A stretch of 48,931 nt of DNA, taken from a virus. Each line of letters opens with the position of its first letter. Position 1 is the first letter of the stretch. The notes beneath the pieces are model-generated. The model saw only the letters and a program-made list of their open reading frames with translations. It did no database searches and had not been told where the DNA came from. Shown one piece after another: positions 1-48,931 of this stretch. The stretch covers positions 1 through 48,931 of IMG/VR virus record IMGVR_UViG_3300034356_001796. The stretch is one strand, 5' to 3'. The translations under genes were made by a program, and so were the position numbers.

Positions 1-4
1 GACA

Positions 5-316
5 TTGACGGCACCAAGTATCTACTCACAATCTCTAGACAGCTTACCGCTAAAGGAGTTGAATAACGAATTCCTTAAGGGAATCAAAGCAAGAGAACGT
101 GTAGTTGTTCTTAAGACTGTTATTCATTTGGACAGTCAGCAAATCAATCTATACAAGGATTCGATTGTTCCTAATTATCAACAGATGATAGAGGTGTCTA
201 AAACAGAGGTCACCAAACTAAATCGTGTGATAGACAGAAAGAACTTAGAGATGAAGATGTACAAGTATGGATTCTTAGGTATGTCTTTACTAGCAATCTT
301 TAGTTTTATCTTATAA
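5..316 (+). CDS. membrane-anchored coiled-coil protein, 5' end probably outside the window
   Basis: The reading frame is open to the left edge and the first usable start in the window is a TTG, so the true start is probably upstream. The 103 visible residues are mostly charged helix (roughly residues 15-85, many Lys/Glu) and end in one hydrophobic segment (about 88-103, ending SLLAIFSFIL). That makes it a tail-anchored membrane protein. It lies 3 nt before the histidine kinase and is probably in the same operon. I do not recognise a family. A role in lysis or in membrane signalling would both fit, and neither is shown. Confidence 0.6.
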   Translation: MTAPSIYSQSLDSLPLKELNNEFLKGIKARERVVVLKTVIHLDSQQINLYKDSIVPNYQQMIEVSKTEVTKLNRVIDRKNLEMKMYKYGFLGMSLLAIFSFIL

Positions 317-319
317 TGT

Positions 320-1522
320 ATGCAGTTAAGTATAAGAGCCAAAGTGAGTGTAGTGGTAGCAAGCATACTTATGCTTTTCCTACTCTACAATCAATCTACA
401 GTTGTACTTAAGTACAACCCACTTAACTATGATAAGGAACTCTTAGAGTTTTGGTTAACTGTAGCTTTCTTACTATTCTTTTTCCTTGGTTGTATTGAGT
501 TTGTTCGTAAGGCTAGGTATAAGTTTCAAAGCATTGACGCTACCTTCCACGCTATCAACTCATCAAACATACTGGTAGAGTTTGATACTGAGGGAGAGAT
601 ACTTACAGCTAACGCTAAGTTTAAGCAACTCTTCGGAGATGTAGTCAGTCATAGAGACTTAGACGACTCTCCTATTAAGGAGTGGAGAGAGTTCTGGTTA
701 CATTTAAGAATAGGTTACTTTAAACAAGGTGAGTATAACTGTAATGGAGTTTGGCTCTATGGGAACTTTAACCCTATCAAAGATCCCTATGGAGAGGTTT
801 ATAAAATCCTTTTAATTGCTACGGAAATTACAGAGAAGAAAAAGATTGAAGCAGAAATTGCCAAGAAGAACTCTTACTTAGAGCACGCAGCTAAAATCTT
901 AAGACACGACATGCACTCTGGAATCAACACTTACATTCCTCGTGGGTTGTCTTCCTTAAAAAGAAGATTAACTGAAGAGCAGATTAAAGAGTTAAAGATA
1001 GATGCTCCCTTAAGAATGGTAGAAGAGGGATTAATTCATACCCAAAAGGTTTACAATGGAGTTAAAGAGTTCACTAATTTGGTTAAGCAAGACGCACACC
1101 TAGAACTTAAGTTACACAATCTTAAAGAAATACTCCACAGTTACCTGTCTAGTACCTCTTACGAGAAACAAGTAGTCATAGAAGAGTTACCAGAGATTGA
1201 AGTTAACGAGTCTTTGTTCTGCACAGCTGTAGACAACCTGATAAGAAACGGACTCAAGTACAATGATTCGGGTACTAAGTTAGTTCGTATCTTTGCAGAA
1301 GGAGATTATTTAATCATCGAAGATAACGGAAGAGGAATGTCTCAAGAAGATTTGATTCAGTGGTCTCAGCCCTACAAGAGAAAAGAAGGGCAACAGGAGA
1401 CAGGAACAGGTCTTGGCTTAAACATATGTACTGCAATTATGGAAGAGCATAAGTTTACTGTAGTTGCAGAAAAATTATCAGAACCAGAAGCAGGAACTAA
1501 ACTAAAAATAAAAATAAAATGA
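320..1522 (+). CDS. PAS-containing sensor histidine kinase
   Basis: A 400-residue membrane histidine kinase. Two transmembrane segments (about residues 8-28 and 44-62) enclose a short external loop. A PAS domain follows (about 72-172). The dimerisation/phosphoacceptor helix carries LRHDMHS with His196 as the likely phosphorylated residue. The HATPase domain has an N box (DNLIRN, 305-310), G1 box (DNGRG, 335-339) and G2 box (GTGLGLN, 362-368), so all ATP-binding motifs are present. The stop overlaps the response regulator start by 4 nt (ATGA), so the two are translationally coupled and almost certainly cognate. The ATG start has no Shine-Dalgarno. Complete two-component pairs are very rare in phages; the signal sensed cannot be read from sequence. 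Confidence 0.9.
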   Translation: MQLSIRAKVSVVVASILMLFLLYNQSTVVLKYNPLNYDKELLEFWLTVAFLLFFFLGCIEFVRKARYKFQSIDATFHAINSSNILVEFDTEGEILTANAKFKQLFGDVVSHRDLDDSPIKEWREFWLHLRIGYFKQGEYNCNGVWLYGNFNPIKDPYGEVYKILLIATEITEKKKIEAEIAKKNSYLEHAAKILRHDMHSGINTYIPRGLSSLKRRLTEEQIKELKIDAPLRMVEEGLIHTQKVYNGVKEFTNLVKQDAHLELKLHNLKEILHSYLSSTSYEKQVVIEELPEIEVNESLFCTAVDNLIRNGLKYNDSGTKLVRIFAEGDYLIIEDNGRGMSQEDLIQWSQPYKRKEGQQETGTGLGLNICTAIMEEHKFTVVAEKLSEPEAGTKLKIKIK

Positions 1523-1956
1523 TAGACTCTATATTACTCGTTGATGATGAAGACTTATTCCATTTAGTGTTTGAAGACTCTTGTAGTTTATTAGACATTA
1601 CATTAAGTCTACAGAGTTTAACTTCATCTGATGAGGCAGATAAACTCTTTAAGAAATGGTTTCAAGAAGGACCCCAAGAGGAGAAACCTGACTGTGTATT
1701 TGTTGACCTTAACATAATTGGTTCTTCTTTTGACGGAATTGAACTGATACGTAAGATTAACTTTGAGTACGGCAATGGAGTTGTAATAGGGATTATTTCT
1801 TCTTCTGACGATAAGCAGGAGATTGAAAAGGCAAAGGCTGTAGGTGCTCAGTTCTGGATCATCAAGAGTGACGAGATTGAACCTCGCTTAGAAGCTTTCC
1901 GCAAAGATTACGATAGTTACAAGAATAAAACAGCTCCCTTTAAAGTCTATAAGTGA
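1519..1956 (+). CDS. single-domain response regulator (CheY-like receiver)
   Basis: The 145 residues form one receiver domain with no DNA-binding output domain. The acidic pocket is D9-D10-E11 and the phosphorylation site is Asp63 (CVFVDLN). The conserved Ser/Thr lies in GIISSS (94-96) and the Lys is K116 in FWIIKS, so it should be phosphorylatable. It overlaps the kinase upstream and the coiled-coil membrane gene downstream, each by 4 nt. Without an output domain it probably acts by protein-protein contact. The next gene's membrane coiled coil, or a host relay, are possible partners; this is inference. The C-terminal tail after residue 130 is short and basic. Confidence 0.9.
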   Translation: MIDSILLVDDEDLFHLVFEDSCSLLDITLSLQSLTSSDEADKLFKKWFQEGPQEEKPDCVFVDLNIIGSSFDGIELIRKINFEYGNGVVIGIISSSDDKQEIEKAKAVGAQFWIIKSDEIEPRLEAFRKDYDSYKNKTAPFKVYK

Positions 1957-2501
1957 TATCCTTTAATAAAGATATTGAGTCGGACTTAATCTCTCTGTAC
2001 AAATCTAAGAAGATTGCACTAGAGGGAAACTTACTTAAAGTAATTAAAACTACTAATAAGGAGTTCCAAGAATATCTAGAAGAGGCAAAAACCAAAGACC
2101 AAGACACTAGAAGGAAACGACTAGAGGTAACTAAACAAGTACAATCCCAGAACAAAGACCTAATAGATAGTCAAGCAGAGAAAGAGAAGTTAATGCTTGA
2201 GTTAAAGCAAGCTTTGTCTGAGTCAGAAAAGCTACGAGAAGTAGCGGTAGATGACTTAGAGACCCTTCAGAAGAAGACTCAGTTTGAACTTATAGGACTT
2301 ATAGTAAAAGTAGCTTTGGGAGCTGTGGCTGCCGTATGTGTATTTACAACTATACTTTACTTATACGTTCTTAGCAAAGGATTAGATTCTAAAATCATTG
2401 AGAGTACCTGGAGTAATATGTTTGGTATAATTCTAACTAACTGTTTCTCAATCATCGGTACTATAATGGGAGTTAAACACATAACAGATTCAAAAAAATG
2501 A
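1953..2501 (+). CDS. coiled-coil protein with two C-terminal transmembrane segments
   Basis: The start is GTG overlapping the response regulator stop by 4 nt, the only start that keeps the coupling pattern of this operon. Residues 1-110 are highly charged and strongly predicted by eye to be coiled coil. Two hydrophobic stretches follow (about 116-143 and 155-175), then a short basic tail. No family is recognised. Its position directly after a receiver-only regulator makes it a candidate output or partner protein, and it resembles the first gene of the window in having helix plus membrane anchor. Confidence 0.75.
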   Translation: MISFNKDIESDLISLYKSKKIALEGNLLKVIKTTNKEFQEYLEEAKTKDQDTRRKRLEVTKQVQSQNKDLIDSQAEKEKLMLELKQALSESEKLREVAVDDLETLQKKTQFELIGLIVKVALGAVAAVCVFTTILYLYVLSKGLDSKIIESTWSNMFGIILTNCFSIIGTIMGVKHITDSKK

Positions 2502-2647
2502 CACTACTATCATTACAAGAGTGGGCAAAGGGAGCTGAGGTATACATTGTATGCTTCTTTAATGCAGCTATGTTTATCATCTGTGCTTTTGGCTTAAGTT
2601 TTTTCTTTGACCAGTATTACGCCAAGAAGGAAAGAATGGATTTATAA
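2498..2647 (+). CDS. 49-residue single-pass membrane peptide
   Basis: Starts at an ATG overlapping the preceding stop by 4 nt (ATGA), like every other junction in this operon. It begins MTLLSLQEWAKG, has one hydrophobic stretch (about residues 15-37, rich in Phe/Ile/Ala/Cys) and ends with a charged tail containing KKERMDL. The coupling is the main reason to regard it as real. Function unknown; the size would suit a small holin-like or accessory membrane peptide. Confidence 0.55.
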   Translation: MTLLSLQEWAKGAEVYIVCFFNAAMFIICAFGLSFFFDQYYAKKERMDL

Positions 2648-2660
2648 CATACATTTGTGT

Positions 2661-3239
2661 ATGAAAAACTTTATCTTATCTTTATTTCTCTTTGTTGCAA
2701 CTTGTGTAAGTGCTCAAAGAGACAGCGTATTCATTAAGACACCTATCTATTCTTGTGTCTATTCTGAAATTTTACAACAGCCTAAGCGTGTATGGTACAC
2801 AGTTCAATGCCCATCAGGGTCTTATCCTCGCAAGGGAATGGACTTCTACACTAACGATAGTGTAATTACATCTGACGGAAAAGACTACGAGGGTAATGTA
2901 TGGGACAAAGGACACTGTGCCCCGGCTGCTGACTTTAACTGCACAAGAGAAACCTTGTGGCAGACGTTTTCTTATTTGAATTGTATCCTCCAGCACGAGA
3001 AATTAAACAGAGGTGCTTGGAGATTACTAGAAGCGTATGAGCGTCAATTGGCTCTTACAACAAAGGTAAATGTACAAATAGATGTTATTTACGCTAAGAA
3101 CGCAGCTAAGTTACCGACAGGTGCTACTATACCAACTGCCTTTAGAAAAATAATTAGTTTTGATAATAAAAAAGAAATCTATTACTTTGTAAATGAAGCT
3201 CCTAAGTCAAATGACTTTAAGCTTTATTTAATAAAGTAA
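2661..3239 (+). CDS. exported DNA/RNA non-specific endonuclease (NUC family, beta-beta-alpha metal)
   Basis: From the ATG at 2661 the protein starts with a clean signal peptide (MKNFILSLFLFVATCVSAQ, cleavage likely after CVSA), so this start is preferred to the upstream one at 2607. The active site signature DKGHCAPAADF matches the family's D-R-G-H-L-A-P-A-A-D, with Arg replaced by Lys and the catalytic His kept. The metal-site Asn lies in FSYLNCILQ. At 192 residues it is short for the family and contains extra Cys residues. It would act in the periplasm or outside the cell, perhaps degrading released host DNA or DNA of competitors; the role is inferred. Confidence 0.8.
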   Translation: MKNFILSLFLFVATCVSAQRDSVFIKTPIYSCVYSEILQQPKRVWYTVQCPSGSYPRKGMDFYTNDSVITSDGKDYEGNVWDKGHCAPAADFNCTRETLWQTFSYLNCILQHEKLNRGAWRLLEAYERQLALTTKVNVQIDVIYAKNAAKLPTGATIPTAFRKIISFDNKKEIYYFVNEAPKSNDFKLYLIK

Positions 3240-3242
3240 ACT

Positions 3243-3476
3243 ATGGATTTACAAACACTTAGGTTTAAGATAAATGAATTTTATCTTGAATCAAAAAATA
3301 GAGAGTATCCTAATTCTCTGCTGGTTACTAAAGACCAGTATAAAGATTTTCTGAAGGAAACTTTTAAAGTTCCTGATTTCTCAGAAATTCCTGATGGTGT
3401 GTTCATCACTTCTATCGAAGGACTACAGGTTGTCTTTACAGACGATTTGGTTGAGCCAAGGGTATTAAAAATGTAA
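3243..3476 (+). CDS. small protein of unknown function
   Basis: A 77-residue soluble protein that starts 4 nt after the nuclease and is the last gene of the plus-strand operon. It has a mixed helix/strand pattern and ends in VVFTDDLVEPRVLKM. No motif is recognised. The stop codon is followed directly by the terminator hairpin. Confidence 0.6.
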   Translation: MDLQTLRFKINEFYLESKNREYPNSLLVTKDQYKDFLKETFKVPDFSEIPDGVFITSIEGLQVVFTDDLVEPRVLKM

Positions 3477-3477
3477 A

Positions 3478-3498
3478 GGGGAGCGAACTCCCCTTTTT
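3478..3498. terminator. bidirectional intrinsic terminator between convergent operons
   Basis: The hairpin GGGGAG-CGAA-CTCCCC is followed by TTTTT on the plus strand. The minus strand ending at 3502 reads the same hairpin and then meets an A/T-rich run. It ends the signalling/nuclease operon and probably also the early operon. Confidence 0.85.
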
Positions 3499-3501
3499 CA
3501 T

Positions 3502-3834
3502 TTACTTCTTTACTACTGTAGGACCACCGGTCATTTCGAAGAATGCCTTAATCTCGGCAACTTCTTTCAACTCAATGGTGATTGGTTCACTCGTAACTTC
3601 AAACTTCTTGATTTTTACGGGAACCTTTTGCTTAGTTGTAGGATCAATCTTGTACTCGTACTCTACGGGATTCAACTTATCCGCATTACGATTTAAGATT
3701 ACTGCTAAACCTTCCTTTACAGGATAGGTCATAACTACTGAGTCTATGTCAAATGAATAGCCAGTTTCTGGGACAAACTCCATTTCTTCTCCGTCCTCTA
3801 TTTTTTTCTTCTCGGTGTAATAAAACAGTCTCAT
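3502..3834 (-). CDS. hypothetical protein at the end of the early operon
   Basis: A 110-residue, beta-rich and Lys/Glu-rich protein with segments such as KIKKFEVTSEPITIELKEV. Its start overlaps the stop of the preceding membrane gene by 4 nt. No family is recognised. It is the last gene transcribed in the long minus-strand block. Confidence 0.6.
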   Translation of the reverse strand: MRLFYYTEKKKIEDGEEMEFVPETGYSFDIDSVVMTYPVKEGLAVILNRNADKLNPVEYEYKIDPTTKQKVPVKIKKFEVTSEPITIELKEVAEIKAFFEMTGGPTVVKK

Positions 3835-4268
3835 GATTTTTTATTTCTAGGCTTGCTTGGGTAATGTTTCTTTTTCTTTTTAGTAGGTTCTGAGTGAGGT
3901 ACTACGTTAGCAGCAACTGGCTTAGGCTCTTCTTTAACCTCAGGTAGAACTTCAGGTATAACTTCAGTAGCAACTACGGGTGTAGGCTCTTCTGTAGGCA
4001 TCTCCATTTCGTAGACATCATCTGTTGCATCAGGAGCAACTAACTCAGCCTCTACTTCTTTGGTAGGTTCGATTACTTCAACTAAGTCTTCTTCTCTAAC
4101 GAATAAATCAGATGGTGGAGGCTCAGGTGCTTCTTTTGCTAGAAGTTCGTCCATAATCTTATCTGCTACCTCTTCTGTAGTACTGGGGACTGGATCTCCG
4201 CTACTTACTACTGCGATGATAAGAGCTATCAAAAGTAGAAATCCAATTAAATAAATTGCGGTTTCCAT
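3831..4268 (-). CDS. membrane-anchored Pro/Glu-rich protein with basic tail
   Basis: One N-terminal transmembrane helix (about residues 4-22) is followed by about 105 residues of low-complexity Pro/Glu/Val sequence and a Lys-rich C terminus (KKKKKHYPSKPRNKK). The architecture recalls the N-terminal half of TonB or an inner-membrane spanin spacer, but no TonB C-terminal domain is present. The linker could span the periplasm and the basic tail could touch peptidoglycan or nucleic acid. Function is not assigned. Confidence 0.6.
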   Translation of the reverse strand: METAIYLIGFLLLIALIIAVVSSGDPVPSTTEEVADKIMDELLAKEAPEPPPSDLFVREEDLVEVIEPTKEVEAELVAPDATDDVYEMEMPTEEPTPVVATEVIPEVLPEVKEEPKPVAANVVPHSEPTKKKKKHYPSKPRNKKS

Positions 4269-4272
4269 GTCT

Positions 4273-4560
4273 TTAATTCCAGATAAGTGAGATGTCCATA
4301 TCTCTGATCATGATACGATCATCACCATCGATAGGAAGGATTTCTGCATAGGCAAGTACAGCTGGAGATACATACACAAGGTCTCCGGCTTTAAAGTCAG
4401 TAACTTCGTCACCGACTGCAAAGATTTCAAGCTCTGTGTACTTCTTCATTTCTTCTTGCATTAACTGCTCTTTTGTTTCGGGAGATAACTCCAGACCCAA
4501 GTCATTGATTTGAGGCTTGTTCAATAGAACTCTTTTGCCTTTTAGGGAGAATGTGCTCAT
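4273..4560 (-). CDS. GroES-like co-chaperonin (probable)
   Basis: The 95 residues follow the GroES layout. An N-terminal strand GKRVLLNKPQ resembles the GroES RVIVKR start, then comes a mobile-loop-like region. The conserved AVGD-x(7)-KAGDLVYV block matches the GroES AVG...VGDIV strand, and a C-terminal I-M-I-R-D-M-D-I resembles the GroES ending LIMSESDILAI. Phage co-chaperonins such as T4 gp31 redirect host GroEL for capsid folding, and the same role is inferred here. Sequence identity is low, so the call rests on pattern and length. Confidence 0.6.
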   Translation of the reverse strand: MSTFSLKGKRVLLNKPQINDLGLELSPETKEQLMQEEMKKYTELEIFAVGDEVTDFKAGDLVYVSPAVLAYAEILPIDGDDRIMIRDMDISLIWN

Positions 4561-4829
4561 TATTTTGTTTCTGTTTTAGTTGGTTTGAATAATTCAAGTT
4601 CTGCTTCTCTAAGCTCTAACTGTTTCTGTACGAAGTTTTTTTCTCTAAGGTTTGCCTCTTCAGCCATAGCTAAATGCCTTTTATTCATTATTTGTGCTTC
4701 GAGATTTAACCTATGAATACGTTCAAAATTGTCATTACTTTTTATTAGCTGAACTAAATTTAAATGCCCAATGATAGTACTTACTAATAAACTTATTGTT
4801 ATTAGTACGAGGCAGGTTTCGGTTATCAT
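4560..4829 (-). CDS. single-pass membrane protein with coiled coil
   Basis: The N-terminal hydrophobic segment (about residues 4-24) is followed by a charged helical region containing LREKNFVQKQLELREAELEL, a likely coiled coil. The start overlaps the deaminase stop by 4 nt, and the stop shares one base with the GroES-like gene's start (TAATG). This N-in membrane helix plus coil resembles inner-membrane spanins, but no lysis gene lies next to it. Confidence 0.55.
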   Translation of the reverse strand: MITETCLVLITISLLVSTIIGHLNLVQLIKSNDNFERIHRLNLEAQIMNKRHLAMAEEANLREKNFVQKQLELREAELELFKPTKTETK

Positions 4830-5251
4830 AATTTTTTCTTGTTAAGTTTATATTGGTCTACGTACACTCCACAGTTCTGAAGCAGTTTAACTCCTGCCTC
4901 ATCCCTGTATTTATTTATGAAGTACACTTTTTTGATACCACTCTGAATTATAAGTTTGGCACACTCTAAACAACATGAATGCGTAATGTACATAGTCGCT
5001 CCTTCAGTTGATATGGGGGACTTACAAGCCTTAGTAATGGCGTTTGACTCTGCGTGAAGGACATAACTGAAAGTCACATCTTCTTCCTCACATTTATTGG
5101 GCATACCGGAAGGTGTTCCGTTATACCCAAATGATATGATGTTTCCGTCTTTTGCAATAATTGCACCTACTTGTAATCGCTTACAGTAAGATTCCTTAGC
5201 AACTCTTTCTGCTAAGTCTAAGTAGAGTTCTAATTTTTTTAATGCACTCAT
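4826..5251 (-). CDS. dCMP/cytidine deaminase family protein
   Basis: Zinc-dependent deaminase that converts dCMP to dUMP, feeding the ThyX reaction encoded at 24035. The catalytic H-A-E is at residues 66-68. The second zinc motif reads C93-C94-L-E-C97, so the usual Pro of PCxxC is Cys while both Cys ligands are kept. The fold signature VGAIIAKDGNIISFGYNGTP is typical of dCMP deaminases, and the length (141) fits the family. It is part of a chain of 4-nt overlaps. Confidence 0.87.
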   Translation of the reverse strand: MSALKKLELYLDLAERVAKESYCKRLQVGAIIAKDGNIISFGYNGTPSGMPNKCEEEDVTFSYVLHAESNAITKACKSPISTEGATMYITHSCCLECAKLIIQSGIKKVYFINKYRDEAGVKLLQNCGVYVDQYKLNKKKL

Positions 5252-5679
5252 AAATTATACCTATAGATTTCTCTCGAATAATCTAAACCCATAATTAAAT
5301 CGGAGTGCAAGTTAGTAACTTTTTTGAATTCATCCGAATACTTTCCAGGAATCATATGCTTTAATTTGTAGAAATCCTCCTGATATGCCTGTCCTACCTT
5401 AAAAACAAGCATTCTTTGTTTATCCACACCTGTGTCATACCAATCGTAGAAAGACTGAAAGTTGATTACTTTTTCCTCCAACGTAGGATAGAATCTGTAG
5501 GATGTATTAAATAGAAATAAAATGCAGTTCTGATATTTACACCTATGCCCATAGTCATCTATATAAACATTAATTAGACCTGACTCTACAAGCATTGGCA
5601 AAGAACTTGAATTAAAGATAAGACCAGTAAATAACTTACTGGCCATATTAAATCTAGTTAAGTCTATGTTACTTGCCAT
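5248..5679 (-). CDS. hypothetical protein
   Basis: A 143-residue soluble protein rich in Tyr and Phe, with no motif that I recognise. It overlaps the deaminase downstream by 4 nt and the RecE-like nuclease upstream by 11 nt, so it belongs to the nucleotide/recombination operon. A phage-specific accessory role is all the context allows. Confidence 0.55.
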   Translation of the reverse strand: MASNIDLTRFNMASKLFTGLIFNSSSLPMLVESGLINVYIDDYGHRCKYQNCILFLFNTSYRFYPTLEEKVINFQSFYDWYDTGVDKQRMLVFKVGQAYQEDFYKLKHMIPGKYSDEFKKVTNLHSDLIMGLDYSREIYRYNL

Positions 5680-6664
5680 TATCTACCGTAGGTAAAGTTA
5701 TCAATCTAACACCTTCGTTTTGATAATCTTCCATAGGATAATCCCACAAATCATTTTCACTATGCCAAGCGAGACGCTTGATAGCTTGGTCAAAACCTTC
5801 ATACTCTCTGCTGATCATACGACCACCGAATCTACCAAAGTCAATAATAGGTAAACCTGCCTCAAACACCAAAGGAGTTCCAGGACTGCTTTGACTCTCT
5901 ACAATAAACTTGAACGGCTTAATCACGGTACAGTTATACTTTTGACAGTAGTTGCCTAAGAACAAACCATTAACGTAGAATGCTGCTTGGAAGTCATAGC
6001 GTAGTTTCCAGAACATAGAAAGCCAGTTAGTTGTCTTTACGTTAGTAGTTTTGATGTCGATAGGATACAAATACCCTTTCTCTTTGTCAACTACTAGCAT
6101 GTCCAAAAGACCTTTGCAAGCTATTCCGTTGTATTCAAATTCGATAGGAACTTGGTAATGTACTTCGTACCTTTCGTTTTGTTGGAAGTACTTGGCTGTG
6201 TAAGGATGATTCAACAAACTGTCTTTGATAGAATAAATCTGTACTAGTTGTTGCGAAGTAATCACTGTCTTAGTTTCACCGGCTAATAGCGCATCGTAGT
6301 ACTCTTTGCCTTCAACCTTAAACCTCTCTAGGACTTTATCAAAAGAATCTCTCTTGAAGCCTACAGTACTGTACGCAATCTCTGCTGCTTCAGGATTACC
6401 TCTGTTGATGAATAGTTCCCACACAAAGTCTCCCATCTGACCAGAAGGTCTTTCTACGTTACTGATGTGAAATCTTTCGTGGAAGACTTCCTCGCTTTGG
6501 GTGATTAGAATATCAACGGCATCTCCTACTACAATGTTTGCTTTAGGCTCGTCAAACTCAGTGTCGTAACTAGAGTTAAGATATTCTGTTGGGTGAATCA
6601 GGATTTTCTTTAAACGGCTCTGACTCACTGCCGTACTGTCTAGGTATGTTTGATCTGTTATCAT
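5669..6664 (-). CDS. PD-(D/E)XK exonuclease, RecE/exonuclease VIII-like (DUF3799 type)
   Basis: The ATG at 6664 is chosen because it overlaps the preceding stop as ATGA; the longer frame from 6700 would overlap far more. The 331-residue protein opens with VSQSRLKKILIHPTEYL, the typical start of this nuclease family. The core carries GLLDMLVVDKEKGYLYPIDIKTT (Asp, then D-x-K) and later YDFQAAFYVNGL with the conserved Gln. It should resect linear dsDNA 5' to 3' for recombination, probably together with the Sak4-like ATPase and SSB encoded upstream in the same direction. Confidence 0.8.
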   Translation of the reverse strand: MITDQTYLDSTAVSQSRLKKILIHPTEYLNSSYDTEFDEPKANIVVGDAVDILITQSEEVFHERFHISNVERPSGQMGDFVWELFINRGNPEAAEIAYSTVGFKRDSFDKVLERFKVEGKEYYDALLAGETKTVITSQQLVQIYSIKDSLLNHPYTAKYFQQNERYEVHYQVPIEFEYNGIACKGLLDMLVVDKEKGYLYPIDIKTTNVKTTNWLSMFWKLRYDFQAAFYVNGLFLGNYCQKYNCTVIKPFKFIVESQSSPGTPLVFEAGLPIIDFGRFGGRMISREYEGFDQAIKRLAWHSENDLWDYPMEDYQNEGVRLITLPTVDNGK

Positions 6665-6846
6665 TTCTTGATTTCTATTAAAATTGAAAAGTAAAGCCAC
6701 CCTATGTGTAAGGAATAGCTTTGTGCTCTGGTTTTAGAATATCCTATTAAAGGAATAAAGTAAAAAAATACGTAAGGATTATCTCTCTGTCCGTACTTTT
6801 TCTGAAAGAAATTGTGCGCTGAAATCTTAATCTTGTTGGAGGTCAT
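6661..6846 (-). CDS. small hypothetical protein
   Basis: A start at 6846 (MTSNKIKIS) overlaps the upstream gene by only 20 nt and is preferred to the ORF start at 6891. It is 61 residues, basic and aromatic (NPYVFFYFIPLIGYSK), possibly membrane-associated. Its stop overlaps the nuclease start. The chained overlaps support it as a real gene; function unknown. Confidence 0.45.
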   Translation of the reverse strand: MTSNKIKISAHNFFQKKYGQRDNPYVFFYFIPLIGYSKTRAQSYSLHIGWLYFSILIEIKK

Positions 6847-7210
6847 TGTACTCTTCCTTTTCACGTAAGACATAAGATAAAAATAAAGCATTGCACTGGA
6901 TATGTCCTATGTGCTCAATGCCACTCTCAGGATCTACTAACTCACCCTCAAGTAACTTGAAGGTGTGTCTAAGCATACTCTCAATAATCTGAGTAGCTGG
7001 CATACCCTTACGCCAATTGTTCCGAGCATACTTGTGGCACCCGTACTCTAATACTCTTACCATTGGCTCTAGAGACTTAAAGTCTACCAAAGACCACTCT
7101 ACCTTGCCCTGATTGTATCTAAGGGCTTGAGGAGATTCACCTAAACTTTTTGTTACGGCATCGATTTGTTCTTTTGTCCAATGCCCTTCACTAGTTATCT
7201 TGTTTTCCAT
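6827..7210 (-). CDS. dATP/dGTP pyrophosphohydrolase domain protein (DUF5664, MazG/MazZ-like)
   Basis: The 127 residues match the all-alpha family by its conserved blocks: ALRYNQGKVEWSLVDF, VLEYGCHKYARNNWRKGMP, the helix MLRHTFKLLEGE-x-D-x-ESG, and HIGHIQCNALFL. The Glu/Asp residues of these helices bind the metals. Members hydrolyse dATP or dGTP to monophosphates. In Z-genome phages the related MazZ acts with PurZ, but no PurZ is encoded here, so ordinary dNTP-pool control is more likely. Confidence 0.75.
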   Translation of the reverse strand: MENKITSEGHWTKEQIDAVTKSLGESPQALRYNQGKVEWSLVDFKSLEPMVRVLEYGCHKYARNNWRKGMPATQIIESMLRHTFKLLEGELVDPESGIEHIGHIQCNALFLSYVLREKEEYNDLQQD

Positions 7211-7655
7211 ATTCTTTAGTTGGTTCTGGGATGGTTACATCAAGAATGTTACGCCCAAATTCGATAACATCTTGGATAAATTTAAGTACCTCTGACTTCT
7301 TAGCCTTAGCTAAAGACATTGGTATCTTCTTGAATTCTCCTTCGAATAAAACTTCTTCGTACAGGTACATGGTTTTTAGGATACTGATCGTCTCATCCTT
7401 AGTAAAGGTTGTACCTTCTAACTCCTCGAAGCGTTCTTTAATGATAGGCAGAACTATGCCGTAGAAATAAGCCAATTGTGGTAATGTACGTTTAGAATCA
7501 ACTCTAATTATACTTACCTCTACGTTTACTTCTGGTTCGCCTAACATCAATTCACCGAAGTAAGATTGCATTAAATCTTTATCTACCTTGAGGTAGATGT
7601 TGCCGTCTAGATTCTTACTGAGTTTACCCGGCAGGTGTATTCTTGTTATTGACAT
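7191..7655 (-). CDS. NinB/Orf-like recombination protein (tentative)
   Basis: The 154-residue protein has the order of blocks seen in NinB-type proteins: KRTLPQLAYFYGIVLPII (R-x-x-x-Q-x-x-x-F/W), a central helical part, then IPMSLAKAKKSEVLKFIQDVIEFG and the final IPEP. NinB (Orf) proteins bind ssDNA and SSB and help load recombinase. The NinG-like gene at 11367 supports a lambda nin-like recombination set. Similarity is by pattern only. Confidence 0.45.
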   Translation of the reverse strand: MSITRIHLPGKLSKNLDGNIYLKVDKDLMQSYFGELMLGEPEVNVEVSIIRVDSKRTLPQLAYFYGIVLPIIKERFEELEGTTFTKDETISILKTMYLYEEVLFEGEFKKIPMSLAKAKKSEVLKFIQDVIEFGRNILDVTIPEPTKEYGKQDN

Positions 7656-7917
7656 CTTCTTTTTCTAGTTCCTCTAGTAATCTAAATGCTAATTCTTCCT
7701 CTGCCTCTAATTGTCCTTTCAAGTTACGCTTACCAAAAGCTGCATCAATCTGTCTCATAAAGTACGAGTTAGTGCCTTTAGCATTACTTATTGCTTTGTA
7801 CAAATCTGGGTTAACGTATTCACGAATGAATTGATATTGGATATTAAGGGCCTTTGCTAATACATAGGCCCTTCTTATATCCGCTAACACTTGTTGGTCA
7901 GAGGGTTTTTTCGTCAT
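7624..7917 (-). CDS. helical hypothetical protein
   Basis: 97 residues, almost entirely helical and charged (LEAEEELAFRLLEELEKED), overlapping the NinB-like gene by 32 nt and the YubB-like gene by 20 nt. No family recognised. Its continuous coupling to both neighbours supports expression. Confidence 0.5.
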   Translation of the reverse strand: MTKKPSDQQVLADIRRAYVLAKALNIQYQFIREYVNPDLYKAISNAKGTNSYFMRQIDAAFGKRNLKGQLEAEEELAFRLLEELEKEDVNNKNTPAG

Positions 7918-8551
7918 GTTCTTGGTTTGCTAAATAATCTTTGTATGCTTTTTCCAAAAGATTTAAATCCTCTTGAGTAAGTTCACCCCAATAATCTATT
8001 TCGAAGTGATTTATAATTTCTTCCATGCTGTCAAAGTAACCTTCTTCAATAGAATCCATTGTGTTCTGCCAAAAGCCTTCAGGATTTTCCATCATTTGCA
8101 TTTGGTTATAACTCATCTGCGTGTCTTCCAATTCTCCCGTAGGAGAGATAGTGAATTTACCTGCAAAATCCATTCCTGACTCTTCGTAGTAGCCTTCTAG
8201 GGTTAGTTTATACTCAACAGCTAGCTTGATAAAAAATGGAAGCATAGGACTCCAAGCAGAATCTCCTGATATGGTAAGTGAACCATCTTCAACATCTATC
8301 TCAAACTCACCTTGAAACCATTTAGAACCGTAATTTTCATATACAGCATTCCAAGGTTTTTTATCATCATCGAATTCTTCTTGCTCTAATATCTCTTGAG
8401 GAAAGAACATTGGATAAACCTTGTAATAACATTCTACATAGGTAGTGCTTGTTTCTTTATTATCCAATAAAGCATCTACAATTGACTTTAAACGAGCCAG
8501 GTTCTCTTTGGAACCCGACCCATTTACATAGTTATAACAATGATTTGCCAT
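7898..8551 (-). CDS. YubB ferredoxin-like domain protein (DUF1281-like)
   Basis: The start MANHCYNYVNGSG matches the family's M-x-N-x-C-x-N opening. The central block WNAVYENYGSKWFQGEFEIDVEDGSLTISGDSAWSPMLPFFIKLA is the conserved N-x-G-x-K-W...W-S-P pattern, followed by YYEESGMDFAGKF. The 217 residues include an acidic C terminus. The family is common on plasmids and phages, and its biochemical role is not known. Confidence 0.6.
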   Translation of the reverse strand: MANHCYNYVNGSGSKENLARLKSIVDALLDNKETSTTYVECYYKVYPMFFPQEILEQEEFDDDKKPWNAVYENYGSKWFQGEFEIDVEDGSLTISGDSAWSPMLPFFIKLAVEYKLTLEGYYEESGMDFAGKFTISPTGELEDTQMSYNQMQMMENPEGFWQNTMDSIEEGYFDSMEEIINHFEIDYWGELTQEDLNLLEKAYKDYLANQEHDEKTL

Positions 8552-8553
8552 AA

Positions 8554-8799
8554 TTAAAACTGATGAAATTCAGCAGAGGGTGGTTGTACAAATAGTACTC
8601 CAGAGTTATTACCTTCTCCATCTCTACTAGGGTAAAACAAAGTGCCATCTTCCAACTCTAGAACGATTAACTCTTCGTCCCAATGTAAATCTTCAAGTTC
8701 TTCTTGAGAAGCATAACGTACTGACTTAATCTTCTTTCCAACAAAGATATCTTGAGCCATTTCCAATCTTTCTACTTGATATTCTACCATTGTCTTCAT
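8554..8799 (-). CDS. small hypothetical protein
   Basis: An 81-residue acidic protein with the pattern V-x-Y-x(6)-DLHWDEELIVLELEDGTLFYPSRDGEGN. This beta-hairpin-like sequence recurs in small phage and plasmid proteins, but I cannot name the family. Its start shares one base with the upstream stop. Confidence 0.5.
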   Translation of the reverse strand: MKTMVEYQVERLEMAQDIFVGKKIKSVRYASQEELEDLHWDEELIVLELEDGTLFYPSRDGEGNNSGVLFVQPPSAEFHQF

Positions 8800-9350
8800 T
8801 ATTCTGCTGCGTAACCAAAGAAATAGTACTGACCAGGAGCTTGGTTCTTGTCGTGCTTAAACTTAATTCTAGCTACTGTAGGACTACAACTAACTAGTAC
8901 ACGCTCCATGATAACAGAAGTATTTTCCATAGTCTTTTCTGTGTACTGTCGAGCCAACTTAACAGCTTCAGTCTTGTGTCCACTAGAGTTAATCTTTTGT
9001 CCGTGGTTATTCAGTACAAAGTAAACCAAGTCCCACTTCTTAGTACCTGGAACTACAATGTCTTCTACTTGAGTTTTAACCTTAAGCTTATTTTCTTTAG
9101 GGTCTTGGATACATACTCCCCAAGCAGGTCCCCACTTAGACGTGTTTTCAATTTCTTTATCGATAAATGATCGTATGTCTAATTTACTTTTTTTCCACTC
9201 AGCGGTTTTGTCTACAAAACCTTCCGTAGTACTGATGGTTCCGTTGTAACGATCATTGCCGTATTCAGAACGTGCATCGTCTACTAATTGATTGTACGCC
9301 TCTCTCATAGAGTAGGCTCTTGATTTTTCTACAAATGTTGTTGCTCCCAT
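8799..9350 (-). CDS. conserved phage-type hypothetical protein
   Basis: 183 residues with a mixed alpha/beta pattern. It starts MGATTFVEKSRAYSMREAYNQLVDDA and ends in PGQYYFFGYAAE. Placed 16 nt after the polymerase gene in the same direction. The residue pattern VSCSPTVARIKFKHDKNQAPGQYYFFG looks well conserved in style, but no function can be assigned. Confidence 0.5.
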   Translation of the reverse strand: MGATTFVEKSRAYSMREAYNQLVDDARSEYGNDRYNGTISTTEGFVDKTAEWKKSKLDIRSFIDKEIENTSKWGPAWGVCIQDPKENKLKVKTQVEDIVVPGTKKWDLVYFVLNNHGQKINSSGHKTEAVKLARQYTEKTMENTSVIMERVLVSCSPTVARIKFKHDKNQAPGQYYFFGYAAE

Positions 9351-9366
9351 AATTTTAGTTTTTAGT

Positions 9367-11370
9367 TTATTTTTTCCAGAATTTTTCTATGCAAGGATCT
9401 GCTTTAAGCGGTACTCGCTTACAGAAGACAGCCCCTGCTTTTACCATTGCATCTTCTAGTGCATTTGCTACTTCTCCTGATAAAGACTCAGGACACTCTA
9501 CTAGGTTCTCGTCGTGAACCGTGTTAATAAATTTGATTGTGAACAATAGTTTGTTCGGTAGTAAATAATCTTCCCAGAAATAAACACAGGATAGTTTAGT
9601 TATCTCAGCGCTTTCACCCTGTATCGGGTAGTTCAATGACATACGCTCTATCTGACCTTTCTTACCGAAGAAAGTAGATACCTGTTGTTTAATCTTAGAG
9701 TAAGATGCTGTTTTGTGTTCTCTGTGTTTTTTGTAGTTATCCCAAAAGCCCTTAACACCTACAGCTTTTTTTGCTTCGAGAAACTCATCATAGTAATCTA
9801 CGTATGATTTTTTGCCTGTTACGGCTGAGATTAGTACATACCCGTTATCCACACCAAACTTCTTGGCTTCGTCAAAGTATGCTTTCAATCCCGGGAAGGC
9901 TGCAAAGTACGCATCATAGATCTTCTGACCTTGTTCTACATCTAATCCTAGTTGGTCGGCTATACCTATGCCGCTACCACCGTAGTTGATTGCAAAACCA
10001 GCTACTTTAGCTGACTGACGCTTGTCTTTGTGCTTCTTTTTAATTTCATCTAGAGTCAATCCATCTAGTTCATCGTACATCTTGCTGGCAACAAAGCTGT
10101 GCATGTCACCCAAGTCTTTGTCATAGAACTCTAAGAGGTTTTTATCCAAGCATTTGTTAACCAAAACAATCTGTTCCTGGCCTGTGTAGTCACATCCGAT
10201 AATAACATTACCATCCTCTGCTACGAAACAACTGCGAGTCTCTTCATCGCTAGGTATGTTCTGTAGGTTAGGATATGCTTCACCGGTTTCTTTGTTTCTA
10301 CCACCGCTTGATAGACGGCCCGTGTTCATCAACTGTTTGTACTGTGTGTGGATTCTTCCGCTTACAGGATTGATTAGTCTAATCCAATTCTCTCCATAAG
10401 TACCCAAATCTTTCTGAGCTTGCTTGTACTTTAAGTAAGTCTCAATGATTGGGAACTTGCCTTGGACTTTAATCAAGTGACTTGCCTCGATAGTATCCTT
10501 GGTCTCTCCTTTATCAGTAACTGAGGTGTCTACTCCAAGTGATTTGAAAAAATCTACTACTTGGTGAGAAGAGTTCCAGTTAATAGAGGTTTTGATTTCA
10601 GGATTAAACAGATCTGTTTGTCGTTGGATAAACCGAATCATCTTATTGTCTAGGATGAATTTATCTAGCGTCTTCTCAGCCTCATCTAGTTCCAATTTAG
10701 TCTTGCCCATTTTAACTCTCCACTTGTCTTGGTCTAGCTTAATACCGCAGTATTCTATGTACGCTAAGACCTTAACGAACCTATTGTCGAGTTCTATGGA
10801 CTTTAAGGAACCCTGTTTTTCAAGTATATCTAATTGAATATCTTTGAGTTGGTGTAAATAAGTCACATCGAGGGCAGAATAAAGAAGAAATGGGACGGTG
10901 AATTTTCCATTGATATTCTTCCGTTCTGTCTTATCCATTACTACGCCTAAGTGACGATACACACATGCATCCAAACTACATCTGTGACTATCTATACCTA
11001 ACCTTGTGGTCTTCTCGCCTAAGAAAGTATCATAGACCTTAGTAGGAATGATTCTCTCGTGGTATAGGAACTTCAAGTCAAACTTTAAATTGTGTCCAAT
11101 AAGCTCTTTGGTTTCCAACAGCTCCTTGAAGAACTGTATGTCCACACTCTTGACATCAATTACAAACTGATGCTTCTCATTGCCTAACTGAATAGTCAAT
11201 AAGTCTGTAGTGTAAGGATCAAAGCCTAGAGTCTCGCAGTCAAAGCCTAAGACATCCTTTTGTTCTAGTGCAGATAACGCTTGCTCTTTGCTACAGAATA
11301 CAATACCGTCTTCAGGCCTAAGCTTTAAAGTCCTTTGTATGGTTGGGTTCTCTGTTACAAATCCTATCAT
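9367..11370 (-). CDS. family A DNA polymerase with 3'-5' exonuclease
   Basis: The 667-residue replicative polymerase has a DEDDy exonuclease domain: Exo I D44-x-E46 (FDCETLG), Exo II N94/D98 (HNLKFDLKFL) and Exo III Y164-x3-D168 (YSALD). The polymerase domain has motif A DYTGQEQIVL (in place of the usual DYSQIELR), motif B RQSAKVAGFAINYG and motif C VHDE. All catalytic acidic residues are present, so both activities should be intact. There is no 5'-3' exonuclease domain, which is normal for phage enzymes. The start overlaps the NinG-like stop by 4 nt. Confidence 0.95.
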   Translation of the reverse strand: MIGFVTENPTIQRTLKLRPEDGIVFCSKEQALSALEQKDVLGFDCETLGFDPYTTDLLTIQLGNEKHQFVIDVKSVDIQFFKELLETKELIGHNLKFDLKFLYHERIIPTKVYDTFLGEKTTRLGIDSHRCSLDACVYRHLGVVMDKTERKNINGKFTVPFLLYSALDVTYLHQLKDIQLDILEKQGSLKSIELDNRFVKVLAYIEYCGIKLDQDKWRVKMGKTKLELDEAEKTLDKFILDNKMIRFIQRQTDLFNPEIKTSINWNSSHQVVDFFKSLGVDTSVTDKGETKDTIEASHLIKVQGKFPIIETYLKYKQAQKDLGTYGENWIRLINPVSGRIHTQYKQLMNTGRLSSGGRNKETGEAYPNLQNIPSDEETRSCFVAEDGNVIIGCDYTGQEQIVLVNKCLDKNLLEFYDKDLGDMHSFVASKMYDELDGLTLDEIKKKHKDKRQSAKVAGFAINYGGSGIGIADQLGLDVEQGQKIYDAYFAAFPGLKAYFDEAKKFGVDNGYVLISAVTGKKSYVDYYDEFLEAKKAVGVKGFWDNYKKHREHKTASYSKIKQQVSTFFGKKGQIERMSLNYPIQGESAEITKLSCVYFWEDYLLPNKLLFTIKFINTVHDENLVECPESLSGEVANALEDAMVKAGAVFCKRVPLKADPCIEKFWKK

Positions 11371-12014
11371 AGTTTTACCAACTTACTAATAATCATGTGA
11401 TAGTCGTACCAACAGTCTTCCATCAAGGATAATCTTTCAGCACTAGATAATGATTGGAACTCTAACTTTTCCAAAGCTTTCTTGTAGATCTCATAAATCT
11501 CTCTGCGATCATTGTTGTTCATCTTCAAACTAATAGGAGCTATGCTTAACAGAGTTTCTGTCATTTCTGCTCCCCAGATTTTATTGATGGACTTGCCTAG
11601 ATTCCAAACGTGATGAGGTGTGTACATGTTGCATGTAGGACAGCCGGGTAACATATTGCGTAGGTCAAATCGAGTGATACTCTTGGTTCTACTTACAAAG
11701 TGACAACATTGCAATTGTTTACGAGGCATTCTTACTTCACAGGCATGGCATTTCTCATCAAAGGCAGCCCTAATCAACCAAGAAGTCATCTGGTCTAGTT
11801 TAGCTTGAGTGATGGTACTGGCTTTCTTCTCACGGACTTTAGCACGTTTTTCCTTAACCTTCGCTATTTGTGATTTTTTCACACAAACGGCACATAATTT
11901 CTTGGTTTTGTTAGAATAAGGCCTCTTTTTACCACAATCTGAGCAAATTGTCTCCATTAAGGGTTTTTCAACTTCCCCTTTAATAGGCACTTTTTTAACT
12001 GTCTTTTTCAGCAT
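11367..12014 (-). CDS. NinG/Rap-like zinc protein
   Basis: Start at the ATG at 12014 rather than the in-frame TTG two codons earlier, because the promoter -10 box lies immediately upstream. 215 residues: an N-terminal zinc ribbon (CSDCGKKRPYSNKTKKLCAVC), a very basic linker (KVKEKRAKVREKKAS), then CHACEVRMPRKQLQCCHFVSRTKSITRFDLRNMLPGCPTCN. The order C-x2-C, H-F-x-SR, R-F-D-x-x-N, C-x2-C-N is that of lambda NinG. NinG (Rap) is a structure-specific nuclease for recombination intermediates. Confidence 0.65.
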   Translation of the reverse strand: MLKKTVKKVPIKGEVEKPLMETICSDCGKKRPYSNKTKKLCAVCVKKSQIAKVKEKRAKVREKKASTITQAKLDQMTSWLIRAAFDEKCHACEVRMPRKQLQCCHFVSRTKSITRFDLRNMLPGCPTCNMYTPHHVWNLGKSINKIWGAEMTETLLSIAPISLKMNNNDRREIYEIYKKALEKLEFQSLSSAERLSLMEDCWYDYHMIISKLVKL

Positions 12015-12017
12015 AAA

Positions 12018-12046
12018 CAAATATAATAAATAAAATTAAAGGGCAA
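12018..12046 (-). promoter_or_regulatory. Bacteroidota-type promoter for ninG-polymerase unit
   Basis: Minus-strand TATATTTG (12025-12018) with TTG 18 nt upstream (12046-12044); consensus spacing is 19. The -10 box ends 3 nt before the ATG at 12014, so transcripts would be leaderless or nearly so. The promoter sits inside the tail of the preceding terminator. Confidence 0.65.
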
Positions 12047-12064
12047 AAGAAATCTCTTGCCCTT
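12026..12064 (-). terminator. intrinsic terminator after the DUF932 gene
   Basis: On the minus strand AAGGGCAA and TTGCCCTT form an 8-bp stem around GAGATTTCTT, followed by TTAATTTTATTT. It separates the DUF932 unit from the NinG/polymerase unit. Confidence 0.75.
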
Positions 12065-12090
12065 AACATAGAGAATTATAACTTTATAAG

Positions 12091-12960
12091 TTATACCTCA
12101 TCAACTCCTACCAAATGGTAAGTTTTGTTGATAGTTGGTTCTACAAATTCTCTGTAGATTTCGTCAAAACCTCTTTGGTTGGTTCTGAATGCAATACCAC
12201 TCATCAAAGCATTACGCTTAGCCTCAATGTCCTTGTAGGTAAGCATGTGGTTTGTGTAGCGAGTAACTGCATTGAACAATCCGTAAGCTGTCTCACCGTG
12301 AGTGTTGAACTCGGTAGTCATAGCAACTCTAAAGTTGTTCAAGCGATTCTTGGTACGAGTAAATTCCTCGTCTCCGCCAATGATACTAAGCAAGAACTCG
12401 TCAGTAATCTTTGTTGGGATAGTGGTGTTGCTCATCTGAATCATAGTTTCAATCAACTGCTCTTCCTGGAATACAGAATTACGCAACTGATTACTGATAA
12501 TTGCAATCTTTGCTTTAGAGTTGGCAGTGTGACGAACACGCTCCATGTCTTTAAGTGCAGAGAAGAATGTGTTGGCACAAACTACTACTACGTTAGTGGT
12601 ACCGAATCCAATAGGAGCCGAACCATCGTGAGAAGTCAAAGCGGTCAAGAATCTTTTAGAGTCTGAACCACCGATACGAACATCAGGTAGAGCCAACTGA
12701 AAGTAAACCTTCTGACCGTTACCGAGCATACCAGCTCTACTGATTTGAAGATTCTGCTGACCTGCAGCCTCATATAGAGTTTCTGCAATCTCCCTGTTTT
12801 GAGTAGGAGTATACTTACTACCTACAATACCTAAACATTGGTTGTTGTCGCTTCTGAAAATACCGAAGCCTTGAGTTGCTTGACCTTGTGGGCCGTAAAG
12901 AGTTTCTTTGGTTACTGACCAGTTAGCGTTTGCTTGTTCTAAAATTTGTTCTACTGACAT
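12091..12960 (-). CDS. DUF932 family (phage/plasmid-like protein)
   Basis: The 289 residues carry the family's marks: an N-terminal W-x-V block, LGIVGSKYTPTQNREIAE, GQKVYFQLALP, the central LTSHDGSAPIGFGTTNVVVVCANTF, and RHTANSKAKI. The family is common on plasmids and phages. It often lies near replication or anti-restriction genes, and its biochemical role is unknown. It is the last gene before a terminator, in a unit with the small gene upstream and the uracil-DNA glycosylase. Confidence 0.8.
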   Translation of the reverse strand: MSVEQILEQANANWSVTKETLYGPQGQATQGFGIFRSDNNQCLGIVGSKYTPTQNREIAETLYEAAGQQNLQISRAGMLGNGQKVYFQLALPDVRIGGSDSKRFLTALTSHDGSAPIGFGTTNVVVVCANTFFSALKDMERVRHTANSKAKIAIISNQLRNSVFQEEQLIETMIQMSNTTIPTKITDEFLLSIIGGDEEFTRTKNRLNNFRVAMTTEFNTHGETAYGLFNAVTRYTNHMLTYKDIEAKRNALMSGIAFRTNQRGFDEIYREFVEPTINKTYHLVGVDEV

Positions 12961-12962
12961 AA

Positions 12963-13220
12963 TTAATTTTTTTTATTGGTTGATTCTGCGATTTTACTGA
13001 TTTCTGTGTGTTTGCCTTGTTCTCTAACAAAAGCGTCAAGGTGTTCTAATTCCTTTAGTTGGCCAGCGTTAGTACAATAATCGTACTCGCTGGATTTAAT
13101 AGTGTTTTTAAGTGATTCTAGTCGCTCTCCTATGTACATTAATAGGTTAGTTCTGAATCGATAATAAGTAAGCATCTCTTGCCTAATACGATCATCGTTG
13201 TTGTCTAAAAATTCAGCCAT
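12963..13220 (-). CDS. helical hypothetical protein
   Basis: 85 residues, acidic N terminus (MAEFLDNNDDRIRQEML), mostly helical, no recognised family. Lies 2 nt before the DUF932 gene and overlaps the glycosylase gene by 16 nt, so it is co-translated with them. Confidence 0.5.
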   Translation of the reverse strand: MAEFLDNNDDRIRQEMLTYYRFRTNLLMYIGERLESLKNTIKSSEYDYCTNAGQLKELEHLDAFVREQGKHTEISKIAESTNKKN

Positions 13221-13909
13221 TTGATAGTGTCTCCGTTGTTGTGTAATAAAATTTTATTGATTTCCTCAAAGTGATCGCAATCCCACTTGCCGCCTTTGTA
13301 GACTGCAGATACAGGATGCGATGATTGAAGCACGTGGTGAAATTTACTGTTTACTAGAGGCATGAATTGCTGTGCATCTTTGCCCCAGAAACAAAAGATA
13401 ACCCCTGTGCTGTTCTCAGAGATAGTTTTAATTACAGTTTCCGTAAAGGACTTCCATAATTTTAGATGAGCACCTGCCTGATTCTTTTCTACGGTAAGTG
13501 CTGCGTTAAGCAGGAATACTCCTTGCTCAGCCCACTTGTGTAGATTCATATCAGTTTCCAGAAAGTTAATCTCATCTACATATAGAGTTTCTTTCAGTCG
13601 ATTGTAAATCTGCCTAAGACTAGGAGGCACAAACTCTGTGTGGCGTGGAGCAAATGCCAATCCACAAGCAACCGGTTCTCCTTTAAACTCTGTTGGGTAA
13701 GGATCCATTCCGATGATAACAACCCTTATCTTGTTAAAGGGTGTCAGCTGGAATGCCTTGAATACCTCATCAGATTTAGGGTAAACTGTCTTGGTTGTTC
13801 TTAAGATTCTAAGTGCACCTGCTATGCGAGTAAACTCATCCGACTCTATGACTCCTTGTAAGTGTCCATACCAATCATCTGGTATGTTAATTCGCTTTTG
13901 CTTCTTCAT
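13205..13909 (-). CDS. uracil-DNA glycosylase (Ung-like)
   Basis: Removes uracil from DNA. The water-activating motif reads G67-M-D69-P-Y-P, where the bacterial enzyme has GQDPYH: the catalytic Asp and DPY remain, but Gln becomes Met and His becomes Pro. The uracil-recognition Asn lies in LLNAALTV (N135). The leucine-loop motif is SSHPVSAVYKGGKW with His198 conserved, in place of HPSPLS. The family call is firm, while reaction rate or specificity may differ from Ung. The 234-residue length is normal. Confidence 0.82.
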   Translation of the reverse strand: MKKQKRINIPDDWYGHLQGVIESDEFTRIAGALRILRTTKTVYPKSDEVFKAFQLTPFNKIRVVIIGMDPYPTEFKGEPVACGLAFAPRHTEFVPPSLRQIYNRLKETLYVDEINFLETDMNLHKWAEQGVFLLNAALTVEKNQAGAHLKLWKSFTETVIKTISENSTGVIFCFWGKDAQQFMPLVNSKFHHVLQSSHPVSAVYKGGKWDCDHFEEINKILLHNNGDTIKWLNF

Positions 13910-14549
13910 ACTTTACTAGTGCTTCCTTGATTTCCTTTAATTGATTCATGTCCTTCTTTTCTTTGACCCATCTAGTAGCAAATCTTTCCCACTTAGCTTG
14001 GTCAAATTCTTTCCGTAAGTCAGACAAGCTCACTGGCTTGGTGTTGAAGTAATGAGGCAACTGTTCTTTAACTTCATCTAGTAGTTTCTTGAAACCAATT
14101 GCATAAGATCCGTTAGATTGTAGCAGGTCGTCATGAGTGTTGATAGCATGAATTACCGTACTATGGTCTCTGCCTCCAAATAAAAGACCTGTCTTGTCTA
14201 AAGTGTAGTCTAAGTAGATAGCAAAGATTACCATTGCTTTCTTACGTATATCTACTACGGTTCGTTTGCGTCCTACAGCCTCTAACTCCTCATAAGATAC
14301 CTCAGTCAACTCGTAGATAATGTCAAATATCTTACGTTCATCTGCAGTTAAATTAATACGGTTCAAAGACCTGACTGGATTCTTGCGAACAGTTTTTGAG
14401 TTGTCTATCTTCCTCTTACGTATGTGCTTCTCAAAACCTTTTAAGTTTATTAAATTTCGGTAGACACGTACTGCATCTCCGGGATAACCACCCATCTTCT
14501 CCACTGTATACTCAACAGACTTTTTTATATAATCATCAATGTTTTGCAT
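13887..14549 (-). CDS. DnaA domain IV-like origin-binding protein
   Basis: The central part (about residues 90-160) has the DnaA C-terminal DNA-binding helix pattern: RKRTVVDIRKKAMVIFAIYLDY, then GLLFGGRDHSTVIHAI, matching the diagnostic GGRDH-S/T-TV-x-HA box. There is no AAA+ ATPase domain, so it could bind DnaA boxes but not form an ATP-driven filament by itself. Flanking regions are charged helices. Placed between primase and glycosylase genes, with overlaps of 23-25 nt, it is a likely origin-recognition or host-DnaA-interfering factor; that choice is inference. Confidence 0.8.
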   Translation of the reverse strand: MQNIDDYIKKSVEYTVEKMGGYPGDAVRVYRNLINLKGFEKHIRKRKIDNSKTVRKNPVRSLNRINLTADERKIFDIIYELTEVSYEELEAVGRKRTVVDIRKKAMVIFAIYLDYTLDKTGLLFGGRDHSTVIHAINTHDDLLQSNGSYAIGFKKLLDEVKEQLPHYFNTKPVSLSDLRKEFDQAKWERFATRWVKEKKDMNQLKEIKEALVKYEEAKAN

Positions 14550-15505
14550 AATTCTAAAAATTTTTCTTTTCCGTGGTCTCTATAAATATCACTAGGGTCT
14601 TTGCCCAACTCAGCATTGTGTTGCAGAAACGGGAGATTAAATTTCTCACTCATTTTCTTGGCGCCATTAATACCTGCTTCGTCTGCATCAAACCATAGCC
14701 ATATATTCTCAAATCGATGTTTCAGTATCTCGTAAGCATTATCTGAAACTGGTGTATTCTCGCTTCTTACAGCGACTGCATTAATTCCCATAGAATGTAA
14801 AGTCATTACGTCCTTTAAACCTTTAGTAATAACTAGATTAGTCCCTCTAGACGGTAATTGAGTATAACCCTCTAATATACCACCAAAGAAGCTAGATCTA
14901 AACTTATTTCTTTTGTCTCCTAGTGGTCTATATAACTTGAACCGGTTCTTCTCTTTGTAGCGGTAACAAGGATCAAAGTTATTATTGATATACCACAGGT
15001 CTTCGTTTATCCAAGCACGCTCTATTCTTCGAATGTCATAATACTCTAGGATGCTAGGAGTAATTCCGAACTGTGCCCAGTACTTGTAGTCGCTTTTTGT
15101 AAAAGTGCATAATCGCACTTTTATCACAGCCGGCTTTACTTCAGGAGCAATGAACTCTTTTGCTTCTAGAACTAGACGATTCTTGTCTGAGAGATTCAAG
15201 TCTTTGATGTTGAAGTCAGACTCTATCTTATACAGGATATCAGGAAAAGAATATCCCGTCATTAGGATAGCTACATCTAAACAACTGTAGTAGGTTTGAG
15301 AGGTACCGTAATCTACGAAATACAAATGACCGCCTGTTGTCCATCGAAAGAAACACCCAGGAGTTTTGTCATCTCTGAATGGATTTATGTAACGCCTTTT
15401 AAGGTTGATGTCTGTCTTCATGTAAAAAGACATTATCTGTTCCTCGCCTAATAGTCGGTACAATGCAGATACCGTTAGCGGTATTTCAATTTGTTCTAAG
15501 TCCAT
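14525..15505 (-). CDS. Toprim-domain DNA primase
   Basis: 326 residues. The N-terminal half (NPFRDDKTPGCFF, then LYFVDYG) resembles the primase zinc/RNA-polymerase entry region but has no clear zinc-ribbon Cys set. The Toprim domain has LVITKGLKDVMTL (residues 224-236), where the usual catalytic Glu is Lys228, and the acidic LWFDADEAG (D273, D275). It should prime DNA synthesis for the helicase and polymerase encoded nearby. The start ATG abuts the terminator after the SSB gene. Confidence 0.75.
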   Translation of the reverse strand: MDLEQIEIPLTVSALYRLLGEEQIMSFYMKTDINLKRRYINPFRDDKTPGCFFRWTTGGHLYFVDYGTSQTYYSCLDVAILMTGYSFPDILYKIESDFNIKDLNLSDKNRLVLEAKEFIAPEVKPAVIKVRLCTFTKSDYKYWAQFGITPSILEYYDIRRIERAWINEDLWYINNNFDPCYRYKEKNRFKLYRPLGDKRNKFRSSFFGGILEGYTQLPSRGTNLVITKGLKDVMTLHSMGINAVAVRSENTPVSDNAYEILKHRFENIWLWFDADEAGINGAKKMSEKFNLPFLQHNAELGKDPSDIYRDHGKEKFLELCKTLMII

Positions 15506-15533
15506 AAATAAAAGGGAGGCTTTTACACCTCCC
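15506..15533 (-). terminator. terminator/attenuator between SSB and primase
   Basis: Minus strand GGGAGG-TGTAAAAG-CCTCCC then TTTTATTT, ending right at the primase ATG (15505). No promoter box is visible between hairpin and start, so primase expression probably depends on read-through. Confidence 0.75.
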
Positions 15534-15541
15534 TATATTAA

Positions 15542-16375
15542 TTAAAACTCAAGGAAAGGTTCGTCTGAACCAACAAACGGGTCAGGAGTTTCTGTAGCTC
15601 CTCCACCAAACATATCAGTTACTCCGCCATCAACTTCAGCTTCTGCTGGTGCTGCATCTGGCAAGAACTCTTTCAAGTCGTAAGAGTTACCATAGTACTG
15701 CTTGTAACCATACTCACCCTCAACTACTTTCTTTACGTAATCGGTTACACGACCTTGTACGTTCAAGAAAATGTTAGTGAATACATCTTGGTACTTGCTG
15801 TCTTTGATACCCATCAATACTTTGATACCGCCATCAAGTTTGTTGAAGTGAGCAAAAAATGCTTCCAACTCACTACCGTTACCTTTTGCTACTGCACTCC
15901 AATCATCCAATACGAATGGTTTGGTTTTAGGACTAGCGTTAGCATAGGCTTTCATCAAAGAATAAATATTCTCTTCACCTTCTCTTGCCTCACGGATACT
16001 TGATTTGTCTAGGCGACGAGACTCGTCCCAGTTTCTCATAGTATCGCTCAATCCCGCTAGGTTCTCAGCCCATGCAGTTTTGGTGTAGTTGTCGATGAAT
16101 TGCTTTTTGTCTGACTTTGAAATACGAGTGTTGTTAGACACCCACAAAGAAAACTTACCACGTAATTCTACTTTGCTAGAAGGATGGTTAACATACCAAA
16201 AATCAATACGGAAGTTCTTCTCACCCTCATACACAGGAGCTTTGACTTCCTCTAGACCTAAGATATCTTTTAGGCGTTTCTCGTCAGGGTTGACAGCAAT
16301 AATTTGAATGGGTGCAAAGCCGGTGTAATACTTACGGTTTGATACTTCTCTGGTTTCTAAATTGTCTAATTTCAT
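15542..16375 (-). CDS. putative single-stranded DNA-binding protein
   Basis: The start at 16375 (MKLDNLETREVSN) is preferred: it lies 10 nt after the Sak4-like gene behind an A-rich leader, whereas the longer frame would overlap that gene. 277 residues with a beta-rich N-terminal half, a helical middle and an acidic, Gly/Pro-containing C-terminal tail ending in PDPFVGSDEPFLEF. That acidic aromatic-ending tail is the hallmark of phage SSBs that contact partner proteins. Its place among the Sak4-like, helicase and primase genes supports the call, but fold homology is not proven. Confidence 0.6.
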   Translation of the reverse strand: MKLDNLETREVSNRKYYTGFAPIQIIAVNPDEKRLKDILGLEEVKAPVYEGEKNFRIDFWYVNHPSSKVELRGKFSLWVSNNTRISKSDKKQFIDNYTKTAWAENLAGLSDTMRNWDESRRLDKSSIREAREGEENIYSLMKAYANASPKTKPFVLDDWSAVAKGNGSELEAFFAHFNKLDGGIKVLMGIKDSKYQDVFTNIFLNVQGRVTDYVKKVVEGEYGYKQYYGNSYDLKEFLPDAAPAEAEVDGGVTDMFGGGATETPDPFVGSDEPFLEF

Positions 16376-16385
16376 GATTTTTTGA

Positions 16386-17132
16386 TTAAATGGTTTCTGG
16401 TTTGGTTTCTTCAACTATGGCTTCTACTTTTTTAGGAGCCGGGTTCACTGGTGCTACTTCATCTGCATAGTATGCATCGATTGCAGAGCACACATACTGC
16501 AAGTCATTTGGAATAAGAGTGTCTGCAAACATATCCATAGGACTCTTTGCAGGGTAATTACGGTAACGATTAGTTACAAAATTGTAAGTAGCCATACCAT
16601 TCTTGTCCTCGTCTACGTGAGTGTACAAAGCAATGGTGAATAAGCCCTCGAGTACAATTTGGTTATCCAATGCCTTGCCGATGGTTTTGATCTTTTGACC
16701 TACGATTCTACCGTCATCCTCGATTGTCTCTGAGTGAGTAACGTAGAAAATCTTTAGGTTGTTTCTGAGTTTACGAGCAGTAGTAAGCATGTTAGTTACA
16801 TCCTTAGCTAAGTTGGTAAACTTAGAGAAGCCAACCTCGTTAGCTTTCTTCATCATCAAGAAAGACATCGAGTAGATAGCGTCATCTAGTACAATGTTTT
16901 TAATGTGCGGGGCTTTCTCGTTGATTGTTCCGAGCAAAGCAGTAATTTGTGGAATATCATCAACCTCCATGTAGTTCTTGCTTTCGGTGTTGTAGAGTTT
17001 TTCTGCTCCACGGAAAGGCAATTCTTTACGGGCTACGTTAATGATAAACGTTTCTTTAGGGTTCAGGCTACGGATACTGGTAGATTTACCGGTACCACTA
17101 GGGCCTACGATAGCGATTAATTTGCTTGACAT
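16386..17132 (-). CDS. Sak4-like RecA-fold ATPase/recombinase
   Basis: 248 residues with Walker A GPSGTGKST (residues 10-18), Walker B-like NIVLDDAI, a central LKIFYVTHSE strand and a C-terminal unstructured Pro/Glu tail. Size and motif layout match the phage AAA/Rad51-like group that includes Sak4, a single-strand annealing recombinase that works with phage SSB. The SSB candidate is the next gene downstream, which agrees with this role. Another P-loop ATPase, such as a helicase loader, is possible. Confidence 0.65.
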   Translation of the reverse strand: MSSKLIAIVGPSGTGKSTSIRSLNPKETFIINVARKELPFRGAEKLYNTESKNYMEVDDIPQITALLGTINEKAPHIKNIVLDDAIYSMSFLMMKKANEVGFSKFTNLAKDVTNMLTTARKLRNNLKIFYVTHSETIEDDGRIVGQKIKTIGKALDNQIVLEGLFTIALYTHVDEDKNGMATYNFVTNRYRNYPAKSPMDMFADTLIPNDLQYVCSAIDAYYADEVAPVNPAPKKVEAIVEETKPETI

Positions 17133-17136
17133 GATT

Positions 17137-17430
17137 TTAATTTTTCGATTGTTCAGTTTCTATTAAATGATCCCATCCAAAGAAGGAAGCAAATTCGGTG
17201 GCCATCTTTTTCTTATCGTCGTTACGAATAATGCCAACACTTACAATTGCATCTACTGCTTCTGGTTTCGTTTCTAAATAATTAAGTAGCCAATCTCTGT
17301 AACTCAACTCTTCTTTGATTGGCCATTGATACTTTTGGTACCAATTTGTTTCTGTTATGTCAACCTCTGATAGGTTAGTTCCAACTCTTTTGCACATTTC
17401 TGCGTAAATTTCCTTCAAATGCTCGTTCAT
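17137..17430 (-). CDS. hypothetical protein in the replisome operon
   Basis: 97 residues, helical, with many Trp/Tyr (NWYQKYQWPIKEELSYRDWLLNYL). Overlaps the helicase stop by 4 nt and ends 4 nt before the Sak4-like start. No known domain. An adaptor between helicase and recombination proteins would fit the position, without direct support. Confidence 0.5.
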   Translation of the reverse strand: MNEHLKEIYAEMCKRVGTNLSEVDITETNWYQKYQWPIKEELSYRDWLLNYLETKPEAVDAIVSVGIIRNDDKKKMATEFASFFGWDHLIETEQSKN

Positions 17431-18533
17431 AATTTAATAAAATGTTCATAGTAACCTTTGGTAGGGTTGGACATCTCTTCGGCTCTAGGTAGTTCTTGGA
17501 ACTCACCGTTGGCACCATTGAAATACAATCCTACTGCAGAATTTTCTAAGCCAAAGTGTCGGTCTTTTAAGAATATTAAAGAACGATATTTCTGACCTAG
17601 TAACGACACATCATATCCGCTATGTACAGGTATGTTGTGCCGGGAAGGATTAAACAAGCCTAACACTATCTCGTAGTCTTGCTGCACTCCCTTGTTGAGG
17701 TGTAATTCCTCTAGTGATGGTTCGAGCATTTCCTCTATCAGTGCGCCTCTATTTGTGTATTGGGCTTTTTCTGAAGACGGTGTCTGCTGATGAACAATAA
17801 TGTTCGCCATCTTAAACTTCTTGGAAAATAATTCTAGTGTAATGTCCTTGACCATGTAATCTAGAGTCTGATAAGTGCTTAGTCGAGTTTTGGTCTCGGA
17901 CATCATCTCATTCGACAATAAACTAATGTGGTCTAAAATAAAAAATACCCAAGTATCATCAGATTTATACTGATAACCTACCGGTACTTGTCTCCCATCG
18001 TACTCTTTGTACTCGTAATCTCCAATAGCAGGGTTGTCAAAGAAAGTCTTTATGTATTTCTTGATTCCTGTAGGGTTTCTAACGTAGTCAATAACCTCTA
18101 CGATATCTTGCAAGGCATTGATAAACTTCTCTGCTCCTCTGACTTTCTCAAGTAGATCTGAATTGACTGTGTAAGAACCAATAGACTTTAACTGAGATAC
18201 GCTTATTGTTATCTTGTACTTCTCATACAAGTACATGGCAATAAACGAAAGCCAGAAGTCAGTCTCTGATTCCTCCAATGCAAAATAGAAAATCTTTGGC
18301 TTGACGTTAGAGTTGATTGTCCGTTTGAAAATATTCATGATGGTGAAGTATTTTACAAACTTGGTCTTACCCACACCAGAGCCAGCAGTAATAGCAGTGA
18401 TTGAGCCTTTAGTAAAGCCACCATATCTTTCACCTAAGCGAGGAAAAGGCGGAAGGATAGAAGTAATGCCTCCACTCTCCTTAATGCCCTTATTTCGCTC
18501 GATTTGGCCTAGTATTCTTTCAAAGTCCTGCAT
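17427..18533 (-). CDS. DnaB-type replicative helicase (RecA-like domain)
   Basis: 368 residues covering the C-terminal ATPase domain only. Walker A is AGSGVGKT (50-57) in the context GGFTKGSITAITAGSG, Walker B is FFILDHISLL, a motif H3-like IIVHQQTPS follows, and the late part includes SLIFLKDRHFG with likely arginine-finger-region basic residues. It should unwind DNA as a hexamer at the fork. The N-terminal DnaB domain that binds DnaG is missing, as in several phage helicases. It shares one base with the upstream gene. Confidence 0.85.
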   Translation of the reverse strand: MQDFERILGQIERNKGIKESGGITSILPPFPRLGERYGGFTKGSITAITAGSGVGKTKFVKYFTIMNIFKRTINSNVKPKIFYFALEESETDFWLSFIAMYLYEKYKITISVSQLKSIGSYTVNSDLLEKVRGAEKFINALQDIVEVIDYVRNPTGIKKYIKTFFDNPAIGDYEYKEYDGRQVPVGYQYKSDDTWVFFILDHISLLSNEMMSETKTRLSTYQTLDYMVKDITLELFSKKFKMANIIVHQQTPSSEKAQYTNRGALIEEMLEPSLEELHLNKGVQQDYEIVLGLFNPSRHNIPVHSGYDVSLLGQKYRSLIFLKDRHFGLENSAVGLYFNGANGEFQELPRAEEMSNPTKGYYEHFIKL

Positions 18534-19078
18534 TAGATAATGTTCCTTGAACTGTAGTTGGTTGATTGGTTTCCGTTATCCTTGAATTGTTCGCACCAAT
18601 TGGCTAAATCGCTTTGGTCGATGCCGTCAATTCGCTTAAAAATAAAGTAACCACACTCTCTTACGTAATTCAAAGAGCCTTTTCTGCGTAAAGTATCTAT
18701 GTAGAGATCAGTACCACCTAGAATTTCTTCTTTGGTGTACTTGTACTTCTGTACAAACTTGGTCATTTTAGTCTGAACAGTAGCTAAGTCAGTAGTCTTT
18801 GCGGTTACTCCTAAGTTTTTAGCAGAGAACTTGATTGTGTATTCTTTAATCCATGAGATATCAACAACAGGTTCTACTGGTTTATGCTTTAACTTAAGAC
18901 TAACTTCTTCTATAGCACCAACTACTGATAAGTCTTCTTTCCCTAGAATCTCACCAACCTTAGGATGCCAGGTAATTCTAGAATCCTTGTGGATAAGAAG
19001 GCCTTCCGACTTCCATTGATCCACTAATCCGTGATGTTCACACAGGTCCCAAAGTACTTCGTAAAACGTTTTCTTCAT
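18533..19078 (-). CDS. hypothetical protein upstream of helicase (possible loader)
   Basis: The ATG at 19078 (MKKTFYEVLWDL) is preferred over the frame start at 19102 because it lessens the overlap with the upstream gene. 181 residues, helical, ending in a polar tail. Immediate coupling to the DnaB-type helicase suggests a helicase loader or primosome protein, but no family motif is recognised. Confidence 0.5.
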   Translation of the reverse strand: MKKTFYEVLWDLCEHHGLVDQWKSEGLLIHKDSRITWHPKVGEILGKEDLSVVGAIEEVSLKLKHKPVEPVVDISWIKEYTIKFSAKNLGVTAKTTDLATVQTKMTKFVQKYKYTKEEILGGTDLYIDTLRRKGSLNYVRECGYFIFKRIDGIDQSDLANWCEQFKDNGNQSTNYSSRNII

Positions 19079-19262
19079 TTTCTTTAACTCCTTGTATATC
19101 AATTAAATTGACCTCGTTTTCAGAAACGGGGGTTACGAATTTACTCAATTCTTCTCTCATTTGCAACTCGTACATTAACAATTCTTCTTGGTAATGACGT
19201 TGCATCATTAAGTAATCTGGATGAGTACTTAACGATTCTCCGTAGGCTTCAAATTCTGTCAT
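19038..19262 (-). CDS. small acidic hypothetical protein
   Basis: 74 residues, Glu-rich helices (YQEELLMYELQMREEL). It follows a terminator hairpin directly and overlaps the next gene by about 41 nt. No family recognised. Confidence 0.45.
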   Translation of the reverse strand: MTEFEAYGESLSTHPDYLMMQRHYQEELLMYELQMREELSKFVTPVSENEVNLIDIQGVKENEENVLRSTLGPV

Positions 19263-19263
19263 A

Positions 19264-19291
19264 ATAAAATAAAAAGGGGGATTTCTCCCCC
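19264..19291 (-). terminator. intrinsic terminator after the peptidase gene
   Basis: Minus strand GGGGGA-GAAA-TCCCCC followed by TTTTTATTTTATT. The GAAA tetraloop and T tail make it a strong terminator. The T tail runs into the start of the next gene (19262). Confidence 0.85.
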
Positions 19292-19295
19292 ATTG

Positions 19296-20675
19296 TTAAA
19301 AATAGTAATTTTCACATAATTCTCTCAAGCTTCCTTTCGAGTCATCTGGCAATTCAAAACAATCTTCGGGTGAAAATTGATAAGGAATGTAAGCATCACA
19401 ATCTCGCAGATAAATCACCTGATACTCTATAAAGTACTCAGGAAGTCTTTTTATAGGAGTATCTGTTACTGGACAAATACCTGCTATCAGTTTTTCTTTA
19501 AAATCAAGATTGCTTAACTCAAAAACTTCTTTGGTTAGGTCATTGTAGCATTTTCCTGAAAGAGCTACAAACAACTCACAACTTAATTCTCCTGATTTTA
19601 CATCTTTCTCCCAATCTTCTACATCACCGTAGTAACCTTCGTAGTAACTTATTTGGTCTACATCTACGTCAAAAGCGCTGTAATCACTATACATGTTTTC
19701 TAGGATTGAATGCCTAGCACTTTCACTTAAAGTTTCTAACTTAAAAGGTTCAATACCGGCTGCTTTGAGGTCATCAAAATAAGAATAAGCAGACCTACTG
19801 GTTGGGTAGGAATCATATGCAATCTTACTTTCGACAAAAGGAAAAGATAGAGGTATATTTCTTTCGGAAATCATCTCTAGCATTTCTTGAGCAAAGCAGA
19901 ATGCATTCTCCATAGAGTTGATATGAATAACCTCGTCATTCATATGCTCGTTTAGATAACCGCAGCTTAAGTTATGTGAAGCAACCTTCAATCCTCTTCT
20001 ACGCAAAGCACCTACGTCAGTACAACTACCGTCATTGAATGAATAACCATAGGTTTCCATCAATTGATTGATTAAGTGGTAGTGTTCTGCTGGAAATACT
20101 TCATACCCGTTAGTGTACTTGATGAAATCTGTTGAGTAAGAACGTCTGTCTAGTTGAGTTACGATTAGAGAATTATCAAAGAAACTCATGTCACACTCAT
20201 TAGATCCGATACAACCTCTTTCCTCGCCATAAAATAATACTACTTTACAATGGTCAAGACGCTTAAGCATCTCAACAGCAAAATAAAGACCGACAGAATC
20301 GTCAGCTCCAATACCACATTGCTTAGCAGTGTAGTTGTTAAAGCCATAAATCCAATCCTTGGTCTGGATAATTTGCAAGTCTTCATGATAGTCTTGAGCT
20401 GTGTCATAGTGAGCTACCACTGTAGGGTAAAATTCTGCTTGCCCTTTTGTAAAGTACAGATTACCTTTTACGTTATTGCCTTCTATACCTGTGTACTCCT
20501 GGATCATTCTAAGCAAGTAATCTGCTTTAGCTTTATTTCTAGCTGTATCATAAGTAGGAGATTGAAATAACATGATGTCCTTGAGCAAATCATAGTTAGT
20601 ATCAAAATTCTTGATAGCTTTTATTTTTAATAATTCACACTCTTCAGAAGCCCGAAAGGTCTTAGAGTATGACAT
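19296..20675 (-). CDS. M20/M28-type zinc peptidase (aminopeptidase-like)
   Basis: Starting at 20675 (MSYSKTFRAS) leaves a 14-nt overlap upstream; the frame is open further to 20738. The 459-residue protein has the di-zinc peptidase motifs in order: VVAHYDTA (H89, D91), GIGADDSVGL (D125/D126), FYGEERG (catalytic E151, E152), VTQLDRR (D176) and NLSCGYLNEHMNDEVI (H244). The catalytic domain ends near residue 275. The remaining 180 residues are acidic and have no recognised match. Such enzymes cleave peptides in the cytoplasm. Why a phage carries one is unclear; peptide recycling or processing of a specific host peptide is possible. Confidence 0.78.
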   Translation of the reverse strand: MSYSKTFRASEECELLKIKAIKNFDTNYDLLKDIMLFQSPTYDTARNKAKADYLLRMIQEYTGIEGNNVKGNLYFTKGQAEFYPTVVAHYDTAQDYHEDLQIIQTKDWIYGFNNYTAKQCGIGADDSVGLYFAVEMLKRLDHCKVVLFYGEERGCIGSNECDMSFFDNSLIVTQLDRRSYSTDFIKYTNGYEVFPAEHYHLINQLMETYGYSFNDGSCTDVGALRRRGLKVASHNLSCGYLNEHMNDEVIHINSMENAFCFAQEMLEMISERNIPLSFPFVESKIAYDSYPTSRSAYSYFDDLKAAGIEPFKLETLSESARHSILENMYSDYSAFDVDVDQISYYEGYYGDVEDWEKDVKSGELSCELFVALSGKCYNDLTKEVFELSNLDFKEKLIAGICPVTDTPIKRLPEYFIEYQVIYLRDCDAYIPYQFSPEDCFELPDDSKGSLRELCENYYF

Positions 20676-22542
20676 CGTTGGTTGATTGGATACTTTCTTG
20701 GTTTGTTTCATTTTCTTCGATTTGTTCGATTTGTTCAATTGGTTCGATTGTTTTTTCTGCGATTAATTCTTCGTAAGCGGTGTCGTCTGGATGGTAATAA
20801 TGTCCATCAAGTTCTCTGTACTCAAAGTCGCTGTGGTCTTTAACAAAATACCCATAGTTATTTTCAAACTCAGCTAAGTTATCTAAGCCATTCCAACAAT
20901 AAGAACCATTGGATAATTCTATCATGCTGTCATCTGGAACAGAAGATTCTGCATATTCACAATAACTAGAATAGTCACTTCTTATAGTACGGTCAAGAAC
21001 ATCTGAATACGTTGTACACTCATCACATCCGTAACATCCTTCTCCTCTTCCGTGAGTAATTTCAGATATAAAATCTGGGTTAGAACTAGTAGCATCACAG
21101 ATTTCACATTGGAAAGAGTCTGAGTCGTTTCCATTATGAGTACCGTCTGTTTCGTTAAACTCCCAATAACTATTGTCAGGCTGATAATTTTGAAGTGTAC
21201 ATTCTGCCGTGTCGTAGTATCTTAAACTATCTATGTACGGAAAATAGTTATAATCTACTATTTTATCGTAAGGAAACGGTATTACTAAATCATACTTTTG
21301 ACCACCGTGGAAATCTCTCAAATACTTGTAACCTATACCATCCAAACTAGCAGTAATTAATGACTCTGCTTTGTTGTCATAAGTATAGATACGGTCAACG
21401 TGCTTACTTCCATTTGCATCAGTCCAGATAATACCACGAGCAACTACCTTGTTGTTTTTACGCAAAACAGCTAAGCTAACTATTTCTGGATTGTCTACGT
21501 AAATCTCTAGGTATTTTTGACAGTTAGAATATCTCATACAAGACTGCCACAAAGTACTACCATTTATAGGTCTAAGGTAATTGTCTTCTAAATAAGCCTC
21601 TCTGATGTCTTCACCTGTTACAATAGAGAATTCATAGTTTTTGTCTTTAATTACTACTAACTTGTAATAAGCTTCTGCAAAGATGTTCTTCTCACGTTCT
21701 GTAAACTCTACAGGAAATAACTTATTTAAGACTTTGTGAATACTAGTGTGAAACCGTTGTTCAGGATTCCATACGCCAGGCTTAATAACTTCTCTTAAGT
21801 TGTAAAAATTCCACTTAAGATCAGTTATCTGTATGTTTGGGGAGTTATGCATAACGTTTCCGTCACGAAAACAAAAATGCCTATTTATGTAACTACCCTC
21901 ATAACTACGCAATAATGGTATTGCAAAATCTGGAGGTGCTTCATAGTAATAATCAAAAATAAACTCGGTACCGCCATCTTCTTTTTGTTCAGTACCCTTA
22001 AGCATCTTTTTAGAGTTCATCTTTATAGGGTGCGGAACCATGTGTTTGTTCAAACAAAAAGAGACAGTCTCACTTTTATTGTGTTCACCGAAAGAAAGAG
22101 TACCGAACTCATCTGAATAAGTACCCATTACCATGCGGTCATACTTAACAAGAATCTTAGTTCTATGGGTAATGTAGTAGCTTTTAAAGATGGTGTCTTT
22201 GATTTTTTCGTACCGGTCTTTGTTCAGAAAAGATATTTTGGTGTAGTCATCGTTAGATAGATCTAGGTAATTAATACTATCAGAAACTACGGACTTTGTA
22301 TTTAATATCTTTTCAGCAATTTTGATTACGGAACTGTCTACATCTGTTTTGCTGATTAATTTTTGTAGCCTCTTTTTCAACTCAAGGCTTAAATAAAATT
22401 TTACTTTGCTTACCCGTGTTCTGGGTATATGCTCACTTACAAGGGATAACTTCTCTTCAAGAGTCTTATCTCTTACAGGCTGTTGCACTTCGGTTATGAA
22501 GTCACAGCTCAATGGATCGTAAAATAGGTCTGTGTTTGGCAT
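20662..22542 (-). CDS. large conserved phage protein with C-terminal Cys cluster
   Basis: 626 residues. The middle contains LWQSCMRYSNCQKYLEIYVDNPEIVSLAVLRKNNKVVARGIIW and then VDRIYTY. This C-M-R...Y...N-P...L...R-x-I-x-W pattern is one I associate with uncharacterised proteins of large phages. A cluster C-x2-C-x(15+)-C-x2-C-x2-C (CEIC...CYGCDEC) looks zinc-binding. The last 40 residues are Glu/Ile low-complexity (EPIEQIEQIEENE). It is paired with the peptidase gene (14-nt overlap). Function unknown. Confidence 0.6.
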   Translation of the reverse strand: MPNTDLFYDPLSCDFITEVQQPVRDKTLEEKLSLVSEHIPRTRVSKVKFYLSLELKKRLQKLISKTDVDSSVIKIAEKILNTKSVVSDSINYLDLSNDDYTKISFLNKDRYEKIKDTIFKSYYITHRTKILVKYDRMVMGTYSDEFGTLSFGEHNKSETVSFCLNKHMVPHPIKMNSKKMLKGTEQKEDGGTEFIFDYYYEAPPDFAIPLLRSYEGSYINRHFCFRDGNVMHNSPNIQITDLKWNFYNLREVIKPGVWNPEQRFHTSIHKVLNKLFPVEFTEREKNIFAEAYYKLVVIKDKNYEFSIVTGEDIREAYLEDNYLRPINGSTLWQSCMRYSNCQKYLEIYVDNPEIVSLAVLRKNNKVVARGIIWTDANGSKHVDRIYTYDNKAESLITASLDGIGYKYLRDFHGGQKYDLVIPFPYDKIVDYNYFPYIDSLRYYDTAECTLQNYQPDNSYWEFNETDGTHNGNDSDSFQCEICDATSSNPDFISEITHGRGEGCYGCDECTTYSDVLDRTIRSDYSSYCEYAESSVPDDSMIELSNGSYCWNGLDNLAEFENNYGYFVKDHSDFEYRELDGHYYHPDDTAYEELIAEKTIEPIEQIEQIEENETNQESIQSTNDVIL

Positions 22543-22568
22543 AAAAAAAGGGGCTTATTAGGCCCCTG
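22543..22568 (-). terminator. intrinsic terminator abutting the 626-residue gene
   Basis: Minus strand AGGGGC(C)-TAATAA-GCCCCT followed by seven T, the last one directly before the ATG at 22542. As at 15506, termination is placed at the start codon of the next gene. Confidence 0.8.
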
Positions 22569-22588
22569 TTAAATGTGATTAGATTAAT

Positions 22589-23302
22589 TTACAAGTTTTT
22601 TCTTAAATCCCATTCAGAGATTTCTCCCATCAAGAAAAGGTTAAGCGTTTCCTTAGCTGTAGTTACCTTAGATTGAAGCTCTTTAATGGCTTTGTTCCAC
22701 TCAGATACATACTTGTCCTGAAGTCTTTCCAAGGCCAATACTTTAAGCTCTTCCATAGGACGCAACTCATCAGCCCAACGAGTAATCAAATACTGATTGG
22801 TTTGGGTGTTGGTATCGTTAAATACAAATCCCATAGTTTCAACATAATCTTTTGCTTGCTCTCTAGAAGTAAAGTCATAAGGAGTAGTCTCTCTATTGAA
22901 GTAACTGGCCTTGTCTTTATCTTCTTGGGTTTTGTAATAGCTAGCAGAGAATCTTGTACAGGTTCCTACAGCAATTGGATCTGGAGTTTTGTCATCGTAC
23001 CAAATCTCAATTTTATTAAAATACTTTTCTGTTTTACAAAAAGCCAACTCACGCATAACCTCTAAAGGCATGGGAGTTTTAGAGTACTCTTTGAAATCAA
23101 CTTTAGTTCCACACAAAGTACCAAAGATGTTTTGCATACTTTGGTTCATGTAAGGATAAGGTAGAGGAGACTTAGCTTGTTGAACAAACTCCATTTGTTT
23201 GTCTAAGCCCATTTCAGCAGCTAACTGCTTCCATTCGTCTTGGTCACCTATTTCTAGGATAACGTTGTCTAATTCTGCGTTTCGAAATGATTGAATTGTC
23301 AT
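22589..23302 (-). CDS. hypothetical protein
   Basis: 237 residues with a C-terminal helical/coiled region (ELKVLALERLQDKYVSEWNKAIKELQSKVTTAKETL). The middle contains an IEIWYDDKTPDPIAVG strand-turn-strand pattern. No family recognised. It ends a transcription unit, just before the terminator. Confidence 0.55.
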   Translation of the reverse strand: MTIQSFRNAELDNVILEIGDQDEWKQLAAEMGLDKQMEFVQQAKSPLPYPYMNQSMQNIFGTLCGTKVDFKEYSKTPMPLEVMRELAFCKTEKYFNKIEIWYDDKTPDPIAVGTCTRFSASYYKTQEDKDKASYFNRETTPYDFTSREQAKDYVETMGFVFNDTNTQTNQYLITRWADELRPMEELKVLALERLQDKYVSEWNKAIKELQSKVTTAKETLNLFLMGEISEWDLRKNL

Positions 23303-23577
23303 GATTGATTTGTTGGGTGTTGAGGGTGATTGTGAATAATAGTAAACTTGTGTTTACCTTGAATTTTACCTACTTCATTGTCTACGTAGTAGGCAGATCT
23401 TTTGATACTCCATCTTGTTCGGTAAGTCTTTACGACTCTAGTACGTGGAGGATTTACCAAGTTTTTAAGCTCTTTGAGTTTTTTAACTACTTGAGCTTCT
23501 GTTGTACAGTGAACAACTATGTCTAGCATAGGTCCCTGTGCTTCAATGCTAATTGTTACTTTAGGTGTTTTTGCCAT
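23299..23577 (-). CDS. basic hypothetical protein
   Basis: 92 residues, Lys/Arg-rich (NPPRTRVVKTYRTRWSIKRSAYYV), 4-nt overlap with the next gene. Perhaps nucleic-acid binding by charge; no motif recognised. Confidence 0.5.
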   Translation of the reverse strand: MAKTPKVTISIEAQGPMLDIVVHCTTEAQVVKKLKELKNLVNPPRTRVVKTYRTRWSIKRSAYYVDNEVGKIQGKHKFTIIHNHPQHPTNQS

Positions 23578-23860
23578 ATCCTAGGTCTTTTTTTACTTGC
23601 CCAGATTCTTCTTGACGTTCCTTGTAGTTCCTGCCTCTAAGTTCAGGCATTTCTTCTTGGGTTTTCTGCCGGCTACGTCTAATAGACTCTGAGGATGTTA
23701 GTTTGCCTTTAGCTAAAGCAGTAAGGAGTTCAACAGATGTAGTACAGTTAAGTACTAAAGATTCTTGATACCAGATACGAGCAATTAATTTGTTGTCGTC
23801 CTCCCTATACTTAGCATCAGCACGTAATAAGCTGATTACTTTGTCCTTGATTAATTTCAT
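23561..23860 (-). CDS. conserved phage-type hypothetical protein
   Basis: 99 residues. The pattern DDNKLIARIWYQE...LLTALAKGKLTSSESIRRSRQKTQEEMPELRGRNYKERQ is one I have seen in small phage proteins: a helix, a short linker and a basic QEE-x-P-E-LRG end. Function is unknown. It overlaps its neighbours by 17 and 44 nt. Confidence 0.55.
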   Translation of the reverse strand: MKLIKDKVISLLRADAKYREDDNKLIARIWYQESLVLNCTTSVELLTALAKGKLTSSESIRRSRQKTQEEMPELRGRNYKERQEESGQVKKDLGYGKNT

Positions 23861-24038
23861 ATACTATTGAGTTAAATACTTTTATTTTTGCCCTTTTGTA
23901 CATTTCACGGGCTGCATAACGTGAGATACCTAGCTTGATGCCGCATTTTTGCCAAGAATAATTAAGATCTTCTCGGAAAATTAAAACAGCATACTGACGT
24001 GCAGTACAGCCGTGTAAGTCTAGACGCAACTCGGTCAC
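23817..24038 (-). CDS. small helix-turn-helix protein (probable)
   Basis: 73 residues. The region YSWQKCGIKLGISRYAAREMYKRAKIKVF has the spacing of a sigma/LuxR-type HTH (helix, turn G-I-S, recognition helix). The start overlaps the ThyX stop by 4 nt. Possibly a regulator of this operon. Confidence 0.5.
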   Translation of the reverse strand: MTELRLDLHGCTARQYAVLIFREDLNYSWQKCGIKLGISRYAAREMYKRAKIKVFNSIVYEINQGQSNQLITC

Positions 24039-24655
24039 GGTTTAATCATCTTGAGCGTATGCTCAAAAGGATGCCCATCAATATTCTCTACTAGCTTGAA
24101 CATTTCCCAAGCAATCTCTCTAATTTCTACTTGAGCATGCTCTGAGGCTCTAAGTTTAAGAAAATTAGCAAATGATCGCATATTGAACTGTACGTCTGCT
24201 GTGATTTGTGAGTTGTACATTTTAAAGAATCTAGCACTCTCCTTGGCTCTCTTACGGCCTAAGACAGGTGTTAACTCTTCTAGACACTTGTGATAAAGAG
24301 CATTCATCTCAACTGTCTTTCCGTACAACATAGCGTCCCAATGTGTACCACTCCAGTCTTCTGGGATAAAATACTTGTCCTCTTTGAGTTCTTTGTACCG
24401 GGCCGATTCAGCATTGATAGACGCTATCCTGTGTTTAAGTAAGTGGATGTGTGAAGCTATGTCACACGTAACTAAAAAGTGTACGTTGCCTTTCTCAAAG
24501 GGACTTTCATGTCCCTCTGTCCAAAGCATCTCAATTAATTTAGGGATGCGTGCTAATTTATCCTCGCTCAACTCACGTGAGGTAGATGTCCAAGCAGACT
24601 GTGCAATTACTTGGTCGCTACCGTAGTAGCCTAGTAGTTCAACTTTATTCTGCAT
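24035..24655 (-). CDS. thyX: flavin-dependent thymidylate synthase
   Basis: 206 residues. Converts dUMP to dTMP with FAD, NADPH and methylene-tetrahydrofolate, downstream of the dCMP deaminase. The ThyX signature appears as KHRIASINAESARY (74-87), matching RHRxxSxNxxSxRY with a conservative Arg-to-Lys change at the first position. The upstream HESPFEKGNVHFLV and the late QFNMRSFANFLKLR are also family blocks. Coupled to both neighbours by short overlaps. Confidence 0.93.
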   Translation of the reverse strand: MQNKVELLGYYGSDQVIAQSAWTSTSRELSEDKLARIPKLIEMLWTEGHESPFEKGNVHFLVTCDIASHIHLLKHRIASINAESARYKELKEDKYFIPEDWSGTHWDAMLYGKTVEMNALYHKCLEELTPVLGRKRAKESARFFKMYNSQITADVQFNMRSFANFLKLRASEHAQVEIREIAWEMFKLVENIDGHPFEHTLKMIKP

Positions 24656-24899
24656 TTTCTAAATTATTCATTTCGTTGTAGTTCTCCATCTCCCACTCCT
24701 CCTCCATTCTGTTGTAATCGTCTAGAGCTGCTTCTTCAGCGTCCACTGCCGTTTGTTGTTTATCCTTTTCCATTAGTTCCTTGAGTTTTTCTTTACGCTC
24801 TTTTCTTAGTTGCTCTCGGTTTTCAATGCGCCATTTGTTTCGTGCTATTGCATCCGATTGCTCTGCGTTTTCAAGGAGTTCTTTTATTTTGTCATTCAT
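24645..24899 (-). CDS. highly charged helical protein
   Basis: 84 residues, Glu/Lys-rich helix over nearly its full length. 11-nt overlap with thyX and 4-nt overlap with the gene upstream. No family recognised. Confidence 0.45.
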   Translation of the reverse strand: MNDKIKELLENAEQSDAIARNKWRIENREQLRKERKEKLKELMEKDKQQTAVDAEEAALDDYNRMEEEWEMENYNEMNNLENAE

Positions 24900-25141
24900 T
24901 GCTCACCTTCTCCGTAGGTTTGTTCGTAGTATTGTTCACCAGTTATTGGTAGTGTACTTTCAGGATAATCAATTCCATGAACTGTTCCTTTGTTGTATGC
25001 AGTTTCAATTCTTTCTTTCTCCATTTCTTTGGCTTTAATTAAAATATCATGTGCATCTGTGAACTCTGATTTGCCATTGATAAATTTTGACAACTCAATG
25101 TGTTGCCACTCCACTGACGTTTGTTGTTTGTTGTTTGTCAT
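24896..25141 (-). CDS. small hypothetical protein
   Basis: 81 residues with a Gln/Glu-rich ending (EQYYEQTYGEGEQ). Joined by 4-nt overlaps on both sides. No recognised motif. Confidence 0.45.
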   Translation of the reverse strand: MTNNKQQTSVEWQHIELSKFINGKSEFTDAHDILIKAKEMEKERIETAYNKGTVHGIDYPESTLPITGEQYYEQTYGEGEQ

Positions 25142-25419
25142 AGTCTGTATTTTTTATCAATTAACTCTACTACATTCCAAATAAACAGCGTTACGCCACA
25201 CAGTGTCCACATCCAATGTCTGAAGCCCCAGTGTGTAGTAGGCATGTGGTCCATCTGATTTCCGTAAGAACATCCTTCTATGTTGTAAGAACTACCTTGA
25301 ACAATTACTTTCCCTCCTTGACAAACCCAATCTCCAAAGAAGTCTGGGAATGTCTCTGGAACGAATGAGAAAAGAATTACAATTGCAAAGATTGCTACTA
25401 GTTTTAGTTTAAGTTTCAT
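25138..25419 (-). CDS. two-pass membrane protein
   Basis: 93 residues. The first hydrophobic segment (about 6-22, possibly a signal anchor) is followed by a loop with two Cys (VCQGGK...IEGCSYG) and a second membrane helix (about 68-84, MWTLCGVTLFIWNVVEL), then KKYRL. The loop would face the periplasm and its Cys pair could form a disulfide. Not recognised. Confidence 0.5.
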   Translation of the reverse strand: MKLKLKLVAIFAIVILFSFVPETFPDFFGDWVCQGGKVIVQGSSYNIEGCSYGNQMDHMPTTHWGFRHWMWTLCGVTLFIWNVVELIDKKYRL

Positions 25420-25811
25420 TGGTTTGATTTTAGAAAATTCTCTTTGACTTGCTTAGAGATAGGAATAGGCTCTCCTTCTCCGTCTACTCGTACAAAGGTC
25501 ATACAGGTCTGCAGTAAGACTACTTCGTCCTCTCTAAATACACTGTAAGCCCTTGCTTCTACTCTGAACTGAGCTGAGGTATTACCTACGTGAATCATCT
25601 GAGCATAAATCTTGACCAAATGCTTTTCTTTGGCCGGTTTCTTAAATACGCACTGATCTAAGGCAATGGTAATCATATTTTGACTGTGGCACTTTTCCAT
25701 TGCGTAGGCGGCTAATGCTGCGTCTACCCACGAAAGAAGTTTGCCTCCAAATAGATTACCGTGAAATCCTAAGTCAGACTTTTTTACCGGGTGTGTTACT
25801 AGTAAGTCCAT
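25416..25811 (-). CDS. hotdog-fold acyl-CoA thioesterase (YciA/BFIT-like)
   Basis: 131 residues. The family signature HGNLFGGKLLSWVDAALAAYA has the catalytic Asp in WVD and the Asn of H-x-N-x-F-G-G. The second half (VKIYAQMIHVGNTSAQFRVEARAYS) is the hotdog beta-sheet, ending in CMTFVRVD. It should hydrolyse acyl-CoA thioesters in the cytoplasm. Finding it between a membrane protein and small genes suggests control of host lipid or CoA pools; the substrate cannot be read from sequence. Confidence 0.85.
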   Translation of the reverse strand: MDLLVTHPVKKSDLGFHGNLFGGKLLSWVDAALAAYAMEKCHSQNMITIALDQCVFKKPAKEKHLVKIYAQMIHVGNTSAQFRVEARAYSVFREDEVVLLQTCMTFVRVDGEGEPIPISKQVKENFLKSNQ

Positions 25812-25820
25812 AGTGTTTAA

Positions 25821-25849
25821 ATTAAAAAGGCACCGTTTCCAGTGCCTTT
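25821..25849 (-). terminator. intrinsic terminator upstream of the thioesterase gene
   Basis: Minus strand AAAGGCAC-TGGAAACG-GTGCCTTT plus TTAATTT. It ends the unit containing the 80-residue acidic gene and sits 10 nt from the thioesterase start. Confidence 0.8.
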
Positions 25850-25852
25850 GTG

Positions 25853-26095
25853 TTAGATAATGTATTCAGGGTCCTCGGAATCTACGTCTAACTCATCGTT
25901 CTCGTTAGCTTCCTTGTCAAGTAAATACCTTTCTATACAAGCATAGAGAGGTTCTCCTTGCTCGTTGTAAGGTGATTTGTCAAACTCTTTGAAGAGCTTT
26001 GGTAAATGGTCAAACTGCTCGTCGTATGGCATAGCAGCAAAGTCTTCGTCATATTCTTTAAGAAGACAGCTAAATAAATATTCGTCGTAACCCAT
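25853..26095 (-). CDS. small acidic protein
   Basis: 80 residues, strongly acidic at the C terminus (NENDELDVDSEDPEYII). The acidity could suit DNA mimicry or partner binding, but there is no direct evidence. No family recognised. Confidence 0.5.
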   Translation of the reverse strand: MGYDEYLFSCLLKEYDEDFAAMPYDEQFDHLPKLFKEFDKSPYNEQGEPLYACIERYLLDKEANENDELDVDSEDPEYII

Positions 26096-26101
26096 AATAA
26101 A

Positions 26102-26134
26102 TTAAAATTTTTGAAACACAGAGTTGTTCTGTGT
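26102..26134 (-). terminator. weak terminator-like hairpin
   Basis: ACACAGA-ACAAC-TCTGTGT on the minus strand, then TTCAAAAATTTT. The stem is A/T-rich and the T tail interrupted. Apart from this, the 82-nt gap holds nothing I can name. Confidence 0.45.
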
Positions 26135-26177
26135 CCATGTAAGTGATTTGTTGACTTTTCTCAAGATTATCTTGGCC

Positions 26178-26426
26178 TTAACCAATAGTCTCGAAAGTAC
26201 CTGTAATGTAACGTAGGTTTTCATTGTAAACTGCTTCTCCGTATCCTATCTTGTTTAACGATTTCTGCGGTAGAGGATTTTTAAAAATCTTATCCTCTAG
26301 CTGTTGCACTAGTTCAGGGTCCTTAAGTAGTTCCCAGCTATCGTTAGTCTTTCTTGTTACTTGAATTATAGTAACGTCCCCTTTGCCTGCTTGATAAGTT
26401 ACCTTGTACATTTCTAGTTCCTTCAT
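26178..26426 (-). CDS. small hypothetical protein
   Basis: 82 residues if started at 26426; an internal ATG at 26411 (MYKVTYQAG) is equally possible. Alpha/beta pattern, no motif. It overlaps the preceding frame by 83 nt, more than is usual here, so one of the two boundaries may be wrong. Confidence 0.45.
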   Translation of the reverse strand: MKELEMYKVTYQAGKGDVTIIQVTRKTNDSWELLKDPELVQQLEDKIFKNPLPQKSLNKIGYGEAVYNENLRYITGTFETIG

Positions 26427-26592
26427 GAATACTTCTGCTTAACTCTCTGTGTTGCCAAATTAAATGTAATTGCCATTTGTACCAATCTACGAGATTTATA
26501 TCACGATCATTACAGTAGTCAATGAACTCAGGCGTTATCTTGCCTTGAAGTGACTGTAACCTCTGCATCGTGATTAAATCTTTGACTGACAT
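26344..26592 (-). CDS. small hypothetical protein
   Basis: 82 residues with YKWQLHLIWQHRELSRSIHEG in the middle. The C-terminal 28 residues lie over the next gene and are Ser/Arg/Asn-rich (SSRQRGRYYNSSNKKD). Long overlaps on both sides lower confidence. Confidence 0.35.
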   Translation of the reverse strand: MSVKDLITMQRLQSLQGKITPEFIDYCNDRDINLVDWYKWQLHLIWQHRELSRSIHEGTRNVQGNLSSRQRGRYYNSSNKKD

Positions 26593-26782
26593 CTTGTTCT
26601 ATTGGTTGGTACAATAATTCATCTGCTAAGTTAATATTATTTTCAGAATTTTCAAAAACATCATCCATTTTTTCTTGAATTGATAGTCTTTTTAAATCCT
26701 CACGGAACTTAACAAAGTCAGCTTTAATTAGTTCATCCAACTCGGCTAGAATTTCATCAAAAGTTTTATTCTTGCGTCTCAT
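26528..26782 (-). CDS. small acidic helical protein
   Basis: 84 residues, Glu/Asp-rich helices (TFDEILAELDELIKADFVKFREDL). 17-nt overlap with the upstream gene. Not recognised. Confidence 0.45.
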   Translation of the reverse strand: MRRKNKTFDEILAELDELIKADFVKFREDLKRLSIQEKMDDVFENSENNINLADELLYQPIEQDVSQRFNHDAEVTVTSRQDNA

Positions 26783-27101
26783 CTGCTTGATTATTAAACT
26801 GTTTGTCCAATTGAAATCCTTCTATTACACAGTTTGACTGGAGAATATTCATCAGTACGATGATAGGCTCTGCAAACATAAACTCATACTCATTGGCGCC
26901 AAATAACTGAACGACTGGAAAATCATCTTCATCGTTGGCGTTAGTAATTAATAAGAGATCTCCGTGACTGCTGTCAGCAGTTAATGGTAACTCGTAGTGG
27001 TAAAACTCTTTACCAGTTTCTTCCTGTGTGTAGGCGATTTTACGAAAGCCAAAGTCAATTAGCATTTCTTCTGTGATTCTTATTGCTCCTCGATTAGTCA
27101 T
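26766..27101 (-). CDS. hypothetical protein after the SF2 helicase
   Basis: 111 residues, alpha/beta. Starts 4 nt inside the helicase stop, so translationally coupled. The pattern MLIDFGFRKIAYTQEETGKEFYHYELPL is typical of small phage proteins of unknown role. No function assigned. Confidence 0.5.
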   Translation of the reverse strand: MTNRGAIRITEEMLIDFGFRKIAYTQEETGKEFYHYELPLTADSSHGDLLLITNANDEDDFPVVQLFGANEYEFMFAEPIIVLMNILQSNCVIEGFQLDKQFNNQADETQE

Positions 27102-28198
27102 AGTTTGATGTATTTAATTTTTTCTGGATTGAATTCTTCTAAAGCACGCTTAACCCAAGTTTCGTCAATGGTCTCTTGGTACTGTAAAATGTGAATCTTT
27201 GCTACCTCGTCAGGGTTTAATCGTAACACACGGCCTATCTTCTGTGATGCTTTTTTCTCGTTACCGTAAGCATGCAAAATAATAATATGTTTTAGGCCGG
27301 GAATAGTTACACCCTCACTCAATTGTTCCACAGCAGATAGTCTAGTGATAGCACCTGATTTAAAGGCTTCTAAGCCACTATTGTCTTTTTTCTTAGAATG
27401 GTGACTATGCTTGCATAAACGATCAGCCTGATCGATTGTATTGGCAAATACGAGGCATTTTTCATCCTCAGGTATCTTTGCTAGGCATTGTTTTACGTAA
27501 ATCTCTTTAGACTCATACTGTTTAAGTGCTGAGATACAGAAGATTTGCTTCATAAAACGAGTCTTGTCACTGGCTTCTTCTATTTGACGACGTAACCAAT
27601 CGTAGTTCTTGCGTTCACTAGTCATCCAACCTTGTTTGGTTTTAAGAGTGTTCTTAGTGTTAAGCTCTACATTGTGTATGAAAATCCTATAGTCGTTTAA
27701 GATACCACTACCTACTGCTTGATCTACCTTGTACGAATAAACAATGGGGTAGTATTCTTGCATGATTTGACCCTTTTCAGACTCTAACCATTTAGGAGGA
27801 GTACCAGTTAAGCCTAACACTCTACCTTGATAACGTGATAAGAACTCTAGGTGGCTTCCTTTGGTGGTGTGTGCCTCGTCTAGAATTACAATATCATAGT
27901 CACCTGGATGGTGTTTTGCAAAGGAAATATAGGTACTAAATATAATATGATCTAATAGGTAAAACAGGTTAAATCTCTCAGCATCGTCTTTCCAAGACTG
28001 AAATATGTCTTTCTTTGGAGCTACGACTAGAAACTTTGCATCTGGTTTCTTGGCTGCAGTAAATAACTTGTCTAGGTACTGAAGACCTATGTAAGTCTTA
28101 CCTACACCCATAGATACAGATAGACCACATCGTTTGTGCCTCAAGATAGTTTCTAAGGCTTGTGCTTGAATTTCTTCACGCTTGTTTTGCTGTTCCAT
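27098..28198 (-). CDS. SF2 DEAH helicase (UvsW-like)
   Basis: 366 residues with the complete superfamily 2 motif set: Walker A SMGVGKT (29-35), DEAH at 107-110, GLTGTP (motif III), then LVFANT (motif IV), LSEGVTIPGL (motif V) and QKIGRVLR (motif VI). Small for the family, with no accessory domain. Phage enzymes of this type (T4 UvsW) remodel branched DNA and R-loops and help recombination-driven replication. The start follows a terminator hairpin. Confidence 0.88.
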   Translation of the reverse strand: MEQQNKREEIQAQALETILRHKRCGLSVSMGVGKTYIGLQYLDKLFTAAKKPDAKFLVVAPKKDIFQSWKDDAERFNLFYLLDHIIFSTYISFAKHHPGDYDIVILDEAHTTKGSHLEFLSRYQGRVLGLTGTPPKWLESEKGQIMQEYYPIVYSYKVDQAVGSGILNDYRIFIHNVELNTKNTLKTKQGWMTSERKNYDWLRRQIEEASDKTRFMKQIFCISALKQYESKEIYVKQCLAKIPEDEKCLVFANTIDQADRLCKHSHHSKKKDNSGLEAFKSGAITRLSAVEQLSEGVTIPGLKHIIILHAYGNEKKASQKIGRVLRLNPDEVAKIHILQYQETIDETWVKRALEEFNPEKIKYIKL

Positions 28199-28203
28199 AA
28201 TTT

Positions 28204-28230
28204 AAAAAAGGGAAAGGTCGTATCTTTCCC
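28204..28230 (-). terminator. intrinsic terminator before the SF2 helicase
   Basis: Minus strand GGGAAAG-ATACGAC-CTTTCCC followed by TTTTTT, ending 6 nt from the helicase start codon at 28198. Confidence 0.8.
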
Positions 28231-28270
28231 ATTAGGTTTATCTGGCTCATGTCTAATACGACTAGACAAT

Positions 28271-28777
28271 TCATTTCTTCAAACTCTTGAGGGTTTGTAT
28301 GTAAACAGGAGATTCTGCGTATACACCATCAATGTTTGATAAGTAGCGATTTTGTACGTGAATATAACACTTAATGTTATCACGAAAAGAATTATAAGTT
28401 GCGTGGTTAAGATTTTGACCAGATACAAATTGACATTTGTGATACTTTATACCAAACATATTTTTATTCTTTACGCATACTTCAGATTTGTAATTACCTG
28501 ACTCAATTTTTGCTTGTGCTACTGCCACAGTAGGAAGAACACAACCTTCCTTCATTAACTCTGCTAGTACAGTAGAGTCAGTAGGCTGAATGTCATTTTC
28601 ATTAATAGAGTGAAAAGGTACAAACTTGACTACTTCCCTAATTGTGGGACCAAGTAGCATGCTGTACACTAAACATCCTAGAAAGATGATGTTCAACCAA
28701 AAAGACAGGTTAAAGAGCTGCCGGTAAGTACGAATCTTTACTAATTCTAGATTCTCATTGATTTTGAATGTGCTCAT
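28271..28777 (-). CDS. membrane-anchored glucosaminidase (GH73/FlgJ-like)
   Basis: 168 residues. An N-terminal signal anchor (about 24-45, LSFWLNIIFLGCLVYSMLLG) is followed by the glucosaminidase core: TVAVAQAKIESGNYKSEV with catalytic Glu in KIESG, NKNMFGIKYHKCQ, ATYNSFRDNIKCYI and YLSNIDGVYAESPVYIQTLKSL. It should cut peptidoglycan between GlcNAc and MurNAc on the periplasmic side. Location in the early operon behind a lipoprotein gene is unusual for a lysin; local wall remodelling or an anchored endolysin are alternatives. Confidence 0.8.
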   Translation of the reverse strand: MSTFKINENLELVKIRTYRQLFNLSFWLNIIFLGCLVYSMLLGPTIREVVKFVPFHSINENDIQPTDSTVLAELMKEGCVLPTVAVAQAKIESGNYKSEVCVKNKNMFGIKYHKCQFVSGQNLNHATYNSFRDNIKCYIHVQNRYLSNIDGVYAESPVYIQTLKSLKK

Positions 28778-29141
28778 AACGTATTAATTGTCGTTTACGG
28801 ATGTAACCCTCACATAAAAAGTAAGTGATGGTTTTGGACTTAAAATAATACTCGATGTAAAAAGTAAAATCTGCATTTTTGTAGACATAGGCAGAGTCTA
28901 CCCTAGGATCTTTACAGAAGTTAGGATCAGTTACTATTAACTCGTCTATAAAAATACTATCCTCGATACTAAGCGTGTCTGATAAAGTGTCTATGAGAAG
29001 TGGATACGGGTCTATAAAGGGTATAAACTCACACGTATCATTCTGCTTAACTTTATCTTTTGCTGGTCTATAACTACCACAACTGGTAATTACAATCAGG
29101 ATAATAATCTTAACGGCTAATGTATACCGTACCATCTTCAA
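28755..29141 (-). CDS. exported lipoprotein
   Basis: 128 residues. The signal peptide ends in a lipobox (IVITSC-GS, acylated Cys near residue 21), so the mature protein should be lipid-anchored. The mature part is Asp-rich with a C-terminal beta pattern (DSAYVYKNADFTFYIEYYFKSKTITYFLCEGYI). A similar layout occurs in the exported protein at 31761. Overlaps the glucosaminidase gene by 23 nt. Could act in superinfection exclusion or with the glucosaminidase; inference only. Confidence 0.65.
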   Translation of the reverse strand: MKMVRYTLAVKIIILIVITSCGSYRPAKDKVKQNDTCEFIPFIDPYPLLIDTLSDTLSIEDSIFIDELIVTDPNFCKDPRVDSAYVYKNADFTFYIEYYFKSKTITYFLCEGYIRKRQLIRYEHIQNQ

Positions 29142-29691
29142 ACTTCATGTGTAGTCCTTCTTCTACCTTTAAGTTGATACCTTGTACAGAAACTGCAAAA
29201 TACTTGGTTTCTGCTGGAATAGGCTGAACAATCTCTACCTCTTCAATCTTAATCTCGTCCAATTCCTCTTTAGTAGCAGAGTTTAGTTTTGCACGTGCTT
29301 GTTCAATAGAAGATTTTGTCTCTATCCGAGGCTTGATTTTGCCTCCTAGAGTTTTGTTAACGAACTTTACACTCTCCATAGGAATACCGGTGATGACATG
29401 AATGTTCTGAAAAGTGATACCTTCTCTAAGGTAACTTACTATAAGTTCAAACAAATCTAAAGGGAGGATAATGTATTTGCTTACCCTGTAATAAGGTCTG
29501 TTGTCTGCAACTCTGTAAGTACTAGCACCTAGTTTTTCTACTAAGTCTTTGCTAGTTAATCTCATTAATTGAGCTGTAAGAGCAGGCATTTTCATTCCTG
29601 GAAACTCTCCCAACAGTTCAGAAGTCTGAATAACTTTGTTTTTTGGTAATTTGAGTAATACTTGATCGAATGTGATTAATTTTCTTGACAT
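29110..29691 (-). CDS. winged-helix-like hypothetical protein
   Basis: 193 residues. The first 65 residues (SELLGEFPGMKMPALTAQLMRLTSKDLVEKLGASTYRV) look like a winged helix: helix, turn, recognition helix and a beta wing. A second helical section (about 80-120) and a beta-rich end follow. It is the first gene after the RNA island terminator. A transcription regulator is possible. Confidence 0.5.
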   Translation of the reverse strand: MSRKLITFDQVLLKLPKNKVIQTSELLGEFPGMKMPALTAQLMRLTSKDLVEKLGASTYRVADNRPYYRVSKYIILPLDLFELIVSYLREGITFQNIHVITGIPMESVKFVNKTLGGKIKPRIETKSSIEQARAKLNSATKEELDEIKIEEVEIVQPIPAETKYFAVSVQGINLKVEEGLHMKFEDGTVYISR

Positions 29692-29721
29692 ATAATTTAT
29701 TATTAGTTGGTTGCATAAAAA

Positions 29722-29750
29722 TAAAAAAGGAGCAACCCAATAGCTGCTCC
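29722..29750 (-). terminator. terminator of the stable-RNA operon
   Basis: Minus strand GGAGCA-GCTATTGGGT-TGCTCC followed by TTTTTT. Ends the tmRNA/tRNA-like transcript. Between it and the tRNA-like element is another small stem (GGTTTG-CCAATA-CAAACC). Confidence 0.85.
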
Positions 29751-29831
29751 GTACTAATTAAAACTAAATCAATAGATGAGATAATAATTTTTTAATTCCT
29801 TACGAATCGGGTTTGTATTGGCAAACCTTTG

Positions 29832-29933
29832 TAGTCAGGACAGGAATCTAACCTGCAATGTAACCTTTGTGTTGCCACTCCGTCTATAGTTACTACGGTA
29901 TACTTTGCGTTTACACACTTACGCTACCTGACT
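29832..29933 (-). tRNA. tRNA-like RNA with expanded anticodon region
   Basis: The minus strand folds into a 7-bp acceptor stem without mismatch (AGTCAGG/CCTGACT), TA spacer, D-like stem GCGT/ACGC, and a T-arm GCAGG-TTAGATT-CCTGT, with A as discriminator and no encoded CCA. Instead of a 17-nt anticodon arm, 50 nt separate the D and T stems. They can form GTA(T)ACC/GGTTAC with a bulged T and a 31-nt loop holding a small GTG-GCAA-CAC hairpin. The usual TTC of the T-loop is TTA. No ordinary anticodon can be assigned. It starts 6 nt after the tmRNA 3' end. It may be a modified tRNA, a tRNA-like regulator or a decayed tRNA. Confidence 0.5.
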
Positions 29934-29939
29934 ATTTTG

Positions 29940-30291
29940 TGGAGAAGGGGAGTATCGAACTCCCGTCCAGAGAAAGTCGCAATCCAATGTCTTTATTTAC
30001 ACGCTTAGTACTGAGTAAACTCTGCACCGTAAAGGCTTGACCGAAGTCAAATTCCACCACTTGGTTTAGGTCCAAGAACCTCAAATTGCCATTTTCTGTT
30101 CCAAGGGATGACTCCCCGAGACTTAGGCAGCCATTTGATATTCGCTAACGAATTCAATAGCACTCTCAAAAGTCATGTTTGATTTCTCAACGTTGCCGTT
30201 TAAATTTTTTGATACGTGATTAAAGAGAACAGTACCATCTCTCTGCGTGAACATCGAACCCAATCAATCCTGTCGATTCCATTTCTTCCCC
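29940..30291 (-). ncRNA. ssrA: phage-encoded transfer-messenger RNA (tmRNA)
   Basis: Rescues stalled ribosomes by acting as tRNA-Ala and then as message. The 352-nt minus-strand RNA begins GGGGAAGAAATGGAATCGACAGG, the conserved tmRNA 5' form. Its 5' GGGGAAG pairs with 3' CTTCTCC to give a 7-bp acceptor stem with a G-U at pair 3, the alanine identity element. The T-arm is perfect (GGGAG-TTCGATA-CTCCC), and helix P2 pairs CAGAGAGA (30245-30238) with TTTCTCTG (29975-29968). The discriminator is A and CCA is not encoded. A tag reading frame ends in TAA at 30123. It is not a host gene copy in a host context: it lies among phage genes. Confidence 0.92.
30123..30197 (-). other. tmRNA proteolysis-tag reading frame (24 codons)
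   Basis: If translation resumes at GGC (30197-30195), as in Bacteroidota tmRNAs whose tags start with Gly after an AAAC context, the tag has 24 residues. It begins GNVEKSNM and ends SEYQMAA before TAA. Usual tags have about 8-15 residues and end LAA or VAA. The terminal Ala-Ala needed for ClpXP recognition is kept, with Met at the third position. The exact resume codon is inferred. Confidence 0.7.
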
Positions 30292-30308
30292 ATAAATTTA
30301 AGAACTTA

Positions 30309-30386
30309 AGAAAAAGCCCCATAAGCAGATCTGACGGTATGCAGATGGGGACTTTCGGTCTAAGGATACTATCCTTAGAGTGGCTC
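30309..30386 (-). ncRNA. structured RNA/leader just upstream of the tmRNA
   Basis: Two stems on the minus strand: CTAAGGATA/TATCCTTAG with almost no loop, and a longer CCCCAT/ATGGGG stem followed by CTTTTTC, which looks like a terminator. A -10-like box lies just upstream. It could be a small RNA of about 80 nt or an attenuating leader of the tmRNA transcript, 18 nt before the tmRNA 5' end. Confidence 0.45.
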
Positions 30387-30390
30387 AATA

Positions 30391-30398
30391 CAAAATTA
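30391..30398 (-). promoter_or_regulatory. candidate -10 box for the tmRNA region
   Basis: TAATTTTG on the minus strand matches TAnnTTTG, but there is no TTG at 19 nt upstream, so it is weak. Confidence 0.4.
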
Positions 30399-30439
30399 AA
30401 TTAAAACTTGGTTTCTTTTGCCATAGTTTTAAGTTTAAG

Positions 30440-30466
30440 TTAAAAGAAAGGGGTATTGCTACCCCT
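30440..30466 (-). terminator. terminator after the 127-residue basic protein gene
   Basis: Minus strand AGGGGT-AGCAAT-ACCCCT followed by TTCTTTT. Confidence 0.75.
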
Positions 30467-30471
30467 GTTAA

Positions 30472-30855
30472 TTACACAGCAAAAGAATCCCAGTCAATAA
30501 CTGGAACTACTTCCATTGCATCTACCCTACGCTTGACATAGTTCTTACCTCTACGATAAGTACCCAAGATAGTGTCTTGCAAAATGTCATAGGATGTGGC
30601 ATAGACCACCCGTTTCTTAAAAGAGACAATTTGCTCTTTTACAGGAGGCTTACTAAGATGGCGTAGATCACGCTTCTCATTCAGCATAGTTTCATAGGAT
30701 AAAGACTTGAACATGTCACGAATCTCATAAGACAGAAGTCTTTCTTTACGAGTCAATGCATCTTGCTTAGGTCTTGCTTCAATCTTGAAAGCTCTTAAGT
30801 GGGATAAGCTTACCTTCTCAACCACTTGTACAGTTTTTGTGAATCTGTTTCTCAT
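30472..30855 (-). CDS. basic hypothetical protein
   Basis: 127 residues, rich in Lys/Arg (SYEIRDMFKSLSYETMLNEKRDLRHLSK), single gene between tRNA-Glu and the tmRNA island and closed by its own terminator. High positive charge fits RNA or DNA binding. Its place between stable RNAs is suggestive only. Confidence 0.55.
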   Translation of the reverse strand: MRNRFTKTVQVVEKVSLSHLRAFKIEARPKQDALTRKERLLSYEIRDMFKSLSYETMLNEKRDLRHLSKPPVKEQIVSFKKRVVYATSYDILQDTILGTYRRGKNYVKRRVDAMEVVPVIDWDSFAV

Positions 30856-30899
30856 AATTAATTGATTTAGTTAATTTAGTTTATTTAGTTAGTTTTAAT

Positions 30900-30974
30900 T
30901 GGTAGCCTGTAGTGGAATCGAACCACTCTTTTAAGGATGAAATCCTTACGTCCTAACCGATAGACGAACAGGCC
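30900..30974 (-). tRNA. tRNA-Glu (anticodon UUC)
   Basis: A full cloverleaf on the minus strand: acceptor GGCCTGT/ACAGGCT (first pair G-U), D-arm GTCT...GGAC, anticodon stem TAAGG/CCTTA with loop ATTTCAT giving anticodon TTC, and T-arm AGTGG-TTCGATT-CCACT. The discriminator A is followed by an encoded CCA. It should decode GAA/GAG, which are common in these phage genes. Confidence 0.93.
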
Positions 30975-31004
30975 AAATAAGAGAGCAGCTTACACTACTC
31001 TCTT
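30975..31004 (-). terminator. terminator between the 220-residue protein gene and tRNA-Glu
   Basis: Minus strand AAGAGAG-TAGTGTAAGCTG-CTCTCTT followed by ATTT. The T tail is poor, so partial read-through into the tRNA is likely. Confidence 0.6.
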
Positions 31005-31049
31005 GTTGGGGTGTTAATTTATGAATACCTATGTAAGTAGGTTATGCTC

Positions 31050-31712
31050 TTAGACTAATGCAGGTGCTTCAACACCGGCAACTTCTGCATTCTTAGCATT
31101 CTCAAGCACAGTAGTCAAATCTCTTTGAGAGAAAGACTGATCTTGAGCAATACGCTTGTTCTTGGTGCCAACTGGTGCAATCATTACACGACGATAGATA
31201 GTATCACCGTCTTTAGTTAACTCGATACCGTTAACAGACTTAACCTGCCAACCGTTCTTAAGTTCACCTTCCTCGTCGAATACTAGATCCTCATCTGTAG
31301 TGTCAACAGAGTGAAGACCGATAACACTCTCGAAGATATCAGCACTAGATACTACTAATGGAGTAGCAACGAACTTACCGTCTACACCACGCTTACCAAC
31401 ATCTACCATGTCATGGCTAATACCATGAGATACAAATGCTGCATCGAATTGTGCTTCGGTGAAATTAATAAGCAAGGTATTACGCTTAACAAAGTTAATA
31501 CCAGTAAACTTGGACATCATTTGCATGTGGAAAGCATCAGCACCTTGTCCTAGGTTAACTGTACCTTGACCAACTACCTCATCGGTAGTGTAGCCTTCAA
31601 GCATAACGGTAATAGGTTTAATACTACCGTTGTTACGCCAAGCCATAGAAGCAAAGGCAATACCATTAGATTTGAAATCTGCAATTTTGTTTGATTGTTC
31701 TTGTGTGTACAT
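31050..31712 (-). CDS. hypothetical protein of 220 residues
   Basis: Soluble alpha/beta protein. Notable stretches are GYTTDEVVGQGTVNLGQGADAFHMQMMSKF and WQVKSVNGIELTKDGDTIYRRVMIAPVG. It ends in an Ala/Val/Glu tail. Codon choice suggests strong expression (few rare codons, many GTA/GCA/AAG), similar to the SSB gene. No family recognised. Confidence 0.55.
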   Translation of the reverse strand: MYTQEQSNKIADFKSNGIAFASMAWRNNGSIKPITVMLEGYTTDEVVGQGTVNLGQGADAFHMQMMSKFTGINFVKRNTLLINFTEAQFDAAFVSHGISHDMVDVGKRGVDGKFVATPLVVSSADIFESVIGLHSVDTTDEDLVFDEEGELKNGWQVKSVNGIELTKDGDTIYRRVMIAPVGTKNKRIAQDQSFSQRDLTTVLENAKNAEVAGVEAPALV

Positions 31713-31760
31713 GATTTTTTGATTTAAGTTGATTGTTTTAAGGATTAGTTAGTGTTAAGC

Positions 31761-32102
31761 TTAATTATCCTCCAGCTTAACATGGAGGTTGCGACCAATT
31801 ACAATGACATCTGCAATAAAGCCTTCATACATTGTATAGATACAGTCCTTAGAAGGATATCTATAGATGATAAGGAATTCTAACTCAGAGTACTTGGTCA
31901 CATAGCATTGTATGATAGAGTCGTTCTGTTCAGGAACGTAAATAAAGGCAGAGTCACTCCCATTAAGCACTAAGGAGTTCGGCATAACAGTTATAGGAAA
32001 TTTACCCTTAGAAGGAGGCAAAGATTCCGCATAACGTTGTGAATGGCCTCTTAATATCAATGAAGAGGACAGTAGTAATAAGGATAAGAGAAGATGTTTC
32101 AT
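31761..32102 (-). CDS. exported small protein
   Basis: 113 residues. The N-terminal signal peptide is Leu/Ser-rich (MKHLLLSLLLLSSSLILRGHSQ). The mature part contains DSAFIYVPEQNDSIIQCYVTKYSELEFLIIYRYPSKDCIYTMYEGFI. This resembles the C-terminal layout of the lipoprotein at 28755 (DSA-[FY]-[IV]-Y ... SK ... EG-[FY]-I). Probably acts in the periplasm. Confidence 0.6.
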   Translation of the reverse strand: MKHLLLSLLLLSSSLILRGHSQRYAESLPPSKGKFPITVMPNSLVLNGSDSAFIYVPEQNDSIIQCYVTKYSELEFLIIYRYPSKDCIYTMYEGFIADVIVIGRNLHVKLEDN

Positions 32103-32183
32103 GGGTTATAGGTTCTTTAATAGGTTTTTATTGATTTGAATATTTAACTATATAACTAGTCTTAAGCCCCGTTTTTACTGGGT

Positions 32184-32261
32184 TTAGGCAAAGAGATAAT
32201 TCCCGAAGAGGTTTAGACCCCTACTCTCATTTACCCTTAAATCGTTATAGTTTTTAGTCAT
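32184..32261 (-). CDS. candidate 25-residue peptide behind a long hairpin
   Basis: The ATG at 32261 lies at the foot of the 15-bp inverted repeat. The frame reads MTKNYNDLRVNES and ends in FGNYLFA. It could be a leader peptide or chance. The 324-nt region 32103-32426 has no other gene I can support. Confidence 0.3.
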   Translation of the reverse strand: MTKNYNDLRVNESRGLNLFGNYLFA

Positions 32262-32328
32262 TTTGTTTAACTTTTAGAGTCGATGGTCTCATAAATCACC
32301 GTGCTGAGACCCAAAAAGTTAAACAAAA
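32261..32328. repeat. nested long inverted repeat (structured RNA or operator)
   Basis: The outer arms TTTTGTTTAACTTTT (32261-32275) and AAAAGTTAAACAAAA (32314-32328) pair perfectly over 15 bp. Inside, GGTCTC (32285-32290) and GAGACC (32306-32311) form a second stem around a 15-nt loop. The two-level fold suggests a functional RNA or a protein-binding site and is not a simple terminator. Confidence 0.6.
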
Positions 32329-32414
32329 CTAAAGTATTTCATCATTTGGGTAATATTTCGTACAAAACTGACACTTACCAACGACAAGACGGAGTATGGT
32401 TATTGGTGACCATG

Positions 32415-32440
32415 AGATAAAAGAGGTTAATCTAACCTCT
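32415..32440 (-). terminator. terminator after the two-pass membrane gene
   Basis: Minus strand AGAGGTTA-GAT-TAACCTCT followed by TTTAT. The gene's last codons form part of the stem. Confidence 0.65.
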
Positions 32441-32606
32441 CTTTTCTCGGCCAACTTAAGTAAGCTAGTAACCAGTAACCAAGTGCTACAAAAGCACTGA
32501 AATACTGAACACCTGTACCTACCTGACATACTGCAAGGGCACACCATGCAGCCATCAAGCCTAATACCATCAGTATCAAGCTTGGAATCTCCTTATATTT
32601 AGTCAT
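32427..32606 (-). CDS. small two-pass membrane protein
   Basis: 59 residues from the ATG at 32606 (MTKYKEIPSLILMVLGLMAAW); the open frame extends further upstream but would overlap the previous gene. Two hydrophobic helices (about 9-29 and 33-51) with a short turn, ending in RKERLD. Holin-like size, but no other lysis gene is nearby. Confidence 0.5.
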   Translation of the reverse strand: MTKYKEIPSLILMVLGLMAAWCALAVCQVGTGVQYFSAFVALGYWLLAYLSWPRKERLD

Positions 32607-32625
32607 CTGATTTAGTTTAAAGTTA

Positions 32626-32823
32626 TTATTCATCACACACATCGTCTTGATCATAATCAAACTGAGCAAGTTCGCTTTCTCTATAAAGTATTTCACTCAT
32701 AAGTTCAGTAATATCAACTCCGTGTGTTTCTTTGGCATACTCATTAATTTGAGTATAGATTGATCTAAAGGCTTCAAGTTCAGCCTTAAGAGATTCCCTG
32801 TGTTGGTTAAATGTCTGGGTCAT
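32626..32823 (-). CDS. small acidic hypothetical protein
   Basis: 65 residues, helical, acidic end (FDYDQDDVCDE). No motif recognised. Confidence 0.45.
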   Translation of the reverse strand: MTQTFNQHRESLKAELEAFRSIYTQINEYAKETHGVDITELMSEILYRESELAQFDYDQDDVCDE

Positions 32824-32847
32824 ATGTGAAGTAGGTTATGATGCATT

Positions 32848-32873
32848 AAAGTAAAGGGGAACTTAATCCCCTT
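32848..32873 (-). terminator. terminator after the CPGCC protein gene
   Basis: Minus strand AAGGGG-ATTAAGTT-CCCCTT followed by TACTTT. Confidence 0.7.
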
Positions 32874-33105
32874 AATCGCACCAGCTTCGACAACATCCAG
32901 GACAAGAGATAATGTGGGAAGAAGCGGATACTTTAAAGGCATCTTCTTCTCCGAATTTCTCTACTAACATCTCTCCTAGTGTCTGCTTATTACCGTACTT
33001 ATTATCTCTTACCCATCCATACATATGGTTGCAAGACTTATAAGCAAATAGTGGCAACTTATTCTGTTCACAGAATAAACGTTGATTGTCATAATATATA
33101 TCCAT
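32872..33105 (-). CDS. small Cys-rich protein
   Basis: 77 residues. The C-terminal SCPGCCRSWCD holds four Cys in ten residues and, with C24/H27 (SCNHMYGW), could bind zinc. The start lies 3 nt from a 20-bp palindrome. Function unknown. Confidence 0.5.
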   Translation of the reverse strand: MDIYYDNQRLFCEQNKLPLFAYKSCNHMYGWVRDNKYGNKQTLGEMLVEKFGEEDAFKVSASSHIISCPGCCRSWCD

Positions 33106-33108
33106 ACC

Positions 33109-33128
33109 TACCTTATATATATAAGGTA
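33109..33128. promoter_or_regulatory. 20-bp perfect palindrome upstream of the Cys-rich gene
   Basis: TACCTTATATATATAAGGTA is exactly self-complementary. Its place just before the start codon at 33105 suits an operator or translation-blocking stem. Confidence 0.5.
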
Positions 33129-33130
33129 AC

Positions 33131-33201
33131 GCACTATGCCTAAAGGCTGTTTAAAGTCGCATAGTCGACTGACACTTAACTCTAATAGAGTTATCGAGTG
33201 T
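33131..33201 (-). promoter_or_regulatory. multi-hairpin leader region
   Basis: On the minus strand, ACACT/AGTGT encloses AACTC-TATTA-GAGTT, and then GACTATGC pairs with GCATAGTG. These stems and the palindrome fill the whole gap between terminator and gene. Confidence 0.4.
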
Positions 33202-33224
33202 AAAAAGGGGGACCGTAGTCCCCC
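33202..33224 (-). terminator. intrinsic terminator
   Basis: Minus strand GGGGGAC-TACG-GTCCCCC followed by TTTTT; a strong terminator for the 100-residue gene. Confidence 0.85.
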
Positions 33225-33229
33225 AATGG

Positions 33230-33532
33230 CTATGATGACATAGCCATGAGCTGCTCCAACGTAACGTAAGAGGAGTTGGAAGTAAGCAAAGGCCAGGTGT
33301 TACCTGTCTCTTCGTCTACCATTTCCCGAATGGTACACTTAACATCTACGTACTGTCCAACTTCTACCTTGCTTGCAAGGTTGTTGGACAAGTAGATGTT
33401 AATCGCAGTGTCCCTGTTGCCAGGCTGACTGTTGATTGTCATGTACTTGTTGTCGTTCACGTTTGCTTTTACAGCGCTGAATTGGTACCCCTGGCATTCC
33501 GCCAAAGTCTTACCGAATAGTTCTTTATTCAT
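33230..33532 (-). CDS. hypothetical OB-fold-like protein
   Basis: Start at 33532 (MNKELFGKTLAECQGYQF); the open frame continues upstream through a GC-rich spacer that does not look coding. 100 residues, beta-rich (YMTINSQPG...VEVGQYVDVKCTIREMVDEETGNTWPLLTSNSSYVTLEQL). The strand pattern could be a small OB-fold; unproven. The spacer 33533-33688 holds GC-rich short hairpins but no gene. Confidence 0.5.
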   Translation of the reverse strand: MNKELFGKTLAECQGYQFSAVKANVNDNKYMTINSQPGNRDTAINIYLSNNLASKVEVGQYVDVKCTIREMVDEETGNTWPLLTSNSSYVTLEQLMAMSS

Positions 33533-33688
33533 AAATTTTACATAGGGGGCACCCCTGCCCCAATAACGAGACGGGGTATTGCATAATGGTGATACCCACG
33601 CCCCCATACATCCGAAGGGGTGGGGGGTTAGAAAAAAATTCTGGAAAGAGAGGGGTATTGAATTAGCTCTAGATAGAGTTAACTTTAC

Positions 33689-33718
33689 TTGCTTATTCTC
33701 TAGTAGGGAGTATATTTG
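33689..33718 (+). promoter_or_regulatory. consensus Bacteroidota promoter
   Basis: TTG (33689-33691), exactly 19 nt, then TATATTTG (33711-33718). It drives the lone plus-strand gene that starts 15 nt further on. Confidence 0.85.
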
Positions 33719-33733
33719 TATTACATTTGAAAT

Positions 33734-34231
33734 ATGATCAGCCAAGATTTAGAAAACAGTTTACTAGCCAAAGTAATTGGTGAGGTAAGGGAAGAGTGTA
33801 AGGATTGGACAGATGCTCTAAGGATAGGGGTGTTTTGTGTTAGTCCAGATTATTCTTCTATAGTCGCCCTTAGAGTTCTTCATGCTCTTTCAAGAGATGG
33901 AGAGTTGCCTCATTATGTACCACTAGATGTTGCTTATCCTGATGATTCCCCAGAAAAGAAGGAATCGTATAAGCGAGTTCTTCAGGCGGTTGCTCCTCAG
34001 CTTAAGAAGATGATGGATAAGGTTGTTTTGGTAGAAGCTGCGGTCTTAACCGGTAATAATTATCAGTGGATCCAAGAAGAACTTATAAAGGCAGGATTCC
34101 TAAAAGAAGATATCCTGACCCTCGCTCTTCTAGAACATAAGGACTCCGTTACTAAATGTAAGATAGTAGGAGATTATACTAATGAAGTCCCTACGTTCTA
34201 TTGGGAAGAGTATAATAAGCACTGGGACTAA
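33734..34231 (+). CDS. phosphoribosyltransferase-like protein
   Basis: 165 residues. The segment MDKVVLVEAAVLTGNNYQWIQEELIKAGF has the position and form of the PRPP-binding loop (hydrophobic strand, two acidic residues, then T-G-x-x), but the acidic pair is E-A instead of D-D, so the enzyme may be inactive or altered. The earlier WTDALRIGVFCVSPDYSSIVALRVLHAL and DVAYPDDSP fit a Rossmann-like core. A single-gene unit with its own consensus promoter among minus-strand genes. Confidence 0.5.
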   Translation: MISQDLENSLLAKVIGEVREECKDWTDALRIGVFCVSPDYSSIVALRVLHALSRDGELPHYVPLDVAYPDDSPEKKESYKRVLQAVAPQLKKMMDKVVLVEAAVLTGNNYQWIQEELIKAGFLKEDILTLALLEHKDSVTKCKIVGDYTNEVPTFYWEEYNKHWD

Positions 34232-34234
34232 AGA

Positions 34235-34921
34235 CTAGTAGTTCCGAATCAGTTCAAGGACTTGTTCTTCGGTTTTTACCCAGCCGTGTTCCAAAGCTTT
34301 TGCAACAGTAGCTTCAATCTCTGCTATCTGACGGAGTTCTTTTATGCTGGCATTATCCCTCATGCCGTTTTCGTGAAAGCCAAAGACTCTTTCGTTCATG
34401 GCTATGAAGAATTTAGAATAGTTGGGATCGGAAAAGGTTCTTGATAAGGCACTGGTAAAGGACTTAGCTCTATCTCCTGCTTCTATTCTGTTAAAGACAA
34501 GGGTGTCGGTAAGCCACACAACTACCTTTGCGTAAATCATAGGATTCATCTCTAAGGCTATAAGGGTCCAAATGTACTGATCAACCAGTACGGTCTTCTT
34601 CTTGTTTTTAGAGGTGGTTTTCCACAACCCTAATCCTTTCAATACAGTGGCAAGTCCCTTCTCTTCTACCATTTCTCTAAAAGTGCAAATCTGCACTTTT
34701 ACTTTTTCACTCTCATAAAGAACATAATAGCACCGGTCTAAAAAGTCTTTGTTTCTTGTTACCCAACTGTACTGTTTGTCGGGCCAGCTGTGAATCCACT
34801 TTGCTTTGTCATAGGCATCTTGAAGATCAGATAATGATAAGAAACCCTCTTTGGTCTGCTGCTTAATCTTTATTCCAAACAGGTCTCTGTCAGGAGAAGA
34901 TAATGTTACATTGGTTTTCAT
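34235..34921 (-). CDS. KilA-N domain protein
   Basis: 228 residues. The N-terminal part contains GFLSLSDLQDAYDKAKWIHSW (the KilA-N opening with T/S-D-L). Later come GLWKTTSKNKKKTVLVDQYIWTLIALEMNPMIYAKVVVWLTDTLVFNRIEAGD, matching the domain's late block of helix, wall of aromatic residues and R-x-x-GD. KilA-N domains bind DNA and are frequent in phage regulators. A C-terminal helix (about 195-225) may mediate oligomerisation. It is divergent from the tail-fibre gene and may regulate it or itself. Confidence 0.7.
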   Translation of the reverse strand: MKTNVTLSSPDRDLFGIKIKQQTKEGFLSLSDLQDAYDKAKWIHSWPDKQYSWVTRNKDFLDRCYYVLYESEKVKVQICTFREMVEEKGLATVLKGLGLWKTTSKNKKKTVLVDQYIWTLIALEMNPMIYAKVVVWLTDTLVFNRIEAGDRAKSFTSALSRTFSDPNYSKFFIAMNERVFGFHENGMRDNASIKELRQIAEIEATVAKALEHGWVKTEEQVLELIRNY

Positions 34922-34948
34922 ATAAGTAATTTTCTATTTATACAAATG

Positions 34949-34956
34949 CAAAGATA
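34949..34956 (-). promoter_or_regulatory. candidate -10 box for the KilA-N gene
   Basis: TATCTTTG on the minus strand, 27 nt before the start codon. No TTG at the right spacing, so moderate. Confidence 0.5.
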
Positions 34957-34965
34957 CATAAACAT

Positions 34966-34978
34966 AACCTAAAAGGTT
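34966..34978. promoter_or_regulatory. inverted repeat between divergent promoters (possible operator)
   Basis: AACCT-AAA-AGGTT lies between the -10 boxes of the KilA-N and fibre genes and near the -33 regions of both, where a repressor could act on either. Confidence 0.45.
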
Positions 34979-35005
34979 AATTCTTTACTTTTTTTGCTAA
35001 AGGGT

Positions 35006-35013
35006 TATATTTG
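35006..35013 (+). promoter_or_regulatory. -10 box for the large fibre gene
   Basis: TATATTTG ends 9 nt before the ATG at 35023. At the consensus -33 position the sequence is TTT instead of TTG. Confidence 0.65.
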
Positions 35014-35022
35014 TATTATAGT

Positions 35023-38000
35023 ATGCCTAGTAATCCAATAACTCCCGAAGAACAATACGATATATTAATTAATCGTAGTCTTACTCCTAGAGATGGAGTT
35101 ACGACTGATACTTATATGGCGGCAGGATATATTCTTATGCCACCTGCCACTGTTGATGGGCCGGTTAAATGGAGACTGTTTGACGCAGCCTATATTCAAA
35201 CCGGAATCATCGACCCTAACCGTTTAGGAACAGGAGCTACTGGAGCTGGTAATTTATACTTGGCAGATGACGGAACCTGGAAACTTATAGGAGGTGGAGG
35301 AGGCGGTGGAGACATGCTTCAGGCCACATATGACGTTGATAATGACGGAGTTGTGGACTCAGCGGAGAGGACTGAGATTATAGTAAGAAACTCTACTGGA
35401 ACTACCCTTACGAAAGGAACAGTTGTTTACTTAAGCGGAGCAACAGGAAACAGACCTAACGCTGTAAGAGCCCAAGCACATACTGAGGCTACTTCTTCAA
35501 AGACCATAGGTATGGTTGAAGCAAATATTCCGAATAACTCTGACGGATACGTAGCAACAAACGGAACTCTTCACGACTTAGATACTTCAGCTTTTACGGC
35601 TGGAGATGCTGTTTGGTTATCTGCTACCACAGCAGGAGCATATACTAGTACAATTCCAGCAGAACCCAATCATACAGTATTTATCGGGTATATTGCTAGA
35701 GCTCACCCTACCCAAGGTAGGATAGTTCTTCATATTCAAAACGGATATGAGTTAAATGAGTTGCACGGGGTTCTTATTGCTTCTGAAGCTAACAACGATC
35801 TGCTTACTTACGAATCGTCTACGGGATTGTGGAAGAACAAAACCTTTACGGCTATCTTCGGAGGTACGCCTTTGGTCTCAGTTCCTACCCTAGCACAAGT
35901 AACCACAGCAGGGAACACCACCACCAATGCGATTACTGTAGGTGGGTTGACTGTTGCTACCAATCTCATCTACACAGATACGGTTAACGGTAGAGTCGGT
36001 ATTGGGACGAATACCCCATTAACTACATTACATTCTGAAGGTTCAATTAGAATTGGTGGAACTACAACAGGAGTATCATTATCTATACTGGGGAGCGGAG
36101 GAAGGGGTGGGACTATATCGCCTAGAGCAGATGGCTCAGGCATTGCAGGATTACTTTTTTCACTTACTGGGCTTACAACTGGTGATTTTAGATTTGGAGG
36201 AACTGTAAGTCCTAGCTCCAATTTTGGTCAAGATTTAGGGAATAATAGCGAGGTTTGGAATTTTGTTTATGCAAGGACTTTTAGAGGAAGAAATAATACA
36301 GCTGAAGGAACTACAAATTTATTTTCAGGAACTACATCAAACCCATTAATTCTAGGTATTGGTGGAACTGAAAATATGAGGTTTAGCCCTACAAACGGTA
36401 ATGTCCTAATCAACACTACAACCGATGCAGGATATAAGCTAGATGTTAATGGTACTGTGAGAGTGCAAGGAACAGGTACTACATCTGCAACTACAGCATT
36501 TACAATTCAAAATAGTGCAAGTACAAATTTACTACAAGTAAGAAACGATAATTCGTATTTATTTGGCTCAAATACTTCTAATAGACCTGTATTTCAAACT
36601 CAAACATCAACTCCTGTTGTAAGTGGTAATTTATTTACGTTTAATGGAGGCGGAGGTTCTACAGATTTTCAGAATGTATCTCTTTTTAGAATACTACAAC
36701 CTAATTTCATAACAAATGCAAATGCTTATTACAATGCTTTAGATATTGATGTAACAACTGAGGGTTACTCTAGAACAAATGCTCCGATTAGGATGATTTA
36801 TATTCATCCAACATTTAACTCCCCATCTATTTTAAATGAAACGATAGGAATAGATATAGCATACCCAAGAGTAAATGTTTTAGATAGTTTAATTAAAGTA
36901 AGCAATTCGGTTTCCAATGTACTTGTACTAAGAGGGGATGGTAGATTAACTACATCAGGCTCAATCACTGCGGCCTCACTACTTGCACAAGGAGTATACT
37001 TCAACAACACTTTAGTAGCAGCAGCAAACAATGACGTATTAGTAGGACTAGACATCAATCCTACCTTTACTAATGGTGCGTTTACAGGGGTTACGAACTA
37101 TGCAATACGAACAATAGGAGATGTAAGATTTCAACTTGCTGGATATCCTTCATACGGGTTAAATATTACAAATGTAATTACTGGAGAGACATATATTTCA
37201 AAAACAGGCGCAAGTAACTTAATTATAGAAGGAGCACGAGGTGTAAACATCTCACCAACAAACAATGTTGGAATAGGTATTCTTGGTTCAGGTTTAGCAC
37301 AAACAAAACTTTCTGTATTTACAAGTATAGGAACAAGTCCTCCTGCTTTAGGTTCTTGGGGTGGGACTTTTAGTGTTGTTGCAGGTGGTGTTAATGGTTA
37401 TTTTGGATTATTGGCAGGTATAGTAAATAGCACGGGGGACGCATGGTTTCAAGCACAGAGAGTTGATGCCACCGCTACTGCGTATAACATATTATTACAA
37501 CCAACTGGGGGTAACGTTCTTGTTGGTACGTCTACAAATGCTGGATACAAACTAGATGTAGTAGGAGCAGACTCTAGGTTCAATGGAGTAAGAGTAGGTT
37601 TAGGGGCAGGTGGGGTGAGTACTAATACGGTAGTAGGTGATGGTGCATTAAATGCAAATACTACGGGAAGTGGAGTTACTGCAATAGGTTATCAATCTTT
37701 GTATAGTAATACAACAGCAAGTAACACAGCTGTCGGGACTCAAGCAGGGTATAGTAATACGAGTGGAGGAATTACCGCAGTAGGATACAGAGCAGGATAT
37801 AACAATACAAGTGGAACAAACCTAACTGCCTTAGGTTTTGAATCATCATTTTCAAATGTTACAAGTACAGGTAATACATCTATAGGTTTTCAAGCATTAT
37901 ATGCTAACACAGCCGCAAATAATACCGCCATTGGTGATAGGTCGTTAACAGCCACAACAACAGGAACCGCAAATACCGCTATTGGTTCACTTTCTATGAG

Positions 38001-39309
38001 GTCAAATGTAGATGGGGGTGTTAACGTTGCCTTAGGTGTAAGTTCTCTATTTTCAAATATTTCTGGAAATAATAACATCGCAGTAGGTTATCAATCCTTA
38101 TTTTCTAACACCGCTTCCAACAATACCGCTTTAGGATACCAAGCAGGACAAGCAGGAGTCGCTAACACCACAGGAGCAAACAACATCTTCATCGGTTACC
38201 AAGCAACTGGGGTCTCAGCAACTGAGAGCAATAGAACTTGGATAGGCAACTCATCAACTACATCTACTTGGTTAGCAGGTAATGTCCTCATAGGCACCAC
38301 TACAGATGTTGGGTATAAACTAGATGTGAATGGGCAATTTATAGCAAGAGGAGAAAGTATTTTAGCACAAGGTAGTGGAAATGTTGGTATAGGAACGGCA
38401 AGTCCAACTTCTAAACTTCATATAAACGGAGCTGATCCGTTTTTAAGAGTAAACAATGTTGGAAGTTCTAATACACACGGAATAAAAATTAGTTATAATT
38501 CTGTTGATAATCAAGGATTTCACTTATTATATAATCCAGCAGCTGCGGTTGCTTATTTAGATAATACATACCTAGTTACCTCTGGGCAGCCCTATGGAGA
38601 CATATACTTCAGGCAAAATGTTTCTGGTACCATGACTACCAGAATGACTATCAAAGCTGATGGAGGAAACGTAGGAATAGGAACAACAACCCCAACAGCT
38701 AAATTACACGTAAGTGGAGATATCAAAGCCACTCTTGCTAGTACAACTACAGCCAACGTAGTTTACTATGACTCTTCTACAGGCTTACTTACTTATGGAG
38801 CAGTTCCTAGTGGAACAGTAACCTCTATTACAGCAGGTACAGGATTAAGTGGAGGAACTATAACTAGTAGTGGTACAATAGCCTTAGCAAATACCGCAGT
38901 TACGGCAGGTGCTTACACTAACGCAAATATTACAGTAGACGCACAAGGAAGAATCACAGCTGCTGCCAATGGAAGCGGTGGAGGTGGAGGCTCTACAAGT
39001 ACTATAAGTATCGGTGCTACTTCTAGTAGTAATGTGTATAGTTCTGGTGCAGTTGTTGGGCATATGAAGTTTGAGTATTGGTCAACCGATAACCCAGCCT
39101 CAGGCAAACAAGAAACAGGTGTTATCTATGTTACTTATTTCCCAGGCCCTCCAGGTGGGTTTAACTATTGGTTAGATGTTCAAACAACAACCCCTGATAG
39201 TACTGCTCCTTTAAGCTTTACTATTACAGGAGGTCCTACCTTAGACATTAACATAACTAATCCAAACTTGTATGGTGTAGATATTACATATAAAATTACC
39301 ACTTTTTAA
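35023..39309 (+). CDS. large tail fibre/receptor-binding protein
   Basis: Start at ATG 35023; the frame also opens with TTG at 35011, inside the promoter box. 1428 residues. An N-terminal adaptor (about 1-250) with GGGGGG linker is followed by a shaft of fibre repeats (VGIGTNTPLTTLH, NVLINTTTDAGYKLDVNG and two variants, VGIGTASPTSKLHING, VGIGTTTPTAKLHVSG). A YadA-head-like block of NTAIGYQSL-type repeats lies at about residues 855-1070. The C-terminal tip is distinct (YWSTDNPASGKQETG... to ITYKITTF). No intramolecular chaperone is seen. It should be a trimeric fibre that contacts the host surface. Confidence 0.85.
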   Translation: MPSNPITPEEQYDILINRSLTPRDGVTTDTYMAAGYILMPPATVDGPVKWRLFDAAYIQTGIIDPNRLGTGATGAGNLYLADDGTWKLIGGGGGGGDMLQATYDVDNDGVVDSAERTEIIVRNSTGTTLTKGTVVYLSGATGNRPNAVRAQAHTEATSSKTIGMVEANIPNNSDGYVATNGTLHDLDTSAFTAGDAVWLSATTAGAYTSTIPAEPNHTVFIGYIARAHPTQGRIVLHIQNGYELNELHGVLIASEANNDLLTYESSTGLWKNKTFTAIFGGTPLVSVPTLAQVTTAGNTTTNAITVGGLTVATNLIYTDTVNGRVGIGTNTPLTTLHSEGSIRIGGTTTGVSLSILGSGGRGGTISPRADGSGIAGLLFSLTGLTTGDFRFGGTVSPSSNFGQDLGNNSEVWNFVYARTFRGRNNTAEGTTNLFSGTTSNPLILGIGGTENMRFSPTNGNVLINTTTDAGYKLDVNGTVRVQGTGTTSATTAFTIQNSASTNLLQVRNDNSYLFGSNTSNRPVFQTQTSTPVVSGNLFTFNGGGGSTDFQNVSLFRILQPNFITNANAYYNALDIDVTTEGYSRTNAPIRMIYIHPTFNSPSILNETIGIDIAYPRVNVLDSLIKVSNSVSNVLVLRGDGRLTTSGSITAASLLAQGVYFNNTLVAAANNDVLVGLDINPTFTNGAFTGVTNYAIRTIGDVRFQLAGYPSYGLNITNVITGETYISKTGASNLIIEGARGVNISPTNNVGIGILGSGLAQTKLSVFTSIGTSPPALGSWGGTFSVVAGGVNGYFGLLAGIVNSTGDAWFQAQRVDATATAYNILLQPTGGNVLVGTSTNAGYKLDVVGADSRFNGVRVGLGAGGVSTNTVVGDGALNANTTGSGVTAIGYQSLYSNTTASNTAVGTQAGYSNTSGGITAVGYRAGYNNTSGTNLTALGFESSFSNVTSTGNTSIGFQALYANTAANNTAIGDRSLTATTTGTANTAIGSLSMRSNVDGGVNVALGVSSLFSNISGNNNIAVGYQSLFSNTASNNTALGYQAGQAGVANTTGANNIFIGYQATGVSATESNRTWIGNSSTTSTWLAGNVLIGTTTDVGYKLDVNGQFIARGESILAQGSGNVGIGTASPTSKLHINGADPFLRVNNVGSSNTHGIKISYNSVDNQGFHLLYNPAAAVAYLDNTYLVTSGQPYGDIYFRQNVSGTMTTRMTIKADGGNVGIGTTTPTAKLHVSGDIKATLASTTTANVVYYDSSTGLLTYGAVPSGTVTSITAGTGLSGGTITSSGTIALANTAVTAGAYTNANITVDAQGRITAAANGSGGGGGSTSTISIGATSSSNVYSSGAVVGHMKFEYWSTDNPASGKQETGVIYVTYFPGPPGGFNYWLDVQTTTPDSTAPLSFTITGGPTLDINITNPNLYGVDITYKITTF
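37590..38240 (+). repeat. YadA-like head repeats within the fibre gene
   Basis: About a dozen degenerate repeats of the type N-T-A-x-G-x-x-(S/A)-L/G-x-x-N coding for left-handed beta-roll turns as in trimeric autotransporters. Flanked by two copies of the NVL-(I/V)-GT-x-T-(D/N)-x-GYKLDV segment, near 37510 and 38281. Confidence 0.75.
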
Positions 39310-39319
39310 TTTTTGATAT

Positions 39320-39327
39320 TATATTTG
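39320..39327 (+). promoter_or_regulatory. -10 box upstream of small late genes
   Basis: TATATTTG, 4 nt before the ATG at 39332. No TTG at the expected distance. Confidence 0.55.
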
Positions 39328-39331
39328 AAAT

Positions 39332-39619
39332 ATGATTAAGATACAAGATGTAGTAGTGCCAACGAAAGGAACTGCTAAATACTTTAATATTGTTGCGCTT
39401 AACTTCCCCATGAACCCTAGTTCTGTAACGTTCTACTGGCAGATTTTGTCAGAGGTAGAAGAGACTATTAATGAGGTAGTTACTGCTAAACCTGGCTCAT
39501 CTTTGATAGACGGCAACATAACTATGAACCAAGAAGAGTATGCTGCTTGGGGGAACGATGATAGTTATGTAATTAACTGGGCATTGTCTCAGTTAGGATT
39601 TGTCGCATTACCAATTTAA
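39332..39619 (+). CDS. small late protein, copy A of a duplicated pair
   Basis: 95 residues. Paralogous to the gene at 47430: both share V-P-x-KGT-x-x-Y, a central F-Y-W/L-Y-W pattern, and W-G-x-DDS-x-x-x-x-WA-x-x-x-LG near the end. A small beta protein, probably part of the fibre or baseplate assembly. Lies 22 nt after the fibre gene. Confidence 0.6.
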   Translation: MIKIQDVVVPTKGTAKYFNIVALNFPMNPSSVTFYWQILSEVEETINEVVTAKPGSSLIDGNITMNQEEYAAWGNDDSYVINWALSQLGFVALPI

Positions 39620-39636
39620 AATTAAAACCAACCTAT

Positions 39637-39909
39637 ATGTCTAACAAAAAAATTGACTTGAACAAATGTCTTACCGACCTAGACGGTAACGAAATCAAAG
39701 AATCTAACATGGGTAAAATCATTGCCCAGATGCTTGTATCTTCTAACAAAGGCGATGCACTTAAGTACATGGCTTGGGCTTTGAAATTGCATGCAGGAGA
39801 AATCTTGGATTTAGATCCTAGTGATGTAGAAACTTTGAAAAACTTTATTAAGGACCACGAGCAACTCACAATCCTTTCTAAAGCACAAATGCTTGGAGTT
39901 CTTGCCTAA
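39637..39909 (+). CDS. small late protein
   Basis: 90 residues (MSNKKIDLNKCLTDLDGNEI...), helical. It resembles short phage proteins that carry a DLDG-x-E/P element, found between tail genes. No copy exists in the second module. Unknown role. Confidence 0.55.
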   Translation: MSNKKIDLNKCLTDLDGNEIKESNMGKIIAQMLVSSNKGDALKYMAWALKLHAGEILDLDPSDVETLKNFIKDHEQLTILSKAQMLGVLA

Positions 39910-39911
39910 TT

Positions 39912-40166
39912 ATGAGCGAAACTAGAATCCTTCTTGACGAAGCAGAAAAAGCTTCTTTGCAAGACTTCCAAAAGAAAGTACACCAAGTAATTATTGACTT
40001 GGGTAAGATTGAGCTTCAACTCTCTGACTTGCTTAATGTAAAAGAGCAAGTTAAAGACGGCATGTCTCAAATCGTATCTGAGCAAAACCAGTTCTTTGCT
40101 GCATTGGAACAGAAGTATGGTAAAGGTCTAGTAGACCCACATACTTTTGAGTACGTGCAACAATAA
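39912..40166 (+). CDS. coiled-coil late protein, copy A of a duplicated pair
   Basis: 84 residues. Clear paralogue of the gene at 47787: both have DLGKIELQLSDL, then V-K-x-Q-V, and YGKG. A helical protein, probably a trimeric coiled coil associated with fibres or a chaperone-like assembly factor. Confidence 0.65.
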   Translation: MSETRILLDEAEKASLQDFQKKVHQVIIDLGKIELQLSDLLNVKEQVKDGMSQIVSEQNQFFAALEQKYGKGLVDPHTFEYVQQ

Positions 40167-40167
40167 T

Positions 40168-40197
40168 TTGGTAAGTTAACTTTTTTAGGTATATTTG
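40168..40197 (+). promoter_or_regulatory. consensus promoter of a short transcript
   Basis: TTG (40168-40170), 19 nt, TATATTTG (40190-40197). A terminator follows after about 40 nt with no start codon of a real gene between them. Confidence 0.8.
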
Positions 40198-40202
40198 TAT
40201 AC

Positions 40203-40268
40203 CTACTTAATTCTACCAAATTAAGGCCCTCGAATTGCCCCTAAGTACCTCCTTGGGGGCTTTTCTTT
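40203..40268 (+). ncRNA. candidate 65-nt small RNA
   Basis: Bounded by a consensus promoter and a strong terminator. About 34 nt of unpaired A/T-rich sequence (with GGCCCTCG) precede the 9-bp hairpin. It could base-pair with phage or host mRNA; the target is unknown. Alternatively the hairpin only ends the fibre operon. Confidence 0.5.
40237..40268 (+). terminator. strong intrinsic terminator
   Basis: GCCCCTAAG-TACCTC-CTTGGGGGC (9 bp, one T-G pair) then TTTTCTTTT. Confidence 0.88.
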
Positions 40269-40271
40269 TAC

Positions 40272-40301
40272 TTGATTTAATTCTATTAGTTATTATATTT
40301 G
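40272..40301 (+). promoter_or_regulatory. consensus promoter for the 215-residue gene
   Basis: TTG (40272-40274), 19 nt, TATATTTG (40294-40301), 17 nt before the ATG at 40318. It follows the terminator directly. Confidence 0.85.
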
Positions 40302-40317
40302 TGTAAATGTCTAGTAG

Positions 40318-40965
40318 ATGCCTACTAAGTATACTATATCTAATAACTTTGTTGAGGAATTAATATCTCTAGTTATTAGGTATAAACCTAAATCTATTCA
40401 TTTAAATCGCAATGATTTAACCAAGTTAAAATTGTCTTTGTTTGGAAGTATCCATCCTCAGATAACAATAGACTCAACGTTAAATAAAATTACAGTAAAG
40501 ACCGGCAATTCTATTAGAAACCCAAAGGACTTTAATCTATTCATAGACACTTACATTGAGGCTTATCTTTCTCTAAACAATTCATTGCCTTTCTATACAA
40601 TACTATTCCAAAGTAATTATGCTCCGGGCGAGTACGTAGAAGAGGCAATAAGGAATTATGCCGAAGGAGAGTTACAGAGTCAAGATTTCTTAACTATAAC
40701 TACGCAAGGGACCTACCTAGAGACTATTATAGAAAGCCAATCTGGCCCAACCTTTGTCACCATAAAAAGTCAAAGTCAGGAAGTAATACAAACTCAAAGT
40801 TACCAACCTATAGAAATGCCTACATATACGATAGAGGCTAGAGTACTTATAAGTGACTCTTCAGGAAGAAGCATAACTGGTAACTTATACGATAGAACTA
40901 ACCTAATGCCAATTCTTGCTAAAGGAGCAGCTATAACATCATACACTAGAACCTATACTACTTAA
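40318..40965 (+). CDS. late hypothetical protein, probably tail-associated
   Basis: 215 residues with alpha/beta N-terminal part and a Thr/Ser/Gln-rich C-terminal half (IESQSGPTFVTIKSQSQEVIQTQSYQ). Its codons are phage-like (CTA, AGA). No homologous domain recognised. It heads the operon that carries the second fibre. Confidence 0.5.
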   Translation: MPTKYTISNNFVEELISLVIRYKPKSIHLNRNDLTKLKLSLFGSIHPQITIDSTLNKITVKTGNSIRNPKDFNLFIDTYIEAYLSLNNSLPFYTILFQSNYAPGEYVEEAIRNYAEGELQSQDFLTITTQGTYLETIIESQSGPTFVTIKSQSQEVIQTQSYQPIEMPTYTIEARVLISDSSGRSITGNLYDRTNLMPILAKGAAITSYTRTYTT

Positions 40966-40986
40966 GTATAACTAAAATTAAACTAA

Positions 40987-42261
40987 ATGAGAATAACAGA
41001 TTTTCCCGAACTCGTTACCGCCACAGGCAATGACTTGTTAGTAACAGTAGATATAGCTAACGACTTAACTAAGAAAATTAAGTTAGAGAACCTTCCTATC
41101 TCTATTGCTACTACAGTTGCCTTGGCTACTAAGCAAAACTTACTTGTATCTGGTACAAACATCAAAACCATCAACTCAACTTCTTTGCTTGGGAGTGGTG
41201 ACATCACTATTGCTGCCAACCCATCGGGTGTTGCGGGTGCGATTCAGTTTAGCAATGGTTCAGCGTTTGCAAGTGATGCTTCAAAATTCTTTTGGGATAA
41301 CACAAACAAGCGGTTGGGAATTGGCACTAATGCGCCAATTTCACCTATTCATATAGATTACACAACTACTGGTATAAATGGTTTGTACATCAATCAAAGT
41401 GGCGGTACAAGTGGAAGTCACACATCTGCTTTGGCACTTGCCATTGGTGGGACTGTTCGTAGTTCCATAAGTGTAACGCCAACAAGTGGGGAAGTTAGAT
41501 TTTTTGTATCAAGTGGCGGTTTCTTCCCTACATTTTATGCGAATGGTTCTGAAGCAATGCGTATTGATGGAAGTCAGAATGTCAATATTGGGGCAACGGC
41601 ATTAGGTGCACGATTAGGAATCAAAGGCAGCGGCTCAACATCAGCCACAACATCGTTGTTGGTGCAGAATAGTGCGGGGACAACTTTAATGTCTATTGCA
41701 GACAATGGGGCTATAAGTATTGGGGCAGGTAATATAACAACACTTAGCGGAACTGTGGCAAACTATACTGGTCCAATTCAAGCGTTATATTTTGTGAATG
41801 CGAGCAGTCCATTTCAATTTGGAATAGCGAGTGTTTATGGAATTACGGGAACAACGCCTGTAGTAACAAGCGGACAGCGTGATGGATTTTTAGGTCAATT
41901 TACCTTTGCACCAACAAGCGGAACGGCTATATTGAATGTCATTAACGCATCGCCAACAATCAACCAAACGGGCGGTGCAAACGGAATCACAAGAGCTTTG
42001 TACATCAACCCAACTTTGACGGCTGCGGCAGATTTCAGAGCAATTGAAGTGAGTATTGGTGGGGCTTACATTAATACAACATCAGTACAAGCAAGTGCAA
42101 TTTTACAAGCGGATTCCACCACCAAAGGATTCCTCCCACCCCGAATGACCACAACCCAAAAGAACGCCATTGCAACACCTGCCACGGGTTTGATGGTAAT
42201 GGACATAACTACATTGAAATTGTGTGTGTATAATGGAAGTTCTTGGATAGATTTGCATTAA
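40987..42261 (+). CDS. chimeric tail fibre protein 2
   Basis: 424 residues. The N-terminal 75 residues (MRITDFPEL..., LLGSGDITIA) use the phage's own codon style. From about 41220 the codons shift (CGT/CGG, TTG, GCG, GGG), giving shaft repeats (KRLGIGTNAPISPIHI, SMSIADNG-like), and the sequence ends in the typical fibre tip TTKGFLPPRMTTTQKNAI...LCVYNGSSWIDLH. The stop overlaps the next ATG by one base. Likely a receptor-binding fibre with an exchanged distal part. Confidence 0.8.
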   Translation: MRITDFPELVTATGNDLLVTVDIANDLTKKIKLENLPISIATTVALATKQNLLVSGTNIKTINSTSLLGSGDITIAANPSGVAGAIQFSNGSAFASDASKFFWDNTNKRLGIGTNAPISPIHIDYTTTGINGLYINQSGGTSGSHTSALALAIGGTVRSSISVTPTSGEVRFFVSSGGFFPTFYANGSEAMRIDGSQNVNIGATALGARLGIKGSGSTSATTSLLVQNSAGTTLMSIADNGAISIGAGNITTLSGTVANYTGPIQALYFVNASSPFQFGIASVYGITGTTPVVTSGQRDGFLGQFTFAPTSGTAILNVINASPTINQTGGANGITRALYINPTLTAAADFRAIEVSIGGAYINTTSVQASAILQADSTTKGFLPPRMTTTQKNAIATPATGLMVMDITTLKLCVYNGSSWIDLH

Positions 42262-42938
42262 TGAATAAAGGTGGAATATATCGTTTGTATTGGGACAATA
42301 ATAATTATTATTATTATGGTCAAGCCGTTGATTTGCAGCGTAGAAAAGGCACTCACAAAGAATCAGCGTCTAAAAACAAACATAGAAATCCAAAGATTCA
42401 AGCCATCGTAAACAAATACGGAATGTTCAAATTTGAAATTATTGTACATTGCAGAAATGAACATTTGGACTTTCTTGAACAAAGATATATTGATGAGCAT
42501 TTTGGGAATCAATGGTGTTGTAATCTATGCCCAACCGCATCAAGTTCTAAGGGTAGAATATACACAGGTGCAGCATTAGAAGCAATTAGACAAGGTGCAA
42601 GGAATCGTGATTTATGGGGTGAAAAAAATGCCTTCTTTGGCAAGAAACATTCGGATGAAAGTAAGAATAAAATGGGTTTAAGTAAAATTGGCAAAAAATT
42701 CCCAAAATTAAGTCAAGCAAAAAAAGGAACAATTGTATCACAAGAAACAAAAAACAAGTTATCAAAAATTCGTTCTTATGGAGGTGCGCCAAAAGCAAAG
42801 ATTGTTTTAGACACATATACTGGAGTTTACTATTCTTGTGCAAAAGAAGTAAGCGACTTGTATAACATAACACAATCAACATTGAGGTCAAGATTGAACG
42901 GACAAATGCCAAACACAACAAGATTTATTTATACATAA
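42261..42938 (+). CDS. GIY-YIG homing endonuclease 1
   Basis: 225 residues from ATG 42261. The N-terminal catalytic domain has GGIYRLYW and NYYYYGQAVDLQRR (YYG in place of YIG, then Arg), with E in FLEQRYID. NUMOD3-like DNA-binding repeats follow (NAFFGKKHSDESKNKM, GLSKIGKKF) and a final NUMOD1-like helix-turn-helix (SCAKEVSDLYNITQSTLRSRLNG). It is a free-standing mobile gene inserted directly after a fibre gene, without intron. Confidence 0.88.
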   Translation: MNKGGIYRLYWDNNNYYYYGQAVDLQRRKGTHKESASKNKHRNPKIQAIVNKYGMFKFEIIVHCRNEHLDFLEQRYIDEHFGNQWCCNLCPTASSSKGRIYTGAALEAIRQGARNRDLWGEKNAFFGKKHSDESKNKMGLSKIGKKFPKLSQAKKGTIVSQETKNKLSKIRSYGGAPKAKIVLDTYTGVYYSCAKEVSDLYNITQSTLRSRLNGQMPNTTRFIYT

Positions 42939-42942
42939 AAAT

Positions 42943-43284
42943 ATGAAACTTATACAAATTAACACCCCCGTAAATTTGACATCGGGATTAAGCATCCCAA
43001 GTGGATCGGTTGTTGTTATTGCCGAAGGATATTCGGATAACAAATCACAAAAAGACGGAATCATCCCCGCCCAAATCGCAACCTTTGTTTTTGCAAGTGT
43101 ACAAGCATTGGCAGAAGGCAAAGCCCCGATTCAAGGCATTGAAGATTTTAACACCACTTTTTCAAACTTGGAATTATCGGTTGCGGATTACGAAACATTG
43201 GCAGCAGAAACTTTGCTCGTTAATGCCGTTGAGTCAGCACTGGAGGCAATCTATCCATCTAACGTAGAGGTAGTAACGATATAA
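42943..43284 (+). CDS. hypothetical protein in the exchanged segment
   Basis: 113 residues (MKLIQINTPVNLTSGLSIPSGSVVVIAEGYSDN). Codons are of the foreign style until near the end, where phage-style codons return (from about 43230). Probably transferred together with the fibre tip, or the boundary of the exchange. Function unknown, perhaps tail-associated. Confidence 0.6.
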   Translation: MKLIQINTPVNLTSGLSIPSGSVVVIAEGYSDNKSQKDGIIPAQIATFVFASVQALAEGKAPIQGIEDFNTTFSNLELSVADYETLAAETLLVNAVESALEAIYPSNVEVVTI

Positions 43285-43290
43285 CATATT

Positions 43291-43638
43291 ATGTGGAGTC
43301 AAAATGGATATGCAGAAGAGTTAATTCAAAAAATTTTTGATGCTTATTCCGTTTATGCTTATATAAATCCACAGGATGCACTAATACTAAAAAAAGAATC
43401 TAGTCTACTAACTAACGTATACTCTCTAGAAGAGGACGTAATAACCTTTAGAGGACTACCTATAACAGTTTCTTTTAAGACAACTTTACTTAGAGATAGC
43501 AGTCTTCCTAACGGAAGTATTAGATTTCAAGAAAAACATCCAGACTACAAGTTATTATTCTGTGATAATAGATTGCCTTCTGGAAGAATAGAAAAAATCG
43601 CATTAATAACTGAACAAGGAGAATACATCGCCATATGA
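43291..43638 (+). CDS. late hypothetical protein
   Basis: 115 residues with phage-style codons; beta-rich centre (VITFRGLPITVSFKTTLL). Overlaps the next gene by 4 nt. No family recognised. It lies in the conserved backbone between the two exchanged segments. Confidence 0.55.
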   Translation: MWSQNGYAEELIQKIFDAYSVYAYINPQDALILKKESSLLTNVYSLEEDVITFRGLPITVSFKTTLLRDSSLPNGSIRFQEKHPDYKLLFCDNRLPSGRIEKIALITEQGEYIAI

Positions 43639-43976
43639 GCCAAACAACTCACATACCAGGAACTGTTGTTAGAATATCAGCCTTACCAGAAGAACTCCCT
43701 ACACATATACTAGGAGTCTCTGAGATTACTAATAAAACAGTTAAGTACTCTTTAGAAGACCTTAAGCAAGATGCAGTAGGAGTTTCTCAATTAGCCGCCC
43801 TAGACGACGTCTCTTTGTCTTCTCCTACCAACGGACAAGTACTAGTATACGATGCAGCCTTAGATCTATGGATTAACACAACTACCAATGATGCAAGTAC
43901 AGGAGTACTAGAGATAGACGGAGGTACTTTTTTAGTTCCTGGAGGAGGTTTTAGTTTTGATGGTGGCAATTTTTAA
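43635..43976 (+). CDS. fibre-related small protein
   Basis: 113 residues. Contains LAALDDVSLSSPTNGQVLVYDAALDLWINTT, a motif also present in the next gene (LLTALDDVQISSLANNNLLSYNSTLSKWQNK) and in the large fibre (NNDLLTYESSTGLWKNK). The Gly-rich end (FLVPGGGFSFDGGNF) suits a trimer interface. Probably a fibre connector. Confidence 0.65.
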   Translation: MSQTTHIPGTVVRISALPEELPTHILGVSEITNKTVKYSLEDLKQDAVGVSQLAALDDVSLSSPTNGQVLVYDAALDLWINTTTNDASTGVLEIDGGTFLVPGGGFSFDGGNF

Positions 43977-43985
43977 TAAATATAT

Positions 43986-43993
43986 TATATTTG
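43986..43993 (+). promoter_or_regulatory. -10 box for fibre protein 3
   Basis: TATATTTG with only 4 nt before the ATG at 43998, so the mRNA would be leaderless. The -33 site reads TGG. Confidence 0.6.
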
Positions 43994-43997
43994 TATT

Positions 43998-44900
43998 ATG
44001 GCAATTAAACTAAGACGTGGATTAGAAATAGATAGGATGCCCATTGTGTTCGCACAAGGGGAGATTATCTATGTAATAGACACGAAGAAAGTTTATATTG
44101 GCGATGGTGTTACTTTTGGAGGAAATCTAGTTACAGGGGAGGAACTATTAACTGCGCTAGACGATGTCCAAATTTCTTCCTTAGCTAACAATAATTTACT
44201 TAGCTATAACTCTACCTTGTCTAAGTGGCAAAACAAAGCAGTAACTACTGCTGATATACCTGAAGTAACTAATCTTTACTTTACAAACGAACGAGTAGAT
44301 GATAGAGTAGCACAGATGTTATTAGCAGGGGCTAATGTTACTCTGACTTATAATGACTCCTCAAATACATTAACAATAGATGCTGCTGGTAATGTCCAAT
44401 CCGTAAACACAAAGACGGGTGCAGTTGTATTGACAACAACGGACATAAGCGAGGGAACAAACGAGTATTTCACCGCAGCGAGAGTTAGAGCAGTTGTGTT
44501 GACCGGTTTGTCATTGGCAACCAATGCCGTGATTTCTGCAACTGATACCGTGTTGAGTGCGTTCGGAAAGTTACAGGCACAGATCACCGCAAACCTTTCA
44601 ACCCTTACATCACACACATCCAATACAAGCAACCCACACGCCACCACAAAAGCACAAGTGGGGTTGAGCAATGTTGTCGATGTAGACACCACAAACGCAT
44701 CAAATATCGCAAGTGGTACATTGAGTGATTCACGGTTATCATCTGCCGTTACAAAGCAAGGAAACACATTCAACGGAGCATCTCAATTGGTTCAGTTGGA
44801 TGCATCTGCTAAACTTCCAGCCGTTGACGGTTCTAATTTGACAAACTTAAACATTCCACCTTCAACGGGTGGGGATTTATACTTATTTTATAACTACTAA
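43998..44900 (+). CDS. chimeric tail fibre protein 3
   Basis: 300 residues. The N-terminal MAIKLRRGLEIDRMPIVFAQGEIIYVIDTKKVYIGDG is the common fibre adaptor in which a particle-binding domain leads a variable distal part. From about 44390 codon use shifts to the foreign style. The distal part has TKTGAVVLTTTDISEGTNEYFTAARVR and NPHATTKAQVGLSNVVDVDTTNASNIASGTLSDSRL, both standard fibre elements. It heads the second exchanged segment. Confidence 0.82.
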   Translation: MAIKLRRGLEIDRMPIVFAQGEIIYVIDTKKVYIGDGVTFGGNLVTGEELLTALDDVQISSLANNNLLSYNSTLSKWQNKAVTTADIPEVTNLYFTNERVDDRVAQMLLAGANVTLTYNDSSNTLTIDAAGNVQSVNTKTGAVVLTTTDISEGTNEYFTAARVRAVVLTGLSLATNAVISATDTVLSAFGKLQAQITANLSTLTSHTSNTSNPHATTKAQVGLSNVVDVDTTNASNIASGTLSDSRLSSAVTKQGNTFNGASQLVQLDASAKLPAVDGSNLTNLNIPPSTGGDLYLFYNY

Positions 44901-44901
44901 A

Positions 44902-45306
44902 ATGGCAGCAAATACATCACCCATATTCGCACTATCACCAGAACTTGCATTCGCAACGGTAACAGGTGCAACGACCGACCGAACAGGTGCAACGATGACA
45001 AACACCGTCACGCTTTTAACTGCTGCAACAAACGGCACGAAAATCACGCAGATTGGGGCAAAGGTTGCTGGAACAAATGCAGGAACTTTGGTGCTAATCT
45101 TTATTAGTGATTCAAGTGGTGCAAATTTCAAGTTGTTTGATGAAGTTGTTTTAAGTGGTATTACCGCATCAACTACGCAGACATCACAAAGGGCTGTGAC
45201 TGCTTACTCTGATTTGCAGTTGAAAGCAGGTCAAGTGGTAAAAGTGGGGACAACGGTTGCCATCACGGCTGGAGTTAATATATTCGCAGTAAAAGGAGAT
45301 TATTGA
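44902..45306 (+). CDS. small fibre-associated protein
   Basis: 134 residues from ATG 44902 (MAANTSPIFALSPELAFATVTGATTDRTG), right after the fibre stop; the frame upstream overlaps that gene. Beta-rich, Ala/Thr-rich, with foreign-style codons. The pattern NGTKITQIGAKVAGTNAGTLVLIFISDSSGANFKLFDEV is typical of small tail proteins that accompany fibres. Confidence 0.65.
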   Translation: MAANTSPIFALSPELAFATVTGATTDRTGATMTNTVTLLTAATNGTKITQIGAKVAGTNAGTLVLIFISDSSGANFKLFDEVVLSGITASTTQTSQRAVTAYSDLQLKAGQVVKVGTTVAITAGVNIFAVKGDY

Positions 45307-45307
45307 G

Positions 45308-46240
45308 ATGCCTGACTTCGGGATAATGCGTGGCTTTAATGAGAAGTTGTTTGGTGACAAGTTGGTTGCCGGGCAATTGCCTACACAGTTGGGGCTAATT
45401 GGTAGTCGGGCAACATTTGAGGGATTACTTGATATCTACCCAAACGCTGCTGTTGCTTATTCCTTGCGACAATTAACCGCAGCGTACACAAATAGTGCTA
45501 TTAAAGTAAGAAGATCAAGTGATAACGCTGAAGCGGATATTGGGTTTAATTTATCGGGAGCATTAGATACGACCGCATTACTTGCATTTACGGGATCAGG
45601 TGCATTAGATAATGGGTTTGTGACAACTTGGTATGATCAAAGTGGAAACGGCAAAAATGCAACGCAAACAACAGCTATAAATCAACCTCAAATTGTTAGT
45701 AGTGGAAGTGTACTTTTGCAGAATGGAAAACCTTGTGCAAAATTTGACGGTGCTAATGATTCATTACAATCGCCCAATACCGTTGTGGTGAATGGGTTAT
45801 CCAACTTGCATTTTTATACTGTTGTTCAAACAACGGACACATCTATTGCTAATGAAATTAAATGTATTTATCACTTTACTGAAACAGGTAGTTGGGGGCA
45901 GGTTTTTTTAGCATTAGCACAAAATTTAATTAATGCACGATTTGGAACATCTCAAGTAACTAATAATTTAACACAATCAATAACAGCATCTACATCTTTA
46001 CGACTATTAACATTGTATAAAAATAGCACAACTGATTTTATAGATGTAAATAATACAAATGTTTTAACTGCAACTGGCAAATTAAGTACAATTGCAAATA
46101 CTGAAAGTTTTTTCAATTTAGGGAAGGGTACAACTTCATTTGCAAACGCCAACATTAGTGAATTTGTATTTTATTCTACAAATCAAGTGTCTAATAATTC
46201 AGCAATTAATACTAATATTAAGAATTTTTACGCTATATAA
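45308..46240 (+). CDS. LamG/arabinofuranosidase-like adhesin domain protein
   Basis: 310 residues. AYSLRQLTAAYTNSAIKVRRSSDNAEADIGF and then ALDNGFVTTWYDQSGNGKNATQTT...QPQIV form the start of the jelly-roll domain of arabinofuranosidase B type, often used by phages as a carbohydrate-binding or receptor-binding module. KPCAKFDGANDSLQSP and the last strands complete a concanavalin-like sandwich. A hydrolase activity is possible but not implied. Codons become very A/T-rich after about 45850, which hints at another mosaic boundary. Confidence 0.75.
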   Translation: MPDFGIMRGFNEKLFGDKLVAGQLPTQLGLIGSRATFEGLLDIYPNAAVAYSLRQLTAAYTNSAIKVRRSSDNAEADIGFNLSGALDTTALLAFTGSGALDNGFVTTWYDQSGNGKNATQTTAINQPQIVSSGSVLLQNGKPCAKFDGANDSLQSPNTVVVNGLSNLHFYTVVQTTDTSIANEIKCIYHFTETGSWGQVFLALAQNLINARFGTSQVTNNLTQSITASTSLRLLTLYKNSTTDFIDVNNTNVLTATGKLSTIANTESFFNLGKGTTSFANANISEFVFYSTNQVSNNSAINTNIKNFYAI

Positions 46241-46242
46241 TA

Positions 46243-46476
46243 ATGCTTGGATATATATTTAAAACCGAACAAGAAGCAATCAACGCTCGTGAGTTGTCTG
46301 ATGCTTACTACGGCATTCCCGTCGCCCCTGATGATATTACACAAAATTGGTGCGATTATCAGTTTGCAGAATTGAACACACCACAATTTTGGTACATTAT
46401 ATACGATGGTTCTTTGCTTCCAATTTTAGGGCAACCAACACAATTTGAAGTTATAACCCCACCATTCCCGATATGA
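46243..46476 (+). CDS. small late protein
   Basis: 77 residues (MLGYIFKTEQEAINARELSDAYYGIPVAPDDITQNW), helical then beta. This opening (GYIF-T-x-x-x-A) occurs in small proteins next to phage fibres. Overlaps the following short frame by 4 nt (ATGA). Confidence 0.6.
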   Translation: MLGYIFKTEQEAINARELSDAYYGIPVAPDDITQNWCDYQFAELNTPQFWYIIYDGSLLPILGQPTQFEVITPPFPI

Positions 46477-46517
46477 CAACACCGAAAGTAAAACCCAATG
46501 CTCTTCCCGTAAAATAA
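46473..46517 (+). pseudogene. 5' remnant of the small membrane protein gene, cut by a homing endonuclease
   Basis: Reads MTTPKVKPNALPVK and stops. Its end resembles residues 5-16 of the intact gene at 47226 (KKISANPLPVNF), suggesting that the endonuclease gene inserted at this point of an older copy. The stop and the endonuclease ATG overlap by one base (TAATG). Confidence 0.55.
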
Positions 46518-47239
46518 TGGCTTACCTATATCGACATATTAGAATTGATAAAAATGTGCCATTCTATATTGGTATTGGAAGCGATGAAAAATTTATCAGA
46601 GCATACAATAAACATCGTAGGAATCAAAAGTGGTTTAACATTGTGGCAAAAACTGACTATAAAGTTCAAATTGTTTTGATGGATATTTCATTAGATGAGG
46701 CTAAAGAAAAAGAAATTGAATTTATTAAATTATATGGTAGAAGTGATAAGGGTGAGGGTACATTGTGCAATTTAACTGATGGCGGTGAAGGGAATCCGGG
46801 GCGTATAGTCACGGATGAAGTAAGGGAAAAACAAAGTATTCGGCTTAAGGGCATTAAGATGTCTGAAGAGTTCAAACAAAAAAGGCGTGAATATATGACT
46901 GGAAGAAAAATGCCACTCGTAGGAATTGAAAAAACTCGTCAATGGCTAATTGCAAATCATCCAATGCGTGGCAAAAAGATGAGTGACCAAGCAAGAAAAA
47001 ATATCAGCGAAGGACACAAAGGTCTGATGGTTGGAGAAAGAAACCCAAATTGGGGGAAGTTTGGGAGTGCTAATCCTTTGGCAAAAAAAGTCATGTGTAC
47101 AAAAACAAATAGAGTGTGGGGTTCAGTCAAAGAGGCGGCCAAAGAACTCGGAATTGCTTATAGTACAATTACCAATCGTTTGAATGGTCAAAAGAAAAAT
47201 AATACAACTTTAATTTATATAGCAAATGAATGCGACTAA
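46517..47239 (+). CDS. GIY-YIG homing endonuclease 2
   Basis: 240 residues. The catalytic start is YLYRHIR...VPFYIGIGSDEKFIRAYNKHRRN, with E in EKEIEFIKLYG. NUMOD3-like repeats follow (MRGKKMSDQARKNISEGHKG, NPNWGKFG), then a NUMOD1-like HTH (VWGSVKEAAKELGIAYSTITNRLNG). It is only distantly similar to endonuclease 1, so the two are separate arrivals and not a local duplication. Confidence 0.87.
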   Translation: MAYLYRHIRIDKNVPFYIGIGSDEKFIRAYNKHRRNQKWFNIVAKTDYKVQIVLMDISLDEAKEKEIEFIKLYGRSDKGEGTLCNLTDGGEGNPGRIVTDEVREKQSIRLKGIKMSEEFKQKRREYMTGRKMPLVGIEKTRQWLIANHPMRGKKMSDQARKNISEGHKGLMVGERNPNWGKFGSANPLAKKVMCTKTNRVWGSVKEAAKELGIAYSTITNRLNGQKKNNTTLIYIANECD

Positions 47240-47363
47240 GAAAATATCCGCTAATCCCCTTCCTGTTAATTTTTCAGAATTCCGTAAAAATCCTGTTGCT
47301 GCCGTGGCTTTTTGTATGCTGTTGGCCGTTTCTTATCTTTACTTTGACCTTCGTTCGGTGTAA
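47226..47363 (+). CDS. 45-residue membrane protein
   Basis: Starts inside the end of endonuclease 2 and reads MNATKKISANPLPVNFSEFRKNP, then a membrane helix (VAAVAFCMLLAVSYLYF) and DLRSV. It has the architecture of small membrane proteins encoded at the end of phage tail modules. The N terminus may have been rebuilt after endonuclease insertion. The following 66 nt hold only A/T-rich sequence. Confidence 0.6.
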   Translation: MNATKKISANPLPVNFSEFRKNPVAAVAFCMLLAVSYLYFDLRSV

Positions 47364-47429
47364 TTAGTGCTTGACTTATTTTTATAAATTTAAACTGTAA
47401 AATAAATATTATATAATTCTTTTATACCT

Positions 47430-47717
47430 ATGGCAACAAAAATTAATTCCGTAAACGTACCTGGTAAAGGTACTGGTGAGTACTTAGACTTAACTGTTCT
47501 TTCTTTCTCTCTTTTTCCTAGCACTATTTCTTTGTATTGGGCTATTAAAGGTGAAACTACTAGCACTGACTCTGAAGGGGAAGAAGTAGTAAGCGTAGGT
47601 GCCACTTTGACAGAAGGTAACTTAAGCGTTCCTGAAGCAATTGTGTCTACTTGGGGTACTGATGATTCAGTAATTTCTGATTGGGCTATCGCAGAATTGG
47701 GCTTAGTAAAAGCTTAA
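47430..47717 (+). CDS. small late protein, copy B of the duplicated pair
   Basis: 95 residues, the same length as copy A at 39332. It shares VPGKGTGEYLDLTVLSFSLFPSTISLYW and STWGTDDSVISDWAIAELG with the other copy. Phage-style codons. Probably the same structural role. Confidence 0.62.
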   Translation: MATKINSVNVPGKGTGEYLDLTVLSFSLFPSTISLYWAIKGETTSTDSEGEEVVSVGATLTEGNLSVPEAIVSTWGTDDSVISDWAIAELGLVKA

Positions 47718-47755
47718 TCTCGTAGACAAATTGTCATTAATCTAGCAAAAGGAAT

Positions 47756-47763
47756 TATATTTG
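47756..47763 (+). promoter_or_regulatory. -10 box for copy B coiled-coil gene
   Basis: TATATTTG; a TTG at 47731 gives a 22-nt spacer, longer than consensus. Confidence 0.5.
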
Positions 47764-47786
47764 TATAAACCAACTAAATCAATATT

Positions 47787-48080
47787 ATGGCAACTAAGTT
47801 AACCGAACAAGAAATCGAAGCAATCAAAGGCTTCCAACAAAAAACCCAGAACGTAATTATGGACTTGGGTAAAATTGAACTTCAATTGTCTGACTTGGAG
47901 TCTGTAAAGACTCAAGTAATGGACGTAATGAAAGAAGTAAGCAAAGAGCAAACTGAGTTCTTCAAGAAGATTGAAGAGACCTACGGTAAAGGTCAAATTA
48001 ACTTGGAGACCTACGAGCACATTGCTACTGAGTCTGATGAGACCCCTGTCTATCCAATTTCAGACGCAGAAGTACTTTAA
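47787..48080 (+). CDS. coiled-coil late protein, copy B of the duplicated pair
   Basis: 97 residues. Shares VIMDLGKIELQLSDLESVKTQV...EQTEFF...YGKG with copy A (39912) and has a C-terminal extension of about 17 acidic residues (ESDETPVYPISDAEVL). Codon choice suggests high expression. A terminator follows. Confidence 0.67.
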   Translation: MATKLTEQEIEAIKGFQQKTQNVIMDLGKIELQLSDLESVKTQVMDVMKEVSKEQTEFFKKIEETYGKGQINLETYEHIATESDETPVYPISDAEVL

Positions 48081-48112
48081 TCAGTATTAAAGAGTATTAA
48101 GTAATTTATTGA

Positions 48113-48140
48113 AACCCTCAGAGAAATCTGGGGGTTTTTG
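48113..48140 (+). terminator. intrinsic terminator closing the fibre region
   Basis: AACCCTCAGA-GAAA-TCTGGGGGTT: 10-bp stem with one T-G pair and a GAAA tetraloop, then TTTTG. Confidence 0.9.
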
Positions 48141-48156
48141 TTTTATAGTTAAGCAG

Positions 48157-48186
48157 TTGACTTATTTTTTTAAAGTTTTATCTTTG
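48157..48186 (+). promoter_or_regulatory. consensus promoter of the next unit
   Basis: TTG (48157-48159), 19 nt, TATCTTTG (48179-48186), just after the terminator. It starts the unit with the holin-like gene. Confidence 0.82.
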
Positions 48187-48221
48187 CCCATAACCAACCT
48201 TTTCTCACCTAAGTACCGTTT

Positions 48222-48308
48222 ATGAAAGTCCGAAGTTGCTTTGAACATCCTTTCAGATATCACTGTGCTGGTGAGTTTAACTGTTTTTCTCACTGTCCTA
48301 CTTTCTAA
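48222..48308 (+). CDS. candidate 28-residue Cys/His-rich peptide
   Basis: MKVRSCFEHPF, then more Cys and His (HCAGEFNCFSHCP): four Cys and three His in 28 residues. First ATG after the promoter. Overlaps another candidate frame, so at most one may be real. Confidence 0.35.
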   Translation: MKVRSCFEHPFRYHCAGEFNCFSHCPTF

Positions 48309-48357
48309 GTGGGCCATAGAAGACATTATTAAATTTTTAAGAAATAAAAAAAGGTAA
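48241..48357 (+). CDS. candidate 38-residue membrane peptide
   Basis: TTG start, hydrophobic run (ITVLVSLTVFLTVLLSKW) and basic end (FLRNKKR), 13 nt before the next gene. The pattern is that of a small membrane peptide, but the weak start makes it tentative. Confidence 0.3.
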   Translation: MNILSDITVLVSLTVFLTVLLSKWAIEDIIKFLRNKKR

Positions 48358-48370
48358 CTATAAAAATTTT

Positions 48371-48619
48371 ATGAAACTATTAAACTTTATTGGCGGACTC
48401 TTCAAAGATGAGAAGGGTTCTGTCTCCATGAAACGCTTGTGCGGATTATTATGCACATTAACTCTATGCGCTACATTGTACGCTAACTCATTCACTGAAG
48501 CACACTTTGCGCCTTCTACTCCTTTAGTGGATGCAGTTGCATTGCTTGCTTTCGGCACTCTTGGGCTTACAAGTGCCGAGAAAATCATGAAGAAGCCAGA
48601 AGCACCTAGCAAAGATTAA
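48371..48619 (+). CDS. probable holin-like two-pass membrane protein
   Basis: 82 residues. MKLLNFIGGLFKDEKGSVSMKRLCGLLCTLTLCATLY, then a second hydrophobic stretch (VDAVALLAFGTLGLTSAEKI) and a basic end. Size, two helices and position after the tail genes fit a holin-family protein that lets the lysin reach the wall. The antisense frame is a shadow. Confidence 0.6.
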   Translation: MKLLNFIGGLFKDEKGSVSMKRLCGLLCTLTLCATLYANSFTEAHFAPSTPLVDAVALLAFGTLGLTSAEKIMKKPEAPSKD

Positions 48620-48653
48620 TTTACTATTTACTATAAATTATAAACTATAAACT

Positions 48654-48931
48654 ATGAGTTACACAAGAGAACAAATTGAGGCTGCTATGAAAGCCAAAGG
48701 TTATAAGTACTTTGAGAATGGAGAATTTAACGTAAACATCATTGGTGTACGTAACTCTTCTACTGGTACTAAAGTAACTAACGTATTTGACGACCACTTG
48801 ACCCTTTCTTACAAAGAAGGTGGTGAGTGGAAATTTAAAATCTGGCCTGCTACTACAGATCCAGGAACTAAGGGTGTTAAAGAATTCCATAACGCTGCAG
48901 GTGTTGCACGTTTGGTACCTGGTCAATACTC
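48654..48931 (+). CDS. late phage protein, cut by the window end
   Basis: At least 92 residues, open to the right edge. Starts MSYTREQIEAAMKAKGYKYF and continues with VRNSSTGTKVTNVFDDHLTLSYKEGGEWKFKIWPATTDPGTKGVKEFHNAAGVARLVPGQY. I know this style from proteins next to holins in Bacteroidota phages, possibly a lytic or wall-acting protein. The complete sequence would be needed to decide; no catalytic motif is visible in this part. Confidence 0.7.
   Translation, partial: MSYTREQIEAAMKAKGYKYFENGEFNVNIIGVRNSSTGTKVTNVFDDHLTLSYKEGGEWKFKIWPATTDPGTKGVKEFHNAAGVARLVPGQY

Follow-up and report, generated by a model that had tools for sequence, protein, structure and literature searches.

The virus record IMGVR_UViG_3300034356_001796 of IMG/VR, which was analysed over its whole length of 48,931 bases (the window), carries a complete one-piece tmRNA gene on the minus strand at 30291-29937. 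The gene encodes a 24-residue tag, and selection has preserved this long form in at least 12 sequences of related phages. Ordinary tmRNA tags are brief signals for degradation. Amino-acid constraint on a tag of 24-25 residues within a phage lineage suggests that the tag as such is important for the phage, which may mark stalled proteins in a manner of its own. We consider it likely that the phage tmRNA works, that the MAA end of its tag leads to a ClpXP-type protease, and that the approximately 15 extra residues are selected as a peptide.

ARAGORN placed the tmRNA at 29939-30291 (minus) with the tag GNVEKSNMTFESAIEFVSEYQMAA followed by a stop. The Rfam model RF00023 matched 29937-30291 on the same strand over its full length (1-374), with 91 bits (gathering score 47) and an E value of 3.5e-34. 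The agreement of both programs bears out the sequence-only reading, which had proposed a phage-encoded tmRNA with an unusually long tag frame and had predicted a full-length minus-strand match. Its list of structural marks (alanine-type acceptor stem with G-U at pair 3, T-arm, 8-bp P2) was confirmed when sequence and pairs were checked. P1 has 7 bp, with the alanine identity pair G3-U349 invariant in 11 sequences; the T-stem is complete with 5 bp; and P2 consists of 8 + 5 bp. In accordance with RF00023, the tRNA-like domain has no anticodon arm, and the P2 helix and PK1 precede the resume codon. This codon, GGC, lies at tmRNA position 95 and opens a frame of 24 sense codons with a TAA stop at 30125-30123. 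The count of 24 codons from GGC with the ending QMAA, also put forward from the sequence alone, was thus recovered by ARAGORN, and it agrees with the in-frame constraint described below. The features are listed in Table 1.

Table 1. Elements of the tmRNA gene and neighboring RNA genes in the window.
Feature	Position	Strand	Basis
tRNA-Glu (UUC), upstream of the tmRNA and on its strand	30900..30974	-	ARAGORN and Rfam; adjoins the tmRNA in G074 too
One-piece tmRNA gene (ssrA-like), 355 nt including trailing CAA	29937..30291	-	ARAGORN; RF00023, 91 bits; conserved in 10 further phage sequences
P1 acceptor stem, 5' strand GGGGAAG, G-U at pair 3	30285..30291	-	Sequence and pair count
PK1 pseudoknot (AGAGA/UCUCU and UGGUAC/GUAUCA), upstream of the resume codon	30210..30244	-	Unbroken in 11/11 sequences
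Tag frame, GGC resume codon to TAA, 24 codons, GNVEKSNMTFESAIEFVSEYQMAA	30123..30197	-	ARAGORN; frame-specific purifying selection
P5 hairpin, wholly inside the tag frame (UUGAAUUCG-UUAG-CGAAUAUCAA)	30135..30157	-	87% of cells paired in 11 sequences; local folds
PK2 pseudoknot just 3' of the tag stop (GGG/CCC and GUCAU/AUGGC)	30088..30116	-	UG, UA and CG at the second pair of the second stem
PK3 pseudoknot (GGU/ACC and CUUGG/CCAAG)	30060..30080	-	Two pairs changed on both sides
T-arm (GGGAG-UUCGAUA-CUCCC)	29948..29964	-	4/5 pairs with changes on both sides
P1 3' strand CTTCTCC, then ACAA (CCA not encoded)	29941..29947	-	Sequence and pair count
tRNA-like gene directly downstream of the tmRNA; acceptor stem and T-arm normal, middle irregular	29832..29933	-	RF00005, 34.2 bits, permissive search

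The structure was evaluated with a model of 66 pairs in 12 helices on an alignment of 11 sequences, including one locus (L154/G019) at which ARAGORN finds nothing. Standard pairs occupied 94.0% of the model's pair cells, compared to 37-50% when the 3' partners were slid, a control in which the model is favored because it was drawn on the window sequence. Changes on both sides were found at 15 pairs, a number that none of 500 shuffles reached. They were strongest in P2 (six of eight pairs) and in the T-arm, and were also present in P1 and PK3. A pairing of tag codons 8-9 (AUGAC) with the GUCAU of PK2 was considered and dropped, since PK2's own partner follows the changes.

The tag exceeds the usual length of about 8-15 amino acids, a range that is typical of tmRNAs and does not define them; the commonest length is 10 (PMC11915505). 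For comparison, we collected 63 distinct tags from IMG/VR with one 5'-end pattern, each in the frame chosen by ARAGORN. Seven had at least 20 residues, and the longest had 31. Five of these seven start with ANNIV, which we take to be cyanobacterial in type. LAA was the ending of 47 tags and MAA of three. The initial view that the tag is unusual in length and ending therefore held in part: 24 residues are rare and MAA is uncommon, but the length is no record and the ending is not unique.

tmRNA was found in 6 of 23 close polymerase relatives of the window phage, and pattern scans for the resume site and PK1 yielded further loci. A scan with a tag-end pattern gave no further kind of tag. The tag GNVEKSNMTFESAIEFVSEYQMAA is common to the window and G074. 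Other members of the family are GNVEKSNMTFEDALEFVGEYQMAA, GNVELSEMTFESAIEFVNEYQMAA, GNVELSEMTFENAIEFVNEYQMAA, GNVELSDMTFEDAVEFVNEYQMAA, GNVELSEMTFEDAIAFVGEYEMAA, GNVELSEMTFEDAIEFVNEYDMAA and GNVQLSEMTFEKAIEFVNEYEMAA, together with GNVELSPMAFEDAMSFVSNEYKVAA (25 aa) and GNVEKSSMTFEDAISFVNEYEMAA, the latter read from the alignment at a locus where ARAGORN finds no gene. These ten distinct homologous tags of 24-25 aa have the consensus GNV..S.M.FE.A..FV..EY..AA and end in MAA or VAA. When nine start offsets were tried for the resume site, a long open stretch appeared only for offsets in the tag's own frame. The family had no match among named phages. Comparisons of the tag peptide with the PDB and with phage records gave no match either, with a short query that makes both searches weak (one search of phage records missed even the phi38:1 tag described below). 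Hydrophobic moments of the extension were not significantly above those of shuffles, giving no sign of an amphipathic helix.

The tag frame changes as a coding sequence does. In frame 0, change per site was 0.42 at synonymous and 0.10 at nonsynonymous sites, against 0.14/0.18 and 0.13/0.18 in the other two frames, corresponding to dN/dS-like ratios of 0.25 versus 1.32 and 1.45. Amino-acid change per nucleotide change was 0.325, compared to 0.654 +/- 0.065 in column shuffles, of which none in 2000 was as extreme. The single indel within the tag is an in-frame 3-nt insertion (in G069), and many indels occur elsewhere in the RNA. Since the sequences are related to each other, we regard this test as a strong indication of purifying selection on the amino acids and not as an exact probability. 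Taken together, the homologous tags, the helix covariation and the in-frame amino-acid selection argue that the long tag is real and not an annotation error.

In E. coli tmRNA, the 5' strand of P5 holds the last tag codons and the P5 loop holds the stop. In the window, the frame reads through the whole hairpin and stops beyond it. The inner four P5 pairs hold in 11/11 sequences, and the outer pairs vary. A viral contig of 36.7 kb (G071) has a tmRNA of 72 bits with the 9-aa tag GNVELAMAA and a TAG stop, which corresponds to the ends of the window family without the insert; ARAGORN misplaces this tag. The extension could lack a function of its own: the stop in the P5 loop was lost, the frame ran on, the product is an ordinary degradation tag, and conservation reflects P5 pairing and recent descent. 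We rate this explanation as somewhat improbable, but it deserves serious weight. It would account for P5 inside the frame, for an ending that still fits a generic degradation signal, and for the MAA endings of other phage tags. It would also account for codons 8-10 (ATG ACT TTT), which are invariant even at synonymous sites in the eight 24-codon frames compared, so that an additional RNA constraint is possible there. RNA structure, including P5, and recent common descent may indeed explain part of the conservation. However, synonymous change exceeds nonsynonymous change only in the true frame, and codons 1-13 lie outside P5 and are still conserved as amino acids. Moreover, the M.FE.A..FV..EY motif persists among phages with few other genes in common. 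Thus, we favor selection on the extension as a peptide.

The genes of the window include a family A DNA polymerase, DnaB-like and other helicases, an endolysin-like protein and virion proteins. Its polymerase shares 41% identity with that of crAss-like cr108_1 and 37% with that of crAss001; among named phages, Leptolyngbya phage Lbo-JY46 has the nearest polymerase (about 50%). Matches to crAss001, cr108_1 and Lbo-JY46 were also obtained for several further proteins encoded by the window or by its close relative G011. Two large G011 proteins (661 and 814 aa), among others, are shared with crAss001 and cr108_1 at 24-28%, so that homologous replication and head genes, as used to delimit Crassvirales, are present. 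Based on these protein matches, we regard the window as belonging to a crAss-like phage that falls into none of the named gut genera. A search for a host link of the window phage found none. The recorded host of Lbo-JY46 is a cyanobacterium, whereas the tag start GN is common to phages cultured on Bacteroidota, namely on Cellulophaga, Flavobacterium and Chryseobacterium. An IMG/VR search with the window helicase protein gave no relatives, and a search for near-identical DNA among named phages gave no match. The peptidase label of the protein at 19296-20738 was set aside, since it came from a PHROG name only, with no Pfam match. A Pistol ribozyme was seen at 33102-33170 (minus, 57.5 bits), and also in two tmRNA-bearing relatives (L365:6537-6598 and L366:2675-2735).

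The tmRNA occupies several different positions in the genomes of phages that have few other genes in common. In G006, G008, G010, G012, G016 and G019 it lies between orthologues of the window genes 3243-3476 and 3502-3834. In the window, these genes are separated by 25 bases, and the tmRNA is found 26 kb from there, close to tRNA genes, which is also its setting in G074. At the former site, the tmRNA lies between convergent genes, with TAnnTTTG upstream in five of six loci; downstream, an inverted repeat resembling a terminator precedes a T-rich stretch. TAnnTTTG is presumably the Bacteroidota -7 element. These flanking elements suggest that the tmRNA at this site is an independent transcript. 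The tRNA-like gene that follows the tmRNA in the window was also seen at L365 (about 10155-10264) and L362 (about 10151-10273). Its acceptor stem and T-arm are constant, and its middle is very different from phage to phage; to fit the L365 and L362 genes, ARAGORN needs an anticodon-loop insert of 14 or 49 nt.

Between the window and G069, the first 94 and the last 87 aligned bases of the tmRNA are identical, but the tag agrees in only 52 of 78 columns and the middle in 62 of 104. Identical ends around a divergent tag and middle point to recombination of the tmRNA between phages that otherwise share few genes. The gene is dispensable for the lineage, because some relatives with genome-sized records lack it: G011 (polymerase 89% identical, 110-kb record) has no tmRNA match anywhere, and G007 (101-kb record) is also without one. 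The gene could be an inert copy of host ssrA acquired by integration or imprecise excision, comparable to prophages with an ssrA attachment site. tmRNA genes are common integration sites (PMC3146451; PMC11590407), and two related phages (G068 and G075) have a tyrosine recombinase. Nevertheless, we consider this origin very improbable: the gene is full length and covarying with its tag frame kept, a search of the window and of 100-kb records from the clade detected no integrase, and the short tag GNVExAMAA was absent from 84,980 prokaryote species genomes, an exact-pattern search that is a weak test of cellular origin.

No SmpB gene and no ClpP were found in the window or its relatives, nor was any convincing ClpX above the cut-off, many of the relatives' records being fragments. 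A phage-encoded protease partner was therefore rejected, and the tmRNA would rely on host SmpB and host proteases. That the RNA is expressed, that it tags proteins, that these are degraded and that the extension has a role of its own are inferences. During infection, the phage tmRNA would be charged with alanine by the host alanyl-tRNA synthetase, bind host SmpB and enter stalled ribosomes. Translation would switch to the GGC resume codon, adding Ala and 24 residues before the stop, and the C-terminal M-A-A would most likely pass the product to a host ClpXP-type protease. The approximately 15 additional residues between the GNV start and the MAA end, in frame through P5, would be kept by selection as a peptide, most probably because recognition by a host protease or adaptor, or by a phage factor, is thereby improved or redirected.

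The sequence-only reading also raised the possibility that the phage tmRNA outcompetes that of the host and changes the fate of stalled proteins. Since host SmpB must be shared, the phage tmRNA might instead mainly compete with host tmRNA for SmpB and stalled ribosomes, with the host handling the tag differently, so that products are stabilized, secreted or aggregated. The strong difference of the tags from the usual 10-residue form would fit, as would the inhibition of tmRNA by a TLD-only tmRNA-like RNA (PMC4131195 and PMC11915505, citing Mao et al. 2009). We hold this to be unlikely, as the hydrophobic-Ala-Ala ending, the usual shape of a degradation tag, is kept. The ending favors ordinary trans-translation with a phage-specific extended tag. 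The fate of tagged proteins may simply be ordinary degradation, M-A-A fitting a normal ClpXP-type signal; a separate role for the extension is plausible but unproved. More far-reaching, and in our estimate rather doubtful, is the proposal that in Bacteroidota phages with tags of 24-38 residues the extra segment is a separate selected signal by which stalled proteins, mostly truncated or of host origin, are routed to a particular protease, adaptor or location. If so, tmRNA would serve the phage as a means of diverting the protein quality control of its host.

Long tags also exist in cultured phages. When read from the conserved GGAAAC resume site, the loci of Cellulophaga phi38:1 (L378:803-1164), Calle_1 (L377), Flavobacterium FpV4 (L383:1460-1874) and crAss-like Cellulophaga phi14:2 (L379:1469-1940) give the tags GNNTNAVNAQIEANMEAVNAILNLEVAVGV (30 aa), GNTNNSVVSLEDNAQVEANMNMAFSLIREDVAVAA (35 aa) and GNDTDNTQLKANMTVVHNILNGSDALIGSSVQKLAMVA (38 aa), with Q(I/V/L)xANM in common. 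Like the window, these phages carry a one-piece tmRNA with a long tag starting with GN. Their tags differ in the core (Q-I/V/L-x-A-N-M...), and overall sequence similarity is low. Among the four, only Calle_1 has the gene annotated as tmRNA, with the ARAGORN resume codon downstream of the GGAAAC site; phi38:1, phi14:2 and FpV4 do not. The phi14:2 gene scores 46 bits, just below the Rfam cut-off of 47. ARAGORN places GNNTNAVNAQIEANMEAVNAILNLEVAVGV and GNDTDNTQLKANMTVVHNILNGSDALIGSSVQKLAMVA downstream and misses FpV4; thus, long tags are misplaced or missed by a common annotation program. Since such tags occur in cultured phages (Cellulophaga phi38:1, Flavobacterium psychrophilum FpV4), the question of their role is directly testable. 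In a 98.5-kb record (G070, L363:9589-9976), the 26-aa tag GNVEDQIQANMDTVHAILGSEVEVAA begins with GNVE like the window family but has the QI.ANM core found in the Cellulophaga phages.

Several further RNAs were observed. Two viral contigs (L010 and L093) have a permuted-type tmRNA call with the tag GNDYELQMAA, which has the same QMAA ending as the window tag. Chryseobacterium phage MA9V-3 (L403) has a permuted tmRNA with the 17-aa tag GNVIDINKYVAKLEVAA; ClpX is listed for this phage (PMC13120357), and its match here was partial, with 47 bits below the cut-off. Near permuted tmRNAs of gut crAss-like phages, RAGATH-9, RAGATH-20 and RAGATH-22 RNAs were detected (L380:1018-1185, L381:39-196 and 1131-1232, L382:866-1032). 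In Maribacter phage Panino (L121), the annotated tmRNA overlaps tRNA-Asp and tRNA-Thr genes and the ARAGORN tag is odd (GKVMNVSFAPTVRQFA), so this annotation may be wrong. A 78-nt RNA at G057:2852-2929 (L335:1501-1578; identical in L401 and L402) combines an alanine-type acceptor stem (G-U at pair 3) and a T-arm with a short stem in place of the mRNA-like part (RF00023, 43 bits). It is a candidate tRNA-like-domain-only tmRNA in a crAss-like phage and resembles the one reported for mycobacteriophage DS6A.

Compared with bacterial one-piece tmRNA (RF00023), the window RNA has P1 with G3-U, the T-arm, a long P2, PK1, the resume codon, P5, PK2 and PK3 in the expected places. It differs in having a 24-residue tag instead of the usual 10, a wholly coding P5 and a stop 3' of P5. 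Mycoplasma tmRNAs have tags of about 26 aa, so long tags exist in cells, with sequence and ending unrelated to those of the window tag. The GenBank-annotated tmRNAs of the gut crAss-like phages cr114_1, cr60_1 and cr50_1 belong to the same viral order and also start their tags with GN, but these RNAs are permuted (RF04321) and their tags are short (13-14 aa). A full-text literature search found no paper discussing tmRNA in crAss-like phages. About 2.3% of phage genomes have a tmRNA (PMC9004378), and a list of phage tmRNAs is available (PMC4131195). Phages of other hosts with their own tmRNA include the mycobacteriophage Bxz1 group, Bacillus phage G and the marine methylophage Melnitz, the last with a two-piece tmRNA behind a glutamine riboswitch (PMC4131195, PMC9004378). 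Phage tmRNAs, crAss-like ones included, and long tags are thus already known, and what is new is this tag family.
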